From positions 164,620-228,619 of the forward strand of contig NZ_BMZH01000004.1 in the NCBI RefSeq assembly GCF_014652695.1: a stretch of 64,000 bases of DNA, read 5' to 3'. Below the pieces are notes generated by a model. That model saw nothing but the letters and a program-made list of their open reading frames with translations, was not told the DNA's origin and ran no database searches. This DNA comes from Algimonas arctica (lineage in GTDB: Bacteria > Pseudomonadota > Alphaproteobacteria > Caulobacterales > Maricaulaceae). Shown piece after piece: positions 1-64,000 of this stretch; position 1 is the stretch's first letter; each line of letters starts with the position of its first letter. The position numbers and the translations under genes were made by a program.

Positions 1-2228
1 CTGAACGCGCCATCCCAGCGGTCACCCGTCAGGAAACACGTCGTGTCTTGCGGACCCCTGCAGCAACAACTGAACGGGTTATCCCGGCTGTGACGAAGCA
101 ATTGCAGCGTCGCGTCGTGCGCCAGCCTGCAGCAGTTACTGAACGCGCCATCCCAGCGGTCACCCGTCAGGAAACACGTCGCGTTGTCACGCAACCGGCT
201 GTCACTGTCGAACGGGTCATTCCAGCGATCACCAAGCAGATCCAACGCCGCGTCTTGCGGACACCGGCTGCTGTGGTTGAACGGACAATCCCAGCGGTTA
301 CCCGTCAGGAAACGATGCGCCGCATCACTCAACCTGCCGGTACCGTCGAACGGACAATCCCGGCTGTGACCAAGCAAATCCAGCGCCGCGTTGTGCGGAC
401 ACCGGCTGCCGTGACAGAGCGGACAATCCCAGCGGTTACCGAAGCCATTACGCGCCGGGTTATAGCGCAACCGGCTCGTATAGTTGAGCGCGCGGTCCCA
501 GCGGTCACGCGTCAGGAAACACGCCGAGTGCTTCGTAATCCTGCACAAGTCACTGAACGCGCAATTCCTGCGGTCACACGGAACGAGACACGTCGTGTCA
601 TTCGGACCCCAGCCCGCACGGTTGAACGGACTGTACCAGCGGTCACGAAAGCGATCACGCGCCGCGTTATCGCGCAACCTGCACAAGCGACAGAACGGAC
701 AATCCCAGCGGTTACCAAAGAAGTGACCCGCCGCGTTGTCCGGACACCGGCTCAAGTGACAGAACGGGTTGTCCCCGCTGTGACGAAGCAAGTGTCGCGT
801 CAAATCCTGCGTCAGGAAGCCCGCGCGGTTGAACGGGCCATCCCGGCCATAACCCGGACGGAAACACGTCGCGTTGTCACTACGCCCGCACGGACTGTTG
901 AACGGACCATCCCGGCTGTCACCAAAACGATCTCACGTCGTGTTGTTGTTAACCCGGCAAGTGCCGTTGAACAGACGATCCCGGCTGTGACTGAAGCTGT
1001 CACGCGCCGTGTCGTCCGCACCCCTGGCCGCGTTGAAGAACGTCAGATCCCGGCTGTGACCCGCGCGGAAACACGTCGTCGCATTGTCAGCCCAGCGCGC
1101 AGTGAACAGCGGGTTATCCCGGCTGTGACTCGCACGGTTGAACGCCGCGTCGTCGCTCAAGCGGCACGCGTCGATGAGCAGACGATCCCAGCGGTCACGC
1201 GGACCGTGACACGCCGCGTCGTTGATCAAGCCGCCCGCGTCGAGCAACAAGTCATTCCAGCGGTCTACCAGACTGTTGAAGTGCAGCGTGTTGTGACCCC
1301 GGCTCGGACAGAGCGGATCACAATCCCCGCTGTCTATGACACGATCGAGAAGCGCACAGTGACAAGCGCACAACGCTCAGAATGGCGTCAGGTTCTCTGC
1401 GAAGCGAACGCCAACTCTGTGGTTATCTCGGCCATCCAGCGTCGTCTGCAAGAATTGGGCTTCTACTCCAGCGCCATTAACGGTCGCCTGACACAAGAAA
1501 CCTACTCAGCGGTTGAGGCGTTCCAGACGTCACGCAATCTTTCCACAGGCGGGCTAACGCTTCGTACAGTGGACGAATTGCGGGTCGATTGGCGCTCAAT
1601 GGTCAGTGGTGCAATTACCACAACGACCACAGGCTTCACCACGGGTGCATCAACTCAGACAAACACTACGGGTATCCAAACCGGAACAGTGACCGAAACC
1701 ACAACTCGCACATTGTCTTACACAGTGCGCGATGACGGCATGGTCATCGACGGCAACGGAACGGTTGTCGGCCGTTACGAAGCATCGACCGGCAATGTCA
1801 TCAACAGTGCAGGTGTCATCGTTGTCCGAAACCTGCAAATCGTTGCTGGATCGCGTCGCGAAACAACGGTCACGACACAAGGCCCAACGGTTATCACCGG
1901 GTCGCAAACGCGAACCACGACAACCCAAATGCCAACAGTTGTGACCGGCGGATCAACGATCATCTCGGGTGAGTCGACCACGACAACGACATCGGGTTCA
2001 CGTAACCCCGTCTCTGTCCTGCCTCGCGCCCAAGTCGGATCGCAAAGCTCTGGCAGTGTGCTGACGTCAACAGGTCGCTCAGTCACGACAGGAAGCTCAT
2101 CCTCGAGCTTCACGGTTCGCTCTGACGGCTTTGTTGTCGACGGAACGGGCGCTGTGATCGGCCGTGTTAACGCTCAGGGCCAAATCCTGGACGCACAAGG
2201 CAATGTCATCGGCTCGGTTAACAACTAA
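1..2228 (+). CDS. Tandem-repeat protein with peptidoglycan-binding domain (5' truncated)
   Basis: The reading frame (codons from base 3) is open to the window edge, so the start lies upstream and about 741 residues are visible. The first 460 visible residues are 20 uninterrupted copies of a 23-residue unit with consensus E-R-x-I-P-A-V-T-x-x-x-x-R-R-V-V-x-x-P-A-x-x-x. A W-R-Q-V-L-C-E linker follows, then a PG_binding_1-like domain (about 1413-1580; S-A-I-Q-R-R-L-Q-E-L-G-F-Y and Y-S-A-V-E-A-F-Q). A Thr/Ser-rich tail contains two related motifs, at 1719-1824 and 2109-2225, each beginning Y/F-T-V-R-x-D-G. Alphaproteobacterial envelope proteins with a few I-P-A-V repeats before W-R-E-V-L-C-E and a PG-binding domain are known to me; this array is much longer. 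Probable envelope or surface-stalk protein binding peptidoglycan; exact role unknown. A strong terminator follows. Confidence 0.85.
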   Translation, partial: ERAIPAVTRQETRRVLRTPAATTERVIPAVTKQLQRRVVRQPAAVTERAIPAVTRQETRRVVTQPAVTVERVIPAITKQIQRRVLRTPAAVVERTIPAVTRQETMRRITQPAGTVERTIPAVTKQIQRRVVRTPAAVTERTIPAVTEAITRRVIAQPARIVERAVPAVTRQETRRVLRNPAQVTERAIPAVTRNETRRVIRTPARTVERTVPAVTKAITRRVIAQPAQATERTIPAVTKEVTRRVVRTPAQVTERVVPAVTKQVSRQILRQEARAVERAIPAITRTETRRVVTTPARTVERTIPAVTKTISRRVVVNPASAVEQTIPAVTEAVTRRVVRTPGRVEERQIPAVTRAETRRRIVSPARSEQRVIPAVTRTVERRVVAQAARVDEQTIPAVTRTVTRRVVDQAARVEQQVIPAVYQTVEVQRVVTPARTERITIPAVYDTIEKRTVTSAQRSEWRQVLCEANANSVVISAIQRRLQELGFYSSAINGRLTQETYSAVEAFQTSRNLSTGGLTLRTVDELRVDWRSMVSGAITTTTTGFTTGASTQTNTTGIQTGTVTETTTRTLSYTVRDDGMVIDGNGTVVGRYEASTGNVINSAGVIVVRNLQIVAGSRRETTVTTQGPTVITGSQTRTTTTQMPTVVTGGSTIISGESTTTTTSGSRNPVSVLPRAQVGSQSSGSVLTSTGRSVTTGSSSSSFTVRSDGFVVDGTGAVIGRVNAQGQILDAQGNVIGSVNN
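3..1382 (+). repeat. 20 in-frame copies of a 69-bp tandem repeat
   Basis: Unit boundaries fall every 69 bp from base 3 to 1382 without an insertion or deletion, each unit coding 23 residues beginning Glu-Arg or a close variant. A longer 138-bp period is visible near the 5' end: bases 2-42 recur identically at 140-180, and units ending in K-Q-I/L-Q alternate with units ending in R-Q-E-T. Units diverge toward the 3' end, where Thr at position 8 becomes Tyr in the last two. The array probably continues upstream of the window. Confidence 0.95.
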
Positions 2229-2249
2229 GGCCTCTGCTATTTGAATACG

Positions 2250-2280
2250 GACCCCGCCGATTTTATCGGCGGGGTCTTTT
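2250..2280 (+). terminator. Rho-independent terminator after the repeat protein
   Basis: A perfect 11-bp stem (2250-2260 with 2266-2276), GC-rich with a 5-nt loop, is followed by TTTT. It sits 22 bp after the stop codon of the repeat protein and isolates it from rplU. Confidence 0.9.
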
Positions 2281-2316
2281 CATGTCCGGAATTCGTCAAG
2301 ATGCTGACGGTCTGGC

Positions 2317-2345
2317 TTGACAGTTTAGTGAGGCAGGGCTAATTC
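2317..2345 (+). promoter_or_regulatory. Candidate rplU-rpmA promoter
   Basis: A perfect TTGACA (2317-2322) lies between the upstream terminator and rplU. The -10 is weak: GCTAAT at 2338-2343 with a 15-nt spacer, or TAATTC at 2340-2345 with 17 nt. The resulting leader of about 100 nt carries short inverted repeats (such as GGCAG/CTGCC near 2332-2368), which could be a ribosomal-protein leader, but I cannot assign one. Confidence 0.4.
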
Positions 2346-2448
2346 GCCCGCTACTGCCGCCCGGTGAGTCTTTCACGCGCGCGGCTTTCGTGATTTTTGG
2401 GCTCTCTAGGCATGTGCCGGCCCGACCAAACAGTAAGGACGGAACATC

Positions 2449-2760
2449 ATGTTCGCAGTCATCAAGACAGGCGGCAAACAATACAAAGTTGCCAAAGACG
2501 ACATTATAATTGTTGAGAAACTCGACACCGAAGAGGGCAAAACTGTCACCTTCGACGACGTGCTTATGCACGGCGCGGATGGCGACGTTAAAGTCGGCGT
2601 ACCGATGGTCGACGGCGCGTCCGTCACCGGTGAAGTGATCGAACAACGTAAAGGCGAAAAAGTTCTCGTCTTTAAAAAGAAACGTCGTCAAAATTATCGC
2701 CGTAAACGCGGCCATCGTCAGCTGGAAACAGTTGTACGTATCACAGGCATTACGGGCTAG
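2449..2760 (+). CDS. rplU: 50S ribosomal protein L21
   Basis: Structural protein of the large ribosomal subunit that binds 23S rRNA. The 103-residue length and the N-terminus [14 protein letters not shown] are typical of L21, as is the basic C-terminal stretch [16 protein letters not shown]. The ATG at 2449 has an upstream AAGGACGG. It is 34 bp ahead of rpmA, the standard bacterial rplU-rpmA pair, and is expected to be cotranscribed with it. Confidence 0.98.
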
Positions 2761-2794
2761 CGTTCGCGCGCCCTTCTCAATCTAGGAGACCGAC

Positions 2795-3064
2795 ATGGCA
2801 CATAAAAAAGCAGGCGGCTCGTCCAACAACGGTCGCGACTCCGCAGGTCGCCGTCTTGGCGTGAAAAAATTTGGTGGCGAAGCTGTCATTCCCGGCAACA
2901 TCATCATTCGCCAGCGTGGTACAAAATACTATCCCGGCACCAATGTCGGCATGGGTAAAGACCATACGCTCTATGCGATGGAACAAGGCCGCGTGTCTTT
3001 TGCGAAAAAACGCAATAACCGCACTTATGTTTCTATTGATCCAGTGGCCCAAGCCGCAGAGTAG
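2795..3064 (+). CDS. rpmA: 50S ribosomal protein L27
   Basis: Large-subunit protein whose N-terminal tail reaches toward the peptidyl-transferase centre. The 89-residue sequence begins [16 protein letters not shown], the unprocessed proteobacterial form with no cleavable extension as in Firmicutes. A strong TAGGAG lies upstream of the ATG. It is the last gene of the rplU-rpmA unit, closed by the terminator at 3117-3149. Confidence 0.98.
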
Positions 3065-3116
3065 CGATCGCTCTTTATAAGGGTCGCCCAATTGGACGAC
3101 CTCGTTGCGAATAGCA

Positions 3117-3149
3117 GGGAAACTGGGGTCACCCGGTTTCCCTTTTTTT
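3117..3149 (+). terminator. Rho-independent terminator after rpmA
   Basis: An 11-bp stem (3117-3127 with 3132-3142, one G-T pair) with a 4-nt loop is followed by seven T residues. Confidence 0.92.
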
Positions 3150-3186
3150 ATGCTATATCCCTGGTCAAATGCCGATGGAGGCTCTG

Positions 3187-3715
3187 ATGCACGAGGTTCT
3201 GACAACCGATAGACTGACATTGCGCCCGCTGGAAACAACGGACGCGACGGATTTTGCACGTCTTGTCAATAATCGCGCCATTTGCCGGATGACGGGCACC
3301 TTCCCCTATCCCTTCCCCAAACCGTCGGTCGAAGGATTAGTCGAGATTTTCTGCGCCCGCGCTGTCACGGGCCACTCTTATCACTGGACGATCCTCTGGC
3401 AGGAGCAGTTTGTTGGTGTCATTGGGTTGTTCGGACAGGCCGAAACCCGTGAGATTGGCTATTGGCTAGGCGAACCATTTTGGGGGAAAGGCCTGATGAA
3501 AGAAGCGCTCTGCGGTCTCATCGCCCATCTCGTTAAGCTGACCCCTAACCTGCGCATGATCGCGGGTGTCTTTACTGACAATACAGCGAGCGCCCATCTC
3601 TTAAAAACGATCGGCTTTGAACAAAAAGCCGAACTTAAACAAACCTATAGCCTCGCACGGCGTCAGACCATGGAAGGCTGGAGTTTTCAATTCGAAGCCA
3701 ATTCTGTATCGAGTG

Positions 3716-3723
<8 letters not shown>
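3187..3723 (+). CDS. GNAT N-acetyltransferase (RimJ/RimL-like)
   Basis: Acetyl-CoA-dependent N-acetyltransferase; substrate unknown. The L-T-T-D-R-L-T-L-R-P-L start, the segment I-G-Y-W-L-G-E-P-F-W-G-K-G-L-M-K-E-A (acetyl-CoA binding loop) and N-T-A-S-A-H-L-L-K-T-I-G-F are the conserved pieces of the RimJ/RimL-type GNAT fold. In-frame ATGs also exist at 3169 and 3175, but GGAGG at 3177-3181 is ideally placed for 3187, giving 178 residues. Its end overlaps the next acetyltransferase by 8 bp, suggesting translational coupling. In related genomes such a GNAT often sits between rpmA and obgE. Confidence 0.88.
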
Positions 3724-5278
<1,555 letters not shown>

Positions 5279-5279
<1 letters not shown>

Positions 5280-6376
5280 TGAACCTCTCCGCTTATAACA
5301 GGATCGTCATCAAAGTCGGCTCTGCACTCCTCGTTGAAGACGGTGCATTGCGGCGGTCTTGGCTGATCCGTCTATGTGGAGATATCGCCGCGTTAAAAGC
5401 CAAGGGCTCGGATGTGACCATTGTGTCGTCAGGGGCCGTCGCCTTGGGGTGTGAAGCCTTAGGTATGGATCGGGCGTCACTCTCACTGGCGCAGAAACAG
5501 GCCTGCGCCGCCGTTGGCCAATCCGCCCTGACCCGGGCCTATGATGACACGTTAGCCGCTTTTAATTGCCCCTCTGCGCAAGCCTTGTTGACCCTTGATG
5601 ACACGGAAAATCGGCGACGCTGGCTCAATGCCCGCGCCACGCTTGATACATTGCTCGACCTCGGCGTTGTTCCTGTCGTCAATGAAAACGACACAGTCGC
5701 GACGGCTGAAATTCGGTATGGCGACAATGATCGTCTCGCTGCCCGAACGGCACAGATGATTGGGGCCGATTTACTGATTTTACTGTCTGATGTGAACGGG
5801 CTTTACTCTGAGGACCCGCGTAAATCCTCAACGGCGCGACATATTCCAGAAGTGCAGCACATTGATGACACCATTCTAGCGATGGGTGGCAACGCGAATT
5901 CTGAGCGCGGTGTCGGCACAGGCGGTATGGCGACGAAATTATTGGCCGCGAAGATTTGCCTGAATGCGGGCTGTGATATGATTATTTGTGATGGGCAGGC
6001 TGACGGTGCGCTCACAAACCTACAGGACGGCGCGATCCATACGATTTTCAACGCCGGAAGCGATCCTAAAAGCGCGCGATCACAATGGATCGCCAATAGT
6101 CTGGCGCCCTCTGGGCAGCTCATAATTGATGCTGGCGCCGTCGCCGCATTGCGACTGGGAAAAAGCCTGTTGGCCGCCGGACTGACCTCCGTCTCGGGTC
6201 GCTTTGGTAAGGGCGACACAGTCACGATCATGAGCAGCGCAGGTCACGAGATCGCACGCGGGCTCTCCTCATACGATAGCCACGACCTGATCCCTCTGTG
6301 CGGACTGCGATCTGACCAAATCGACCATCCGACGGGATCTGTCGTCGTTCACCGCGACAATCTGGTCATGTTATGA
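5279..6376 (+). CDS. proB: Glutamate 5-kinase
   Basis: Phosphorylates glutamate to gamma-glutamyl phosphate, the first step of proline synthesis. The 365 residues carry an amino-acid kinase domain (I-V-I-K-V-G-S-A-L-L at the N-terminus, V-S-S-G-A-V-A-L-G, N-E-N-D-T-V-A and G-T-G-G-M-A-T-K) and a C-terminal PUA domain (about 275-355). It overlaps obgE by 1 bp and nadD by 4 bp (ATGA). The partner proA, which often follows proB in alphaproteobacteria, is not here. Confidence 0.97.
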
Positions 6377-6954
6377 TGGCCAAATCAGGCCCGTCCATCG
6401 GTCTGTTTGGGGGGTCGTTCAACCCGGCCCATGCGGGGCATCGCCATGTTGCTGACGCGGGCTTACGTGAGTTGCAGCTCGATCAAGTCTGGTGGCTCGT
6501 CAGCCCGCAGAACCCTCTAAAATCTGCGCAACCCAGCGCATCAGACCGCGCCAAGACAATCGATAATTTAGACCTGCCTTACGCAATGCGGATCAGCCAC
6601 ATCGAAACCCGCCTGAAAACACGCTACACGGTCGATCTTTTGTGCCAACTCCGCGCCCAATATCCCACGACGCGCTTTGTCTATATGATCGGATCAGACA
6701 ATCTCGCACAAATGCCGCGCTGGAAAGACTGGCAGACGGTATTTGATATGGTTCCTGTTGCCGTCATTGCTCGCCCCGGCGCGCCCCTAAAAGCGCGACT
6801 TGGGCAAGTTGCGAGGCAAATGGCGGGCTCGCGTCTACCAGAGCAACAAGCGCATGCGCTAAAGGACTGTTCAGCCCCTTGTTGGACCTATCTCACGTTG
6901 CCGCTCAATTCGATTTCATCCTCTGCAATCCGAGCCAAACACACTGCGAACTGA
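6373..6954 (+). CDS. nadD: Nicotinate-nucleotide adenylyltransferase
   Basis: Transfers AMP from ATP to nicotinic acid mononucleotide in NAD synthesis. The nucleotidyltransferase signature G-G-S-F-N-P-A-H-A-G-H is at residues 13-23, followed by Y-M-I-G-S-D-N-L and the C-terminal I-S-S-S-A-I-R. Length (193 residues) is normal. A second ATG directly follows the first (6376); either could be used. About 80 bp separate it from rsfS. Confidence 0.95.
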   Translation: MMAKSGPSIGLFGGSFNPAHAGHRHVADAGLRELQLDQVWWLVSPQNPLKSAQPSASDRAKTIDNLDLPYAMRISHIETRLKTRYTVDLLCQLRAQYPTTRFVYMIGSDNLAQMPRWKDWQTVFDMVPVAVIARPGAPLKARLGQVARQMAGSRLPEQQAHALKDCSAPCWTYLTLPLNSISSSAIRAKHTAN

Positions 6955-7035
6955 CAATAGTCCTGACGTATTCCTTGTGATAGAGACGAGTTTATTCAAA
7001 TTGAAACTCTCGCAAGAAACATAACTTTGCCCAAC

Positions 7036-7470
7036 ATGACTCCCCATAAAACAATGTTAGACGCCGGAACACCTGAAGCTGATGCGCTCCTGACCGACTC
7101 AACAAAGCTCTCCGCCTATATCCGAGAAATTTTGGACGAAAACTCTGCACAAGATGTGCTGGAGATCGATATCCGTGAGAAATCGTCAATTGCCGACTAT
7201 ATGCTTGTCGCCTCCGGCCGATCCAACCGCCATGTGGGCGCGCTCGCCGATTACGTTCTGCGCGGTCTGAAGCAAGCCGGATTCAAAGACATCGGCACTG
7301 AAGGCCAAGAAGGCAAAGACTGGGTCCTCGTCGACGCCGGCGATGTGATCTTGCATGTGTTCCGCCCCGAAGTCCGTGTGTTCTACAATCTTGAAAAAAT
7401 CTGGTCTGTTCCTTTGCCGGATGGGTTGCGTGCGATTGCCGAAGAAGCCCCCGCAGATTCGAACGAATGA
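7036..7470 (+). CDS. rsfS: Ribosomal silencing factor RsfS
   Basis: Binds L14 on the 50S subunit and blocks subunit joining when nutrients are short. Conserved core: D-Y-M-L-V-A-S-G-R-S-N-R-H-V, G-T-E-G, W-V-L-V-D-A-G-D-V-I-L-H-V-F and R-V-F-Y-N-L-E-K-I-W. I use the ATG at 7036 (144 residues); an in-frame TTG at 7027 and ATG at 7054 are alternatives and no strong Shine-Dalgarno decides. It overlaps rlmH by 4 bp. Confidence 0.95.
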   Translation: MTPHKTMLDAGTPEADALLTDSTKLSAYIREILDENSAQDVLEIDIREKSSIADYMLVASGRSNRHVGALADYVLRGLKQAGFKDIGTEGQEGKDWVLVDAGDVILHVFRPEVRVFYNLEKIWSVPLPDGLRAIAEEAPADSNE

Positions 7471-7937
7471 AGCTAATTTTGCGTGCGGGCGGGACCATGA
7501 GGTCAGGCCCGGAACGCGAGATGGTCGATGACTATCTCAAGCGCGCCCAATCGATGGCGCGCGGCCTTGGCTTTCTCGACGTTGAAGAACAATCCGTCGA
7601 GCTTGGAAAGTGCCGCAACCGATCTGAAGAAACGGAGAAACTAACGGGCAGCCTTCCTGATGGTGCCGTTTTTTTTGTTTTAGATGAACGCGGTAAAGCG
7701 ATTACGTCACGCCAACTTTCCAAAACATTGATCCGATTACGGGATGACGGTCATTCCTCAGCTGTCTTCCTGATTGGTGGGGCGGATGGGTTTGAGCCGT
7801 CGGCATTGCCGTCCTCAGTCCGTAAAATCTCTTTCGGAACGCAAACATGGCCGCATAAACTGGTCCGCGTGATGTTGGCGGAACAGATTTACCGCGCCCT
7901 CACGATCATGGCCGGAACACCTTATCATCGCGACTAA
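7467..7937 (+). CDS. rlmH: 23S rRNA (pseudouridine1915-N3)-methyltransferase RlmH
   Basis: SPOUT-class methyltransferase acting on helix 69 of 23S rRNA. The 156 residues include F-L-I-G-G-A-D-G-F and the C-terminal knot motif with S-F-G-T-Q-T-W-P-H-K-L and G-T-P-Y-H-R. It is coupled to rsfS through an ATGA overlap, the common nadD-rsfS-rlmH order. Confidence 0.97.
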   Translation: MKLILRAGGTMRSGPEREMVDDYLKRAQSMARGLGFLDVEEQSVELGKCRNRSEETEKLTGSLPDGAVFFVLDERGKAITSRQLSKTLIRLRDDGHSSAVFLIGGADGFEPSALPSSVRKISFGTQTWPHKLVRVMLAEQIYRALTIMAGTPYHRD

Positions 7938-7940
7938 GTC

Positions 7941-8570
7941 CTAACGAGCCGCTTGCGCCGTAACGGCACGAACGGCCATGGCGACCATGATGTCAGGCTC
8001 AGACCAGCGATACCCACTGATTGTGATCATATTGTGGGCGATCCCATTTAAAAAACAGATGAATGCGTCGAGCTTTGCTTTCAGTTCATTCGAGCCAAGG
8101 TCATCCTCGTGACCATCTAAAAGCGCTTGAGAAAAGATTTCGAAGCGTTGCACAAGCTCTGGGCTTTCAATGAAGACACTCACATCGGATTGCGTGACGC
8201 CATCTGAAATAAAGACAAGTCGATAAAAGTCGGGATGGTCCAACCAATATTGGACATAGGCTAAGCCTAAGCCCTGCAGCTGACGATCGTGCGCCTCTGG
8301 TACGGTTTCCAATTGATCAAAAAGGTCGCGAAACACATCCGCCCAGAGCGTGCGGAGCACATCCACTTTGGCATCGTAATATTTGTAGAGTGTCATCGGC
8401 GAACACCCAATCTCTCCCGCGATACGTCGCATAGAGACCTTGGCGTAGCCCTCCTTTTGGAAAAGTTGCTTCGCAATATCTGCAATTTCCCGCCGCATGC
8501 GGCGCCGCTTTGCTTCCGTAATCGACGGTCGCCCAGGCGTAGTAGCGGTTTCACTATGTGTTTCTGTCAC
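7941..8570 (-). CDS. TetR/AcrR family transcriptional regulator
   Basis: DNA-binding repressor-type protein of 209 residues. The N-terminal helix-turn-helix is clear: A-K-V-S-M-R-R-I-A-G-E-I-G-C-S-P followed by M-T-L-Y-K-Y-Y. The C-terminal ligand domain (with P-D-F-Y-R-L-V-F) is helical and typical of TetR; ligand unknown. The start is GTG at 8570, preceded by GGGGAGAG. It is divergent from the small membrane protein gene at 8661, and the 90-bp gap holds a perfect palindrome over the likely promoter, so the neighbour is the obvious target. Confidence 0.9.
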   Translation of the reverse strand: MTETHSETATTPGRPSITEAKRRRMRREIADIAKQLFQKEGYAKVSMRRIAGEIGCSPMTLYKYYDAKVDVLRTLWADVFRDLFDQLETVPEAHDRQLQGLGLAYVQYWLDHPDFYRLVFISDGVTQSDVSVFIESPELVQRFEIFSQALLDGHEDDLGSNELKAKLDAFICFLNGIAHNMITISGYRWSEPDIMVAMAVRAVTAQAAR

Positions 8571-8608
8571 CTGACTCTCCCCTCCCGCGTCGCGCTAGAC
8601 CTAGTCGA

Positions 8609-8643
8609 TTGACACGGGTTTAACAATAAAATATACATGTATA
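8609..8643 (+). promoter_or_regulatory. Promoter with overlapping palindromic operator
   Basis: TTGACA (8609-8614), a 17-nt spacer and TATACA (8632-8637) form a sigma70-like promoter for the gene at 8661. The -10 is the left half of a perfect 12-bp palindrome, TATACATGTATA (8632-8643). A repressor bound there would block RNA polymerase; the divergent TetR protein is the natural candidate. Confidence 0.55.
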
Positions 8644-8660
8644 ATAAAAAGGAATTAGAC

Positions 8661-9092
8661 ATGTTAGAGCCGCTGAATCTGTTATCGACCCTCATAGTCG
8701 GCCTCTATGCGGGCAGCCTTTTGACAGAGGCAACGATACTGGTCCCGTACTGGCGTCGCATGGACCCGAGTGAGTTTTTTCGGCTTCATGGATCGCTAGG
8801 ACCCAGACTGTTTCGCTATTATGCGCCATTGACAGCGTCTGCTGTGGCTCTTTCCCTCATCGTGGCGGTTCTAAACCAGGCACAAAACATGGCCTGGAAT
8901 GTGACCGCAGGCCTGTGCCTGACGGCGCTCGGAATCTTCTTCGTCTATTTCAGCAAAGCCAATAAAAGCTTCGCGGATCATAGCTTAAAGCATGACGCGC
9001 TAGCTGGAGAGCTTAGCCGTTGGGCGAATTGGCATTGGTTGAGAACAATCCTCATCATAATCGCCTTCGCCAGTTCGATTGCGGGGCACTGA
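8661..9092 (+). CDS. DUF1772-like small integral membrane protein
   Basis: A 143-residue protein with about four hydrophobic helices (L-L-S-T-L-I-V-G-L-Y-A-G, P-L-T-A-S-A-V-A-L-S-L-I-V, T-A-G-L-C-L-T-A-L-G-I-F-F and T-I-L-I-I-I-A-F). The G-L-Y-A-G start, the R-Y-Y-A-P segment and the final W-H-W-L-R-T-I-L resemble DUF1772 (anthrone-oxygenase-like) proteins. The ATG at 8661 has AAGGA seven bases upstream; a longer frame from 8637 would place the start inside the promoter palindrome. Probably repressed by the divergent TetR protein. Function unknown. Confidence 0.75.
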   Translation: MLEPLNLLSTLIVGLYAGSLLTEATILVPYWRRMDPSEFFRLHGSLGPRLFRYYAPLTASAVALSLIVAVLNQAQNMAWNVTAGLCLTALGIFFVYFSKANKSFADHSLKHDALAGELSRWANWHWLRTILIIIAFASSIAGH

Positions 9093-9141
9093 CCCTTGTG
9101 TCTCATGGGAGCTTAGCAACAATTGCTAGCAAGGGAGACTG

Positions 9142-10353
9142 ATGGGGGGGATTGACGGCGCTGTGCGCCTTGTCAAAGAGCGTTCTATGCGCTTCGCACT
9201 TTTGCCCTTCATCTGGCTGCTTTTAGCCCTGAACGTGTCCGCAATGGCGCAGCAAGCCCCTGATCTTGAGAGCCTGGCGAAAGCCGAAGCAGAAGCCCGA
9301 AAAACCGAAGCCCGCCTGAAAACTGAGCGGGAAAAAGTGATCAAAGAAATCGCGGCGCTGAAGGCCGAATTGGCGCGTGACACACAGCAAACCCAAGCTT
9401 TTGAGCGCGAAAGCCAACGCATTACTGAGAAACTGTCGGACTCCACCGTTAAGCTACAAAAACTAGGAATCGAGCTCGCCGCCAATCGCGATAGCACACT
9501 CGAACTCTTCGCCTCGCTGCAACGTCTACAACTCCGGCCAAGCGTGGCGACCCTCGCCCATCCTGACGATGCGGTCAGAACAGCCCAAGCCGCGACGATG
9601 ATCGACTTATTATCGGGGCAGTTGCGAGAGCGGGCAAAAGTCACGCAACAACTTGCCGAAAATGTTGCGAGCGCCCGGGATGAAGCCTTGACCCAGCAGG
9701 ACGCGCTAGACGCGAATGCGGCAGAACTTCTGCGCCGGAAAACACGCACACAAGCGCTTGTTGCGCAAAAAGAAAAGCTCCGACTATCGATACAAACGGA
9801 TGAGGAAGAGGCGCGCGCGGATGCCGCCCGCTTTGCAAGCGAAGCCGCGACCTTGCGCGAGCTCATCGACAAAGTTGCGGCGATTCCAGAATCGGTCACA
9901 CCGCGCCTCAAACCCGGCCTAACGCCCGACGCGACGCCGCTCAGCCTTCCTCCGATCAAGCTTCCGCCCGGCACGGTTCGATTTGCCGATGCCAAAGGCG
10001 GCATGGTCCGGCCTGTATCTGGCAGCATGACTGAAGGGTTTGGCCGTAGTTCGAAAGGACAGACCTATTCGGCCAGAAGCGGCGGGCAAGTCATCGCACC
10101 CTATGCAGGGCGAGTAGAATTTGTCGGACCGTTTCGCACTTACGGCCGTGTTGTGATTCTCAATATGGATGACGGCTATTATCTTTTGCTCACCGGGCTC
10201 AGCGAAACCTATGTCACGACAAGCGAAACCGTTAAACGCGGTGAGCCTGTTGGATTAATGCCGGGAACATCGGGCCGAACCCCACTTTACATCGAATTAC
10301 GACGGAATGGACGATCAATTGATCCAGAACCGTGGATGGGTGGCCGCGGTTAA
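9142..10353 (+). CDS. EnvC/LdpF-like murein hydrolase activator (degenerate LytM)
   Basis: Probable periplasmic division factor that activates amidases rather than cutting peptidoglycan. After a signal sequence (M-R-F-A-L-L-P-F-I-W-L-L-L-A-L-N, cleaved near A-M-A-Q) there is a long Ala/Glu/Lys/Arg-rich coiled coil (about 45-255) and a C-terminal LytM/M23 domain (about 290-400). The zinc ligands are gone: the H-x-x-x-D site reads Y-S-A-R-S-G-G, the H-x-H site reads L-Y-I-E-L-R. Family knowledge: EnvC of E. coli is degenerate in the same way. GGGAG precedes the ATG at 9142; an internal ATG at 9187 would start directly at the signal peptide. Followed by two CtpA proteases. Confidence 0.88.
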   Translation: MGGIDGAVRLVKERSMRFALLPFIWLLLALNVSAMAQQAPDLESLAKAEAEARKTEARLKTEREKVIKEIAALKAELARDTQQTQAFERESQRITEKLSDSTVKLQKLGIELAANRDSTLELFASLQRLQLRPSVATLAHPDDAVRTAQAATMIDLLSGQLRERAKVTQQLAENVASARDEALTQQDALDANAAELLRRKTRTQALVAQKEKLRLSIQTDEEEARADAARFASEAATLRELIDKVAAIPESVTPRLKPGLTPDATPLSLPPIKLPPGTVRFADAKGGMVRPVSGSMTEGFGRSSKGQTYSARSGGQVIAPYAGRVEFVGPFRTYGRVVILNMDDGYYLLLTGLSETYVTTSETVKRGEPVGLMPGTSGRTPLYIELRRNGRSIDPEPWMGGRG

Positions 10354-10458
10354 GGGTTTGCGGGTTAAACAGTGGTAAGTTGGCATGGCAATCGCAGCAA
10401 TTTGACTGGAAACGGGGAATTACCGTCTATAGGTAATGATTCAGCAAGGAGACGCTTG

Positions 10459-11826
10459 ATGAAATATGTACTGCCAGTTGTAGGCACAGTCGCCGCCGTG
10501 GGATTGTTTGCCTTCTCCACCGCCAATCAGGCGGCACTGGCGGTTGAAAAGCCGTCATACTCCGACACGTTCGAGCAACTCGACCTCTTCGCCGATGTTA
10601 TGGCGCGCGTTCGTAGCGATTATGTTGTTGAAGTCGAAGATGGTGAGCTGATTGAAGATGCGATTAACGGCATGCTGCAATCGCTCGACCCCCATAGTTC
10701 CTATGTCAACCCGGACGATTTTCTTCGTCTGCAAGAACAAACTTCGGGGCGTTATGTCGGCGTCGGTATGGAAGTTACGCAGGAAGATGGCTACGTTAAA
10801 GTCGTCTCTCCGATTGACGGCTCCCCAGCCAAAGAAGCTGGTATCAAATCTGGCGATTATATCACTGAGATCGATGGCAAAACCGTGCTGGGATTGTCTT
10901 TGACCGAAGCGGTCAACATCATCCGCGGCGAAACGGGCGAATCCGTCACGTTAACAATCGCGCGCATCGATGAGGAGCCGCAAGATATAACGCTGATTCG
11001 TCGCGCAGTAGACCGCGCCGTTGTGACCCACGAAATCAAAGACGGCGTTCCCTATATCCGTATCAGTCAATTTAATGAAAAAGCGGCTCCGGGGCTTGTC
11101 GAAGCCATCGCACAATTGCGCCGCGACGTAGATGGCAAATTGCCAGGTGTAATCCTCGATTTACGGACCAATCCAGGGGGCTTGCTTGACCAATCCATCA
11201 AAATTTCTTCCGCCTTTCTAGATGGCGGTGAAGTCGTCTCAACACGCGGTCGCGAAGGAGCGGATCAACAAAGCTATACCGCAGAACCGGGTCAACTTCT
11301 CAAAGGGGTTCCGGTTGTTGTCTTGATCGACGAGGCGTCTGCTTCGGCCTCAGAGATTGTTGCCGGTGCGATCCAAGATCGGGGCCGTGGCCTCGTGATG
11401 GGCATGACCAGTTTCGGCAAAGGGTCAGTACAATCACTGATCCCGCTACGCGGCGGACGGGACGGCGCGCTACGCCTGACGACTCAGCGTTATTACACCC
11501 CATCGGGCCGCTCTATTCAGGGCACAGGCATTGATCCGGACCTCTTCGTTTCGTCCTATCCGAATGATGGCGAAGACCACACACGTATGAGCGAAGCCGA
11601 TCTACCGAATTCAATCTTAAATGAAGATGCCGAAGAAATCGTAGATGATAGCGTTACTGAGGACGGAGTCACTGACGACACGACAGAAGACGCCGCAGAA
11701 GATGAAATGATCATTGATTACCCGCCTGAAGGCTTTGTCATCCAAGATGACCATCAGCTTCAACAGGCCATCGCGCTGATAAAGTCCGGCGACTATGATC
11801 AACGCTTGGCTGAGCTGCAAAACTAG
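10459..11826 (+). CDS. S41 carboxy-terminal processing protease (CtpA), copy 1
   Basis: Periplasmic serine protease of 455 residues. N-terminal membrane anchor or signal (V-L-P-V-V-G-T-V-A-A-V-G-L-F-A-F), a PDZ domain (with Y-V-G-V-G-M-E-V and G-I-K-S-G-D-Y-I) and the S41 catalytic core with nucleophile Ser in S-A-S-A-S-E-I-V and Lys in S-F-G-K-G-S-V-Q, both present. AAGGAGAC precedes the ATG at 10459; the open frame upstream to 10372 is not needed. A very acidic insert (about 11620-11715, rich in Asp/Glu) separates core from C-terminal region. It sits after the EnvC-like gene, a conserved alphaproteobacterial order, and overlaps copy 2 by 1 bp. Confidence 0.95.
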   Translation: MKYVLPVVGTVAAVGLFAFSTANQAALAVEKPSYSDTFEQLDLFADVMARVRSDYVVEVEDGELIEDAINGMLQSLDPHSSYVNPDDFLRLQEQTSGRYVGVGMEVTQEDGYVKVVSPIDGSPAKEAGIKSGDYITEIDGKTVLGLSLTEAVNIIRGETGESVTLTIARIDEEPQDITLIRRAVDRAVVTHEIKDGVPYIRISQFNEKAAPGLVEAIAQLRRDVDGKLPGVILDLRTNPGGLLDQSIKISSAFLDGGEVVSTRGREGADQQSYTAEPGQLLKGVPVVVLIDEASASASEIVAGAIQDRGRGLVMGMTSFGKGSVQSLIPLRGGRDGALRLTTQRYYTPSGRSIQGTGIDPDLFVSSYPNDGEDHTRMSEADLPNSILNEDAEEIVDDSVTEDGVTDDTTEDAAEDEMIIDYPPEGFVIQDDHQLQQAIALIKSGDYDQRLAELQN

Positions 11827-13136
11827 TGTCACCGAAACAAGGTTTTGTTCTTGCAGGTGCGTTAACAGCCAGCCTTATTGCGGGGTGGTCTTATGCCGTC
11901 CCGCCTAAGCCGATTGACGCCCCCTCCTTTGAGAAATTGCAAATTTTCGCCGACATTTTGACCATCGTCGAGACGAAGTATGTCGAACCTGTTGAAACTC
12001 AGGCTTTGATTGAGGGCGCTCTAAACGGCGCGCTCGCCAAACTAGATCCCCATTCCAGCTATGTCCCGCCAACGACATTCACCGAACAACGCAAAGCCGC
12101 GCGACGCGAATATGGCGGCCTTGGCATCGAAGTGATCATGGAAGGCGGGCTGATTAAGATCAGCTTTGCGCTCGAAGAAGGCCCGGCTTTCGCGGCTGGC
12201 ATTCGATCGGGTGATTTTATCACAGCCGTCGAAGGCGAGTCCATTTTAGGGCGAGATCTAGACGAAGCCGTCGAAGGCATTCGCGGTCTGGCGGGCGACC
12301 CCGTCACCGTCACCGTCCTCACTCCCGACCAAGAACCGCGAGACATCTCCGTGATGCGCGCACAAGTCCGTGGACGGGCGATACGCCACCGTGTCGAACA
12401 AGGTCTCGGATATGTGGTTTTAGAAAGCTTCAACAACACCGAACTGACAACTGACCTCGAACGCGCTCTGGAAATATTATCGGAAGAACTGGGCGGTGAA
12501 ATCCCAGGTTTGATTATTGATTTACGCGGTAATCGTGGCGGCTTGCTCACTCAATCCGTCTCAGTTTCAGGGTTGTTCCTCGATGGCGGAGAAGTTCTCT
12601 CCGTGCGGGGACGCAAGGACATTGATACTGAGCGCTACCACGCGGAAGCCGGCGAGCTTTTGCCCGACATGCCGATTGTCGTTCTTGTCTCTCCGGGTTC
12701 CGCTAGCGCGGCTGAAATTCTCGCCGGATCACTCCAAGACCGAGGACGCGCCGTCGTCGTTGGCCGCCGGACCTTTGGAAAAGGCTCCGTACAATCTGTG
12801 ATCCCCCTGCCCGGAAATAAAGGCGCGCTACGGATGACAACGCAGAGATATTATACGCCGTCCGGCAAAAGCATTCAGGGTCGTGGTATCATGCCCGACC
12901 AGCTGGTATCGGCTCTCGACGATAATGGTGAATTGCGACGGCGTATCCGCGAAGACAGCCTGCCCAATGCGCTGAGAAACACTGATACATCTGACTATGA
13001 AGAAATTTATGATGACGTGATGTTCCCGCCGGAAACCTTCCCCATTGATGAGGACTTTCAGCTTCGTACCGCCGTCGATATCCTCAAGACATCCCGCTAC
13101 CAAGATTTGCTCAACGCGCAATCTGACCTCGACTAG
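11826..13136 (+). CDS. S41 carboxy-terminal processing protease (CtpA), copy 2
   Basis: Second S41 protease, 436 residues, starting at a GTG that shares a base with the stop of copy 1. Signal sequence (L-A-G-A-L-T-A-S-L-I-A-G-W-S-Y-A), PDZ domain (G-I-R-S-G-D-F-I) and catalytic Ser (G-S-A-S-A-A-E-I-L) and Lys (T-F-G-K-G-S-V-Q) are all intact. It is collinear with copy 1 throughout (L-D-P-H-S-S-Y-V and R-Y-Y-T-P-S-G-K-S-I-Q-G) but lacks most of its acidic insert. Tandem duplication followed by divergence is the simplest reading; substrates of the two may differ. Confidence 0.95.
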   Translation: MSPKQGFVLAGALTASLIAGWSYAVPPKPIDAPSFEKLQIFADILTIVETKYVEPVETQALIEGALNGALAKLDPHSSYVPPTTFTEQRKAARREYGGLGIEVIMEGGLIKISFALEEGPAFAAGIRSGDFITAVEGESILGRDLDEAVEGIRGLAGDPVTVTVLTPDQEPRDISVMRAQVRGRAIRHRVEQGLGYVVLESFNNTELTTDLERALEILSEELGGEIPGLIIDLRGNRGGLLTQSVSVSGLFLDGGEVLSVRGRKDIDTERYHAEAGELLPDMPIVVLVSPGSASAAEILAGSLQDRGRAVVVGRRTFGKGSVQSVIPLPGNKGALRMTTQRYYTPSGKSIQGRGIMPDQLVSALDDNGELRRRIREDSLPNALRNTDTSDYEEIYDDVMFPPETFPIDEDFQLRTAVDILKTSRYQDLLNAQSDLD

Positions 13137-13164
13137 CGCCCCCGGCTCGCCTTAAGAGCGACTT

Positions 13165-14337
13165 ATGACATCGGATGATCCTATCAGGCGAGTCGCCTCG
13201 CGGCGGCGACAAGCTTTGTCGCTGCCCAAGCGCAGACATCACCTTAGCTTAGCGCTCTTGGCCCTGATTATTTTGATTTCAGCGCCGATGCTCATGGCGC
13301 GATTTTTTGGCAGTGATTCTGATGCGCAACCGAAAGGCTCCGTATCCGTCGCGAACCTGCCGCAAGGACAAATTCCCTCACCGCTAGACGAAAAAGGGGA
13401 CACACTTCCTGACCTCCTCGCGGACCTTGTTCCAGCAGGCGAGAACCCAACAGACGCCATTGCCGCTATCGATGCGCTCGGAAATCCGGTCGGGTCAAAA
13501 CCCAAAGTTACACCTAAGGCCCTTGTATTGCCGCCCGCCGCGCCGAAGGCGCCGCCGATCGATGCGTCTTTGACTCGCCAGAGCCGTTTTGGTGCCATTC
13601 CTGGGCCAAACCGTGATGGGAGGACCCCGCTTGAGGCCTACCGCCTTCCACAAGCCCCCCAGAGTGGACGCACGCCCGTCTCAATCATTGTCGGCGGGCT
13701 CGGCATTAATCCGACACTGACGCAACGCGCCATTGATGAGCTTCCCCCGGCTGTGACCCTGTCATTCGCAGCGCAAACACCTGCTCTGCAGGGATGGATA
13801 AATAAAGCCCGCGCACGCGGTCATGAGGTTCTTCTGGAAATTGCGATGGAGGGCGCCGGATTTGAGGCATCGTCTCCAGGATCAGAAAGAACCTTACAGG
13901 TCAACCTTAGCCCGGACGAGAATCGCCAACACCTGCATTATGGACTGTCACGCGCACAGGGCTATGCTGGGGTTATCAATTATCAAGGCGAAGTCTTGCT
14001 TTTGCGTAGCGATACACTCAGCCCCATTCTCAATGAAATCAAAGCCTCCGGTCTCGGGCTGTTTATCGATGGATCCTTCGAGGCACCGACCGTCGGCGCA
14101 CTGGCAAGTTCTATTTCCTTACCGTTCAAGGCTAGCTTTGGCCTCATTGATCCGGCCCCCAGTCAAAGCGTGATCGAAGCCCGGTTGGCAAACTTAGCGG
14201 CAGAAGCAAAGACGTCGCCCGGCACGCTCAGTGTGGGCTTCGTCTATCCGCAAACTATTGATGCGGTCAAAGGTTGGGCCGCGACCTTGTCTAGCCAAGG
14301 GCTCATCCTCGTTCCGGCAACAGCGACCCTAAAATGA
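13165..14337 (+). CDS. Divergent polysaccharide deacetylase family protein
   Basis: Protein of 390 residues with a basic cytoplasmic N-terminus, one transmembrane segment (about 28-47, L-A-L-L-A-L-I-I-L-I-S), a Pro-rich spacer (about 55-170) and a C-terminal divergent polysaccharide deacetylase domain (I-I-V-G-G-L-G-I-N, then V-T-L-S-F-A, then H-E-V-L-L-E). The family commonly follows EnvC-CtpA and is assumed to act on the envelope, but its reaction is not established. The usual first-strand Asp is Gly here (G-G-L-G), so activity is uncertain. Overlaps rppH by 4 bp. Confidence 0.88.
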   Translation: MTSDDPIRRVASRRRQALSLPKRRHHLSLALLALIILISAPMLMARFFGSDSDAQPKGSVSVANLPQGQIPSPLDEKGDTLPDLLADLVPAGENPTDAIAAIDALGNPVGSKPKVTPKALVLPPAAPKAPPIDASLTRQSRFGAIPGPNRDGRTPLEAYRLPQAPQSGRTPVSIIVGGLGINPTLTQRAIDELPPAVTLSFAAQTPALQGWINKARARGHEVLLEIAMEGAGFEASSPGSERTLQVNLSPDENRQHLHYGLSRAQGYAGVINYQGEVLLLRSDTLSPILNEIKASGLGLFIDGSFEAPTVGALASSISLPFKASFGLIDPAPSQSVIEARLANLAAEAKTSPGTLSVGFVYPQTIDAVKGWAATLSSQGLILVPATATLK

Positions 14338-14822
14338 CTTCTAATCCAGACCTATATCGACCCTGTGTTGGCGTCTGCCTGTTTAACAAGTCAGGACGAG
14401 TTTGGCTTGGCCGGCGCTATGGCGAAACAGGGAAATTTTCTTGGCAGTTTCCACAAGGCGGCTTGGACGACGGCGAAAGTCCCGAGTTCGGGGCTCTGAG
14501 AGAGTTATGGGAAGAGACAGGTGTCACCGTCGCCAACCTCACGCCATTGGGTCATATTGAAGACTGGTTATACTATGATTACCCCCCGGGCATGGCCAAG
14601 AAAAAAGGCAAGACGTTCAAGGGGCAACGCCAACTTTGGTTCGCCTATCGTTTCAATGGAAGCGAGAGAGATGTCGATTTAACGTCCCACGGCACGCAAG
14701 AATTTTCAGAGTGGAAGTGGGCCAAATTTGCCAAAACACCCAACTCGGTCGTGCCGTTTAAACGCGACGTTTATGAACGGCTAGTCACCGCGTTTGCGCG
14801 CTATGCAGACCCAAGCGCATAA
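14334..14822 (+). CDS. rppH: RNA pyrophosphohydrolase (Nudix)
   Basis: Removes pyrophosphate from the 5' end of triphosphorylated RNA to trigger decay. The 162 residues begin Y-R-P-C-V-G-V-C-L-F-N and contain the full Nudix box: G-G-L-D-D-G-E-S then A-L-R-E-L-W-E-E-T-G-V. The internal W-F-A-Y-R-F and F-S-E-W-K-W segments are typical of RppH. It is the last member of the EnvC-CtpA-deacetylase run. Confidence 0.95.
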   Translation: MTSNPDLYRPCVGVCLFNKSGRVWLGRRYGETGKFSWQFPQGGLDDGESPEFGALRELWEETGVTVANLTPLGHIEDWLYYDYPPGMAKKKGKTFKGQRQLWFAYRFNGSERDVDLTSHGTQEFSEWKWAKFAKTPNSVVPFKRDVYERLVTAFARYADPSA

Positions 14823-14835
14823 GTTAGTGCGCCTC

Positions 14836-16113
14836 ATGGCGACCTCATTCAGAGAAAAAAACGCACTTATTTTTGTGCTGATTACCGTCGCCATCAATGC
14901 GATCGGTTTCGGGATCATCATTCCGGTGCTGCCAGAACTGATCAAGTCGTTGACCGGGTTGGACAACAATCAAGCCGCTTTGCACCTTGGCGGCATGACA
15001 TTTATTTTTGCGGTCATGCAATTCGTCTGCATGCCGATTGCGGGCGGGTTATCTGACGCGTTTGGCCGACGGCCCGTCATGTTGTTTTCTGTCGGAGCCT
15101 TAGCATTCGACTATCTTATGATGGCATTGGCCCCGACAATCGCCATACTATATTTAGGCCGCGCAATATCAGGCGCATTCGGCGCGACGTTCTCAACTGC
15201 CAATGCTTACATCTCAGACGTGAGTCCGCCGCAGATGCGGGCGCAAAACTTTGGGCTAGTAGGCGCAATCTTCGGCGTCGGATTCATCCTCGGCCCCGTT
15301 CTCGGCGGCTGGCTAGGGGAATTTGGGCCGCGCGTTCCCTTCTTTGCGGCCGGAGGGATCTGCGCGTTAAATTTCGTGTACGGATTTATCGTTTTACCGG
15401 AGACGCATAAGCCCGAGAAACGCCGCGCGTTTGATATCAAACGCTCAAACGCCGCAGGATCGCTGAAAAGCCTCAGCCGCATCTCTGGCGTTAAAGGCAT
15501 GATCTTTGTCTACTTCCTGCTTGCCGTGGCCCACACGGTCTACCCCAGCACTTACACGCTCTCGACCCAAGAAGCTTTGGGTTGGGCGCCCAAGGATGTC
15601 GGAAACTCTCTCGGCGCTTTCGGACTCGCGAGCCTGTTTGTGCAGGGCTATCTCATTCGCATTGCGATTCCGAAGCTCGGCCTGTTTTGGTGCGGCCTGA
15701 TCGGCATGGGCAGTTGCGTGCTGGCCTACGGCATCCTCGGCAACGCGTCTGAAGGCTGGATTGTCTATGCCGCCGGACCTTTCGCAGCCTTGGCCGGGCT
15801 CTATGGACCCTCCCTGACCAATATGATGAGCATTCGGGTCAGCGACACCGAACAAGGCGAGTTACAGGGCGCATTAGGCGCGGCACAGGGCCTTGCCATG
15901 ATGATCGGCCCGCTTGTGCTCACCGGCGTTTTCTATGTCTTTGCTGACCCCGAAACATCACCGATCTATAAACCTGGCGCCCCGTTTTTACTTGCCGCCC
16001 TCCTCGCCGCGATTTCGTTCGTTGCCTTTATGATGGTGACAACCAAAGAAGACCGGACCGCAAAACTGAGTGATGTCCCAGCGCCCGTCGTGGAGCCAAT
16101 CCCAGACGCGTGA
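14836..16113 (+). CDS. MFS transporter, TetA/multidrug-efflux type
   Basis: Twelve-helix major facilitator antiporter of 425 residues. The first helix reads A-I-G-F-G-I-I-I-P-V-L-P, and motif A after helix 2 is G-G-L-S-D-A-F-G-R-R-P-V, both characteristic of drug:H+ antiporter family 1 (TetA-like). The frame opens earlier at a TTG, but ATG 14836 follows rppH directly and starts just before helix 1. TetA-like MFS proteins are very common as housekeeping transporters here, so this is not evidence of tetracycline resistance. Substrate unknown. Confidence 0.9.
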   Translation: MATSFREKNALIFVLITVAINAIGFGIIIPVLPELIKSLTGLDNNQAALHLGGMTFIFAVMQFVCMPIAGGLSDAFGRRPVMLFSVGALAFDYLMMALAPTIAILYLGRAISGAFGATFSTANAYISDVSPPQMRAQNFGLVGAIFGVGFILGPVLGGWLGEFGPRVPFFAAGGICALNFVYGFIVLPETHKPEKRRAFDIKRSNAAGSLKSLSRISGVKGMIFVYFLLAVAHTVYPSTYTLSTQEALGWAPKDVGNSLGAFGLASLFVQGYLIRIAIPKLGLFWCGLIGMGSCVLAYGILGNASEGWIVYAAGPFAALAGLYGPSLTNMMSIRVSDTEQGELQGALGAAQGLAMMIGPLVLTGVFYVFADPETSPIYKPGAPFLLAALLAAISFVAFMMVTTKEDRTAKLSDVPAPVVEPIPDA

Positions 16114-16145
16114 GACAAGCGTCATAATTTGCTATGGGCCCTCTC

Positions 16146-17066
16146 ATGATCCGTATCCTTAAGTCCTTTGCCTTTCTCACCCTCATTGGGCAGTCATTGT
16201 CAGCCTGCGCTGACACGGGACAAAATAGCGCCGCGTGTCTGTCGTCGGATATCACTGTTAAAGACATGGAACGCGCCAAAGCGAACGCATTCGAAACCCT
16301 CGATACACGCGCAAAAGCGAACATGGCCACGTCAATGGTGGCCTGTCTCGGCCATCCAGACCCAGCTATTCGTGATGGGATCGCTTACGCGGGGCTGACA
16401 GCCTTATTGCGCTCTGGCACTCTACCCCAAGACGACATTCGTGCCTTACGGGACCAACTGCTCGTCATTGTCGAGACAAATGACGCGGACGGGTATTCTG
16501 CACCCTTTGCCGCACTCGTCCTATCCGAAGTCGCCCGCACCGACCGTGTCGAACCTTATTTGACCGACTCCGAATTTGACCAGCTCGTTCAGGCCGCCGC
16601 AACTTACGTCAATGGAGTCACAGATTATCGCGGTTTCTCTGACACGGAGGGATGGCGACACGGGATTGCCCATGGGGCTGACTGGTTGATGCAGCTGTCG
16701 CTTAATCCTGCGCTCACAGACGATCATGCCAACATCTTATTGAAAGCCATTCAAACGCAAATTCCTTCCGGTAACGGGCACATCTATATTCACGGTGAAC
16801 CCGGTCGGTTGGCGCGTCCCGTCCTATTTATCGCGATGCAACAGGGACGTTCAGAACAAGCGTGGACAGAATGGCTAGCGCCCTTGATTGACCCCGCCCC
16901 AATGAGCGAGTGGGGTGAAGCCTATAAATCCGAAGCTGGGTTGGCGCGCCTTCACAATGTGAAATCTTTTCTTCAAGCGCTTTATGTCGCGGCGTCATTG
17001 AGTTCGAATACAGAGGTGAAACCCCTCATCGATCCTGTCACGGAGGCGCTGCGCGCACTCCCCTAA
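16146..17066 (+). CDS. DUF2785-like lipoprotein
   Basis: Predicted lipoprotein of about 306 residues from the ATG at 16146 (an earlier ATG at 16134 adds four residues; no clear Shine-Dalgarno for either). The signal peptide ends in a lipobox, L-S-A-C. The body is all helical and contains Y-R-G-F-S-D-T-E-G-W-R-H-G-I-A-H-G-A-D-W, the conserved core of DUF2785 proteins as I remember them; no function is known for that family. It is convergent with the metallophosphoesterase gene, one base away. Confidence 0.7.
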   Translation: MIRILKSFAFLTLIGQSLSACADTGQNSAACLSSDITVKDMERAKANAFETLDTRAKANMATSMVACLGHPDPAIRDGIAYAGLTALLRSGTLPQDDIRALRDQLLVIVETNDADGYSAPFAALVLSEVARTDRVEPYLTDSEFDQLVQAAATYVNGVTDYRGFSDTEGWRHGIAHGADWLMQLSLNPALTDDHANILLKAIQTQIPSGNGHIYIHGEPGRLARPVLFIAMQQGRSEQAWTEWLAPLIDPAPMSEWGEAYKSEAGLARLHNVKSFLQALYVAASLSSNTEVKPLIDPVTEALRALP

Positions 17067-17067
17067 C

Positions 17068-17877
17068 TTACTCTGGCAAACGCAGTGTAATCATTACGAT
17101 CTCTGGCGGAGAGCGGAAGCGTATGGGTAAAATTGACGTGCCGACACCTGCGCTCACGAAAAGCGGGGGCTCGGTCTGAATCAAGCCATAAGCACAGGGT
17201 TGCCCACACACGGTAGACGTCACGCGACGCCCTATAAGTGGCAAATTGACCTGTCCGCCATGCGTATGCCCCGCGACGGCCAATACCGCCTCAGGCGGTA
17301 AAAGGGACCGTGTATCGGGTGAATGCATCAGGGCGATCATTGGCGCATTGTCTACGCACAGCTCAAACCCTGCCGCGGTCGGCTTATCCGTATAAAAGTC
17401 AGCAACGCCCACAATGCAAATATTATCATAAAGTGTCGCCGCATTATCGATCACGCTCACGCCCGCATCTTCAAGCATACGGGTCACAACCCGGCGATTG
17501 TGCCACCCATCGTGATTGCCCGTGGTCGCAATCGCGGGGGCCGAAAAGCCAGAAAAATGAGACAGCCCGTCCGCCAGACGTTTTTTCTGCTCCGCATTCA
17601 TAACTTCACGCGGTGTATGACCGTTAATGAAGTCACCGGGCAAAAGGATGATATCAGGGGCTTCTGCGTTGATCTGCTCAACAATCGTCGCGACTCTATC
17701 CGGTGGGACATGCAGCCCGCCGATGTGCAAATCCGTCATCAGCGCGATGCGAACCGTGCGCGCGCCTTCACCAATTTCCACGTCGCGAATATGCAGCTGT
17801 CTCGGCTCAATCCACCCGGCGTAGACAAGCAAGCCCAACGCAACGAGACAACCGGATATAAAAAAAGCGCGGATCAT
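17068..17877 (-). CDS. Membrane-anchored metallophosphoesterase (YaeI/YkuE-like)
   Basis: Calcineurin-like phosphoesterase of 269 residues with one N-terminal transmembrane helix (F-F-I-S-G-C-L-V-A-L-G-L-L-V-Y-A). All metal motifs are present: M-T-D-L-H-I-G, L-P-G-D-F-I-N-G-H, T-G-N-H-D, and G-H-T-H-G-G-Q. YaeI-type members hydrolyse phosphodiesters, some acting on lipid A precursors in the envelope; that assignment is inference. It lies 42 bp downstream of atpC on the same strand and may be read through from the atp operon. Confidence 0.9.
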   Translation of the reverse strand: MIRAFFISGCLVALGLLVYAGWIEPRQLHIRDVEIGEGARTVRIALMTDLHIGGLHVPPDRVATIVEQINAEAPDIILLPGDFINGHTPREVMNAEQKKRLADGLSHFSGFSAPAIATTGNHDGWHNRRVVTRMLEDAGVSVIDNAATLYDNICIVGVADFYTDKPTAAGFELCVDNAPMIALMHSPDTRSLLPPEAVLAVAGHTHGGQVNLPLIGRRVTSTVCGQPCAYGLIQTEPPLFVSAGVGTSILPIRFRSPPEIVMITLRLPE

Positions 17878-17919
17878 ACCGCGCCTTTTAATTCAGTATA
17901 TGACAGAAACAGGGCCAGA

Positions 17920-18312
17920 TCAGACCATATTGAAGATAGCTTCGAGCCCGTCAATATGAAGACGATGCGCCATGGCTTTTTCATCTGACATCATCTCAAG
18001 CTCAGCCCGCGCTTTTTCAATGCGAGCTGTTAGATCAGCAGGGTCAACGTCGGCAAGCGGTGTCGCAACCTCCGCCAAAACCGTTAGTCCCGCGGGCGTG
18101 ACGTCAGCAAATCCGCCTTCAACGAAGAATTTTTCTTCGCTGCCATTGGAATAAACCGTAATCGCGCCTGTGCGGATCGCCGCCATCAGCGGCGAGTGGT
18201 TCGGCAAAACGCCAAGGTCGCCTTCAGTGCCCGGCAGATCAACCTGATCCACCTGCCCTGAAAACAATTCGCGTTCTGGCGAAACGAGCGAGAATGTCAG
18301 CGTATCGGCCAT
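17920..18312 (-). CDS. atpC: ATP synthase subunit epsilon
   Basis: Rotor stalk subunit of F1 that couples and regulates ATP synthesis. The 130 residues begin M-A-D-T-L-T-F-S-L-V-S-P-E-R-E-L-F and include L-P-G-T-E-G-D-L-G-V-L-P-N-H-S-P-L, the conserved beta-sandwich signature. The C-terminal helical hairpin (about 88-130) is present. The start follows atpD by 5 bp, with the Shine-Dalgarno overlapping the atpD stop. Confidence 0.97.
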   Translation of the reverse strand: MADTLTFSLVSPERELFSGQVDQVDLPGTEGDLGVLPNHSPLMAAIRTGAITVYSNGSEEKFFVEGGFADVTPAGLTVLAEVATPLADVDPADLTARIEKARAELEMMSDEKAMAHRLHIDGLEAIFNMV

Positions 18313-18317
18313 CGACC

Positions 18318-20751
<2,434 letters not shown>

Positions 20752-20760
20752 GCTTGGTCC

Positions 20761-22302
20761 CTACCCTTTGGCCGATATATAGTTCGATGTGAACGCTTCG
20801 AGGACGTCCTTGATCTTACCTTCAATCTCGTCCGTCAGTTTCTTCTGTGTCGAAATATCGGACAGGAGGGCTTTTTGATCAGTACGGATGTGAGACAGAA
20901 GCTTCGCTTCGTAATCCTGCACATCGTTCACAGCGATCTTGGCGAGATAACCCCGTGTGCCCGCGTAAAGAACGACAACTTGTTCTTCCACTTGCAGAGG
21001 TGAGAATTGTGGCTGCTTCAGTAGTTCTGTCAGGCGGTCACCGCGCGCGAGGAGCGCTTGAGTGGATGCATCAAGATCGGAACCGAACTGAGCAAACGCC
21101 GCCATTTCGCGGTATTGTGCCAATTCGCCTTTAATCGGGCCTGCGACCTGTTTCATCGCTTTGATCTGCGCCGCAGAACCCACACGGGACACGGAAAGAC
21201 CAACGTTCAGCGCAGGGCGGATACCTTGGAAGAACAAATCAGTTTCGAGGAAGATTTGGCCATCAGTAATGGAGATCACGTTGGTCGGGATAAAGGCCGA
21301 CACATCGTTACCTTGAGTTTCAATGATCGGCAGCGCCGTCAGTGAGCCATTACCGTAATCATCACCCATCTTCGCCGCACGTTCGAGCAGACGGGAGTGG
21401 AGATAGAAGACATCGCCCGGATAGGCTTCGCGGCCCGGAGGACGACGCAGCAACAAGGACATTTGACGGTAAGCCACAGCTTGCTTGGACAGATCATCAT
21501 AAACGATCAGCGCGTGCATGCCATTGTCACGGAAATATTCACCCATCGCACAACCAGAGAATGGCGCGAGATAAAGCAGCGGTGCCGGCTCAGACGCGGT
21601 CGCAGCGACAACAATGGAATAATCCATCGCGCCATTTTCTTCGAGCGTCTTGACGAGCTGCGCGACCGTGGAGCGTTTCTGGCCAATCACAACATAGATA
21701 CAGTAAAGCTGGTCCGCTTCACGGCCATCGTCAAACGCGGCCTTCTGGTTCAAGATCGCATCAATCGCGACGGCTGTTTTACCGGTCTGGCGGTCACCAA
21801 TGATCAATTCGCGTTGTCCGCGACCAATCGGGATTAGCGCATCAATCGCCTTGATACCCGTCTGAACAGGCTCGTGAACAGATTTACGCGGAATAATACC
21901 CGGTGCTTTCACATCAACGCGGCGACGCTCTGTCGCCTCGATAGGGCCTTTGCCGTCGATGGGGTTGCCCAGCGGGTCAACAACACGGCCGAGCAAACCT
22001 TTGCCGACTGGAACGTCAACGATTTCACCGAGGCGGCGCACTTGGTCGCCTTCTTTGATGGATTTATCATCCCCAAAGATCACAACGCCGACATTGTCAG
22101 TTTCCAAGTTGAGCGCCATCCCTTTGATGCCGCCGGGAAACTCGACCATTTCGCCAGCGCGAACGCTATCGAGCCCATAGACTCGGGCAATCCCGTCACC
22201 GACGGATAGAACCTGGCCAATGTCAGAGACTTTGGCATCTTTACCAAAATCCTTGATTTGTTGCTTCAGGATTGTGGAGATTTCAGCGGCGCGAATGTCC
22301 AT
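20761..22302 (-). CDS. atpA: ATP synthase subunit alpha
   Basis: Regulatory nucleotide-binding subunit of F1, 513 residues. N-terminal M-D-I-R-A-A-E-I-S; Walker [23 protein letters not shown]; and the V-S-R-V-G-S-A-A-Q signature. Preceded by a GAGGA Shine-Dalgarno. Confidence 0.98.
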
Positions 22303-22368
22303 GGACGGTGTCCTCTTCAGATCTTTATCGTGTGCGCGTGACGCGTCTTAAATTCGGTGAGCGGGTTT

Positions 22369-22926
22369 TTAAGCCGTTTTGAGGGCGAGGCGTAAATCCT
22401 CGAGCTTAGTTTTGAGCGATGCGTCATAGAGCCGAGACCCCAATTTGACGATAAAACCGCCAAGCAAGTCAGGGTCAACGGAGACTTCCATGTCTACCGT
22501 TTTGCCTGTTTCGGCTTTTAATTTCGATTTTAATTGTGTCAGTTGTGCAGCCGTCAATTTAGAAGCGGATGTCACTTTCGCGACTTGGCTTCCGCGGCGC
22601 AAGGCAACCATCTCGTTGAAAGCAGCAATAATCATAGGCAACTCTCCGGCCCGATGATTTGCTGTAACCGTACCCATAAATTGCTGCGTCAGTTCGCTAA
22701 CTTTCGCGGCTTTCGCAATGGCGATCATCGCCGCAACTTTATCCTCTGTCGCAAAAACGGGACTGATCGCAAAACGACGCAATTCGTCACTCTCTTTAAA
22801 CGCAGCCGCAATGTCGGTGAGGTCTTTTTCAACCCGAACCAATGACTTGGCATCGTCCGCCAGATCAATCAGCGCTTTAGCATAGCGAGCCGGGGCTTCG
22901 CCCGTAATGACGTCTTCAGAAGTCAC
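22369..22926 (-). CDS. atpH: ATP synthase subunit delta
   Basis: Peripheral stalk subunit joining F1 to the b subunits. From GTG at 22926 it has 185 residues, the usual length, starting shortly before A-R-Y-A-K-A-L-I-D-L-A; the frame also opens from 22980 but the extra segment has no family match. The C-terminal half has the conserved D-P-D-L-L-G-G-F-I-V-K-L-G-S-R-L-Y-D. First gene of the atp operon; the Fo genes are elsewhere, as usual in alphaproteobacteria. Confidence 0.95.
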   Translation of the reverse strand: MTSEDVITGEAPARYAKALIDLADDAKSLVRVEKDLTDIAAAFKESDELRRFAISPVFATEDKVAAMIAIAKAAKVSELTQQFMGTVTANHRAGELPMIIAAFNEMVALRRGSQVAKVTSASKLTAAQLTQLKSKLKAETGKTVDMEVSVDPDLLGGFIVKLGSRLYDASLKTKLEDLRLALKTA

Positions 22927-23110
22927 GTTAGTTATGTCCGTCAGCAAAAGCCGGATTGCTCCGGCGTGAGAAAACAACAAGCAAAAGGGAATCCCTACTC
23001 GTCAATCGCGCGCCGCTTAGCAAAGGCCGTCACAAGGGGCAAGCGATGGAAGTACTCTGGCGCACATTTAGAGTCAAACTAACTCAGACTATACCAACTT
23101 ACAGTCTTAA

Positions 23111-23140
23111 AACAAAAAAGGCCGCCCGAAGGCGACCTTT
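23111..23140 (-). terminator. Rho-independent terminator after the TonB-dependent receptor
   Basis: Stem 23117-23126 with 23131-23140 (one C-A mismatch, 4-nt loop); read on the minus strand it is followed by a run of six T plus TTTT. It separates the receptor gene from the atp operon. Confidence 0.8.
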
Positions 23141-23161
23141 CGTTATTCAATGTCGTGAGGA

Positions 23162-26100
23162 CTAAAGTTTGACGTTCAGACCGACGAAGACGAAACGACC
23201 GGTGTCATAAATACCAGGATAGGTATTGTTGTTACCGTTGATTCCTGGGCCCGATGACACGGACACTGGGAAACGGTTTTCAAAGATGTTGTTCACACCG
23301 GCACGGGCGGTAATACCGTCCATGAATTCCCAACGTGTAGAAACATCGAAGTAGTTCGCCGCATCGAGTGAACCTTCGTTCGTAGATTGCGGGTTTCCTT
23401 CATTTTCGACACTGCCGAAGTGACGCCATGTGACGTTAACGCCCAGACCTTCAACAGGCGTGTTCCATGTTGCGATCGCACGATGACGATAATCCGCAGT
23501 TGGCTGACCACAGTTACCGACAAACTTGCCTTCACATTCGTCAGTGACAGCACCGAGGAACGGTGTGAAATCTGAGGATGACAGGAATGTTGACGCGTAC
23601 TGGACCGCAAAATCACCGAAGTTTTCGGCACCAAAGCGTTCCAGATCGAAGCTGTAATTGACCTGAAGATCAATACCGCTCGTTGCAAGAGACGCAGCGT
23701 TCAGGTTTGTCAGCGCAAAGCCAATGCCAGGGCCACTCGCGTTAAGCGAACCGGCGCCATCACGTTGAACAAGATCACAGAACGTTGCGTCACCAGTTTC
23801 CAAACAACCGTTTAGAATGTTGGACGCGCCAATACCTGAAACGATTGCATCATCAATTGTGATGTCGAAGTAATCGACAGAGGCGGTGAGTCCGCTGATG
23901 AATGATGGAGTAAAGACAGCTCCAACAGTGAACGTATCAGATGTTTCTGGCGAAAGATTAGGATTGCCACCAAATATACCTTGGGTCTGACCTGAAACAA
24001 CGTCTGGAACACTTCCGTATTGAGCCGCTGTTACACCAGTACTGGCGCAGGCCGCTGCTGACGCAAGAGGCGTAGTCGTAGCCGTACTTGAACAAGGATC
24101 ATAAACTGTATTACCGGCCGAGTCCTTACCAAACTCTGGTAGATCCGGAAGCCCAGTTGATTGACCCGTAAAGAGTTCAACAACGTTTGGCGCCCGAACG
24201 GCTCGTTGATACTGACCCCGGAATGTGATGTCCGGCGTTGGAACCCACGTCAGCTGAGCACCATATGTATCCGTACTAAAGCTGTTTGACACCCCATTAC
24301 CATCGACAGAGTAGTCGGAGTAACGATACTGACCATTGAAGACGAGTTCTTCAAAAAACTCAACGCCTGTCACGAGTGGGATTTCAATCTCACCGAACAG
24401 TTCAAACACGTTAATGCTACCAGCGACGGGCAGAGTTGGACCGCCAACGCCTGTGAAACCGCCATCGGCACGCTGGCTGATTTGATCAGGTTGCGCGTCC
24501 AGTGAATCTTCGCGGTATTCCGCACCGATGAGCAGGCCAACGCCTGTATCGGACGCATATGGCGACACGAAACCGTAGTTGGAAAGATCAGTTTGTACGT
24601 TACCACCAAAGATAAGCTGGTCAGTTTGACCAGTTGTGATGCCAACACCTTGGATGAAGCTCAGAGCCGCATCAGACACAAGGCTTTCGCCGCCGGCGCC
24701 ACGTTCGAAGATGTTATAAGGCGCACATCCGTTTGAAGGATCGATACAGACAGCATTACCAGCCGCATCAGTTGTGACTAAGAGGGACTGACCCAATTGG
24801 TCGATCTGGAAGTCATTGGTGGATGTATCTTGGTCTTTTGTTTTGGAATACTGACCAAAGACTTCGTAATCCCACGTTTCTGCGAATGTCCCGCGCATAC
24901 CGCCCACAAAGCGCATGGCTTGGTTTTCGAGACGTGAGTTCCGTGAACCACCTTCGACGTTCCGGTGTGTTGCAGTCAGGCCGTCAACAACAACGGATCC
25001 TGGGTTAGCAGCATCGGCAGCGATATCAGCAGCCGAACACCCCAAGATGTTCGTTGCGAATGATTCACCATTCGCAAACAGAGACGTATCTTGGATCAGC
25101 GGGTTCGAACAGTTGATGCTACGCTGGAAGAAACCAAACGACGCAGACGGTGCGATTTGAGCGTCAGATTGCGATTCTGTAAAACCGAAATCCATAAACA
25201 GTTCATGGCCGTCAATAACTTCGTAGCTTGCTTTTGTATAAAGCTGGAAGCGCTCAACAGGACGTTGGAAATAGTTCGAAGCACCGAAGTTGAATGTTTC
25301 AGCAGGACCGCCGGCAAATGTTGTGAACTGACCGTTTTCTTGCTGGAAGACGTCAGTACCGCCGAAGTCAGCGACATTGTTGAAGCGACGGAAGTTGGAC
25401 GAACCCACACAGCCGAAACCATTCGTACTTCCTGAACCGATTGTACAGGCTGATCGCGTCCGGTCAGCACCGAGGATTTCATTGCGTGTTTGATAAGAGG
25501 CGAATGCGACCACATTACCGCGACCACCATCAAGGTTCGCCCCGAGTGTGACTGACCCTGTGACTTCTTCGCCGTCTGTAATAGAGCCAGGAAGCTGCAC
25601 TTGTGCTGTACGCATGACGTCATCAAAAATGTCATCGCTACCGTTGCTGCTCTGAGCAAAACCGTATTGCAGGTCGAGCTCTGCGCCTTCGAAGTCGTCT
25701 TTAAGGATAAAGTTGACAACACCAGAAACCGCATCGGAACCATAAACAGCGGATGAACCACCAGTTAGGACTTCGATACGCTCAACGAGATTAGTCGGGA
25801 CCAAGTCGATGTTAACAGCAACAGAAGAAGAGTCACCATAAGGAAGGCGACGACCGTCGATCAGGCTCAATGTACGCTGTGCACCCAGACCACGAAGGTC
25901 AAGCTGAGCTGTACCGGAAGCGCCGTTAGACTGCTCGGATGTTTGCGCGGCAGAAATCTGCGGCAGGCTGTTTGTCAGATCTTCAATGTTGACGACACCG
26001 CGAGCGCTGATTTCAGAGTTGTCGATCGAGAGGATCGGCTGAGCTGATGTCAGGTTCGGGTTAACATTTAGGCGTGAGCCTGTGACGATAATTTCATCAT

Positions 26101-26197
26101 CACCGGCGTTCTGCGCCATCGCCGTCATGCCAGTGGAGGCAATAACCCCACCCATAACGGTCGAAAGCAAAAACTTCGACTTCATTGTTCTTCGCAT
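23162..26197 (-). CDS. TonB-dependent outer membrane receptor
   Basis: Active transporter of the outer membrane, 1011 residues from ATG 26197 (AGGGAAG upstream; ATG 26185 also possible). Signal peptide (F-L-L-S-T-V-M-G-G-V-I-A-S-T-G to A-M-A-Q), TonB box-like D-E-I-I-V-T-G-S, plug domain (about 55-180; L-D-L-R-G-L-G-A-Q-R-T-L, Y-G-S-D-A-V-S-G-V-V-N-F) and a 22-strand barrel ending G-R-F-V-F-V-G-L-N. At least fourteen Cys occur in the barrel region, many as close pairs in likely loops (C-I-D-P-S-N-G-C, C-L-E-T-G-D-A-T-F-C, C-E-G-K-F-V-G-N-C). No regulator or substrate enzyme is adjacent, so the ligand is unknown. Confidence 0.95.
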   Translation of the reverse strand: MRRTMKSKFLLSTVMGGVIASTGMTAMAQNAGDDEIIVTGSRLNVNPNLTSAQPILSIDNSEISARGVVNIEDLTNSLPQISAAQTSEQSNGASGTAQLDLRGLGAQRTLSLIDGRRLPYGDSSSVAVNIDLVPTNLVERIEVLTGGSSAVYGSDAVSGVVNFILKDDFEGAELDLQYGFAQSSNGSDDIFDDVMRTAQVQLPGSITDGEEVTGSVTLGANLDGGRGNVVAFASYQTRNEILGADRTRSACTIGSGSTNGFGCVGSSNFRRFNNVADFGGTDVFQQENGQFTTFAGGPAETFNFGASNYFQRPVERFQLYTKASYEVIDGHELFMDFGFTESQSDAQIAPSASFGFFQRSINCSNPLIQDTSLFANGESFATNILGCSAADIAADAANPGSVVVDGLTATHRNVEGGSRNSRLENQAMRFVGGMRGTFAETWDYEVFGQYSKTKDQDTSTNDFQIDQLGQSLLVTTDAAGNAVCIDPSNGCAPYNIFERGAGGESLVSDAALSFIQGVGITTGQTDQLIFGGNVQTDLSNYGFVSPYASDTGVGLLIGAEYREDSLDAQPDQISQRADGGFTGVGGPTLPVAGSINVFELFGEIEIPLVTGVEFFEELVFNGQYRYSDYSVDGNGVSNSFSTDTYGAQLTWVPTPDITFRGQYQRAVRAPNVVELFTGQSTGLPDLPEFGKDSAGNTVYDPCSSTATTTPLASAAACASTGVTAAQYGSVPDVVSGQTQGIFGGNPNLSPETSDTFTVGAVFTPSFISGLTASVDYFDITIDDAIVSGIGASNILNGCLETGDATFCDLVQRDGAGSLNASGPGIGFALTNLNAASLATSGIDLQVNYSFDLERFGAENFGDFAVQYASTFLSSSDFTPFLGAVTDECEGKFVGNCGQPTADYRHRAIATWNTPVEGLGVNVTWRHFGSVENEGNPQSTNEGSLDAANYFDVSTRWEFMDGITARAGVNNIFENRFPVSVSSGPGINGNNNTYPGIYDTGRFVFVGLNVKL

Positions 26198-26417
26198 GGA
26201 GAACTTCCCTTCAAAAAATGCGTTGCCTGTGAGCCCCAAAAGACTCACAATTATCTGATCCTCTATTACCAAGCATCCACTATGGCCAAGTCGTAAGTCA
26301 GAAATGACAAAAAATTATCAACTGTGTGTCAATTTTGCATCACCCGTAAATTGCCGTCCAAAAAATGGTCGCGGCAGTTTAGATTGACAGATCCGGCTGT
26401 CGCCGAGAGATTAAGCT

Positions 26418-26921
26418 ATGATCTTAGAGCTTTTTCAAATCTTCCGCGCCCGGCGCGACACAACATTGGCATCAAAGCTCGCCTTGCGATTTGCGCAGGG
26501 GCAGCTCTTAGAACGCGCCACAGCGCCCTTATTAATCGTTCACCTCTGTCTATGGCTTGTCGCCATTATAATGGGAGCGATTGCTACGGTTTTGATCATG
26601 ACCGCCATCAAAGTTCATGGCGCCATAATTATCGTCGCGGTCATTCCTCTGACGGCCGGCCTTATTTCTATATGGATTTCGCTTCGGCTTAAAATGGGTC
26701 TTGATCGCATTCGAACGATTGCGGACGGGTATAGTGATTCACAGATAGATCGGTTCTTCGACCGAAAAGGGGTCGACGGTCATGACCTTAAACCCGCGAT
26801 ATCTAGCGTTGCTACAAATATCACGCCCGAAACGCCCGCAAACACAATCATAGCAAGACCAGAGACGCCCCCTAGCGATTTACCGAAACCACTGCTAAAT
26901 GACCCGGATGAACTATACTGA
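26418..26921 (+). CDS. Hypothetical two-helix membrane protein
   Basis: I do not recognise this 167-residue protein. It has two strongly hydrophobic segments (about 35-60, L-L-I-V-H-L-C-L-W-L-V-A-I-I-M-G, and 66-92, G-A-I-I-I-V-A-V-I-P-L-T-A-G-L-I), a short basic stretch and a Pro/Thr-rich tail. Its 3' end overlaps map by 14 bp, which supports expression together with it. It may regulate or localise a membrane process, but nothing in the sequence says which. Confidence 0.6.
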   Translation: MILELFQIFRARRDTTLASKLALRFAQGQLLERATAPLLIVHLCLWLVAIIMGAIATVLIMTAIKVHGAIIIVAVIPLTAGLISIWISLRLKMGLDRIRTIADGYSDSQIDRFFDRKGVDGHDLKPAISSVATNITPETPANTIIARPETPPSDLPKPLLNDPDELY

Positions 26922-27729
26922 TGCAACCGATGCGCCCACTCTTCGCGACGGCGCTATAAAAATTCACAGCGCCTCTGGATTTGAGGGGATGCGCAAGGCC
27001 GGGCGGCTGGCGGCAGAATGCCTCGACCATCTTGCGCCCCTTGTGCAGCCCGGCGTGACGACCGGCGCGCTCGACGATGCGGCGCGGACCTTTATTCTCG
27101 ATCATGGCGCATTGCCTGCAACCCTCGGCTATCGCGGCTATAAACATTCGCTTTGCACATCAATCAACCACGTCGTTTGCCACGGTATCCCGGGCGACAA
27201 ACCCCTCAAAGACAGCGACACGTTAAACATTGACGTGACAGTGATTGTCGATGGCTGGCACGGCGACACATCACGCATGTATGCGGCGGGCGAACCAAAC
27301 CGCCGCGCAGAACGCCTCATGGGCATTACCTATGACGCCTTGATGTTAGGGATCGCCGCGGTGAAGCCCGGCAATACAACCGGGGATATCGGTCACGCGA
27401 TTCAGAAGTTCGCCGAAGGTGAACGCTGTTCTGTTGTCGAAGATTTTTGTGGCCACGGCCTCGGGAAACTTTTCCACGATAGTCCGAACATCCTTCACTA
27501 TGGTCGCCCCGGTCAAGGCGAGGAACTCCGCGAAGGGATGTTATTCACAATCGAACCGATGATCAATCTGGGACGCGCCGGTGTGAAAGTCTTGTCAGAT
27601 GGATGGACCGCCGTGACGCGGGACCGAAAACTGACCGCGCAATTCGAACATTCCCTCGGTGTCACCAAAGATGGCTGCGAAATTTTTACCGCATCGCCCA
27701 CCGGACTGCATAGACCCTATGCCGCCTAA
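26908..27729 (+). CDS. map: Methionine aminopeptidase, type I
   Basis: Removes the initiator methionine from nascent proteins. All five metal ligands are visible: Asp in N-I-D-V-T-V and D-T-S-R-M-Y, His in G-H-G-L-G-K-L-F-H, Glu in F-T-I-E-P-M-I and Q-F-E-H-S. The ATG at 26908 (273 residues) matches the usual alphaproteobacterial N-terminus; another in-frame ATG lies at 26899. Overlaps radC by 11 bp. Confidence 0.96.
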   Translation: MNYTDATDAPTLRDGAIKIHSASGFEGMRKAGRLAAECLDHLAPLVQPGVTTGALDDAARTFILDHGALPATLGYRGYKHSLCTSINHVVCHGIPGDKPLKDSDTLNIDVTVIVDGWHGDTSRMYAAGEPNRRAERLMGITYDALMLGIAAVKPGNTTGDIGHAIQKFAEGERCSVVEDFCGHGLGKLFHDSPNILHYGRPGQGEELREGMLFTIEPMINLGRAGVKVLSDGWTAVTRDRKLTAQFEHSLGVTKDGCEIFTASPTGLHRPYAA

Positions 27730-28588
27730 AGACGGATCGCGCACGGGGGAACAGGCCGCCGAAGGCTTTGAAGCCTTGTTTCGGCAGGCCACAGAAGGCG
27801 CTGCAATAGACCTTACGCCTTCTCATTTAGAGGCAGGCAGCGCTCCGATTCCAAATATGTCGAAAGACGCGCGCGCTGAGCCCCCTGAACTCGCGCCCGC
27901 AACCGACAAAGACCCCAAACCTCATTACCATGATCATCGCGACCGATTGCGTGACAAATTTACGCGCCGTGGGGCAGACGCTTTTGACGATTATGAATTG
28001 CTCGAACTTATTTTGTTTCAGGCGCTACCGCGAATCGACACCAAACCCATTGCCAAAGCATTGCTGGCTAAGTTCGAAACCCTCGCCGAAGTCGTCGCCG
28101 CGCCCGTCGAGAAACTCACCACTGTTAAAGGGATCGGTCCCAGCGCGGCGCAACATTTGAAAATCCTCCAACAGGTCAGCATCCGCATAGGTAAGAGCTC
28201 GGTCATTAACCGCCCTGTCCTGTCCAGTTGGAACGCTCTGCTCGATTATTGCCGCGCCGCGATGCAATTTGAAGGACGTGAGCAATTTCGCGTGCTCTTT
28301 CTCGACCGTAAAAACCGGTTGCTCGCAGACGAGGTGATGGGACACGGAACTGTCGACCGTGCGCCCGTCTATCCACGTGAAATCGTTCGACGCGCACTCG
28401 TCCATGAAGCCACGGCGATCATCCTCGTTCACAATCACCCGTCGGGCGACCCGACGCCGTCGCGCCAAGACATAGCCTTGACAGAATCTATTATAGAGAC
28501 AGCCAAAGCCATTAATGTCGTCGTTCACGACCATTTGATCGTCGGCCGCGAAGATGTGGCCAGCTTTAAGATGTTAGGTTTGATGTAA
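27719..28588 (+). CDS. radC: RadC/YeeS-type JAB domain protein
   Basis: Protein of 289 residues. The N-terminal ~75 residues look disordered, followed by a helix-hairpin-helix-like section (L-T-T-V-K-G-I-G-P-S-A-A) and a C-terminal JAMM metalloprotease-like domain with the zinc motif H-N-H-P-S-G-D-P-T-P-S-R-Q-D intact. Despite the name, a direct role in DNA repair is not established for the family. I chose ATG 27719, which overlaps the map stop; the frame is also open to 27659. The map-radC adjacency is common in this clade. Confidence 0.93.
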   Translation: MPPKDGSRTGEQAAEGFEALFRQATEGAAIDLTPSHLEAGSAPIPNMSKDARAEPPELAPATDKDPKPHYHDHRDRLRDKFTRRGADAFDDYELLELILFQALPRIDTKPIAKALLAKFETLAEVVAAPVEKLTTVKGIGPSAAQHLKILQQVSIRIGKSSVINRPVLSSWNALLDYCRAAMQFEGREQFRVLFLDRKNRLLADEVMGHGTVDRAPVYPREIVRRALVHEATAIILVHNHPSGDPTPSRQDIALTESIIETAKAINVVVHDHLIVGREDVASFKMLGLM

Positions 28589-28645
28589 GGCTTGACCGTT
28601 CGCGCAATCTCCCCTCTTAAGGCCGTAAGATTTTGGGGAGACAGC

Positions 28646-30220
28646 ATGTCAGATTTAAACGCGAACGAGACACCGAAGGCGGCGTCAAAAAAGGGCTACA
28701 GAACGGTCGTTCTTCTGCTGCTGACTGTTGTTTACGGATTCAACTTCATCGACCGTCAAATTGTCGGTATTCTAGCCCCGTTTATTCAAGCTGATTTGGG
28801 TCTCACGAACACGCAGCTTGGGCTTTTGATCGGCCTTGCTTTCGCGGCTTTTTATACGATCATGGGCATCCCCCTCGCCTTTTTGGCAGATAGAGTAAAT
28901 CGTGTGAACCTGTTGGCTATTTCATTGGCCGTGTGGTCAGGTTTTACAGCCCTCACAGGACTGTCTCAAAACTTCCTTCACATTGCACTGGCGCGAATTG
29001 GCGTCGGCATCGGCGAAGCAGGCGGCAGCCCGCCATCTCATTCCATGATTTCGGATTTCTACGGAAAAGAAGAACGCTCGGGCGCTTTGGGTGTCTATTC
29101 CCTGGGTATCCCGCTCGGCATTATGTCCGCCTACTTCCTTACGGCGGCCCTTCTCGGTGCAGACGCAACGGATGTAAACTGGCGACGTATTTTCATCATA
29201 CTCGGTATCACGGGTCTATTTCTGTCGCTCATTGTACGGCTCGTCATCATTGAACCCCAACGCGGTGCGGTTGAGATAACGACACATGATACCTCGCCGA
29301 CAGTTCGGTTTAATGATTCATTTAAATCTCTCGCCATCCTCTTGGGGTTTGTTGTCGCCTTTGCGTTGTTGGCTCAACTACTCGGGGCAAGTGATACGTT
29401 TTTAGGAACGACTCTCAATTGGGATGTCGTCACAATTTTCATAATCCTCTTCGGCGTGTGCTTGGCGGTGATGACTCGGCTTTCACTACGCATTCCCGAA
29501 GTTCCGAAACATATCGTCAAAAAAGAAGAGGCTTTGAAAGTTCCTTTTCTGATCGGTGTCCGGACGCTTCTATCCATTCCCTCATGGTGGTGGATGTGCC
29601 TTGGAATCGCGTTTGCCAGCTTTGCGTCTTACGCGATCTCAGGATTCCAAACGAAATACCTTCTCCTTTTAGATCCTGAGTTTAACTTCCGTACGATTGT
29701 CATCTGGATCGGCATTATTAACGGGACCTTTTACGTCGCGGGCACCTATTTCGGCGCAAGGCTTGTCGATTGGAAAGCAAAGACAGACATTCGCGCCTAT
29801 GGCACGATACCGGCGATTTCGATCCTGCTGTGCCTCCCGCTCGCAATAGCAACATTTGCTGTGCCGACCGTCATTGCACACCTCGCTATTGGCGCGTTTT
29901 TACAGCTCTGCCTTGGTGTTTATCTGGGCCCCAGTTTCGCGATTGCGCAGACTTTGGCCCCGATTCGAATTCGCGCCATGTCAACGGCTCTGTTTTTCTT
30001 CATTTTGAATATGATTGCTTTGGGCGGCGGGCCTACATTTGCCGGAGCAATGATCGATGTCTTTGGACGTGCAGGAAATGTTGAGCTGGTTGCGACACGG
30101 TACGCGATGTTTACCACTTTTGCGGCTTATGGCTTGTCTGTTATGGCCTATCTTATCGTTCGGAAAACACTTCCCAAGGATTGGGCCGCGGCTGAAGCAC
30201 GCAATTCGGACGCGAATTAA
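28646..30220 (+). CDS. Spinster-type MFS transporter
   Basis: Major facilitator of 524 residues with twelve predicted helices. The first helix region Y-G-F-N-F-I-D-R-Q-I-V-G-I-L-A-P and motif A L-A-D-R-V-N-R are typical of the spinster-like subgroup, widespread in Caulobacterales and sphingomonads, mostly with unknown substrates. GGGGAGA precedes ATG 28646; the open frame back to 28592 is not needed. A perfect hairpin lies between this gene and purB. Confidence 0.88.
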   Translation: MSDLNANETPKAASKKGYRTVVLLLLTVVYGFNFIDRQIVGILAPFIQADLGLTNTQLGLLIGLAFAAFYTIMGIPLAFLADRVNRVNLLAISLAVWSGFTALTGLSQNFLHIALARIGVGIGEAGGSPPSHSMISDFYGKEERSGALGVYSLGIPLGIMSAYFLTAALLGADATDVNWRRIFIILGITGLFLSLIVRLVIIEPQRGAVEITTHDTSPTVRFNDSFKSLAILLGFVVAFALLAQLLGASDTFLGTTLNWDVVTIFIILFGVCLAVMTRLSLRIPEVPKHIVKKEEALKVPFLIGVRTLLSIPSWWWMCLGIAFASFASYAISGFQTKYLLLLDPEFNFRTIVIWIGIINGTFYVAGTYFGARLVDWKAKTDIRAYGTIPAISILLCLPLAIATFAVPTVIAHLAIGAFLQLCLGVYLGPSFAIAQTLAPIRIRAMSTALFFFILNMIALGGGPTFAGAMIDVFGRAGNVELVATRYAMFTTFAAYGLSVMAYLIVRKTLPKDWAAAEARNSDAN

Positions 30221-30232
30221 AAAAACAAATAC

Positions 30233-30260
30233 GTTCCGCCCCCTTCATTTTGGGCGGAAC
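30233..30260. terminator. Perfect 9-bp hairpin between MFS gene and purB
   Basis: Arms 30233-30241 and 30252-30260 pair perfectly with a 10-nt loop. On the plus strand only a short T run follows, but upstream there is A7-C-A3, so on the minus strand it would be a classical terminator. Possible bidirectional terminator for the MFS gene; no minus-strand gene is known to end here. Confidence 0.55.
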
Positions 30261-30277
30261 TTCGCTATGACGCGGCC

Positions 30278-31603
30278 ATGATCGAACGTTACTCACGCCC
30301 CGAAATGGCCGCCATCTGGTCCCAAGCCACGAAATATCGAATTTGGTTCGAGATCGAAGCCCATGGCTGCGACGCGCTGGCGGACTTAGGGGTTATCCCG
30401 ACAGAGGCGGCCAAGACCATATGGGACAAGGGCGGCGCCGCAGAATTTGACGTTGCGCGAATCGATGAAATCGAACGTGAAGTAAAACATGATGTGATCG
30501 CATTCCTTACGCATTTGGCCGAATTTATCGGCGATGATGCCCGCTTTGTGCATCAGGGCTTCACGAGTTCCGACATTCTCGACACAACTCTGTCTGTGCA
30601 ACTGGCGCGCGCTACGGATCTATTGCTGGTGGGTATGGACCGCGTTCTCGCGGCGCTCAAAACCCGCGCAGAAGAACATAAGCATACGATTACCATTGGC
30701 CGGAGCCACGGCATTCACGCCGAACCTACGACAATGGGGGTTAAACTCGCGCGGTTTTATGCGGAGTTCGCCCGCGGACGGGCGCGCCTTGTCACCGCCC
30801 GTGAAGAAATCGCCGTCTGTGCCATTTCCGGCGCGATCGGCACATTTGCGAATATTGACCCGACTGTCGAAGCTCACGTTGCCGAAAAAATGGGCCTCGC
30901 GATTGAACCGGTGTCGTCGCAAGTTATCCCGCGCGACCGCCACGCCGCCTATTTCGCAGCGCTGGGCGTTATCGCCTCCTCCATCGAAAACATAGCCGTT
31001 GAAGTCCGTCATTTGCAGCGGACAGAAGTCCTAGAAGCCGAAGAATACTTCTCTAAGGGTCAAAAAGGCAGCTCAGCCATGCCGCATAAGCGTAATCCGA
31101 TCCTGACGGAAAACTTGACCGGACTCGCGCGCCTGGTCCGAATGGCCGTAATACCGGCGATGGAAAACGTCGCGCTCTGGCATGAACGCGATATTAGCCA
31201 CTCGTCTGTCGAACGTGGCATTGCGCCGGACACAACAATTCACCTTGATTTTGCGCTTCATCGCCTCGCCGGAATGATCGAAAAACTCATGATCTATCCG
31301 GACAAAATGAAAGCGAACATGGACCGCCTTGGCGGCCTGCATAACAGCCAACGTGTCCTGCTCGCCCTCACGCAAGCCGGAGAGCAACGCGAAAGCGCCT
31401 ACCGCCTTGTGCAGCGTAATGCGATGAAAGTGTGGGAGATGTTCCGCGCAGATGGGACTGCGGGCGACGGCACATTCCGGGACCTGTTACATCAAGATGC
31501 GGACGTGACCGCCCTGCTCTCGTCGGCTCAGATCGACGCCATGTTCAATGATGACTATCATTTGAAGCATGTCGATACGATTTTCGAACGCGTTTTTTCG
31601 TAA
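30278..31603 (+). CDS. purB: Adenylosuccinate lyase
   Basis: Cleaves SAICAR and adenylosuccinate in purine synthesis. The 441 residues contain the fumarase/aspartase superfamily signature G-S-S-A-M-P-H-K-R-N-P, the catalytic H-G-I-H-A-E-P-T and T-S-S-D-I-L-D-T. Length and N-terminus (M-I-E-R-Y-S-R-P-E-M) fit the short bacterial form. Shine-Dalgarno is weak. Confidence 0.97.
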   Translation: MIERYSRPEMAAIWSQATKYRIWFEIEAHGCDALADLGVIPTEAAKTIWDKGGAAEFDVARIDEIEREVKHDVIAFLTHLAEFIGDDARFVHQGFTSSDILDTTLSVQLARATDLLLVGMDRVLAALKTRAEEHKHTITIGRSHGIHAEPTTMGVKLARFYAEFARGRARLVTAREEIAVCAISGAIGTFANIDPTVEAHVAEKMGLAIEPVSSQVIPRDRHAAYFAALGVIASSIENIAVEVRHLQRTEVLEAEEYFSKGQKGSSAMPHKRNPILTENLTGLARLVRMAVIPAMENVALWHERDISHSSVERGIAPDTTIHLDFALHRLAGMIEKLMIYPDKMKANMDRLGGLHNSQRVLLALTQAGEQRESAYRLVQRNAMKVWEMFRADGTAGDGTFRDLLHQDADVTALLSSAQIDAMFNDDYHLKHVDTIFERVFS

Positions 31604-31888
31604 CCTCATCGCCATAGTCATTACTATCGTCTTTACAGATGATAGGGTCATGGTTTCCAGAATATGAAAATTGGCCTTGAAATACGGTCTTCAACGATGC
31701 TTCTGCACATCACAGCAGAAATATTTATAATGCACTATCAGAGACTTAACGTAAAAATTAACGACTCTGGAAACCTATCTGAATCAGCCCTTACCAGCTA
31801 ATTTCCGCTTTCTTCACTGTCCACCGTCATATCTTGGATCACCCCGATCCATATGCGTCTGTTCGGCGCACGACTACAGGACATCATT
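31604..31888 (+). other. Intergenic region between purB and the thioredoxin-like pair
   Basis: No gene seen. AT-rich, with a 10-bp inverted repeat (31652-31661 and 31765-31774, arms 103 nt apart) and a short 6-bp inverted repeat TGGATC/GATCCA at 31835-31851. Promoter elements for the downstream gene are probably here, but none matches consensus well. Confidence 0.6.
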
Positions 31889-32365
31889 ATGAAACTCGCT
31901 TCCACAGCCATAGTCTCAGCCTTACTGGGCCTCCTGATTACCGCTCCCGCTTTTGCCTCACCTGACGTCTATGTCGTCAACTTCCGACACGCGAAGGACA
32001 TCAAGTCCCAGCAACTGGATAGTCAGCTCTCGACAGCCCTGAATATCGCCCAAGTTAATGCCGAAGAAGTCGTGATTGACACGACGACAGCGGCCAAGTG
32101 GGAAAAAGCGGCCCATGATGCGTTTAACCGCGACATAGTTCCTGTGTTCAATAAATGGGTGGGCCTTCCGGGCTTCGCCGCCGTCGTTGACGCCAAGAGC
32201 AAGACGATCATTGGCTGCATTGATGCGACGCGGACAACAACAGATATGGCGAATGATATCTCCACAATGACACGCTCGGCCAACGGCCAACCACGGATGA
32301 CCCAAGCATCGACGTCTGTCGCTGGGTCGCCGTGTCCGGCAACGTTTAACCAACCCCCTCGTTAA
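31889..32365 (+). CDS. Exported thioredoxin-fold protein lacking the CXXC site
   Basis: A 158-residue protein with a signal peptide (A-I-V-S-A-L-L-G-L-L-I-T-A-P-A-F-A-S). It aligns along its length with the protein at 32518: P-D-V-Y-V-V-N-F-R at the start of the fold, F-N-K-W-V-G-L-P-G-F-A-A-V-V-D, then G-C and S-P-C-P near the end. Where its neighbour has W-C-A-P-C, this one has H-A-K-D-I-K with no Cys, so it cannot be a thiol oxidoreductase at that site. Cys110 and Cys149 are shared with the neighbour and may form a structural disulfide. AGGACA precedes ATG 31889; an upstream in-frame ATG at 31853 has none. Function unknown; partner or decoy of its paralogue is a possibility. Confidence 0.75.
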   Translation: MKLASTAIVSALLGLLITAPAFASPDVYVVNFRHAKDIKSQQLDSQLSTALNIAQVNAEEVVIDTTTAAKWEKAAHDAFNRDIVPVFNKWVGLPGFAAVVDAKSKTIIGCIDATRTTTDMANDISTMTRSANGQPRMTQASTSVAGSPCPATFNQPPR

Positions 32366-32401
32366 ATCTATTGGTTAATATGTGGGCTCTTGGGAGAGTA
32401 T

Positions 32402-32431
32402 CGCCCGGACGGTTCACCGTTCGGGCGTCTT
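32402..32431 (+). terminator. Terminator-like hairpin after the CXXC-less protein
   Basis: An 11-bp stem (32402-32412 with 32417-32427, one G-T pair) and TTCA loop. The following TCTTACGTT is only moderately T-rich, so termination may be partial. Confidence 0.7.
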
Positions 32432-32475
32432 ACGTTGACGCTGGCGTAGACTGGCGGACAAAGAATGGATGGATC

Positions 32476-32500
32476 GGTCTCAATTGAGTATATTGAGACC
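32476..32500 (+). promoter_or_regulatory. Inverted repeat upstream of the thioredoxin-like gene
   Basis: Perfect 9-bp arms GGTCTCAAT and ATTGAGACC with a 7-nt spacer, ending 17 nt before the ATG at 32518 and just before its AAGGA Shine-Dalgarno. An internal 10-bp palindrome, CTCAATTGAG, overlaps the left arm. Could be an operator or an mRNA hairpin. Confidence 0.5.
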
Positions 32501-32517
32501 AGACAAAGGAAAAGACG

Positions 32518-33009
32518 ATGAATATCGCGTTCAAATCAATGATGGCAGCCGTCTGCTTAGGTCTTATCGGCAGTGTTGGCCTCTTCTCCACGACGCAGGC
32601 CCAGTATCAGACGGTAAAGGCTGTGCCGGACGTTTATGTCGTTATGTTTCGGGCTGATTGGTGTGCCCCCTGCAAAGTCGTGGAACCGCGATTGAGTGAA
32701 GCTCTTCGGACGCTGCATGACTCCCGCATTGAATATGTGAGCATCGATATTTCAAACAATCAAGGCGCTTGGAATGCTAACGCCGTCTTTGATCGTGGTA
32801 TCGTGGAACAGTATAACCGCTGGATGGGCATCACAGGATTTGCGGCCGTCATTGATGGCGATACGAAACGGACGCTCGGCTGTCTCAATATAAATTATGA
32901 TGCCAATTCCATGGCGTCACACATTCGCAATCTACAAGGCCAAGCACAGCGCAATCAGCAAAGCTTCGACATCACCTGCCCATCGTCAAACCAGCCGGGT
33001 TATGGCTAG
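32518..33009 (+). CDS. Exported thioredoxin-like protein with CAPC active site
   Basis: A 163-residue periplasmic protein. Signal peptide (M-A-A-V-C-L-G-L-I-G-S-V-G-L to T-Q-A-Q), then a thioredoxin fold with P-D-V-Y-V-V-M-F-R-A-D-W-C-A-P-C-K; active-site Cys at 49 and 52. Two more Cys, 122 (L-G-C-L) and 154 (I-T-C-P), are conserved with the CXXC-less neighbour. The usual cis-Pro loop is hard to place: the expected region reads G-I-T-G-F-A-A-V-I-D. AAGGA lies seven bases before the ATG. No cytochrome maturation genes are adjacent. Probable thiol-disulfide oxidoreductase; substrate unknown. Confidence 0.8.
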   Translation: MNIAFKSMMAAVCLGLIGSVGLFSTTQAQYQTVKAVPDVYVVMFRADWCAPCKVVEPRLSEALRTLHDSRIEYVSIDISNNQGAWNANAVFDRGIVEQYNRWMGITGFAAVIDGDTKRTLGCLNINYDANSMASHIRNLQGQAQRNQQSFDITCPSSNQPGYG

Positions 33010-33036
33010 CCTGCTTTCGCAAGCTAGCCCCATGCG

Positions 33037-35829
33037 CTAGTTCTCAGTGACGTACCCGCCCACTTCCGAGACGTCGGGGTTTTCGTCGCCCTCGCCCTCT
33101 TCCGTCTCAGCAATACGCTCTACGCTGACGACATGTTCGTCTTCGCGCGTGCGGATGACCCAGACACCTTTGGAACTGCGCGACACGATTGAGATATTGT
33201 CGACGCCCGTGCGGAGCAGCTGCCCCCCATCGGTGACGAGCATGATCTGGTCGCCATCTTCGACAACGAAGCTTCGTACCAGTGTTGCATTCTCAGTGTT
33301 TTTACCGCGATCAAGGTTTTGCGCGATAACGCCTTTACCGCCCCGTCCCCGAACCGGGTAGGAGTAGGAACTGGCGCGCTTACCGTGGCCATCATCGGCG
33401 ATGGTGAGTAGAAATTGTTCCGAGGCGCCCATTTCACCGAGACGTTCATCTGACAAGGCGGTTTCATTCTCCGCCGCGTCATCCTCATCATCCGCACTGT
33501 CCTCGACTTCATCCCCCAGCGCGCGGCGCATGGCATTAGCATGTTTCAGATAGGCTGTGCGTTCTTCGCTGGTGGCATCGAAATGCCGGACAACGGCCAT
33601 TGAGATCACCTCATCACCGAGCCCTAACCTTATGCCCCGAACCCCAGTTGATGTGCGGCCAACAAATCGACGCGCATCCGTCACAGGGAAGCGGATCGCG
33701 CGACCCAGTAAGGTCGTCAGAACAATGTCGTCCTGCTCACTACAGAGGCGCACATCGACAATACCGTCACCTTCGTCTGGCTTCATCGCAATCTTTCCGT
33801 TGCGGTTGACGCGCGTGAAGTCAGCAAGGCTGTTGCGGCGAACACCGCCGGACTTGGACGCGAACATGATATCGAGCCCGGCCCAATCTTCTTCGTTCTC
33901 CGGCAGCGCCATAATGGATGTGATAAACTCGTCTTTTTCCAAGGACGGAATGAGCTGATTAAAGCTCCGCCCGCGTGTCGCGGCCCCGCCTTGCGGCAAT
34001 TTCCAAACTTTGAGCTTGTACGCCATGCCTGAGGAGGAAAAGAGCAGGATCGGCGTGTGCGTTGTTGCAACGAAGACCGTCGTGACGAAATCCTCGTCCT
34101 TAGTCTGCATCCCGGACCGGCCTTTGCCGCCGCGATGTTGTGCGCGGTACGTATCAAGCGGCGTGCGTTTGACATAGCCGCCATTCGTAACCGTAACGAC
34201 CATATCGGAAACCGCGATGAGATCTTCATCATCGAAATCAAACCCACCGTCCATAAAGATGGACCGGCGCGGCGTGGCGAATTTCTCACGGACTTCGCTC
34301 AACTCGTCACGAATAATGGTGCGAACACGGTCCCGCGACCGCAATATCGCCAGCAAATCCGCAATCGTCGTAGCCAGCTTTTCAGCTTCTTCGGTGATCT
34401 CTTCCATCCCGAGCGCCGTCAGTTTTTGTAGTCGCAGATCAAGAATGGCGCGCGCCTGTTCATCCGTCAGCAGGATCGTGCCGTCGTCTTGGAGACGCGA
34501 GCGTGGGTCGGCGATCAGGTTGATCAAGGCGCCCATGGACTGAGCGGGCCATTTGCGCGAGGTCAGCGCTTCGCGGGCTGCGGCCGGGTTTGGCGACGTC
34601 CGGATCAAACGAATGATTTCATCAATATTGGCTACAGCTGTCGCCAGGCCGACTAATATATGCGCCCGGTCGCGGGCTTTACTGAGATCGAACTTTGTCC
34701 GACGCGCAATAACGTCTTTGCGGAACACCAAAAAGGCGTTGAGCATGTCGCGCACGTTCATCTGCTCTGGCTTGCCACCATTCAAGGCGAGCATGTTGGA
34801 GCTGAAATTCTGTTGTAGCGGCGTGAAGCGGTAGAGTTGGTTCAGTACGACTTCCGCGTGAGCATCCCGCTTCAACTCAATCACAACCCGCATCCCGACT
34901 CGGTCTGATTCATCGCGAACGGCGGAAATACCTTCAACGCGCTTTTCATTAACCAGCGACGCGATTTTGGCGATCATATTGGCTTTGTTCACCTGAAACG
35001 GAAGTTCCGTGACAATGATCGCGTAGCGATCTTTGCGGATTTCCTCGACATTGGTCACGGCCCGCACGGTCACAGACCCACGCCCTGTCATAACGCCCTG
35101 TTTAGCACCGCTGCGACCCATGATCAGACCGCCCGTCGGGAAGTCCGGACCGGGTATAATCTCTAGCAATTCGGCATCCGTAAGCACGGGGTTATCCAAA
35201 ATCGCGATGGTCGCGTCACAGACTTCGCCAAGATTATGGGGCGCAATATTGGTCGCCATACCGACGGCAATCCCGCCGGCTCCATTAACGAGAATATTCG
35301 GAAAGCGCGCTGGTAGAACAATGGGCTCAGATTCAGACGAGTCGTAATTATCTTGAAAATTGACCGTGTTTTTTTCGATATCCGCCAAGAGCTGGGCTGC
35401 CGGACTATCCATGCGTACTTCGGTGTAACGCATTGCGGCGGGTGGATCGCCATCGACAGAGCCGAAATTGCCCTGCCCTTCGAGCAATGGCAGGCGCATT
35501 GAAAAATGCTGTGCCATGCGGACCAGCGCGTCATAAACCGCGCTATCGCCGTGCGGGTGGTATTTACCGATAACATCGCCAACAACCCGGGCCGACTTTT
35601 TGTAGGGCTTTTCGCGCGTGAATCCGTTTTCATGCATTGAATAAAGAATACGACGGTGGACGGGTTTCAATCCGTCACGCACATCGGGAATCGCCCGGCT
35701 GACAATCACGCTCATCGCATAGTCGAGATAGGAGCGTTTCATCTCCTCCTCGATGGTCACAGGGGAAACCCCCTGTTCCTTTTCGGGCGGTTGCGTGGAC
35801 TGATCTTCGGTTTCGTCGCTCACATGCAT
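33037..35829 (-). CDS. gyrA: DNA gyrase subunit A
   Basis: Breakage-reunion subunit that introduces negative supercoils together with GyrB. The 930 residues include the active-site Tyr in M-R-Y-T-E-V-R-M, the quinolone-determining segment [10 protein letters not shown] (Ser and Asp as in sensitive E. coli), and the GyrA box [10 protein letters not shown] that distinguishes it from ParC. The C-terminal beta-pinwheel carries an Asp/Glu-rich insert (about 33441-33525). A second type II topoisomerase A subunit, parC, lies at 40627. Confidence 0.97.
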
Positions 35830-36015
35830 TCCTCAAACCGATCGCCTTGAAAACATAAGAAATTAATGGCTTACGATTCGGCTATCTCAATCTGTGATCC
35901 CTAACATTTTACAGGCGAAGTCACAAACGCAACTGAGTTTGGAACACAGGCTAGGTTGCACGCGTATTTCTTGCGAAACCATGGTATAGGGACATAGTCT
36001 CGAAGGAAATTTGAA

Positions 36016-36621
36016 ATGAAAAACTGGATTTTAGTCAGCGCCGCAATCACCTTAGCGGCCTGCGGTGGAACAGACGGTCAGCCGGACACTGAGGCACCCT
36101 CAAACACGCTCACAACGCCAAGTGAAACCTTGCAAACCCAGAGCATGCAAACTGAGGGCCTGATGACGCAGACATTTGCCATCATCAACACGGCTGGTGT
36201 CGAGATTGGGGATGTCACAGTTGCCGATCAAGCCGCGGGCGGGGTGTTACTCAATTTGGACGTAACGGCCATTCCACAAGGCACTCATGCGATCCATTTC
36301 CATACAAATGGCACTTGTGATCTTCCAAATTTCTCGAGTGCAGAGGGCCATTACGATCCGATGGCGGTTAATCACGGGTTTGATTCAACCGCTCCCAATC
36401 CGCATGCAGGCGATATGCGTAATTTCGACGCGCCAGTATCCGGAGTGGTTCAAACCCAAGTTCTCAATGAACGTGTCAGTCTCTCTGATAGAGAAGGCTT
36501 CGCGCCGCTCTTTGATGCGGACAATACGGCTCTCATCATTCACGCCAGTGCGGACGATTATGTCTCGCAGCCGACCGGCGCGGCAGGCGGCCGTATCGCG
36601 TGTGCTGTGATCGCGCCTTAA
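36016..36621 (+). CDS. Cu/Zn superoxide dismutase, lipoprotein
   Basis: Periplasmic enzyme converting superoxide to oxygen and hydrogen peroxide. Lipobox L-A-A-C at residues 13-16 predicts anchoring to a membrane. After a Thr/Ser/Gln-rich linker, metal-site motifs are visible: H-A-I-H-F-H, E-G-H-Y-D-P, H-A-G-D-M and I-I-H-A, plus the disulfide partners in N-G-T-C-D and G-G-R-I-A-C-A-V-I. AAGGAA precedes the ATG. Length 201. Its stop overlaps the stop of the convergent TadG-like gene. Confidence 0.94.
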   Translation: MKNWILVSAAITLAACGGTDGQPDTEAPSNTLTTPSETLQTQSMQTEGLMTQTFAIINTAGVEIGDVTVADQAAGGVLLNLDVTAIPQGTHAIHFHTNGTCDLPNFSSAEGHYDPMAVNHGFDSTAPNPHAGDMRNFDAPVSGVVQTQVLNERVSLSDREGFAPLFDADNTALIIHASADDYVSQPTGAAGGRIACAVIAP

Positions 36622-38204
36622 CGGACAAGGCGGACGTGACGATCTCTCGAGCCGCTTGGCAACATAGAACTTAGCATTTCGCGCAGCTCTTCAAGGTTGG
36701 TAGCATCCCCTGAGAAGGACTGGCCATCTGCTGAAACACGGATTTCCACTCCAGATGGGAGCTCCCGGGTCGTTATTTCTGTTTCAAGAGGAATACCGTC
36801 TTCATCAACGACTTTTTTTACTTTCTTTTTATCACCAAAGTTGAAGCCGTTTGCGCACATATGCGTGACGTTGCTGGCCAACCCGTCCTCACCTGCCAAA
36901 TTAATCGCGATGATTGAAATGTCTTCTTCTCGAGCTCTTTCGCATGCTTTCACGACACGTTCTGTCTGTATCGGGCGGCATTGCTTCAAGAACTTTTCAC
37001 GTTTCTCCAACCGTTTCGCCATTTTATCAGATTTTCTAAGCGTATGATTGTGCCCGAGGTGTTTACCTTTTTTAATTTTCTCATTCAATTTCGGGTCTAA
37101 GTTAGGATTATAGACATATGATAAGGGAATATCAGGGAAGTTAATTGGATTATGTGGGTGTGCCGGTTTTTTACATGTTGGGCTCATGTAGATCCCTCTA
37201 TTTACATCCCATGGGGTTAGTAGTTCAGCTAAGCTTAGCCGCGCAATAGGACTCAAGATTTCGACCAAACCGGGCTCGAGTTCCATATCAGACCGGAATA
37301 GCTCTTTTGACTCTTGCGTGCACCCTTTGACGCTCTCAATGCCTGCGAACATCGATTTTTCATCCAGATACCGGCCGAACTCGTCCGACTTGTCGTGTTC
37401 CACTCGGCCGTCCGATATATAGACAATATATCTCTCTCGATCCGTTTCAAAGGCGGCTTCGGCGATCTGATCTTCAACCGCGCGTTCTATCGCATTTGCC
37501 GAAACACTGCCTTCGGACAGCGACAGGTTCGTCATGGAAGCCAAGACTTGTCCCGTTCCTGGTTGTAATGCGACAGTTTCACCGTCGACCATGCCCCAAT
37601 TGAATGGGTATACACCCGTGCTAATTCGTGTTGCCGCGGCCGCTTCGCTACCAAAATTCGAGCTGACCATGCTAAACACATCGGAGACGGCAGCACGCAC
37701 TGATGAAATTTTGCTGCCACTATCAAAACGGTCCTGCATCGAAGAAGACAGGTCCAAAACAAGCGAGATGGATAGCGCTTTTGTAGATGACGTGCTGGAC
37801 CCCTCAGCTAGAGATGACGCGGAAACACTGCGATTATTTTTACCCAGCACCCCTCCGAACAACAAAGGCACATCGGCTGTGAGCGAGACATATACTTGTC
37901 CGGCAGCCTCGTTCACCTCGATCGTCGTTTCGCTTATGTTGAGACCGCCGACTTTTTCGGCGTGGCTGTAAATCGAGCTGACGGCTAACTTTTTTCGGCG
38001 ATCCGAAGAAATTCCATCTGGCATCGTCGCCGTAAGGGCGGCCGCATCTGTAATGGATTGGAGTCGTTGCTTGGTCGAAAACATCTGACCACCATCCAAT
38101 GACGCACCGACAGCTGTAATGAGTAAAAGGCCGACGACACCCGTTATAATGGAAAGATTCCCATTGGTATCTTGCCAAAAATCGGGTTTTTTAAATTGCG
38201 CCAT
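36618..38204 (-). CDS. TadG-like pilus-assembly/von Willebrand factor A domain protein
   Basis: Protein of 528 residues with an N-terminal Tad segment (N-G-N-L-S-I-I-T-G-V-V-G-L-L-L, residues 15-29, then A-S-L-D-G-G-Q-M-F-S-T-K-Q) and a von Willebrand A domain with MIDAS D-L-S-S-S at 151-155. Between the two halves of the vWA domain is a Lys/His-rich insert (about nt 37000-37200: K-K-G-K-H-L-G-H-N-H-T-L-R-K) coded by unusually AT-rich DNA. TadG-like proteins are secreted or surface proteins linked to Flp/Tad pili; no other tad or cpa gene is here. Metal-dependent adhesion is inference from the MIDAS. Confidence 0.85.
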   Translation of the reverse strand: MAQFKKPDFWQDTNGNLSIITGVVGLLLITAVGASLDGGQMFSTKQRLQSITDAAALTATMPDGISSDRRKKLAVSSIYSHAEKVGGLNISETTIEVNEAAGQVYVSLTADVPLLFGGVLGKNNRSVSASSLAEGSSTSSTKALSISLVLDLSSSMQDRFDSGSKISSVRAAVSDVFSMVSSNFGSEAAAATRISTGVYPFNWGMVDGETVALQPGTGQVLASMTNLSLSEGSVSANAIERAVEDQIAEAAFETDRERYIVYISDGRVEHDKSDEFGRYLDEKSMFAGIESVKGCTQESKELFRSDMELEPGLVEILSPIARLSLAELLTPWDVNRGIYMSPTCKKPAHPHNPINFPDIPLSYVYNPNLDPKLNEKIKKGKHLGHNHTLRKSDKMAKRLEKREKFLKQCRPIQTERVVKACERAREEDISIIAINLAGEDGLASNVTHMCANGFNFGDKKKVKKVVDEDGIPLETEITTRELPSGVEIRVSADGQSFSGDATNLEELREMLSSMLPSGSRDRHVRLVR

Positions 38205-38288
38205 AGCCTATGCTTAGACCAAACTTCTTTATTTTAATTTATCGTGCATGGTGAATAGGCCATATATTCTGTTGTCATACTTCAGTAA

Positions 38289-39674
38289 CTATTCGCTTCC
38301 CCAAAGTTTTGACCACCACCGGTGTTTGGGTGCGCTGTCGTCCATTGTGAAAAACCCTGTGTCATCCTCGACCTTTTTCCGAATATTTTTTCGCGTCCAT
38401 CCCGTCAGATTAGCCAATGTATTAATTTCGGTTTCGCGCCGCGCATTGACCTGTTTTTTATAGTCTGCTGCGGCTTCACACACCATTTCGCCATCATAGG
38501 CATGGCGCATGACGTAGCGACCTTGGAAATTATCACGATTGCCCGTTGTTTTGAACTTCAAATCCTCCGGGAAGCTTTCCGCATCATAGCGAACATGCAG
38601 TCGCGTCACGAAGACGTCTTTTGACTGGGGACGCGGACGAATACGGGGTTGTGGCTGCGGTATATCGGTCGCGCCGTTATCCAGCCAGAAGACACCCAGC
38701 TCTTGTAGCTGCTCATCGGACATCGGATCCGCGGCACACGGGTCACACCAATTCATATCCCACGCATATTCCATAAATACGCCGTGTCCGCCGTCGCGTT
38801 CGGCCGCCGTGTGGAACATGGATTTATAGAAGTCGCCGAACTCGTCCTTCACATAGGGCGGGATTTCCTGATCGGTCGGAATCTTTTGCGTACGGTAATT
38901 AGTTGTTTCGACCTGCCCGCCGCGCGTCAGCATATAGACGAACATATCCTGATTACCCTGGGCATTAACTGTGCCAAGCCGGATCGGGAGCATGAATTTC
39001 GGACTCTCAAACGCGACCGCAATGGGGCGAAGATATTCATTGCCTGAGTCGGCCCTCGCTTCGAGGTTCACCTTAGCGACGAAGAACTTCATGTCTTGCT
39101 TGATATAGCTGCTGAGCGTCTGTTTGGCCTTTTCAGGGACCTTATAGCCGTTTTGCTCCAACCATGTCTGGAGGCCGTCGCTTTCTTTGGCCGACAAGAT
39201 CAAGATGTCATATTCACCGACGGTGAATTCTTCTTCGATGGTGACACCGAGCGCTTCGGCTGCATCTTCCACCGTCTCGGAGACAGCTTGTGGAAGCGCC
39301 CTAAACACCCTCATTTCAGTTTCATATTGCATGCGATTGCATGGATTATCATCGAAATATTCGACCAGACGCGGAGCCGTATAAACATCCAAATGCGCCA
39401 ATAGCGCTGGGTCACTGACGTGAACTTGGTCCTTAGTGATGATCGTCGGCACAGGGATGACAATCGCAAATTCTTCCGGTTCGCCCTCATAGTCATTGGC
39501 CATGGTGATGACGGTCCGATCACCGTCGCGCATCATCGCGACCTTGGACGATTGGTTGAACAGGTCCGTGTCCGCCTTGGCGACATAGAAGCCACAGAAG
39601 GCCGACGCGTTCGTCGCGACGGCCATTGCTCCAAAAGCAATTGCGCTACTCAGCAGGCGTAAGGTCATGGACAT
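38289..39674 (-). CDS. DUF2330 exported protein
   Basis: Protein of 461 residues starting at ATG 39674, with AAGGAG seven bases upstream; the frame extends to 39887 only by running into the neighbouring gene. Signal peptide (L-L-S-S-A-I-A-F-G-A-M-A-V-A to A-S-A-F-C-G-F-Y-V-A). The N-terminal half (N-D-Y-E-G-E-P-E-E-F-A-I-V-I-P-V-P) is typical of DUF2330. It contains a C-x-x-C, N-W-C-D-P-C-A-A-D-P, near residue 320, possibly redox-active or metal-binding. Paired with an RnfD-like gene whose end it overlaps by 29 bp. Function unknown. Confidence 0.82.
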   Translation of the reverse strand: MSMTLRLLSSAIAFGAMAVATNASAFCGFYVAKADTDLFNQSSKVAMMRDGDRTVITMANDYEGEPEEFAIVIPVPTIITKDQVHVSDPALLAHLDVYTAPRLVEYFDDNPCNRMQYETEMRVFRALPQAVSETVEDAAEALGVTIEEEFTVGEYDILILSAKESDGLQTWLEQNGYKVPEKAKQTLSSYIKQDMKFFVAKVNLEARADSGNEYLRPIAVAFESPKFMLPIRLGTVNAQGNQDMFVYMLTRGGQVETTNYRTQKIPTDQEIPPYVKDEFGDFYKSMFHTAAERDGGHGVFMEYAWDMNWCDPCAADPMSDEQLQELGVFWLDNGATDIPQPQPRIRPRPQSKDVFVTRLHVRYDAESFPEDLKFKTTGNRDNFQGRYVMRHAYDGEMVCEAAADYKKQVNARRETEINTLANLTGWTRKNIRKKVEDDTGFFTMDDSAPKHRWWSKLWGSE

Positions 39675-40539
39675 GTGTGACTCCTTGGGAAGGCGATGGG
39701 GTGTGAGACGGCGAAAATTGCGGCCACGCATATCGCGTATCGCGGAATAGATGATCGATGAGCGGCACGAGCGGCGCGCAGAGGATGAGTGCCAGAATAA
39801 TACCCGCGCTATTGTGCAAGCCGAACTGAATAGAAAACCCAACTGTGGCGACAAGGGCGGCGAACAGCACGCGTCCGACTCGCGCATCCGGCGTCGTCTT
39901 GGGGTCGGAAATCATGAAGAAAGCAAAGATGAGCAGCGCGCCGCTTTGTAGCTGATGGAGGGGAATAGCGAGCGGATCGCCGAGCCAGAGCGCGCGTGCG
40001 AACAAGAGCACCGCATAACTACCGAGCAACGCCAAGCTGACATCCCACCGCTTCGCTTTGCCCGTCACGATTCCGCCGAGGCCAAGCAGTAACACCGCCA
40101 GAACAGGCGCCGCGCCCCACTGCCCCGGTGAAATCCAAGCCGCCCCAAATATCAAACTGACAATGACGAGGCCAAAGTTGGCTGGATTGAAAATATGCTT
40201 GCCGCGCCAGCGCAGGATATATTTTGACCCGACGGCCAACACGCCTGCCAAGATCGAGAGGCTTACGCTGCCCGTGCGTAACAGCAGAGTCAGTGATAGC
40301 GCTGAAATAAGAGGGCTACGCGGATCAAACGGGCGCTTAGCAATGAACCGATCCGCCAGCGCTTGCGTCACCAATGTTGCACCAACACAACCGACGACAT
40401 GCCACCACGGAAGACGAAAGCTATAGGCGAACAGACCGATCAGGATTAGCGAGGACAGGACGCTGATTTGATAGTGGCGGGGATCGCGCAGCAAAGCGCG
40501 CAATCCATTCCGTCCAAATATCCCAGAGACCGATTTCAT
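39646..40539 (-). CDS. RnfD/NqrB-like membrane protein
   Basis: Membrane protein of about 297 residues from ATG 40539, with some nine to ten hydrophobic segments and the RnfD/NqrB family C-terminal motif (G-A-L-L-I-F-A-F-F-M-I-S-D-P-K-T-T-P). In Rnf/Nqr complexes this subunit carries covalent FMN on a Thr in S-G-A-T; I see no S-G-A-T here, and no other rnf or nqr gene is near. Translation start is unsure: the candidate promoter (40543-40571) would begin transcription at about this ATG, so leaderless translation or a downstream TTG with GGACGG ahead of it is possible. Overlaps the DUF2330 gene by 29 bp. Confidence 0.8.
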   Translation of the reverse strand: MKSVSGIFGRNGLRALLRDPRHYQISVLSSLILIGLFAYSFRLPWWHVVGCVGATLVTQALADRFIAKRPFDPRSPLISALSLTLLLRTGSVSLSILAGVLAVGSKYILRWRGKHIFNPANFGLVIVSLIFGAAWISPGQWGAAPVLAVLLLGLGGIVTGKAKRWDVSLALLGSYAVLLFARALWLGDPLAIPLHQLQSGALLIFAFFMISDPKTTPDARVGRVLFAALVATVGFSIQFGLHNSAGIILALILCAPLVPLIDHLFRDTRYAWPQFSPSHTPSPSQGVTHVHDLTPAE

Positions 40540-40542
40540 TAC

Positions 40543-40571
40543 ATTATAACTAAACCCTGCAAATGTGGCAA
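40543..40571 (-). promoter_or_regulatory. Sigma70-like promoter for the RnfD-like/DUF2330 pair
   Basis: On the minus strand TTGCCA (40566-40571) and a perfect TATAAT (40543-40548) are separated by exactly 17 nt. The -10 is only 3 nt from the assigned ATG, so either the mRNA is leaderless or the real start is downstream. Confidence 0.5.
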
Positions 40572-40626
40572 AGCAAGGGCAACGATTGCTGTGTTTAATG
40601 AAACTATAGTCATTCAACGATTGGCA

Positions 40627-42891
40627 TTAAAGCCGCTTATCCGGGGCAAACAGTCCCTTCCGCGAGAACCCTCGCGGCGCCATCCGGCCCGCTTGGGCGC
40701 GCGACCCGACATGGTTCGGCCAATCTGGAACCTCTTGGCGGCGTCCAGCGCTGTCGATGAAGGAAAGCCCCTCTTCCGCCGTGAAAGTCGTCACATCAAT
40801 CATTCCGCCATCCTTGTAGCGTTGTAGACGGACGCCCTTGCCGCGCGAGAGTTCGGACACTTCGTCGAGCGGGAATACCAACAGCTTCCGGTTATCACCT
40901 ATAATCGCGACACGATCGCCTTTGGCTTCAATGACGCGAATGGCTTCGGCATCACCTTTGACATTGAGGATTTGTTTGCCGCCGCGCGTTGAGGCAATGA
41001 TGTCGCTCTCATTGACGCGGAAGCCATAGCCTTCGCTCGACGCGACGAGCAGGGTGCGCTCAGGATTATGTACAAACAAGCCAACCGGAATATGGTCGTT
41101 TTCCAGATCAACCATCAGGCGGATCGGCTCTCCGTTTCCGCGCCCGCCGGGTAGTTTATCCCCGCCCAGCGTGTAGAATTTTCCGTTTGAGGCGAACAGG
41201 ATAATCTTATCCGTGGTTTCAGCCGGGATAAGGAAGGCCAGCTTGTCGCCCTCCTTAAACTTCAACGTCGAGAGATCATCGACATGGCCTTTGAGCGCAC
41301 GAATCCAGCCTTTTTCTGACAGGATAACCGTGATTTTTTCTTTCTCGATAAAGGCCGTGGACAGATCGATATCCAAATCAGGGGCCACTTCGAATGTCGT
41401 CCGGCGTCGTCCGTTTTCAGTTTTCGGCCCATAGAGGTCTCGCAGAGATCTGATTTGCCCTGAAATCGTCTCCCACTGTTTCTCATCCGAAGCGACTAAG
41501 CCGTCCAGCTTCGCCTGCTCTTCGCGCAGCGCTTCACTCTCAGATTTGATCTCGATCTCTTGCAACTTGTTCAAGGCCCGCAAGCGCATATTCAGGATGG
41601 CATCGGCCTGACGTTCAGTCAGGTTAAAGGCCGCGATAAGCTCCTCTTTCGGCTTATCTTCGTAGCGAACGATCCGGATGACCTCATCCAGATTGAGGAA
41701 GGCAATCAGATAGCCTTCAAGCACTTCCAAACGGTCCGCAATTTTACTGAGCCGTTGTTCCGTCCGGCGTAGGAGCACAACGCGGCGATGATCGAGCCAG
41801 CTTTGAATGACTTCGCGCAAATCCATCACGCGCGGAACACCCTGCGCATCGAGCACATTCATATTGAGCGAGACCCGGCTTTCCAGCTCGCTCATTTTGA
41901 ACAGGCTTTCCATCAAGACTTTGGGGTCAATGTTCTTACTGCGCGGTTCCAGCACGATGCGAATATCTTCGGCACTCTCATCACGGATGTCGGCAAGACC
42001 AGACGCCTTCTTGCTTTCAATGACGTCAGCTAGCTTTTCGATCAGGCGGGATTTCTGTACCTGATAGGGGATTTCTGTGACCACGATCTGATATTGGCCG
42101 CGACCCAAATCCTCAACCGACCACCGCGCGCGAACGCGGAAACCGCCTCTGCCCGTTTTATACGCTTCCAAGATCGATTCGGGTGACTCCACCATAATCC
42201 CGCCTGTCGGCAGATCCGGCCCGAGAATATGACTGACAAGCGTTTCGACACGCGCATTCGGCGTTTTGATTAAGTGCAAAGCCGCGTTACAAATCTCCGC
42301 GACATTATGCGGAGGGATACTCGTGGCCATACCAACGGCGATCCCCTGCGCGCCATTGGCAAGCAAGTTCGGAAAACCCGCAGGGAGAACGATCGGTTCT
42401 TCATCTTCTTCATTATAGGTCGCTTTGAAATCGACCGCGTCCTCGTCCAGCCCTTCGAGCAACAGCATGCCAGCAGCCGTCATCTTGGCTTCAGTGTACC
42501 GCATCGCGGCGGGGCTATCGCCGTCGATATTTCCGAAATTGCCCTGCCCTTCGACAAGTGGGTAACGCGTGGCGAATTCTTGCGAGAGCTTGACCAGGGC
42601 ATCATAAATCGACTGATCACCGTGCGGGTGGAACTGCCCCATCACATCGCCAACGATCCGTGCGGATTTTTTATACGCGCCTTCTGGGTTAAGCTTAAGC
42701 TGACGCATGGCGTAGAGAATACGGCGGTGAACCGGTTTCATTCCGTCGCGCACATCGGGAAGCGCCCGCTGCGTGATCGTCGACAGCGCGTACGCCATGT
42801 AACGGCCCGACAGGGCGCGGTCGATGTGTTCTTCAATCACCGGCTTGGGCGGGAGCGGAGGCGGAGTCTTAGGTGTGCGTGTCTTGGCCAT
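40627..42891 (-). CDS. parC: DNA topoisomerase IV subunit A
   Basis: Decatenating topoisomerase subunit, partner of ParE. The 754 residues have the breakage-reunion domain with active Tyr in M-R-Y-T-E-A-K-M and a short C-terminal domain without a GyrA box, which separates it from gyrA at 33037. The quinolone-determining stretch reads [10 protein letters not shown]: the residue aligned with E. coli Ser80 is Gln. It lies just after recO on the same strand. Confidence 0.95.
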
Positions 42892-42980
42892 ACCAAACCT
42901 CTACCTGATTCAGACTTGAAACCTAGCGGAACAAAGCAAGAAAATCATAGCAACGCAGCTATGTTTAAGCCGATTACAAA

Positions 42981-43712
42981 CTAAACGGCCAACCCGTCCG
43001 CTACCAACCGCTCGACCATCACGCGCCGCGCCTCGGGCAGCGTCCGATTTCGCTCCCACTGCACGCGGGTTTCCAAGAAATGACCCGTGAGGCGTAAACC
43101 GTCGGCAATATCTTGCGGTGTTGCGATAGGCTGACCGCGCAAGAAGGGCGGCAGGCGAAAGAGTTTATCGAGATAGGGCTCAGCGGCTTCGGCACAGACA
43201 GCCCGACCAGAGCGCGGCGAGACATGCGTGAGGTTGTCTGTCGTTTCTGTCGCCGCACATCGCGACAAATCAAGACCGTACCCGAGGCCTTCGAGCAGCA
43301 TGGTTTCCCAGCGCACATAAAGCGCTGGCCAGATATCCGGGTCGTCCAGCCGTTCGAGGACGATTTTAGTCACATCATACAGACCGGGAAGCGGCTGTTT
43401 CTCTGGCAGCATTTCTCGCAACAGCGAGGCGAGACTATTGAGCGCGGAAAGGCTTAGCCGATCCTCCATAAAGGTCCCGGCCAGCGCGTCGACAAGTTCG
43501 ACCGTGTAATAACCGAGATGTTCCTCAAGCCGTCCGCGCCACTCGACTTCGACTATGTTGCCCGGCTGTAAAATCGGGCGCATCCGCCGCCCAACCCCGC
43601 CCCGGACTAACGCATTATGGCGGCCATGCTCACGGGTGAACGTTTCCATGATCGCGGAGGTTTCGCCATGCTTGCGCGCTTGAAGCACAATGGCTTCAGA
43701 AACAAAATCCAC
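42981..43712 (-). CDS. recO: DNA repair protein RecO
   Basis: Loads RecA through RecF-RecR in gap repair. The 243 residues show the N-terminal OB-fold start (F-V-S-E-A-I-V-L-Q-A-R-K-H-G-E-T-S-A) and the helical C-terminal domain with the A-A-T-E-T-T-D region. The start is GTG, sharing one base with the era stop (TAGTG), so translation is probably coupled. Confidence 0.95.
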   Translation of the reverse strand: MDFVSEAIVLQARKHGETSAIMETFTREHGRHNALVRGGVGRRMRPILQPGNIVEVEWRGRLEEHLGYYTVELVDALAGTFMEDRLSLSALNSLASLLREMLPEKQPLPGLYDVTKIVLERLDDPDIWPALYVRWETMLLEGLGYGLDLSRCAATETTDNLTHVSPRSGRAVCAEAAEPYLDKLFRLPPFLRGQPIATPQDIADGLRLTGHFLETRVQWERNRTLPEARRVMVERLVADGLAV

Positions 43713-44692
43713 TAAACGTCGAACTCCAAACCGGATTCTGTGTAGCGCGCGCGGTCATCCATCCAGTTTTCACGCACTTTCACAAAGAGAAAAAGGTGGA
43801 CTTTTCGACCCAGCCACTCTTGCATCTCTTTCCGGGCCGACGCGCCGATATCTTTAATCGCGGCGCCGCCTTTGCCAAGCACGATGGCTTTTTGCGTCCC
43901 ACGACGGACATAAATGATCTGATCAATCTTAACGGACCCGTCCTTACGCTCGGACCATTTTTCGGTTTCGACCATAGAGGCGTATGGCAGCTCGTCATGC
44001 AAACGCAGAAACAGTTTTTCGCGCGTAATCTCGGCCGCCATCAAACGAACCGGAATGTCTGCGGCCTGATCAACAGGGTATAAGAGCGGGCCTTCTGGCA
44101 TCGCGTCCGCCAGATAGGCCGCCAGTTCAGGGACGCCTTCGCCCTTCGTCGCAGAGACCACGAAAATCTTGGCATAATCGCCATGCTCATCGAAGTGAGC
44201 CATCATCGGAAGCATTTCTTCTTTTGGAACCGTGTCCATTTTATTCAGGACGAGTGCGGCCTTGCGCTCGCGCTTCGCGAGACCCGCCATGACCATTTCA
44301 GTATCTTCTGATCCCAAACGGTCTTGCGCATCGCCTTCGCCGATTTTGTGGCGGTACCATGCGCCTGCATCAACGACGTGGACGATGGCGTTGGAATCAT
44401 CGGCACCGCTCCAGGCCGCATGAACCATCGACTTAGAGAGACGGTCTTGTTTGCGTGGCGCAAAAATACCGGGAGTGTCGACAAGTACGACTTGGGAGAG
44501 AACTTTGTCCGTCGTTTCCAACATCGCGATCGCACGAATTTGGAACCGTGTTGTCTGAACTTTGTGCGTGACGATTGAGACCTTCTCCCCCACCAAACGA
44601 TTGGTTAGGGTCGATTTCCCCGCATTGGGAGCGCCAACAATGGCCGCGAAGCCGCTGCGTATAACAGCGTCTGTTTTTGGTGTTATTTCCAT
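43712..44692 (-). CDS. era: GTPase Era
   Basis: Ribosome-assembly GTPase binding the 3' end of 16S rRNA. G1 is G-A-P-N-A-G-K-S-T, G3 D-T-P-G-I-F, G4 N-K-M-D; the C-terminal KH domain holds V-L-G-K-G-G-A-A-I-K-D-I-G. Length 326 is slightly longer than E. coli Era. It overlaps rnc by 10 bp. Confidence 0.97.
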   Translation of the reverse strand: MEITPKTDAVIRSGFAAIVGAPNAGKSTLTNRLVGEKVSIVTHKVQTTRFQIRAIAMLETTDKVLSQVVLVDTPGIFAPRKQDRLSKSMVHAAWSGADDSNAIVHVVDAGAWYRHKIGEGDAQDRLGSEDTEMVMAGLAKRERKAALVLNKMDTVPKEEMLPMMAHFDEHGDYAKIFVVSATKGEGVPELAAYLADAMPEGPLLYPVDQAADIPVRLMAAEITREKLFLRLHDELPYASMVETEKWSERKDGSVKIDQIIYVRRGTQKAIVLGKGGAAIKDIGASARKEMQEWLGRKVHLFLFVKVRENWMDDRARYTESGLEFDV

Positions 44693-45381
44693 ATATTGAT
44701 AAGCGACTGAGCGGCGAGACGTTCCGCATCGCGCTTGCTTTTCCCTGTTCCGGTGGCTGTCCCAATCCCTGTGACGGACACGTCGATAACGAAGACCGGA
44801 TCATGATCGGGGCCTGATCGGTCTGTAACTTCATACTGCGGCAATCCACGCCCATGCGCCATAGCCATTTCCTGCAGCGTTGTTTTTGGGTCCTTGGCGG
44901 ATTTGGAAACAACTATTTTTAGCTCCGGAATCCAGTGTGTGTCGTAGAACGACTGCACCGTCTCCATGCCGCCATCCAGATAGATCGCCGCGATCAGCGC
45001 TTCGCAGGCATCTCCTAGAATAGACGTCTTTTCACGACCGCCTTGTTTTTCCTCGGACGCTGACATCAGCAAACAATCGCCGAGACCAATTTTCCGCGCG
45101 ACTTTCGCGCACATTTCTTTGCGAACGAGCGCATTAAGCCGACGCGCTAATGTGCCTTCTGGCTCGCTCGAATAATCAAACAGGGCCCGCGCGGTCATTA
45201 AGCCGAGAACCCGATCCCCGAGGAATTCAAGCCGCTCATTATTGCCGCTGGAATCCAATCCGTCACCATAAGAACTATGTCGCAATGCCCGCATCGCCAG
45301 CATCCGGTCTTCAAACCGATAGCCGAGCCGCGTCTCAAGCTTCTCGACGCGCTTATAGCGTTGCGCCTCGAGCGAGCTCAC
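44683..45381 (-). CDS. rnc: Ribonuclease III
   Basis: Cuts double-stranded RNA in rRNA maturation and mRNA control. The signature E-R-L-E-F-L-G-D-R-V-L-G is present, with a second acidic cluster (G-D-A-C-E-A-L-I-A-A-I-Y) and the C-terminal dsRNA-binding domain (from about residue 155). 232 residues; GTG start overlapping the lepB stop by 4 bp. Confidence 0.97.
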   Translation of the reverse strand: MSSLEAQRYKRVEKLETRLGYRFEDRMLAMRALRHSSYGDGLDSSGNNERLEFLGDRVLGLMTARALFDYSSEPEGTLARRLNALVRKEMCAKVARKIGLGDCLLMSASEEKQGGREKTSILGDACEALIAAIYLDGGMETVQSFYDTHWIPELKIVVSKSAKDPKTTLQEMAMAHGRGLPQYEVTDRSGPDHDPVFVIDVSVTGIGTATGTGKSKRDAERLAAQSLINIWK

Positions 45382-46169
45382 TCAATGCCCTTAAAGAAAC
45401 GATCACCCCGGAAATTCGCCCACGTCCACGGTTTGAAAATCACGAAATCCTCATCGACAGATGCGAGCACAAATTCTGCGCGGCCAATGATGTTCTCTGC
45501 GGGCACATACCCTGCGCCCTGCTGTGTCACGGGAACGCGGCTATCGCCTGAAAAGTCGCGATTATCGCCCATCATGAAATAGTGGCCCGCGGGAACAGTG
45601 AAGACGGATGTATTGTCAGCCCGGTTATTCTTGATGCCGTCATAAATAAGATGCGGTTCAGCTTCGCCCGGCAAAGTTTCGTCGTAAAGTTCAGCATTAT
45701 AACGACCCAAGACCCGGCCGGCATTTCGGTGCGTGTAAGTTTCCGTCCGGACGAGAGTCATCTCAACAGGCACGTCATTGATGTGAAGAACACCCTCGAT
45801 CATCTGAATACGTTCGCCGGGCAGACCCACCAAACGTTTGATATAATTTTGACGGATGCCATCCGGACGAAAGACAATCACGTCGCCGCGTTCTGGACCG
45901 CGGGCCAAAAACCGGCCTTTGACGTCAGGAAATGGCAGAGGGAGCGCGGCATAACGGCCATACCCGACTGAGTATTTTGAGGTGATGACATAATCCCCCT
46001 CCATCAATCCCGGATACATCGACCCGGTCGGGATGGTGAAGGGTTGAAAGATAAAGGTTCGCAGGATGAGCGCGATCCCCAGCGCCCATGCAACCGTCGA
46101 GAGGAGCTCTCCGATACCGCCTTCGGGCTTCTCAGCCGTGGCTTTCTGTTTGGCTGTCTTTTTAAACAT
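45378..46169 (-). CDS. lepB: Signal peptidase I
   Basis: Membrane-bound serine peptidase that releases exported proteins from their signal peptides. One N-terminal transmembrane segment (L-S-T-V-A-W-A-L-G-I-A-L-I-L-R), catalytic Ser in I-P-T-G-S-M-Y-P and Lys in Q-N-Y-I-K-R-L-V-G-L-P-G, and the G-D-N-R-D-F-S-G-D-S-R box. Length 263. Lies 9 bp after acpS. Confidence 0.97.
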   Translation of the reverse strand: MFKKTAKQKATAEKPEGGIGELLSTVAWALGIALILRTFIFQPFTIPTGSMYPGLMEGDYVITSKYSVGYGRYAALPLPFPDVKGRFLARGPERGDVIVFRPDGIRQNYIKRLVGLPGERIQMIEGVLHINDVPVEMTLVRTETYTHRNAGRVLGRYNAELYDETLPGEAEPHLIYDGIKNNRADNTSVFTVPAGHYFMMGDNRDFSGDSRVPVTQQGAGYVPAENIIGRAEFVLASVDEDFVIFKPWTWANFRGDRFFKGIE

Positions 46170-46178
46170 GCGCAGCGC

Positions 46179-46580
46179 CTAGCAGCCGGGCCGCGCTTCG
46201 ACTACCGCAAAGGCCACAGCAAAATCGACTTCGTCAGAAAGGCTGACGCGGATATGTGCTGTGTGATCTTCGGGCAGCATCGCCCGCAAACGCTCTGCCG
46301 CGTCGCCGTGAAGCAAGACCCCAGGCCGTCCAGATTGGTCATTGTAAATTTCAACATCATGCCAAGATAACGCGCCCGTTTGCTCAGACGCCAGAGCTTT
46401 CGCCACGGCTTCCTTGGCTGCAAAACGCTTTGATAGACAGGGCACAGGGTCCATTCGCGCGAGGCATTTTTCCCGTTCGGCGGCAGTCAACACTTTCGCC
46501 GCAAAACGGTCCGTGTGGCGATCATAAATCTTTCGAATGCGGCGAATGTCGCAAATATCTGTGCCTATTCCCAAAATCAT
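46179..46580 (-). CDS. acpS: Holo-[acyl-carrier-protein] synthase
   Basis: Transfers phosphopantetheine from CoA to acyl carrier protein. The 133 residues begin M-I-L-G-I-G-T-D-I-C-D and contain F-A-A-K-E-A-V-A-K-A-L, the two Mg/CoA motifs, and the C-terminal S-L-S-D-E-V-D-F-A-V-A. It overlaps pdxJ by 4 bp. Confidence 0.96.
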   Translation of the reverse strand: MILGIGTDICDIRRIRKIYDRHTDRFAAKVLTAAEREKCLARMDPVPCLSKRFAAKEAVAKALASEQTGALSWHDVEIYNDQSGRPGVLLHGDAAERLRAMLPEDHTAHIRVSLSDEVDFAVAFAVVEARPGC

Positions 46581-47338
46581 GACGCGCGCGCGTCTCGGAT
46601 TAGGGTCGCCATGCGTTCAATCGCGGGCTGTAAGCCCAGAAACACGGCTTCGCCAATGATGAAATGCCCGATATTGAGCTCTTTCGCCTCATTGATACGC
46701 GCAATAGGTGCGACATTATCGAACGTCAGGCCATGTCCATAATGGACTTCTAAGCCTGCCGCATGGGCCAGACGCCCGCCCTCACGCAACTGCTCCAAAA
46801 TCGCATCCGCTTTGGTTTGATCGCCATCATCAAGCGCATGCGCATACGCGCCAGTGTGAAATTCAACCACGTTAGCGCGGGTCGAGGCGGCCGCTTCGAT
46901 CTGGTGGGGGTTAGCTTCGATAAAGAGAGAGACGCAGCAGCCGGCGTCAGCCAGCTGCGCGATGATCGGGACGAGTCGGTTATGTTGCCCCGCCACATCC
47001 AATCCGCCCTCGGTCGTACGCTCCTCGCGCCGCTCAGGGACAATGCAGGCCGCGTGAGGTTTCAAGCGCATTGCGACCGAGACCATTTCGTCCGTCGCCG
47101 CCAATTCCATATTCAGCGGAATATTCTCGTCTTCACAGAGCACGGCTAAGCGCTCCATGTCCGCATCTGTGATGTGACGTCGGTCCTCACGCAAATGGGC
47201 CGTGATTCCGTCCGCGCCCGCCGCTATCGCAACTTTCGCCGCCTCAACGGGATCTGGGTGGGTTCCGCCGCGCGCATTACGCAGGGTGGCGACGTGATCA
47301 ATATTAACGCCGAGTCGGATAAAACCGCTTTGTGGCAT
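46577..47338 (-). CDS. pdxJ: Pyridoxine 5'-phosphate synthase
   Basis: Last step of de novo pyridoxine phosphate synthesis from 1-deoxyxylulose-5-phosphate and amino-acetone phosphate. The 253 residues open with L-G-V-N-I-D-H-V-A-T-L-R-N-A-R, and have H-L-R-E-D-R-R-H-I and E-F-H-T-G-A-Y-A; all typical. ATG shares a base with the pyrE stop. Confidence 0.97.
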   Translation of the reverse strand: MPQSGFIRLGVNIDHVATLRNARGGTHPDPVEAAKVAIAAGADGITAHLREDRRHITDADMERLAVLCEDENIPLNMELAATDEMVSVAMRLKPHAACIVPERREERTTEGGLDVAGQHNRLVPIIAQLADAGCCVSLFIEANPHQIEAAASTRANVVEFHTGAYAHALDDGDQTKADAILEQLREGGRLAHAAGLEVHYGHGLTFDNVAPIARINEAKELNIGHFIIGEAVFLGLQPAIERMATLIRDARAS

Positions 47339-47937
47339 TAAGCCAGACCTCGGCTACCCGGCTTGATCGCGACAGTCCCCGCGAGTTCTGGCGGTAGATC
47401 ATTGGGATCGTAGTCAGGGAACCGTTTTGAGGCGAGACTGATGAGCGGCACGCCAATATCCGCGTCTCCGCCCGATCGATCAAAGATACAGCAGCCCGCA
47501 ATGACGTTTCCGCCCGCTTTCGTAATGGCGGCAATCGTTTCACGCGATGACAGGCCGGTCGTGACGATATCTTCGACCATCAGCACGGTTTGGCCTTCCT
47601 GTAAGGTAAAGCCCCGCCGCAGTGTAAACTCTCCGCCTTCACGCTCCATAAACATGGAGTTCAGACCCAGCTGACGCGCCATTTCATATCCGGGAATCAC
47701 GCCGCCCATGGCGGGCGCAATGATCACATCGGGCAGCGTTCCTAACTGCTCACGAACTTTATCGGCTAAGGCCGCACAGACCTTGGCGGTCAGGATTGGG
47801 TTTTGAAAAATCAGTGCTTTTTGCATAAACAAGGCGCTGCGCCGTCCAGATGACAGGATGAAGTGACCTTCCAACAAAGCCCCGGCTTCGCGAAAAATAT
47901 CTAGCACATCCGCTGTCGTCATTTTGCTTTGTGTCAT
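47338..47937 (-). CDS. pyrE: Orotate phosphoribosyltransferase
   Basis: Joins orotate to PRPP in pyrimidine synthesis. The PRPP-binding motif [11 protein letters not shown] is present, as is [10 protein letters not shown] use ATG 47937, which follows the rel stop by one base (TAAgATG), giving 199 residues; ATG 47922 (M-T-T-A-D-V-L) is also likely and ATG 47973 less so. The N-terminal stretch [15 protein letters not shown] is a small internal duplication around these starts. Confidence 0.95.
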
Positions 47938-47938
47938 C

Positions 47939-50212
47939 TTACTTTTCGTCACTTTGCTTTGCGTCTGAGACATTGCTTTCGCCTTTTTCAATCTGTGACC
48001 GCGTTCGATCAGCGGCGACGACATAGGTCGACGTGCGCATCGCGGCAATAATCGCCAGAAGGTGCCTGTTGTCGCGGACCTCCAGATCTAACAGCATGTC
48101 AAAGAATGCCGGGCTGCGTTGCAGCGTCTTGATGTTGATAAGGTTGCCGAAATTCTCACCAATGATGCGTGTGACGTCCGCCAGAGCCCCGGGGACATGT
48201 TGAACGGTCGTTGTGACACGGGCTGTCGAGGCAGCCTTCTCGGCGGCGCGACGCCACCCAAGGTCGATCCAATCCTGAGGATCGGATTCGTGTTTCGCCA
48301 GCTCTTCACAATCAATTGTGTGGATATCGATCCCACCTTGGCGCGATTGCAGCCCTATGATCCGGTCGCCGGGTATCGGTGAGCAACAGGATTCTAGATG
48401 TAAGCTTACACCGGGCCGCAACTCTTCGCCTTTGACATAAAGCCGCGCGCTCCTGTCACTTATCAAGTCACGGTTGGCCATTTCTTCGTCGGCATCGCGG
48501 TCTTTTAGCGCCGGAAAAACGGTGATGATGAAGTCGTTCATGGAAAGATCGCCACGACCAAGAATTTCATAAACTTCTTCGACGTCGGTCAGCCCCATAC
48601 GTTTCACAACATCGCCCAGAGATTTCTCCGCAAACGGTTGGTTTTCACGTTGAAAGGCATGCTCGGCCAGCATCGCCCCAATACGCCGGAATTCTTCAGC
48701 TTCTCCTTCGCGCGTCAAGCGGCGGAGGGCCGACCGCGCTTTACCCGTTACGACCATATTCTCCCAGCCCTCTTGCGGTTCGGGCGTCCCGCCCCGCACG
48801 ATCTTGACAACATCGCCGTTGCGCAGCTGGGTTCTTAACGGAACACGGCTACTATTCACGACAGCGCCGATACAGGTGTCGCCAACTTTCGTGTGGACCG
48901 CATAAGCAAAATCGAGTGGCGTCGCGCCGCGCGGCAAGGAAATCAGATCACCTTTCGGTGTAAACGCGAAAACCTGATCCGCGAACATTTCCATTTTTGC
49001 GTTTACAAGGAATTCGGCGGCATCGCCGGACTGTTCCATCATCTCAACAAGGGGTCGAATTCGGCGCACCGGATCGCCGCCAGACGCCTTGGCTCGTTCC
49101 GGGTCATAGGCGTAGGATTGGTCTTTATACGTCCAATGCGCGGCCACGCCCCGTTCGGCCACATCTTCCATACGTTCCGTGCGGATTTGGATTTCAACGC
49201 GGCGATTATCGGGGGTACGAATGGTGGTGTGCAGCGATTGATAACCGTTGGGCTTGGGCACGCTGATAAAGTCACGAAACCGTGCCGGAACCGCCCGATA
49301 GTTGCGATGCAAGATACCTAAGACACGATAACAATCTTCCTCTGTTTCGGTCAAAATCCTGAAAGCATACAGATCAGCCACGTCTTCAAAACTAATATTT
49401 TGCCGCTGTAATTTTCGCCAAATCGCGAAGGGACGTTTTTCCCGTCCGTAAATGCGGACCGATAAATTATACTTGTCAAACAGGTCTCTTAGAGCCGTCG
49501 AAACATCACTAATCGCTTCGCCTTGATTTTCGCGCCAATCATCGAGCCGCCGCATAATGCCTTCATAGGCCCCCTCATTAATGTGCTTGAACGAGAGATC
49601 TTCAAGTTCTGAACATATTCTGTCCACCCCGATTCGACGGGCCAGAGGCGCATAGATTTCCAAAGTCTCTTTCGCGATCCTTTCGCGGGACGATTGTCGC
49701 GGATGATATTCCAACGTGCGCATATTGTGTAATCGGTCGCACAATTTCACCAACAGAACGCGGACATCCTTGCTCATTGCGAGAACGAATTTCTGGAAAT
49801 TCTCCGCCTGAGCACTCTCTTTGGTGGCAGACGGACTCAATTCCAATTGCGACAGCTTCGTCACACCATCAACAAGTTCCGCGATCTCAGGCGTAAACTC
49901 TTTGGCCAATTCCTCACGCGTCACATCCGTATCTTCGAGAACATCGTGAAGCAGTGCCGTGCAGATCGAAGCTACATCAAGATGGAGATTTGCCAAAATA
50001 CCGGCGACTTCGATCGGGTGGGCGAAATAAGGATCGCCCGAATGGCGCTTCTGTTCACCATGCGCTTTGATGGTGAAAATATAGGCCTTATTGATCAGTC
50101 CTTCATTCGCCGAAGGGTCATACGCCTTTACCCGCTCGACCAGTTCAAACTGGCGCAGATAGCTGGGCTTTCCGCTTTCGGGGGCGGGCAGGATCGGCGT
50201 GTGATCGTTCAC
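47939..50212 (-). CDS. Bifunctional (p)ppGpp synthetase/hydrolase (Rel/SpoT)
   Basis: Makes and degrades the stringent-response alarmone. Domains in order: HD hydrolase (H-P-I-E-V-A, H-D-V-L-E-D-T), synthetase ([10 protein letters not shown]), TGS (F-A-F-T-P-K-G-D-L), and C-terminal ACT (V-P-G-A-L-A-D-V). GTG 50212 gives 757 residues; the frame runs to a GTG at 50248 but that lies inside the rpoZ terminator. It is the only long Rel homologue here, so it is probably the sole Rel of alphaproteobacterial type. rpoZ is directly upstream and pyrE follows. Confidence 0.95.
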
Positions 50213-50237
50213 AGACCTGATATAGAGAGGCACATAC

Positions 50238-50267
50238 GCAAAAGCCACCGGGGAAAACCGGTGGCTT
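50238..50267 (-). terminator. Rho-independent terminator after rpoZ
   Basis: Perfect 10-bp stem (50242-50251 with 50258-50267), 6-nt loop, and TTTT on the minus strand. It falls between rpoZ and rel, so part of rpoZ transcription stops before rel. Confidence 0.85.
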
Positions 50268-50293
50268 GCAAATCGATAGAGATCATCGGGACG

Positions 50294-50668
50294 CTAAAAG
50301 CGGGTCGAACTATCATTATCGCGGTCACCTTGCAGCGCGCGAAGAAGGTCTGCCTCGGACATTTCTTTCGGCTGTGTGTCACCTTGTTCAATCGCCAGAA
50401 CCGGCGCATCATCCTTGGCATCGTCCGGCATATCATCATCCGTGATGACGCGCTGCAGGTTGGAGATCAGGCTTTCGCGCAGATCATCCAAGACCAAATT
50501 GCCTTCTGCAAGTTCACGCAGAGAGACAACCGGTGTCTTATCGTTATCACGATCAACGGTCAGGCTCGCGCCAGCCGAAATATTGCGGGAACGGTGCGAG
50601 GCGAGCAGGACGAGGTCGAACCGGTTTGGTATCTTTTCGACGCAATCTTCAACGGTAACGCGGGCCAT
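50294..50668 (-). CDS. rpoZ: RNA polymerase omega subunit
   Basis: Assists assembly of the beta' subunit and takes part in ppGpp response. The 124 residues start [23 protein letters not shown], the standard omega core, followed by an acidic C-terminal tail longer than in E. coli ([11 protein letters not shown]). Placed directly before rel, as in many proteobacteria. Confidence 0.95.
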
Positions 50669-50751
50669 AGGGGACTCGTAAATGAAGGAAAATCAGTGGC
50701 CGCACTTACGCAAGCCCTTATAAAAAAGCAAGTCGCGTAAACAGAAGAGTG

Positions 50752-53205
50752 TTAGTTCTCGACGACAGCGAAAAGTTCAGGGTTCGCACCCTCTGGATCG
50801 GCTTCGCGCGGCAGATAGACGGACACATGTGTCCCCTGCCCCTCGATGCTATCCAGTTCAACCCAACCGCCGTGACGCTCGATAATACGTTGGACGAGAG
50901 TCAAACCGAGTCCGACCCCTCCGCGTGAGCTTTCAAAGCTTTCGAACACCGCGGCCTGACGGTCGAGCGGAATGCCAACACCCGTATCCCGCACCCAGAG
51001 ACGCACGCCATCCGCCGCCGAGCGTTCTGCGCCAAGCTCAATTAATCCGCCCGGTTTGGTGAAGCGCAAAGCATTGGCCAGCAGATTATAAACCACCTGT
51101 TTGAGCCGCGTTTCATCAGCGCGAACCAAGCCAATCTCAGGATCGCAGACCAAATCAAGCGTGACGCGGGTATCGTCCGCTTTGGTCGCGACATAATCAA
51201 GTGAATGGTCGAGCAGCGCGAAGATATCGACATCACCCAATTCAAGATCAAGCTTATCGGCGTCAATCGCCGCAATATCGAGGATATCGTCAATAGCTTT
51301 AGCCAAGTCCTCGGAGGCACTTTGAATGGCGAAGACATATTCGCTTTGTTTGTCAGATAACTCACCCGCCCCGCCATTCTGTAAGAAATCAGAATAGCCC
51401 GCGATTGTCGTCAGAGGTGTTCGTAACTGGTAGGAAACATGGCCGACAAATTCGCTTTTCATCCGGTCGGCTTCTTCCAACGCTTCAGCCCGTTCGCGTA
51501 AGGCGCGTTCGGTGCGGCGTGACGCGGTAATATCGTCCCACGCGATTAAGGTCGCACCGTCCGGTAAGGGCCGTGACAACCAATGCATCACACGCTTGTC
51601 GGAACAGGTGATTTCGTCTTCTTTTTGTCGCCGCACATCCGGATTCGGATCGGTCGCTCTGGCTTTGAGTTCGTTCCAGAAAGTCAGATCATGATAGAGG
51701 GGCAGACACATATCGATGATGTCGGAAAAGCGCGGATTCCCCTTCAAGTCTTCTTCGGCAAGATTCCAGAGGGTGGCGAACGCGGAATTGTGCAAACGCA
51801 GCCGTCCGTCTGTCCCAAAGACAGCAATGCCCTCGGTCAGTTTGTCGAGTGTCGCACGCTGAACATTGATCAGTGTGCCGAGTTTGCTTTTTAGCGTCAT
51901 CTTGTCGGTAATATCTGAGAACAAGATACTAATGCCGCCTTCGGCGTCCCGCATGCGGACAACCCGGTATAGATTACCATTAGGCAGGCCCCAAGTTTCT
52001 TCCGGAACTTCGCTCGGCCAATCCGTATAGAGCGCCAATTCCTTGGCTTTCCACTGTCTGTAATCGGATTGATGCGGAAGCTGCTCTGTCTCCCGCAATC
52101 GATCCAACAGCGCCGCATGGTTCGGCCCGCTGTGAAGCCAGGACGCATCGAGCTTGAACAAATTCATAAAAGCTGGGTTGAAGCTTCGCAGCAGTTTATC
52201 TGGCGAGAACGAAATCACCGCTTCACCCGTCTTACCCAACCACGCTTCATGGGCGGCTAAGTGTCGATCCAACATCCGCTTAAGGGTCTCGGCTTCAGAC
52301 GAATCCATCGCAATACCGGCGACGCCGCCGCTGACGGGAAACAAGTCAATTCGCATCGCCATGCGTTGACCGCTCCCTGTGATAATGGGGCGAACGGACC
52401 GCGTCGGGTTACCCGTTTCCAAGACGCTCATCGCCTCAGATTGGGCCATAGCGTCAAGATGGAGCTGTCTCTCGACAACATCCTCTAGGTTCTTGCCTCC
52501 GACAGCCCGAATATAGACCGGATTCGCCCAATTAATTTTACGGGTGCTGGAGAGCCGCCAGACTGGATGCGGAGATCGGCTCATCATTTCGACAAAGGCT
52601 ACAGGTTGGACTTCTGCCGTCAGGCGCGTAATTTCAAAACGCGAAATAGCCTCGCGTTCATCTTCTCCACGAATTGAGGCGTCTTGTAGCCAAAGAACAA
52701 TTTGCTGTCCGGCCACACGGCCATCCGCTTCGATGATTTTTCCGCCCGGTAAAATAATGGATGTCGAGAATGCCTCGCCACTTTTACGCAGAGCCACCAA
52801 AAGCGTTCGCAATGTCGGCGGGCGGGTTTGATCAGAGACCGTATCGAGATCGGCGAGTCCCGAGAGGATTCGCATCGCGAGATCTTTAACACGGCCGGGT
52901 TCTGAGAACCGCATCATCGAGGCCAGCGCCGCAGGACTGCCAAACACACGCGGCAAACCGAATTCAGCCTCCGCGCCTAAAATAATTCCACCGTCATCCC
53001 AAACCAAAACAAGACCCGGGTAGGCCCCGAAAACGGCGTCATAATTGCCAACCTGCGCGTCCAAATTTAACGCGCGGCTCTTCCACCGCATTTCCGCGCG
53101 TCCCATGCGTCGGAGTAACGCAAGCATGACACAGCCCATGAGGACAGCGAGCAGCACCGCTATGGCAGTTATCGAAAACTGAGTATCAATCATCAAGGCA
53201 GGCAC
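50752..53205 (-). CDS. divL: DivL-like atypical sensor kinase
   Basis: Protein of 817 residues: N-terminal transmembrane segment (I-T-A-I-A-V-L-L-A-V-L-M-G-C-V), several PAS-like sections (about 50-540), then a dimerisation domain reading F-V-G-H-V-S-Y-Q-L-R-T-P-L. Tyr592 replaces the phosphoacceptor His of normal kinases (S-H-E-L-R-T-P-L). In Caulobacter this Tyr is the mark of DivL, a pseudokinase binding DivK and tuning CckA in cell-cycle control. The HATPase domain is intact (N-L-L-A-N-A-L-R-F, D-T-G-V-G-I, G-L-G-L-T-L-V). It starts at the ATG 53205, 104 bp after glmM. Confidence 0.9.
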   Translation of the reverse strand: MPALMIDTQFSITAIAVLLAVLMGCVMLALLRRMGRAEMRWKSRALNLDAQVGNYDAVFGAYPGLVLVWDDGGIILGAEAEFGLPRVFGSPAALASMMRFSEPGRVKDLAMRILSGLADLDTVSDQTRPPTLRTLLVALRKSGEAFSTSIILPGGKIIEADGRVAGQQIVLWLQDASIRGEDEREAISRFEITRLTAEVQPVAFVEMMSRSPHPVWRLSSTRKINWANPVYIRAVGGKNLEDVVERQLHLDAMAQSEAMSVLETGNPTRSVRPIITGSGQRMAMRIDLFPVSGGVAGIAMDSSEAETLKRMLDRHLAAHEAWLGKTGEAVISFSPDKLLRSFNPAFMNLFKLDASWLHSGPNHAALLDRLRETEQLPHQSDYRQWKAKELALYTDWPSEVPEETWGLPNGNLYRVVRMRDAEGGISILFSDITDKMTLKSKLGTLINVQRATLDKLTEGIAVFGTDGRLRLHNSAFATLWNLAEEDLKGNPRFSDIIDMCLPLYHDLTFWNELKARATDPNPDVRRQKEDEITCSDKRVMHWLSRPLPDGATLIAWDDITASRRTERALRERAEALEEADRMKSEFVGHVSYQLRTPLTTIAGYSDFLQNGGAGELSDKQSEYVFAIQSASEDLAKAIDDILDIAAIDADKLDLELGDVDIFALLDHSLDYVATKADDTRVTLDLVCDPEIGLVRADETRLKQVVYNLLANALRFTKPGGLIELGAERSAADGVRLWVRDTGVGIPLDRQAAVFESFESSRGGVGLGLTLVQRIIERHGGWVELDSIEGQGTHVSVYLPREADPEGANPELFAVVEN

Positions 53206-53309
53206 GGTCTGAGAAAATCATCTCCAAAATTGGGCGCAAATGCCAAAACTATCTCGCCCCAGCGTGTGGGATAGACATCAAAGTCCAAAGAGGAAAGTCC
53301 GAACCGTGA

Positions 53310-54650
53310 CTATTGCGCAGCCTGTTCAATTAAGGCGCAGAGTTCTTCGACCGTTTCCGATACGAGCTGCGTGTCTTCGCCTTCCACCATAACCCGGATG
53401 AGTGGCTCTGTTCCGGACGCGCGGACCAACACGCGACCGCTCTGGCCTAATCTCTTATCCGCGTCGCGGATCGCCCGCTGAACAGACTCGCGCAGCAGAG
53501 GCGACATTCCGGAAAAGCGGACATTCTTCAGAATTTGCGGAAAGGGTTGAAAAACACGGAGGTAATCCGCGCTGGTTTGACCTGAAGCGAGCAAGCCTGC
53601 CAGAATCATCAACGCAGCTAGGCTGCCGTCGCCCGTCGCGCCATAATCAGTCATCAATAAATGTCCTGACGGTTCCCCGCCAAGATTAGCCTCAAGGGCG
53701 ATCATCTGCGCCGCCACGTGACGATCCCCCACGGCTGTGCGCACCAGCGTCAGACCTTTAGCCTCAAGATAGCGCTCCAGACCAAGGTTCGACATGACCG
53801 TCGACACAACCTTATCGCCGTGCAATCGATTTTCCGCCTGCCAATCGGTGGCTAAACGCGCAATCAGTTGATCGCCATCGACGACATCGCCGTGACTATC
53901 GACCATGATCAACCGATCGGCGTCGCCGTCTAAAGCGACACCAATATCGGCGTCATTATCACGGACAGCTTTGGCGAGCGTCTCAGGATGGGTCGAGCCA
54001 CAGTCTGCGTTGATATTCTTTCCATTGGGCGCAATCCCGATCAGGATCGGATCAGCCCCGAGCGCGCGTAGAGCCGTTGGAAATGTCTCAAACGCGGCGC
54101 CATTGGCACAATCAACAACAATTTTAAGATCTGAGAGACTAGATTGCCCTGTCGAGCGAAACGCCGCTAGCAGCGCTTCGATATAGACGCCCGCCTTCTC
54201 CAGCTCCGTATGCTCAACACCTGCGCGCTCGGCCGCATCAAGACCGTGCGACATGACAGTCTCGATCAAAGTTTCGATGGCATCTTGCGCCGTATCAGAA
54301 ATTTTACGCCCGTCGTGTCCAAACAGTTTAACACCATTATCGTAATAGGGATTATGCGATGCGGTGATCATTAAGCCGAAGTCCGTGCGCAGATGCGGGA
54401 CCATTGATGCGGTCGCTGGGGTTGGCAAAAAACCCACTGACGTCACGTTGACCCCCTGTGCAATGAGCCCCCGTGTTAAGGCGCGTTTGACCCAACCGCC
54501 GGATTCGCGCGTATCGCGTCCGATCACAGCCGTCGCGCCCGCCCCGAAATGCGCCCCAATCGCCTGAGCGAGCTTTTCGAGCGAGGATTCGGATAGTTTT
54601 CCGTCACCCGCGCGACCCCGAATGCCGTCGGTTCCGAAATACTGCGGCAT
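53310..54650 (-). CDS. glmM: Phosphoglucosamine mutase
   Basis: Converts glucosamine-6-phosphate to glucosamine-1-phosphate for UDP-GlcNAc and peptidoglycan. The phospho-Ser site T-A-S-H-N-P-Y, metal loop D-G-D-A-D-R, sugar site G-G-E-P-S-G-H and phosphate site R-A-S-G-T-E-P are all present. Length 446. The ATG follows the stop of the mannose-1-phosphate guanylyltransferase by one base, so the two envelope-sugar genes are coupled. Confidence 0.97.
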   Translation of the reverse strand: MPQYFGTDGIRGRAGDGKLSESSLEKLAQAIGAHFGAGATAVIGRDTRESGGWVKRALTRGLIAQGVNVTSVGFLPTPATASMVPHLRTDFGLMITASHNPYYDNGVKLFGHDGRKISDTAQDAIETLIETVMSHGLDAAERAGVEHTELEKAGVYIEALLAAFRSTGQSSLSDLKIVVDCANGAAFETFPTALRALGADPILIGIAPNGKNINADCGSTHPETLAKAVRDNDADIGVALDGDADRLIMVDSHGDVVDGDQLIARLATDWQAENRLHGDKVVSTVMSNLGLERYLEAKGLTLVRTAVGDRHVAAQMIALEANLGGEPSGHLLMTDYGATGDGSLAALMILAGLLASGQTSADYLRVFQPFPQILKNVRFSGMSPLLRESVQRAIRDADKRLGQSGRVLVRASGTEPLIRVMVEGEDTQLVSETVEELCALIEQAAQ

Positions 54651-54651
54651 C

Positions 54652-55704
54652 TTAAAGCTTATCCGTTCGATTCTCGGCTTTAAGCTGGGTCACGATCTTT
54701 TTGACGTCCTGCGACGCGTCGAGATTAACGACGAGAACACGGCCGTCACGGACGATAACACCGACATTCTCAACCCCGACCAGCGCGACCAGCGGGCCAT
54801 CTGTATCAATCAAACTGTTCGGGCTCGCATGGGCGTAGCCGTCACCCTTGATGACTGGCGCGTCGCCGTCAGCATGCAATTCGTAATAGGCGGAGAAGCT
54901 ACCGACATCTTTCCATCCCAGATCGCACGGCAACACAGCGCCCTTTGAGGTCCGCTCCATCAATGCAATATCGACGGGTTCAGGTTTACAACGCGCAAAT
55001 GCGACCGGATCAAGCGCGATAACTTTCCCGTCGCGTTCAGCGTCCTGATATGATTTGCGCGCAGGGTCAGAACATTCACTGGCCAAACTCAGCATTTCTT
55101 CGATCACCAAAGACGGATTGAGCAAGAAAATCCCACTGTTCCAATGATAGTTTCCGCTGGCCAGATAGTCGCGCGCCGTCGCTTCATCGGGTTTTTCCTG
55201 AAAGCTCGCAATTTCATACAATCCATTGGATAGCGGTGCGCCCTGCTGAATATACCCAAATCCGGTGGCGGCATGATCCGGCATGATACCAAAGGTCACA
55301 TGATGTCCCGCCGCGGCAATCGGCGCTGCCGCTCGTAAAGCGTCTAGAAACGCCTCTGGACGGTCGATCACATGATCAGCCGGCGCAAGCAGCACCAGTG
55401 TATCCGGTCCGAGAGAGAGCCCATGCAATGCCGCAATCATAGCACAGGGGCCCGTGTTACGGCCTTCCGGCTCAATAATAATGGCACCATAATTGTCGAT
55501 TTGATCCTTAATCAGATCAACATGTGACGCATTACAGATAAAAACGGGCGGAAGAAATTCTTCACCTGTTGTTCGCGCGGCTGTGTCTTGGATCATCGTT
55601 CGGTCGCCCGACAAGGCCAAAAATTGCTTAGCCGCCGATTGTCGGGACAAAGGCCAAAGGCGACTTCCAGCGCCGCCGCTTAGGATAACAGGTAGAATCT
55701 TCAT
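54652..55704 (-). CDS. Mannose-1-phosphate guanylyltransferase
   Basis: Makes GDP-mannose from mannose-1-phosphate and GTP. The nucleotidyltransferase motif L-S-G-G-A-G-S-R-L-W-P-L-S and the sugar-binding F-Q-E-K-P-D and W-N-S-G-I-F are clear. At 350 residues it has only the GMP domain, with no phosphomannose isomerase fused as in type II ManC. Feeds capsule, O-antigen or holdfast polysaccharide synthesis; the rest of that pathway is not in the window. Confidence 0.93.
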   Translation of the reverse strand: MKILPVILSGGAGSRLWPLSRQSAAKQFLALSGDRTMIQDTAARTTGEEFLPPVFICNASHVDLIKDQIDNYGAIIIEPEGRNTGPCAMIAALHGLSLGPDTLVLLAPADHVIDRPEAFLDALRAAAPIAAAGHHVTFGIMPDHAATGFGYIQQGAPLSNGLYEIASFQEKPDEATARDYLASGNYHWNSGIFLLNPSLVIEEMLSLASECSDPARKSYQDAERDGKVIALDPVAFARCKPEPVDIALMERTSKGAVLPCDLGWKDVGSFSAYYELHADGDAPVIKGDGYAHASPNSLIDTDGPLVALVGVENVGVIVRDGRVLVVNLDASQDVKKIVTQLKAENRTDKL

Positions 55705-55713
55705 GACCCGCCC

Positions 55714-56139
55714 TTAGCCGCCCAAACTCACCTCGCCTAGTCGATAGCGAATGAGAACGCGACAATCTGACAATCCGCCATTGGCTGGTGGTTGAAACCG
55801 CCATGCGCGCGCCGCTTTTTCTGAAGATTTTTCAAACAAACCAACAGGAAGCGCGCGTTGGGCCTCGGCTTCTACAACCGATCCATCAGCCCCAACATCA
55901 AGCCGGAGGATAACCCACCCTTGTCGACCTGTCCGAAAAGCGCGGTTGGGGTATTCTGGCATATCCAGTGAAATCGCCGCCAGCGCTTCGCCGCCGATAC
56001 AATCATCCGGCCCAGCATAGCCTTTAACGTAAGGGTCCGGCGGGTATTGGCTCTGTGGCATAAAAGTTTGCGTCGATCCGCAACCGCTCAGCATGGCCGA
56101 AACCGATACAGCGGCGACAGTAAGGGCAACGGCTTTCAT
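55714..56139 (-). CDS. TonB C-terminal-domain lipoprotein
   Basis: A 141-residue exported protein. Lipobox L-S-G-C at residues 17-20; the rest is one TonB_C/TonB-like domain (P-E-Y-P-N-R-A-F-R-T-G-R-Q-G-W-V and A-W-R-F-Q-P-P). It lacks the transmembrane helix and Pro-rich spacer needed for energy transduction, so it is probably a standalone envelope protein rather than a working TonB. It overlaps HPr by 4 bp and lies 9 bp from the guanylyltransferase. Confidence 0.85.
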   Translation of the reverse strand: MKAVALTVAAVSVSAMLSGCGSTQTFMPQSQYPPDPYVKGYAGPDDCIGGEALAAISLDMPEYPNRAFRTGRQGWVILRLDVGADGSVVEAEAQRALPVGLFEKSSEKAARAWRFQPPANGGLSDCRVLIRYRLGEVSLGG

Positions 56140-56459
56140 TCGCTTTCGCCGAACCGATCATCGACCAAATCAGTCAACGCGGCAATAACACTGTCTGCCT
56201 GATCCCCTTGCGCGGTCAACGTAATTGATTCGCCACAGGCGGCACCGAGCAGTAGCAATTCCATCACGCTATCGGCTTCGACGGTTTCGGCGCAAACGTC
56301 ATTATGACTGCGGACCCAAACCCGGGCATTAAACTGACCGACGAGTTCCATAATTTTATTGGAGGCGCGCGCGTGAAGACCGCGTTTGTTTTGCAGCGTT
56401 AGGGTCGCCGTGGCAGAGGGCGCGCCATTGGCGTCCGGAATGCCGCAGCCAAGGTCCAC
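56136..56459 (-). CDS. ptsH: PTS phosphocarrier protein HPr
   Basis: Small phosphocarrier of 107 residues. His29 in R-G-L-H-A-R-A-S is the phosphorylation site, and Ser64 in E-A-D-S-V-M-E-L-L-L-L is at about the place of the regulatory Ser46. An N-terminal extension of roughly 15 residues precedes the fold. GTG start shares a base with the EIIA stop. Alphaproteobacterial PTS of this type is regulatory, not a sugar uptake system. Confidence 0.92.
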   Translation of the reverse strand: MDLGCGIPDANGAPSATATLTLQNKRGLHARASNKIMELVGQFNARVWVRSHNDVCAETVEADSVMELLLLGAACGESITLTAQGDQADSVIAALTDLVDDRFGESE

Positions 56460-56863
56460 TACCCCTCGCCCGCGAGAATACGCGACGCGATTGCAATATA
56501 GCGTTGGCCGGCATCTTTTGCCTTTAGCGCCGCCTCTGAAAGCGTACCGCTACGGCGGGCTTCAGCTAATTTGATCAACATGGGTAAGTTTACGCCGGCC
56601 AGCACTTCAACCTTGTCTTCGCGCAACATCGAAATTGCGAGATTGGAGGGTGTGCCTCCGAACATATCGGTCAAAAGTATGACCCCGCTGCCGCATTCGA
56701 CGGCGTCGACGGCTTTGCGAATATCATCGCGCCGTTGTTCAATGTCATCATCCGGACCGATACACACGGTCAGGAATGCGTCCTGCGGACCGACGACATG
56801 TTCTGTCGCCCGCTTCAACTCGATGGCGAGTTCGCCGTGAGTGACAATCACCAGTCCAATCAT
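56459..56863 (-). CDS. PTS EIIA component (mannose/NtrY-type)
   Basis: Phosphoryl-acceptor protein of 134 residues. It begins M-I-G-L-V-I-V-T-H-G; His9 is the phosphorylation site of the mannose-family EIIA. L-L-T-D-M-F-G-G-T-P-S-N is also typical. ATG 56863 follows a GGACGG; the open frame to 56908 lacks a Shine-Dalgarno. No membrane permease is present, consistent with a regulatory PTS fed by HPr. Confidence 0.93.
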   Translation of the reverse strand: MIGLVIVTHGELAIELKRATEHVVGPQDAFLTVCIGPDDDIEQRRDDIRKAVDAVECGSGVILLTDMFGGTPSNLAISMLREDKVEVLAGVNLPMLIKLAEARRSGTLSEAALKAKDAGQRYIAIASRILAGEG

Positions 56864-56978
56864 GAGGCCGTCCGTTTTTCCATCCACTTGGTAAAACCCC
56901 ATTTGCACGCCGGGTAAAGCGGTTTTTCAGCTTAGACTGTGCTTCGCACTTTTAACGCCGCCTCAGGCGGGCTGACCC

Positions 56979-58658
56979 TTAGTCTCGATTGCGGCGTGAT
57001 GCCGCAGGCGCTCCGCCGGATGTTTGCCTTGGAACTTCGACATAAAATTGGGCGCCGCCAACGTCCCCGGCCTTATCCAGCCAGTTCTCCGCCCAAATCC
57101 GGCCCTTGTGCGCGGTGACGATCTGCCGGCAAATGGCGAGCCCTAATCCGGAGTGCGATCCGAATTTCGCGCCTTGGGGCCGCTGCGTATAAAACCGATC
57201 AAAGACTGTGTCTAAATTACCCGGAGGAATGCCTGGGCCATAATCTTTGATGGTGAGCGTGACCCAATCATCGTCGGAGCGCGCTGTGATTTCGACCACC
57301 CCCTCATCCGCCGAGAACGTCAGCGCATTATCGATCAGGTTGCGCAACACTTGTGCGAACGGCGTTTCAAACGCGCGAATGAATACGGGTTCGGCTAAAT
57401 CTGTCAGGTCAACAACATCGGCTCCCGGTCCAGACTTTGTTTGTTCATAGAACATGGTGATATTTGCGACGATTTCTGCGACATCCAAAGTCTGAGCTGT
57501 TTCCTTCGCGAGGTTGGCATCAACCTTAGACGCATTGCTAATATCTGTGATCAATCGGTTCATCCGCGCCACATCCTGCGAGATAATGTCGATCAGCTTA
57601 TCCCGGTCTTCATCCGACCTTGCGACCCGGAGCGTCTCGGAGGCCGACCGAAGAGAGGTCAACGGGTTCTTGATTTCGTGCGCCACATCAGCCGCAAAAT
57701 TAGCAATGTCGTCAACGCGGCTATATAAGCCGCGTGTCATGTCGCGCAGCACAACGGACAAGTCGCCAATTTCGTCCCGTCGATGTGACAGGTCCGGTAT
57801 GGTCTCAAAATCCTGCGGGTTTCGGGCCACGCGTTCGGCCGCACGCGCTAATTTACGCATCGGCAGGGTAATGAATAAAATTAAGGCAAAGGAAGACAGC
57901 AAGGCGGCAATCAATGCCAAGCCGATAATCGGGGCTAACGCGCGGCGTTCCGCATTGACGATACCGCTGACATCACTGCTCTCGACGGTGACAGTGCCGA
58001 GCACTTGCTGGACTCGATATACAGGCTGAGTCGCCATTACGATGAGCGTGTCATCTATATCATACCGCGCACCACTCACTGGCTCTCCGGTCAAGGCGGT
58101 GCGAATATCCGCTTTGAGATCGCGACGAAGACGGTCGCGATGCGCCTGACGCCACGGCAGTTTTTGCGTTGCGCTCAGAACCCGCGCGCCCAATGTCTCG
58201 CTGATGTTACCTTTAGGTAGCTCTGCGACCGTTTCTTCCGTTCGAATCGGATCGAGCGTGCCGACAACAATCCGGTCATCAAGTTGAGCTGTATCCGCAA
58301 CAACGTGTCCCGCGCGGTCATGCAAACGCACGCGCCATCCCTCGGGCACGTTAATGCCGCGGAGCACCTGTTTCGCTTTATCTATATCAAGCTCGGACGC
58401 TTGGCCTGACCCTGTGGCACGATCGCCCATAACCGTCGTTATGGTCGCTGCGAGGGAATTCAGATTATCAACCTTACCATCAATCAGTCCCTCTTCGAAC
58501 CGATTCATCGCGAGCGATCCGATAACAAGTATGCTCAGCCCAATGAGATTGGCGGCTAAAATCAATTGGGTCAGGCGTGAGGACAGCAGAAAGCGCCGGG
58601 GGACAAACCGCCGACGCTTATCCCGTCCACGCCGCACGCGGGCGGGTTTATCCGACAT
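56979..58658 (-). CDS. chvG: Sensor histidine kinase ChvG
   Basis: Membrane kinase of 559 residues. Two transmembrane helices (about 28-48, L-I-L-A-A-N-L-I-G-L-S-I-L, and 230-255) flank a periplasmic domain; then HAMP, dimerisation domain with His327 in D-V-A-H-E-I-K-N-P-L-T-S-L-R, and HATPase. ChvG in this group senses envelope or acid stress. I chose ATG 58658, 10 bp after the chvI stop; ATG 58700 would overlap chvI. HprK, normally next in line, is missing: only 115 bp lie between this gene and EIIA. Confidence 0.92.
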   Translation of the reverse strand: MSDKPARVRRGRDKRRRFVPRRFLLSSRLTQLILAANLIGLSILVIGSLAMNRFEEGLIDGKVDNLNSLAATITTVMGDRATGSGQASELDIDKAKQVLRGINVPEGWRVRLHDRAGHVVADTAQLDDRIVVGTLDPIRTEETVAELPKGNISETLGARVLSATQKLPWRQAHRDRLRRDLKADIRTALTGEPVSGARYDIDDTLIVMATQPVYRVQQVLGTVTVESSDVSGIVNAERRALAPIIGLALIAALLSSFALILFITLPMRKLARAAERVARNPQDFETIPDLSHRRDEIGDLSVVLRDMTRGLYSRVDDIANFAADVAHEIKNPLTSLRSASETLRVARSDEDRDKLIDIISQDVARMNRLITDISNASKVDANLAKETAQTLDVAEIVANITMFYEQTKSGPGADVVDLTDLAEPVFIRAFETPFAQVLRNLIDNALTFSADEGVVEITARSDDDWVTLTIKDYGPGIPPGNLDTVFDRFYTQRPQGAKFGSHSGLGLAICRQIVTAHKGRIWAENWLDKAGDVGGAQFYVEVPRQTSGGAPAASRRNRD

Positions 58659-58668
58659 AGGGGCCGTG

Positions 58669-59373
58669 TCAGCTTTCTTTATATTTATATCCGACTCCAT
58701 AGAGGGTCTCGATACCGTCGAACGCCTTGTCCGTCTTGCGAAACTTTTTTCGCAGGCGTTTGATGTGACTGTCGATGGTCCGATCATCGACATAAATCTG
58801 GTCATCATAGGCCGCGTCCATCAGCTGATCGCGGGATTTAACGTAACCCGGTCGTTTGGCGAGCGCTTCTAGGATGAGGAATTCTGTCACGGTCAAACGC
58901 ACCGTATCCCCATTCCAAGAGCACGCATGGCGATTGGGATCGAGCAAGAGTTGCCCGCGTCGGATGACATTTTCGTCGCCTTCTTCTGGCACAGGATTGG
59001 CTGTCGAGGTCAGTTGTGCCCGACGCAGGATCGCTTTGATACGCTCGCCCAGCAGCCGCTGGCTGAACGGCTTGGTGATGTAATCATCCGCGCCCATCGA
59101 AAAGCCGATAGCTTCATCCAATTCGTCGCCTTTTGACGTCAAGAAGATAACCGGAAGGTTCGATGTTTGGCGCAGGCGACGGAGCAGTTCGATCCCGTCC
59201 ATGCGCGGCATCTTCACATCAAAGACGGCGAGATCAGGCGGACTAACCTTCAATACCTCTAACGCGCTAACGCCATCATGAAACTTTCGGACGTCATAGC
59301 CCTCGGCTTCCAAATACATGGATACAGACGTTAGGATGTTCTCGTCATCATCGACGAGGAAAATAGTCGCCAC
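58669..59373 (-). CDS. chvI: Response regulator ChvI
   Basis: OmpR-type regulator of 234 residues. The receiver domain has F-L-V-D-D-D at the N-terminus and Asp52 ([11 protein letters not shown]) as phosphoacceptor; the C-terminal winged helix ends G-V-G-Y-K-Y. GTG 59373 has a strong GGAGG eight bases upstream, and fits the family length; the frame runs to 59613 without match. First gene of a run extending through chvG, EIIA and HPr to glmM. Confidence 0.94.
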
Positions 59374-59672
59374 GGACCGCCCTCCAACCTTACGGGATGT
59401 GTAGGTATGATCTCTAACTAGGCTCATCGTCTGCATGTGTAAAACCCTCAGCGGTTTAAGTGTGTGTCTGCATTGAGACACCTCTAAGTCTGAGGTTTGG
59501 CGAGAGTGAGGCGTACGTCTGCCTTGTTTTTGCAACAATGTGGCGCAATTGCGGCGACCGTTTATTTGCGGTCGAGATGATACCCCGATGCGGTCGCGCC
59601 GTTGATCGCGCAAAAATCAGTTAAAGGCCTCAACGTGACAGAGGGTCAGTTTGGGCCAAAGTCCAAACGAAA
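59374..59672 (-). other. Upstream region of chvI
   Basis: No gene seen. Presumably holds the promoter of chvI and its downstream cluster. Short inverted repeats occur (for instance GTGTCT/AGACAC near 59463-59480), but no consensus -35/-10 is convincing. Confidence 0.5.
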
Positions 59673-59697
59673 ACACCCTCGCGAATAGCGAGGGTGT
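59669..59697 (-). terminator. Terminator after the small exported protein
   Basis: Perfect 10-bp stem (59673-59682 with 59688-59697, AATA-type loop); on the minus strand followed by TTTCGTTTGG. Separates the small exported protein gene from chvI. Confidence 0.8.
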
Positions 59698-59736
59698 AGA
59701 TAAGCGCCCGAAAAAATCGGACCAATTTTTGGCGAT

Positions 59737-60078
59737 TTATTCGCCGGCGGTCAGTGTCTCTTCAGCTTGAACAGCCTTGGCCATCTTCGGCTTAACGCTT
59801 TTGCCCCATTTAATTTCAACTGTGTCATCACGGCTGACTTTACATTTTACCGTGTCAGTTTCGCCGTCTGCATTGATGCGGAAGCTAAGTGTTTGAGCAC
59901 GGGAGTTGCCTTTGACTTTTTTAAAGTCGAGCGATGTTTCAGATACAGTCGTGGCCATACGTGTTTCAATCTCAGTTTTGCATGTTAAGATGTTGTCAGA
60001 GGTCATGTTGCTGGCAAAAGCAGCTTGCGGAAGAAGGATAAGAGCGGCTGTGCCAATAAGGGCGGATGCGATTTTCAT
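59737..60078 (-). CDS. Small exported hypothetical protein
   Basis: A 113-residue protein starting at ATG 60078 with GGAG seven bases upstream. Signal peptide (I-A-S-A-L-I-G-T-A-A-L-I-L-L-P, cleaved near A-F-A-S). The mature part of about 90 residues has two Cys (T-C-K-T-E and V-K-C-K-V), is rich in Lys and Thr, and looks mostly beta. I do not recognise a family. It has its own terminator and a long upstream intergenic region, so it is probably a single-gene unit. Confidence 0.7.
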   Translation of the reverse strand: MKIASALIGTAALILLPQAAFASNMTSDNILTCKTEIETRMATTVSETSLDFKKVKGNSRAQTLSFRINADGETDTVKCKVSRDDTVEIKWGKSVKPKMAKAVQAEETLTAGE

Positions 60079-60550
60079 GTGATGTCTCCAAGACGTCTTT
60101 AAAAGTGCGTGGACGGTCAAACGTCCGAGCATTGAAAGGTGCGACGGGGGGAGTGTCGCAAACCAACATATAGGACGAATTCGCGCCAAAGTGTGACGTA
60201 TGAGCTCATGCAAAAATGTATGTGGTGATGTTTTACTCTACGTTCATGTATGTTTCCTCTCTCGCACACAGGAACAAAAATCATAAATATATCTATATTT
60301 TTCAATAGGTAGAGTGGATTTCAGCTAATTTGAGTTAGCCTTGCGACGAGAAATTTTCCGTCCGGCATTGCTGGGGCGTCAAATATGCAAGGCAGATATC
60401 AAAATATGCAGGTCTTGAAAGAGAGCTTTTGCGGCGCGTCGCGACCAAATTTTGTACTTTTTTCGCTGATTTGATGCGTTTGAGCCTACCCCAAGCCCGC
60501 CTGCAAAACGGGTGCACCTGATTCTCAAACCGCCGTGCAGACACAACCCG
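60079..60550. other. 472-bp intergenic region
   Basis: No convincing gene on either strand. A direct repeat, AAATATGCA at 60381-60389 and 60402-60410, is spaced exactly 21 bp (two helical turns), as for a dimeric or tandem regulator site. The part near 60220-60310 is AT-rich and may hold the promoter of the small exported protein. Confidence 0.55.
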
Positions 60551-61924
60551 CTAATAAATGCATTCTGTGTAGCACCGCGAAATGTCACCGCCCCATTCGC
60601 CATTATAGGCGGCAATCAAAACATCCGCATTCGAGCGACCCGCACGAACCATGGCATCCAGCGCCTGTAAGAACACCGTTTCGTTTTCACCGTGGCCATT
60701 CATATATCCGCGCGCGTTCAGCGTCTTTCGGGAGATAGACAATGTATCCGCCGCGATCTCGCGGACCGATCGACCGTGGATTATGGCATCGAACCCTTGT
60801 GCGGGGACGTCTTCACGAAGTTTCTGACGGTCAGCCGCTGTCCAATCTTTGACTAACTCCAGACAAGCATCAAGCGCCGCATCATCGTAGAGCAGACCGA
60901 CCCAATAGGCGGGCAACGCGCAAAGCTCGTCCCACGGCCCGGTATCCGCACCACGCATTTCAAGGAATTGTTTCAAGCGCACTTCCGGGAAAATCGTCGA
61001 GAGATGATCTTCGAAATCAGACATCGTCGGAATTTCACCGGGTAGAATATCAAGGTTCCCCGTCATAAAGTCGCGGAAGCTCTTACCGGACGCATCCAGA
61101 TAAGTGCCGTCCCGATGAACAAAATACATCGGGACATCGAGCGCATAATCGACATATTGCTCAAACCCGAAGCCCGTCTCAAAGACGAAGGGGAGCATTC
61201 CCGCGCGGTCATTATCCGTGTCGAGCCACACGGCTGAGCGGTAGGATTTATATCCATTCAGCTTGCCGTCTGTGAATGGCGAGTTGGCAAACAAGGCTGT
61301 CGCGATCGGTTGCAAAGCCAAGCTAACACGGAATTTTCTCACCATGTCAGCTTCAGAAGAAAAATCGAGATTAGTCTGAACCGTACAAGTCCGGAACATC
61401 ATCTCGCGCCCCAACGTGCCGACTTTTTGCATATAGTCGCGCATGATTTTGTAGCGACCCTTGGGCATAATCGGCACATCTTCGAGTCGCGTATCCGGGC
61501 GAAAGCCGAGCGAGAGAAATCCTGCGCCCATTTCATCCGCGACGTCCCTCACCTCCCGCAAGTGACGTGTCACTTCCGCGCAAGTTTGGTGTACATGTTC
61601 AAGCGGAGCCCCGGATAATTCGAACTGCCCACCCGGCTCGAGGCTGACAGAGGCACCATCGCGTTTCAGCGCAATTAAATGACCCTTTTCTTCGACAGGC
61701 TCCCAATCAAAACGTTGCAGCCCTTCGAGCAGCGCGCGAATCGACGTTGGACCATCATAAGGCAACGGCAAATTATCCGCCGTCGCAAAGGCGATCTTCT
61801 CATGCTCTGTACCGATACGCCAAGCGTCCTTCGGCTTGCAGCCAAGAGCCAAATGCTCGATCAGCTGCGCCTTTCGTTCAATAGGCTGAGAATTGGGGGA
61901 AGATGGACCGCTCACACGAGCCAC
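60551..61924 (-). CDS. gshA: Glutamate-cysteine ligase (class II, plant-type)
   Basis: First step of glutathione synthesis, joining glutamate and cysteine. The 457 residues match the alphaproteobacterial/plant GshA group: G-T-E-H-E-K-I-A-F near the N-terminus, S-L-E-P-G-G-Q-F-E-L-S-G-A-P, F-A-N-S-P-F-T-D-G, and C-T-V-Q-T-N-L-D-F. It is distinct from the enterobacterial GshA fold. Starts at the ATG 61924; no partner gshB is nearby. Confidence 0.95.
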   Translation of the reverse strand: MARVSGPSSPNSQPIERKAQLIEHLALGCKPKDAWRIGTEHEKIAFATADNLPLPYDGPTSIRALLEGLQRFDWEPVEEKGHLIALKRDGASVSLEPGGQFELSGAPLEHVHQTCAEVTRHLREVRDVADEMGAGFLSLGFRPDTRLEDVPIMPKGRYKIMRDYMQKVGTLGREMMFRTCTVQTNLDFSSEADMVRKFRVSLALQPIATALFANSPFTDGKLNGYKSYRSAVWLDTDNDRAGMLPFVFETGFGFEQYVDYALDVPMYFVHRDGTYLDASGKSFRDFMTGNLDILPGEIPTMSDFEDHLSTIFPEVRLKQFLEMRGADTGPWDELCALPAYWVGLLYDDAALDACLELVKDWTAADRQKLREDVPAQGFDAIIHGRSVREIAADTLSISRKTLNARGYMNGHGENETVFLQALDAMVRAGRSNADVLIAAYNGEWGGDISRCYTECIY

Positions 61925-61971
61925 CTAAGCCGAGAGCATTCAAGTCGCAACCCAGTAACGATCATGTGAGA

Positions 61972-62802
61972 TCAGTCCGCCGTGAGTGTGAGCGCTTTTT
62001 TCATGACAAGTTTGCGGTAGCGTGTCGGGAAAAGACGGTTCCAGAACTGGATAAATTTCGCATCCGGTCCCACAATGATGCGTTGTTTACGTTTCGCCGT
62101 GCCCTCGAGAATAATCTCTGCTGCACGCTCGGCGCTGGTCGGTGTATTATTCTCAAAATTCGCGTTCATCTGATCCCGAGTCACCGCGACGTCAGGCATA
62201 TGATCAACTTGGGCGTTTCTCGCGACATTGGTTTGTACACCGCCGGGATGAACACACGATACACTCACGCCATGTTCCATCATTTCCATAGACAGCGATT
62301 CAGAGAAGCCTCGAACCCCAAATTTTGACGCGCAATAATGTGTCTGCCCGGGCCAACCCACAATGCCGAAAATCGAACTAATATTGACGAGTCCGCCTTT
62401 GGTTTGGATCAACTGCTCTAGAAATGCTTTGGACATGCGGACTACGCCGTAAAAATTGACGTCCATCACTTTTTCATAACTCTCCGCAGGCGTATGACGG
62501 AAGTCACCGACCCGCGCCAAACCAGCAATGTTAAACACATAATCCGCAGGTCCGAGCGCCGCTTCAACGGCTGGGGCATAAGCGGCAATGCCGTCCGCAT
62601 CCGCCATATCAAGGACATCGACTTTGTGACGGTTCGCCCCACCAATCATCTCAACCGTCTCGTTAAGGCCCTCTTCATTGATGTCAGAGAGGGCGAGTGT
62701 TGCGCCCGATGCTGCGAGCGATTTCGCGACCGCCCGACCAATGCCAGACGCCGCCCCCGTCACGACACAAACTTTACCTGAATATTGAGAGAAAGATTTC
62801 AT
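61972..62802 (-). CDS. Short-chain dehydrogenase/reductase
   Basis: NAD(P)-dependent oxidoreductase of 276 residues. The cofactor motif T-G-A-A-S-G-I-G, N-I-A-G, catalytic Ser in V-N-I-S-S-I-F-G and Tyr/Lys in Y-C-A-S-K are all present. The C-terminal basic segment (K-R-K-Q-R-I-I-V-G-P-D-A-K, W-N-R-L-F-P-T-R) is typical of SDRs coupled to flavin monooxygenases. It overlaps the monooxygenase gene by 4 bp, so the two likely act in one pathway. Confidence 0.93.
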   Translation of the reverse strand: MKSFSQYSGKVCVVTGAASGIGRAVAKSLAASGATLALSDINEEGLNETVEMIGGANRHKVDVLDMADADGIAAYAPAVEAALGPADYVFNIAGLARVGDFRHTPAESYEKVMDVNFYGVVRMSKAFLEQLIQTKGGLVNISSIFGIVGWPGQTHYCASKFGVRGFSESLSMEMMEHGVSVSCVHPGGVQTNVARNAQVDHMPDVAVTRDQMNANFENNTPTSAERAAEIILEGTAKRKQRIIVGPDAKFIQFWNRLFPTRYRKLVMKKALTLTAD

Positions 62803-64000
62803 TCTGCGGCCTCAGCAAGGGACGTTTGGGATTCAATACGGGAGAAATGCAGCGCTTCATCGTCCAGCGCATCTTCGATCAAGACTTTTTGGTCATGCTT
62901 ATAATTTTGCACGTTTAGCCACGGCATACGATCTCCCTGGCAGGGCATTTCGTGCAGAACACGTTGCATATAGCCCGCTTGGAAATCAATAATCGGTCGA
63001 CGCTCCATCCCCTCAGGCGCAATCGGAACGACACGTGTCAGACCCTTTGCCTTCATATGTTTGATAAGTCGGATAACGTAACGGCTCATCAAATCGGCGC
63101 GCAGCGTCCAACTGGCATTTGTATAACCAAAGACGGCCACTATGTTCGGCACGCCAGAAATCATGACACCCTTATAGGTGAAGCTATCATTCGCCACCTG
63201 CGTGACCCCATCAATCATGACGGGATAATTTGTCGAGTAATTGAGCTCAATTCCGGTTGCCGTGACGATAACATCTGCATCGATTTGCGTGCCATCTTTC
63301 ATGCGCACACCCTCAGAATTAAAGCGATCAATATGGCCCGTGACAATGGAAGCTTTGCCCCGGTTGATTGCGGTAAACATGTCACCGTCTGGAACCATAC
63401 ACAGGCGCTGATCCCACGGATTATAGGGCGGGTTAAAATGGGTATCGACCGGATAATCTTCACCTAAGGCTTTAAGTGTCGCTTTGCGCAAATTACGGCG
63501 GGCGCGAGCGGGGTCGGACTGTGCGCGTTTATAGAAATGTTGCGATAGCTTGATGTTCTTCCACCGGTTGAAACGGATGGACAGACTTTCCGGCATGATT
63601 TTTGACGTCAGCTTATTAATCGGGTCTTCGCTCGGAATTGCTGCGACGTAAGAGGGCGTGCGCTGAATTTGGGTGACATGGGCCGCCGTTTTGGCAAGCT
63701 CTGGAACCAGTGTCACGGCCGTCGCGCCAGACCCGATAATGGCGATACGTTTGTCCGCATAATCAAACCCTTCAGGCCAGAATTGCGGATGGATAACGTC
63801 GCCCTGAAAATCTTCACGACCCGCGAACACCGGATCATGCGCTTTGTCGTAATGATAATATCCCGCACAGGAGAGAATGAACCGCGTCCTGATTTCTCGC
63901 GTTTGGCCATCCGTTTCAACGGATAGGGTCCAGATATCTTCGGTGGTTGAGAAATCTGTCGAGATCACACGGCTGTTGAACTGGACTTTGGGATCGATGC
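62799..64000 (-). CDS. Flavin-containing (Baeyer-Villiger-type) monooxygenase, 5' end cut by window
   Basis: The frame is open past 63968 to the window edge, so the N-terminal FAD-binding half is missing; about 400 residues remain. The Baeyer-Villiger fingerprint F-x-G-x-x-x-H-x-x-x-W is exact (F-Q-G-D-V-I-H-P-Q-F-W), followed by the NADPH motif I-I-G-S-G-A-T-A-V-T. Such enzymes insert oxygen next to a ketone or oxidise heteroatoms; the substrate is unknown. Coupled to the downstream SDR, which could supply or remove the ketone. Confidence 0.92.
   Translation of the reverse strand, partial: IDPKVQFNSRVISTDFSTTEDIWTLSVETDGQTREIRTRFILSCAGYYHYDKAHDPVFAGREDFQGDVIHPQFWPEGFDYADKRIAIIGSGATAVTLVPELAKTAAHVTQIQRTPSYVAAIPSEDPINKLTSKIMPESLSIRFNRWKNIKLSQHFYKRAQSDPARARRNLRKATLKALGEDYPVDTHFNPPYNPWDQRLCMVPDGDMFTAINRGKASIVTGHIDRFNSEGVRMKDGTQIDADVIVTATGIELNYSTNYPVMIDGVTQVANDSFTYKGVMISGVPNIVAVFGYTNASWTLRADLMSRYVIRLIKHMKAKGLTRVVPIAPEGMERRPIIDFQAGYMQRVLHEMPCQGDRMPWLNVQNYKHDQKVLIEDALDDEALHFSRIESQTSLAEAAE

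Follow-up and report, generated by a model that had tools for sequence, protein, structure and literature searches.

A giant PG_binding_1 protein of Algimonas arctica whose two repeat arrays probably pair as an antiparallel beta hairpin

Results

Gene layout and repeat arrays at the start of the window

The window, a stretch of 64,000 nucleotides from Algimonas arctica (contig NZ_BMZH01000004.1, positions 164,620 to 228,619), opens inside a gene on the forward strand, in which 20 head-to-tail units of 69 bp, each encoding 23 residues, run from 9 to 1388 with zero indels and are followed by a PG_binding_1 domain. Neighbouring units shared 58% DNA identity, compared with 27% for base-shuffled units, and the 20-unit array is far beyond chance; Tandem Repeats Finder picked it up in parts only. 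The gene lies directly upstream of rplU, which was also found downstream in four of five other loci whose translations were read (L066, L067, L074 and L086); at the fifth (L062), rplU was not among the listed open reading frames, to which a filter had been applied. A short 15-bp tandem repeat of 3.3 copies was present elsewhere in the window, at 47917-47965. The features of the gene within the window, all on the forward strand, are as follows; the units at 9..1388 are numbered B27-B46 if arrays B and A both hold 46 units.

3..8, +, final two codons (E-R) of the basic unit that the one-N gap interrupts
9..1388, +, 20 tandem 23-residue units, base half of basic array B, proposed mirror partners of A1-A20
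285..353, +, TIPAVTRQETMRRITQPAGTVER, unit of array B whose residue 13 is Arg, mirrored by the aromatic unit A16
1044..1112, +, QIPAVTRAETRRRIVSPARSEQR, unit of array B whose residue 13 is Arg, mirrored by the aromatic unit A5
1251..1388, +, last two B units, distinct (by reading), base of the proposed hairpin, mirroring A1 and A2
1398..1400, +, third conserved cysteine (WRQVLC), putative disulfide partner of the first cysteine (GECF) upstream of the window
1425..1574, +, PG_binding_1 domain (Pfam score, structure model, Foldseek)
1710..1832, +, small predicted beta tail domain (structure model, approximate limits)
2112..2228, +, second small predicted beta tail domain, C-terminus and stop codon (structure model)

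The first base of the window (164620) directly follows a single N in the assembly (contig C4:164619); this N does not keep the reading frame and so most likely stands for a gap of unknown size. On its 5' side, the gene begins with a signal-peptide-like start (MKRTLLMAASVAVLAAPSVAQ, judged by eye) and GECFARV, which holds the first cysteine, and continues into an acidic array, A, of 46 units of 23 residues (two units, an insert and 44 units). A linker ending in TGEILC, the second cysteine, separates A from the basic array, B, of which three distinct units, one degenerate unit, 20 complete bulk units and one cut unit lie on the tip side of the gap. The window carries only the base half of this second array, after which come WRQVLC, the PG_binding_1 domain, a tail and the stop codon at 2228. 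The initial annotation, which had described at least 20 in-register copies ahead of a PG_binding_1 domain and an array running past the window, was thus confirmed on both points, and the extension of the contig that it had proposed yielded the further units of B and the 46 units of A. The protein has at least 2,600 residues, and the complete homologues counted have 2,429 to 3,044; we consider it likely that the gene whose 3' end lies in the window encodes a giant, exported protein of the envelope.

The PG_binding_1 domain (PF01471) scored 34 bits against a curated cut-off of 23, and its model reached a pLDDT of about 87-96 per ten-residue block. The best Foldseek match of the model was the N-terminal domain of SleB (6tci; probability 1.00, rmsd 0.8 over 54 columns, E 0.034), and the modelled domain has the helical peptidoglycan-binding fold. 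The proposed C-terminal anchor is like other PG_binding_1 proteins in sequence and predicted fold, but the shared domain is a small part of the protein and is uninformative on the arms. When the C-terminal 336 residues were modelled, the PG domain was well predicted and two small beta tails were found, the second of which contains the best DUF3659 stretch (2112-2219), whereas about two B units, supplied without their A partners, formed no strands (block pLDDT 55 or less). Searches of Pfam and NCBIfam returned no model of the repeats. Matches of the arms to the Pfam families Ntox28 and YvfG were discarded as chance, being below cut-off with no stretch passing alone, and a sequence search of solved structures gave weak matches only, one of which was SleB for the PG domain.

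Relatives of the giant protein

When genomes of the family were searched with a profile of the C-terminal region, 129 of 137 gave matches at E up to 0.001, mostly in short proteins or fragments, and 38 of the 137, from 8 of 19 genera, gave matches at E below 1e-60 (counted by eye; some on broken contigs). A profile search of genome contigs returned 33 loci, 31 of which carried alphaproteobacterial titles, including Algimonas, Litorimonas cladophorae, Robiginitomaculum antarcticum, Hellea balneolensis and many metagenome-assembled genomes; one short homologue among the 33 (L094) was gammaproteobacterial. A cut giant gene with 54 B units (L078) lay on a contig labelled Granulosicoccaceae, a gammaproteobacterial name, and is perhaps misbinned, transfer being another candidate reading. 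The two species that were looked up both belong to the Robiginitomaculaceae; the published accounts of Algimonas porphyrae and Fretibacter rubidus place both in this family, as prosthecate (stalked) bacteria from the sea (PMC11556061, PMC11556079). No relative of the giant protein was found in the viral contigs searched, and the plasmids searched gave one weak partial match and nothing stronger.

The ordinary homologues are short proteins with two blocks of four 23-residue units, each block led by a Cys segment and closed by a Trp. Of 14 short proteins run automatically, 13 fitted this 4/4 pattern (A span to within three residues; B start by reading); the one skipped, L119, is without the first Trp. 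An intermediate 6/6 form was read in L114 (G082), its second block including one long degenerate unit, and the gammaproteobacterial L094, as well as L122 from a genome of the phylum, were read as having four Cys...Trp blocks with three units in each (3/3/3/3), which may represent a four-arm version. The giant protein has the architecture of the short family, in that equal blocks, each led by Cys and ended by Trp, precede PG_binding_1; short members such as L060, L058 and L117 share with it the unit length, usually the cysteines, the C-terminal PG domain and the equality of the blocks, but have 4+4 units as opposed to 46+46 or 54+54. The second Cys is missing from two short members (L059 and L061). 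Since the short homologues are equal in all three forms (4/4, 6/6 and 3/3/3/3), equal blocks appear, from these sequences, to predate the giant form. The repeats of four short proteins scanned were matched by no Pfam or NCBIfam model. With a profile of the short form, matches at 1e-10 were obtained in 24 of 398 genomes from the phylum, the window genome included, many of them over part of the profile only; in the window genome, a short 4/4 paralogue (L056, contig C3 near 72000) has no Pfam-recognised PG domain.

A protein with units resembling both ends of the giant protein was seen in a metagenome-assembled genome (G002, contig C36; L145:1424-4663). It is a YfbK-type vWA protein of 1079 residues, with base-like units (last B, first A) and tip-like parts (linker, first B, last A), and long frames in six other genomes (G016, G008, G035, G028, G004 and G012) match parts of it. 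When the window genome was searched with this protein, the only match at 1e-20 was the giant gene itself. On sequence resemblance, the vWA protein is a possible cap or assembly partner of the giant protein.

Unit numbers of arrays A and B are equal in nearly all complete homologues

Units were counted by explicit tiling in the 26 homologues with both arrays complete, which come mainly from stalked marine Alphaproteobacteria, 9 of 35 listed rows being left out on account of contig ends or Ns. The two arrays were equal in 23 of the 26, with 18 proteins at 54/54 and five at 46/46. A count of 54 for B includes the degenerate, mostly insert-bearing fourth unit, without which B would be 53; the covariation register described below supports its inclusion. 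The three unequal proteins (52/48, 54/50 and 42/41) are all from metagenome-assembled genomes (G002, G015 and G061). The rows left out include two with B = 48 and A cut off (L076 and L096), two with B = 54 (L078 and L081) and one with B = 35 and Ns (L089); as B = 48 occurs, array lengths are not confined to 54 and 46.

Equality as an artefact of assembly was rejected, because two 54/54 proteins come from contigs of 3,169,281 and 3,450,490 bases, exactly the lengths of the complete Nanopore chromosomes published for Algimonas porphyrae (LMG 26424) and Fretibacter rubidus (JCM 15585), respectively (PMC11556061, PMC11556079). The units are diverged, the longest exact DNA repeat being 23-107 bp across the 26 homologues. 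In the unequal proteins, the longest exact repeats in B are 39-50 bp, so that assembly collapse is not an obvious cause of the unequal counts; their marker pairs match from the tip and from the base, each up to a point, which places the missing B units inside the array, and either a real loss or an assembly error is possible.

On a tree of the non-repeat parts, the 46/46 state requires at least two origins, and the window protein (A = 46) groups nearest with 54/54 relatives, which by parsimony makes a third change of A. In both lineages where B could be counted, B had matched the change of A from 54 to 46 (by parsimony). Among the proteins with A = 46, one clade has a middle marker pair at 26 that the others lack (L085, L087, L090 and L097 versus L049 and the window protein); the loss of eight units may have arisen in different ways. 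No indel was seen inside the bulk unit runs, and the near-constant unit number, together with the divergence of the units, suggests selection on length.

These counts divide what the initial annotation had said of array length. The array is unusually long when set against the ordinary relatives with 4+4 units, but among the closest kin the length is nearly constant, and a shared length in related species, which had been named beforehand as counter-evidence, was largely what we found there.

Mirrored covariation between the arrays

Each bulk unit A_k of the 23 equal proteins was compared with B_(N+1-k), giving 1064 mirrored pairs, which are not independent, as the proteins share descent. Between position 7 of A and position 15 of B, 862 of the 1064 pairs were of opposite charge (756 acidic/basic and 106 swapped), 202 had a neutral partner and none was like-charged, whereas the number of like-charged pairs never fell below 161 in 2000 within-protein shuffles. 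When the same positions were compared at six shifted registers, 57-97 acidic/acidic and 48-76 basic/basic pairs were found. The two Nanopore-matched proteins, each taken alone, likewise had no like-charged pair, a value that was reached by none of 5000 shuffles of either. In 13 short homologues, none of 52 A7/B15 pairs was like-charged and eight were opposite, the low number of opposite pairs arising because B15 is mostly neutral there.

A second signal came from position 9 of A, where an aromatic residue was opposite Arg or Lys at B13 in 110 of 110 cases (three more Arg/Lys occurred without an aromatic); the phi coefficient was 0.985 at the mirror register, as against 0.16 or less at the 24 other antiparallel offsets (-12 to 12) and 0.50 at the best parallel offset (-7). 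When all 23 x 23 column pairs were ranked by how far they exceeded shifted registers, the summed unit positions were 18-25 for 21 of the 22 top couplings listed; the couplings include A7-B15, A9-B13, A12-B8, A2-B21, A18-B1, A19-B2 and A3-B18, with A7-B22 as the outlier. Total information was 31.5 bits at the mirror register, compared with 20.1-26.4 bits at other antiparallel registers and 20.1-26.8 bits at parallel ones. Values were raised at the neighbouring register (-1) as well; some of its pairs sum to 44, the value expected from wrap-around, and others do not, so that these pairs are not all at the sums predicted by a simple ladder.

Parsimony on a tree of the 18 54/54 proteins gave 14 joint steps for the aromatic/Arg pair, as against 12+13 when the two sides were counted separately, and 35 joint steps for the A7/B15 salt bridge, as against 22+28 separately and 43-46 at shifted registers; the effect is weaker for the salt bridge than for the aromatic/Arg pair. 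The special units also mirror one another by reading, the degenerate A51 facing the degenerate B4, and the distinct A1-A2 facing the last two B units.

The window protein follows the same pattern. Its aromatic A units, 5, 16, 36 and 40, are all mirrored by B units with Arg at position 13 (4/4), of which those left of the gap, counted from the tip, correspond to 40 and 36, and those in the window, counted from the base, to 16 and 5; of 38 usable A7/B15 pairs, 20 were opposite and none like-charged. If B equals A at 46, the gap is predicted to hide the rest of B25 and all of B26. Together these data make it very likely that A and B pair in one antiparallel register, and are blind to whether one chain or two take part.

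Structure prediction and alternatives to a self-paired chain

A tip segment of 521 residues (10 A units, the linker and 10 B units; 24 sequences) was modelled with AlphaFold2, with poor overall confidence (mean pLDDT 65.4, pTM 0.21). The model consisted of regular strands of 12 and 7 residues, with two-residue breaks at Pro-Ala and a pLDDT of about 80 near the tip. Strand limits in A and B mirrored one another within one residue about a sum of 511 and, past an 8-residue insert, 519, which in unit positions is a sum of about 21, near that of the covariation register. Since pairing was read from mirrored strand boundaries, and equal periods alone would yield such a mirror, the model is consistent support for an A-B ladder rather than proof of it. 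Comparison of the arm fold with known structures gave nothing convincing (best Foldseek E 0.14; best VIA-align Z 2.5, to the iota toxin Ib pore), a lack that does not make the arm fold new.

Pairing of A with B within one chain is, in our judgement, likely. The arms could instead pair between molecules, A of one chain lying on B of another in an antiparallel dimer or a mesh; covariation would then be seen between the same residues and is equally compatible with such an arrangement, and the G002 vWA protein, with units like both ends of the giant protein, hints at exchange between chains. In the tip segments examined, however, a linker of 52-60 residues lies between the end of A and the start of B, as suits a hairpin, and tip units modelled in a single chain give mirrored strands; we regard intermolecular pairing as improbable.

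A disordered polyampholyte with blocks of charge, collapsed into a coacervate or gel, would account for the net charges computed for complete proteins (about -115 to -198 for the acidic array and +93 to +216 for the basic one), but not for the exact register and conserved unit counts, nor for the aromatic and other couplings besides charge and the bulk runs in which no indel was seen, and has very little to recommend it.

The initial annotation had envisaged an extended rod or beta-solenoid. That each array folds alone in this way, with equal length incidental, would fit the 23-residue period of both, but the absence of like-charged pairs among 1064 at one register only and the equal counts in 23 of 26 proteins speak against it. 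A beta-solenoid is a single-chain coil with rungs stacked from successive repeats; strands in the tip model (mean pLDDT 65) were mirrored between A and B, a pattern that equal periods alone would also give. The B units modelled without their acidic partner were predicted to be unstructured, which ran counter to the expectation of a regular fold for the repeats alone (a weak control, with about two units). The stand-alone form was rejected on the register-specific covariation, and we give it almost no credence; a long rod stays the best physical picture, as an antiparallel pair with the acidic array. Descent, by duplication or gene conversion between the arrays, is just as hard to credit as the source of the mirror pattern and was rejected by reasoning: A and B units are similar in length and motif, but all lie in one orientation, so that duplication would leave parallel likeness (k to k+c) and cannot yield mirrored complementary charges, and the marker pairs, at differing positions across clades, are still matched.

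Discussion

A model for the giant protein

We propose that the giant protein is a peptidoglycan-anchored beta hairpin, a wall-anchored long strand whose arms are zipped in register, and consider this reading likely to be right. Arm A would run outward, the conserved linker would turn, and arm B would zip back along A; each unit would supply one long and one short strand, parted by Pro-Ala kinks, to an antiparallel, in-register beta ladder. A disulfide between the first and third cysteines may close the base of the hairpin, which the C-terminal PG domain would hold on peptidoglycan. A structural or tethering role is somewhat favoured, in which the protein would bear load as a strand of nearly fixed length, either holding the tip linker at a distance from the wall anchor or following the wall.

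An extended strand rises by about 0.33 nm per residue, at which the ladder would measure about 0.41 micrometre with 54 units or about 0.35 micrometre with 46, the number in Hellea balneolensis. A more specific version of the hairpin model is tentative and, on balance, falls a little short of an even chance: one chain, self-zipped over about 1,240 residues per arm into a ladder of about 0.4 micrometre, would serve as a molecular ruler with set length steps, and the vWA protein may cap or assemble it. Register would be kept by a pairing code (charge at A7/B15, aromatic at A9 and Arg at B13), and length would move in set steps, array A having gone from 54 to 46 three times by parsimony. Against strict length steps count the B arrays of 48 units in two cut proteins and the 42/41 protein of one genome.

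Comparison with known repeat proteins

Staphylococcal tethers of the SasG/Aap type are long, monomeric tandem-repeat surface fibres of high mechanical strength; SasG is reported to consist of folded domains in series on one chain and to be variable in length (PMC4458895). On that description, the giant protein differs in having two separate arms that are matched unit by unit and are nearly fixed in length, and the G5 and E domains typical of SasG were not among the Pfam matches of the window protein at E up to 1. Periscope Proteins are described as rod-like bacterial tandem-repeat proteins whose repeat number sets their reach, with highly similar repeats in variable number (PMC8201768). By comparison, the giant protein has diverged units (longest exact repeat 23-107 bp) in conserved number: DNA identity between adjacent window units was 58%, and counts of 54/54 or 46/46 recurred in 23 of 26 homologues from different genomes.

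In a literature search whose scope took in few subscription papers, no account of the giant protein or of a matched two-arm repeat zipper was recognised. Since no repeat model, convincing fold match or paper was found, and since SasG and Periscope Proteins differ as described, the matched two-arm arrangement of repeats seems undescribed, within the limits of the model, fold and literature searches.

If the model is correct, a natural protein uses complementary repeat arms as nucleic acids use strands, with arms of equal length, antiparallel orientation and compensatory changes at matched positions. It would then point a way to self-assembled beta strands that are very long and of encoded length, would be a case in which to test how tandem repeats preserve their exact number of copies over long divergence, and would constitute a structural component, so far unstudied, of the envelope in stalked marine bacteria; the claims of a two-arm zipper are directly testable in cultured species. 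Besides the three conserved cysteines, an extra cysteine pair, absent from the one other protein listed alongside, was seen in L042 (G014), in which the motif ECNC occurs in two B units (unit starts at residues 1815 and 2229).
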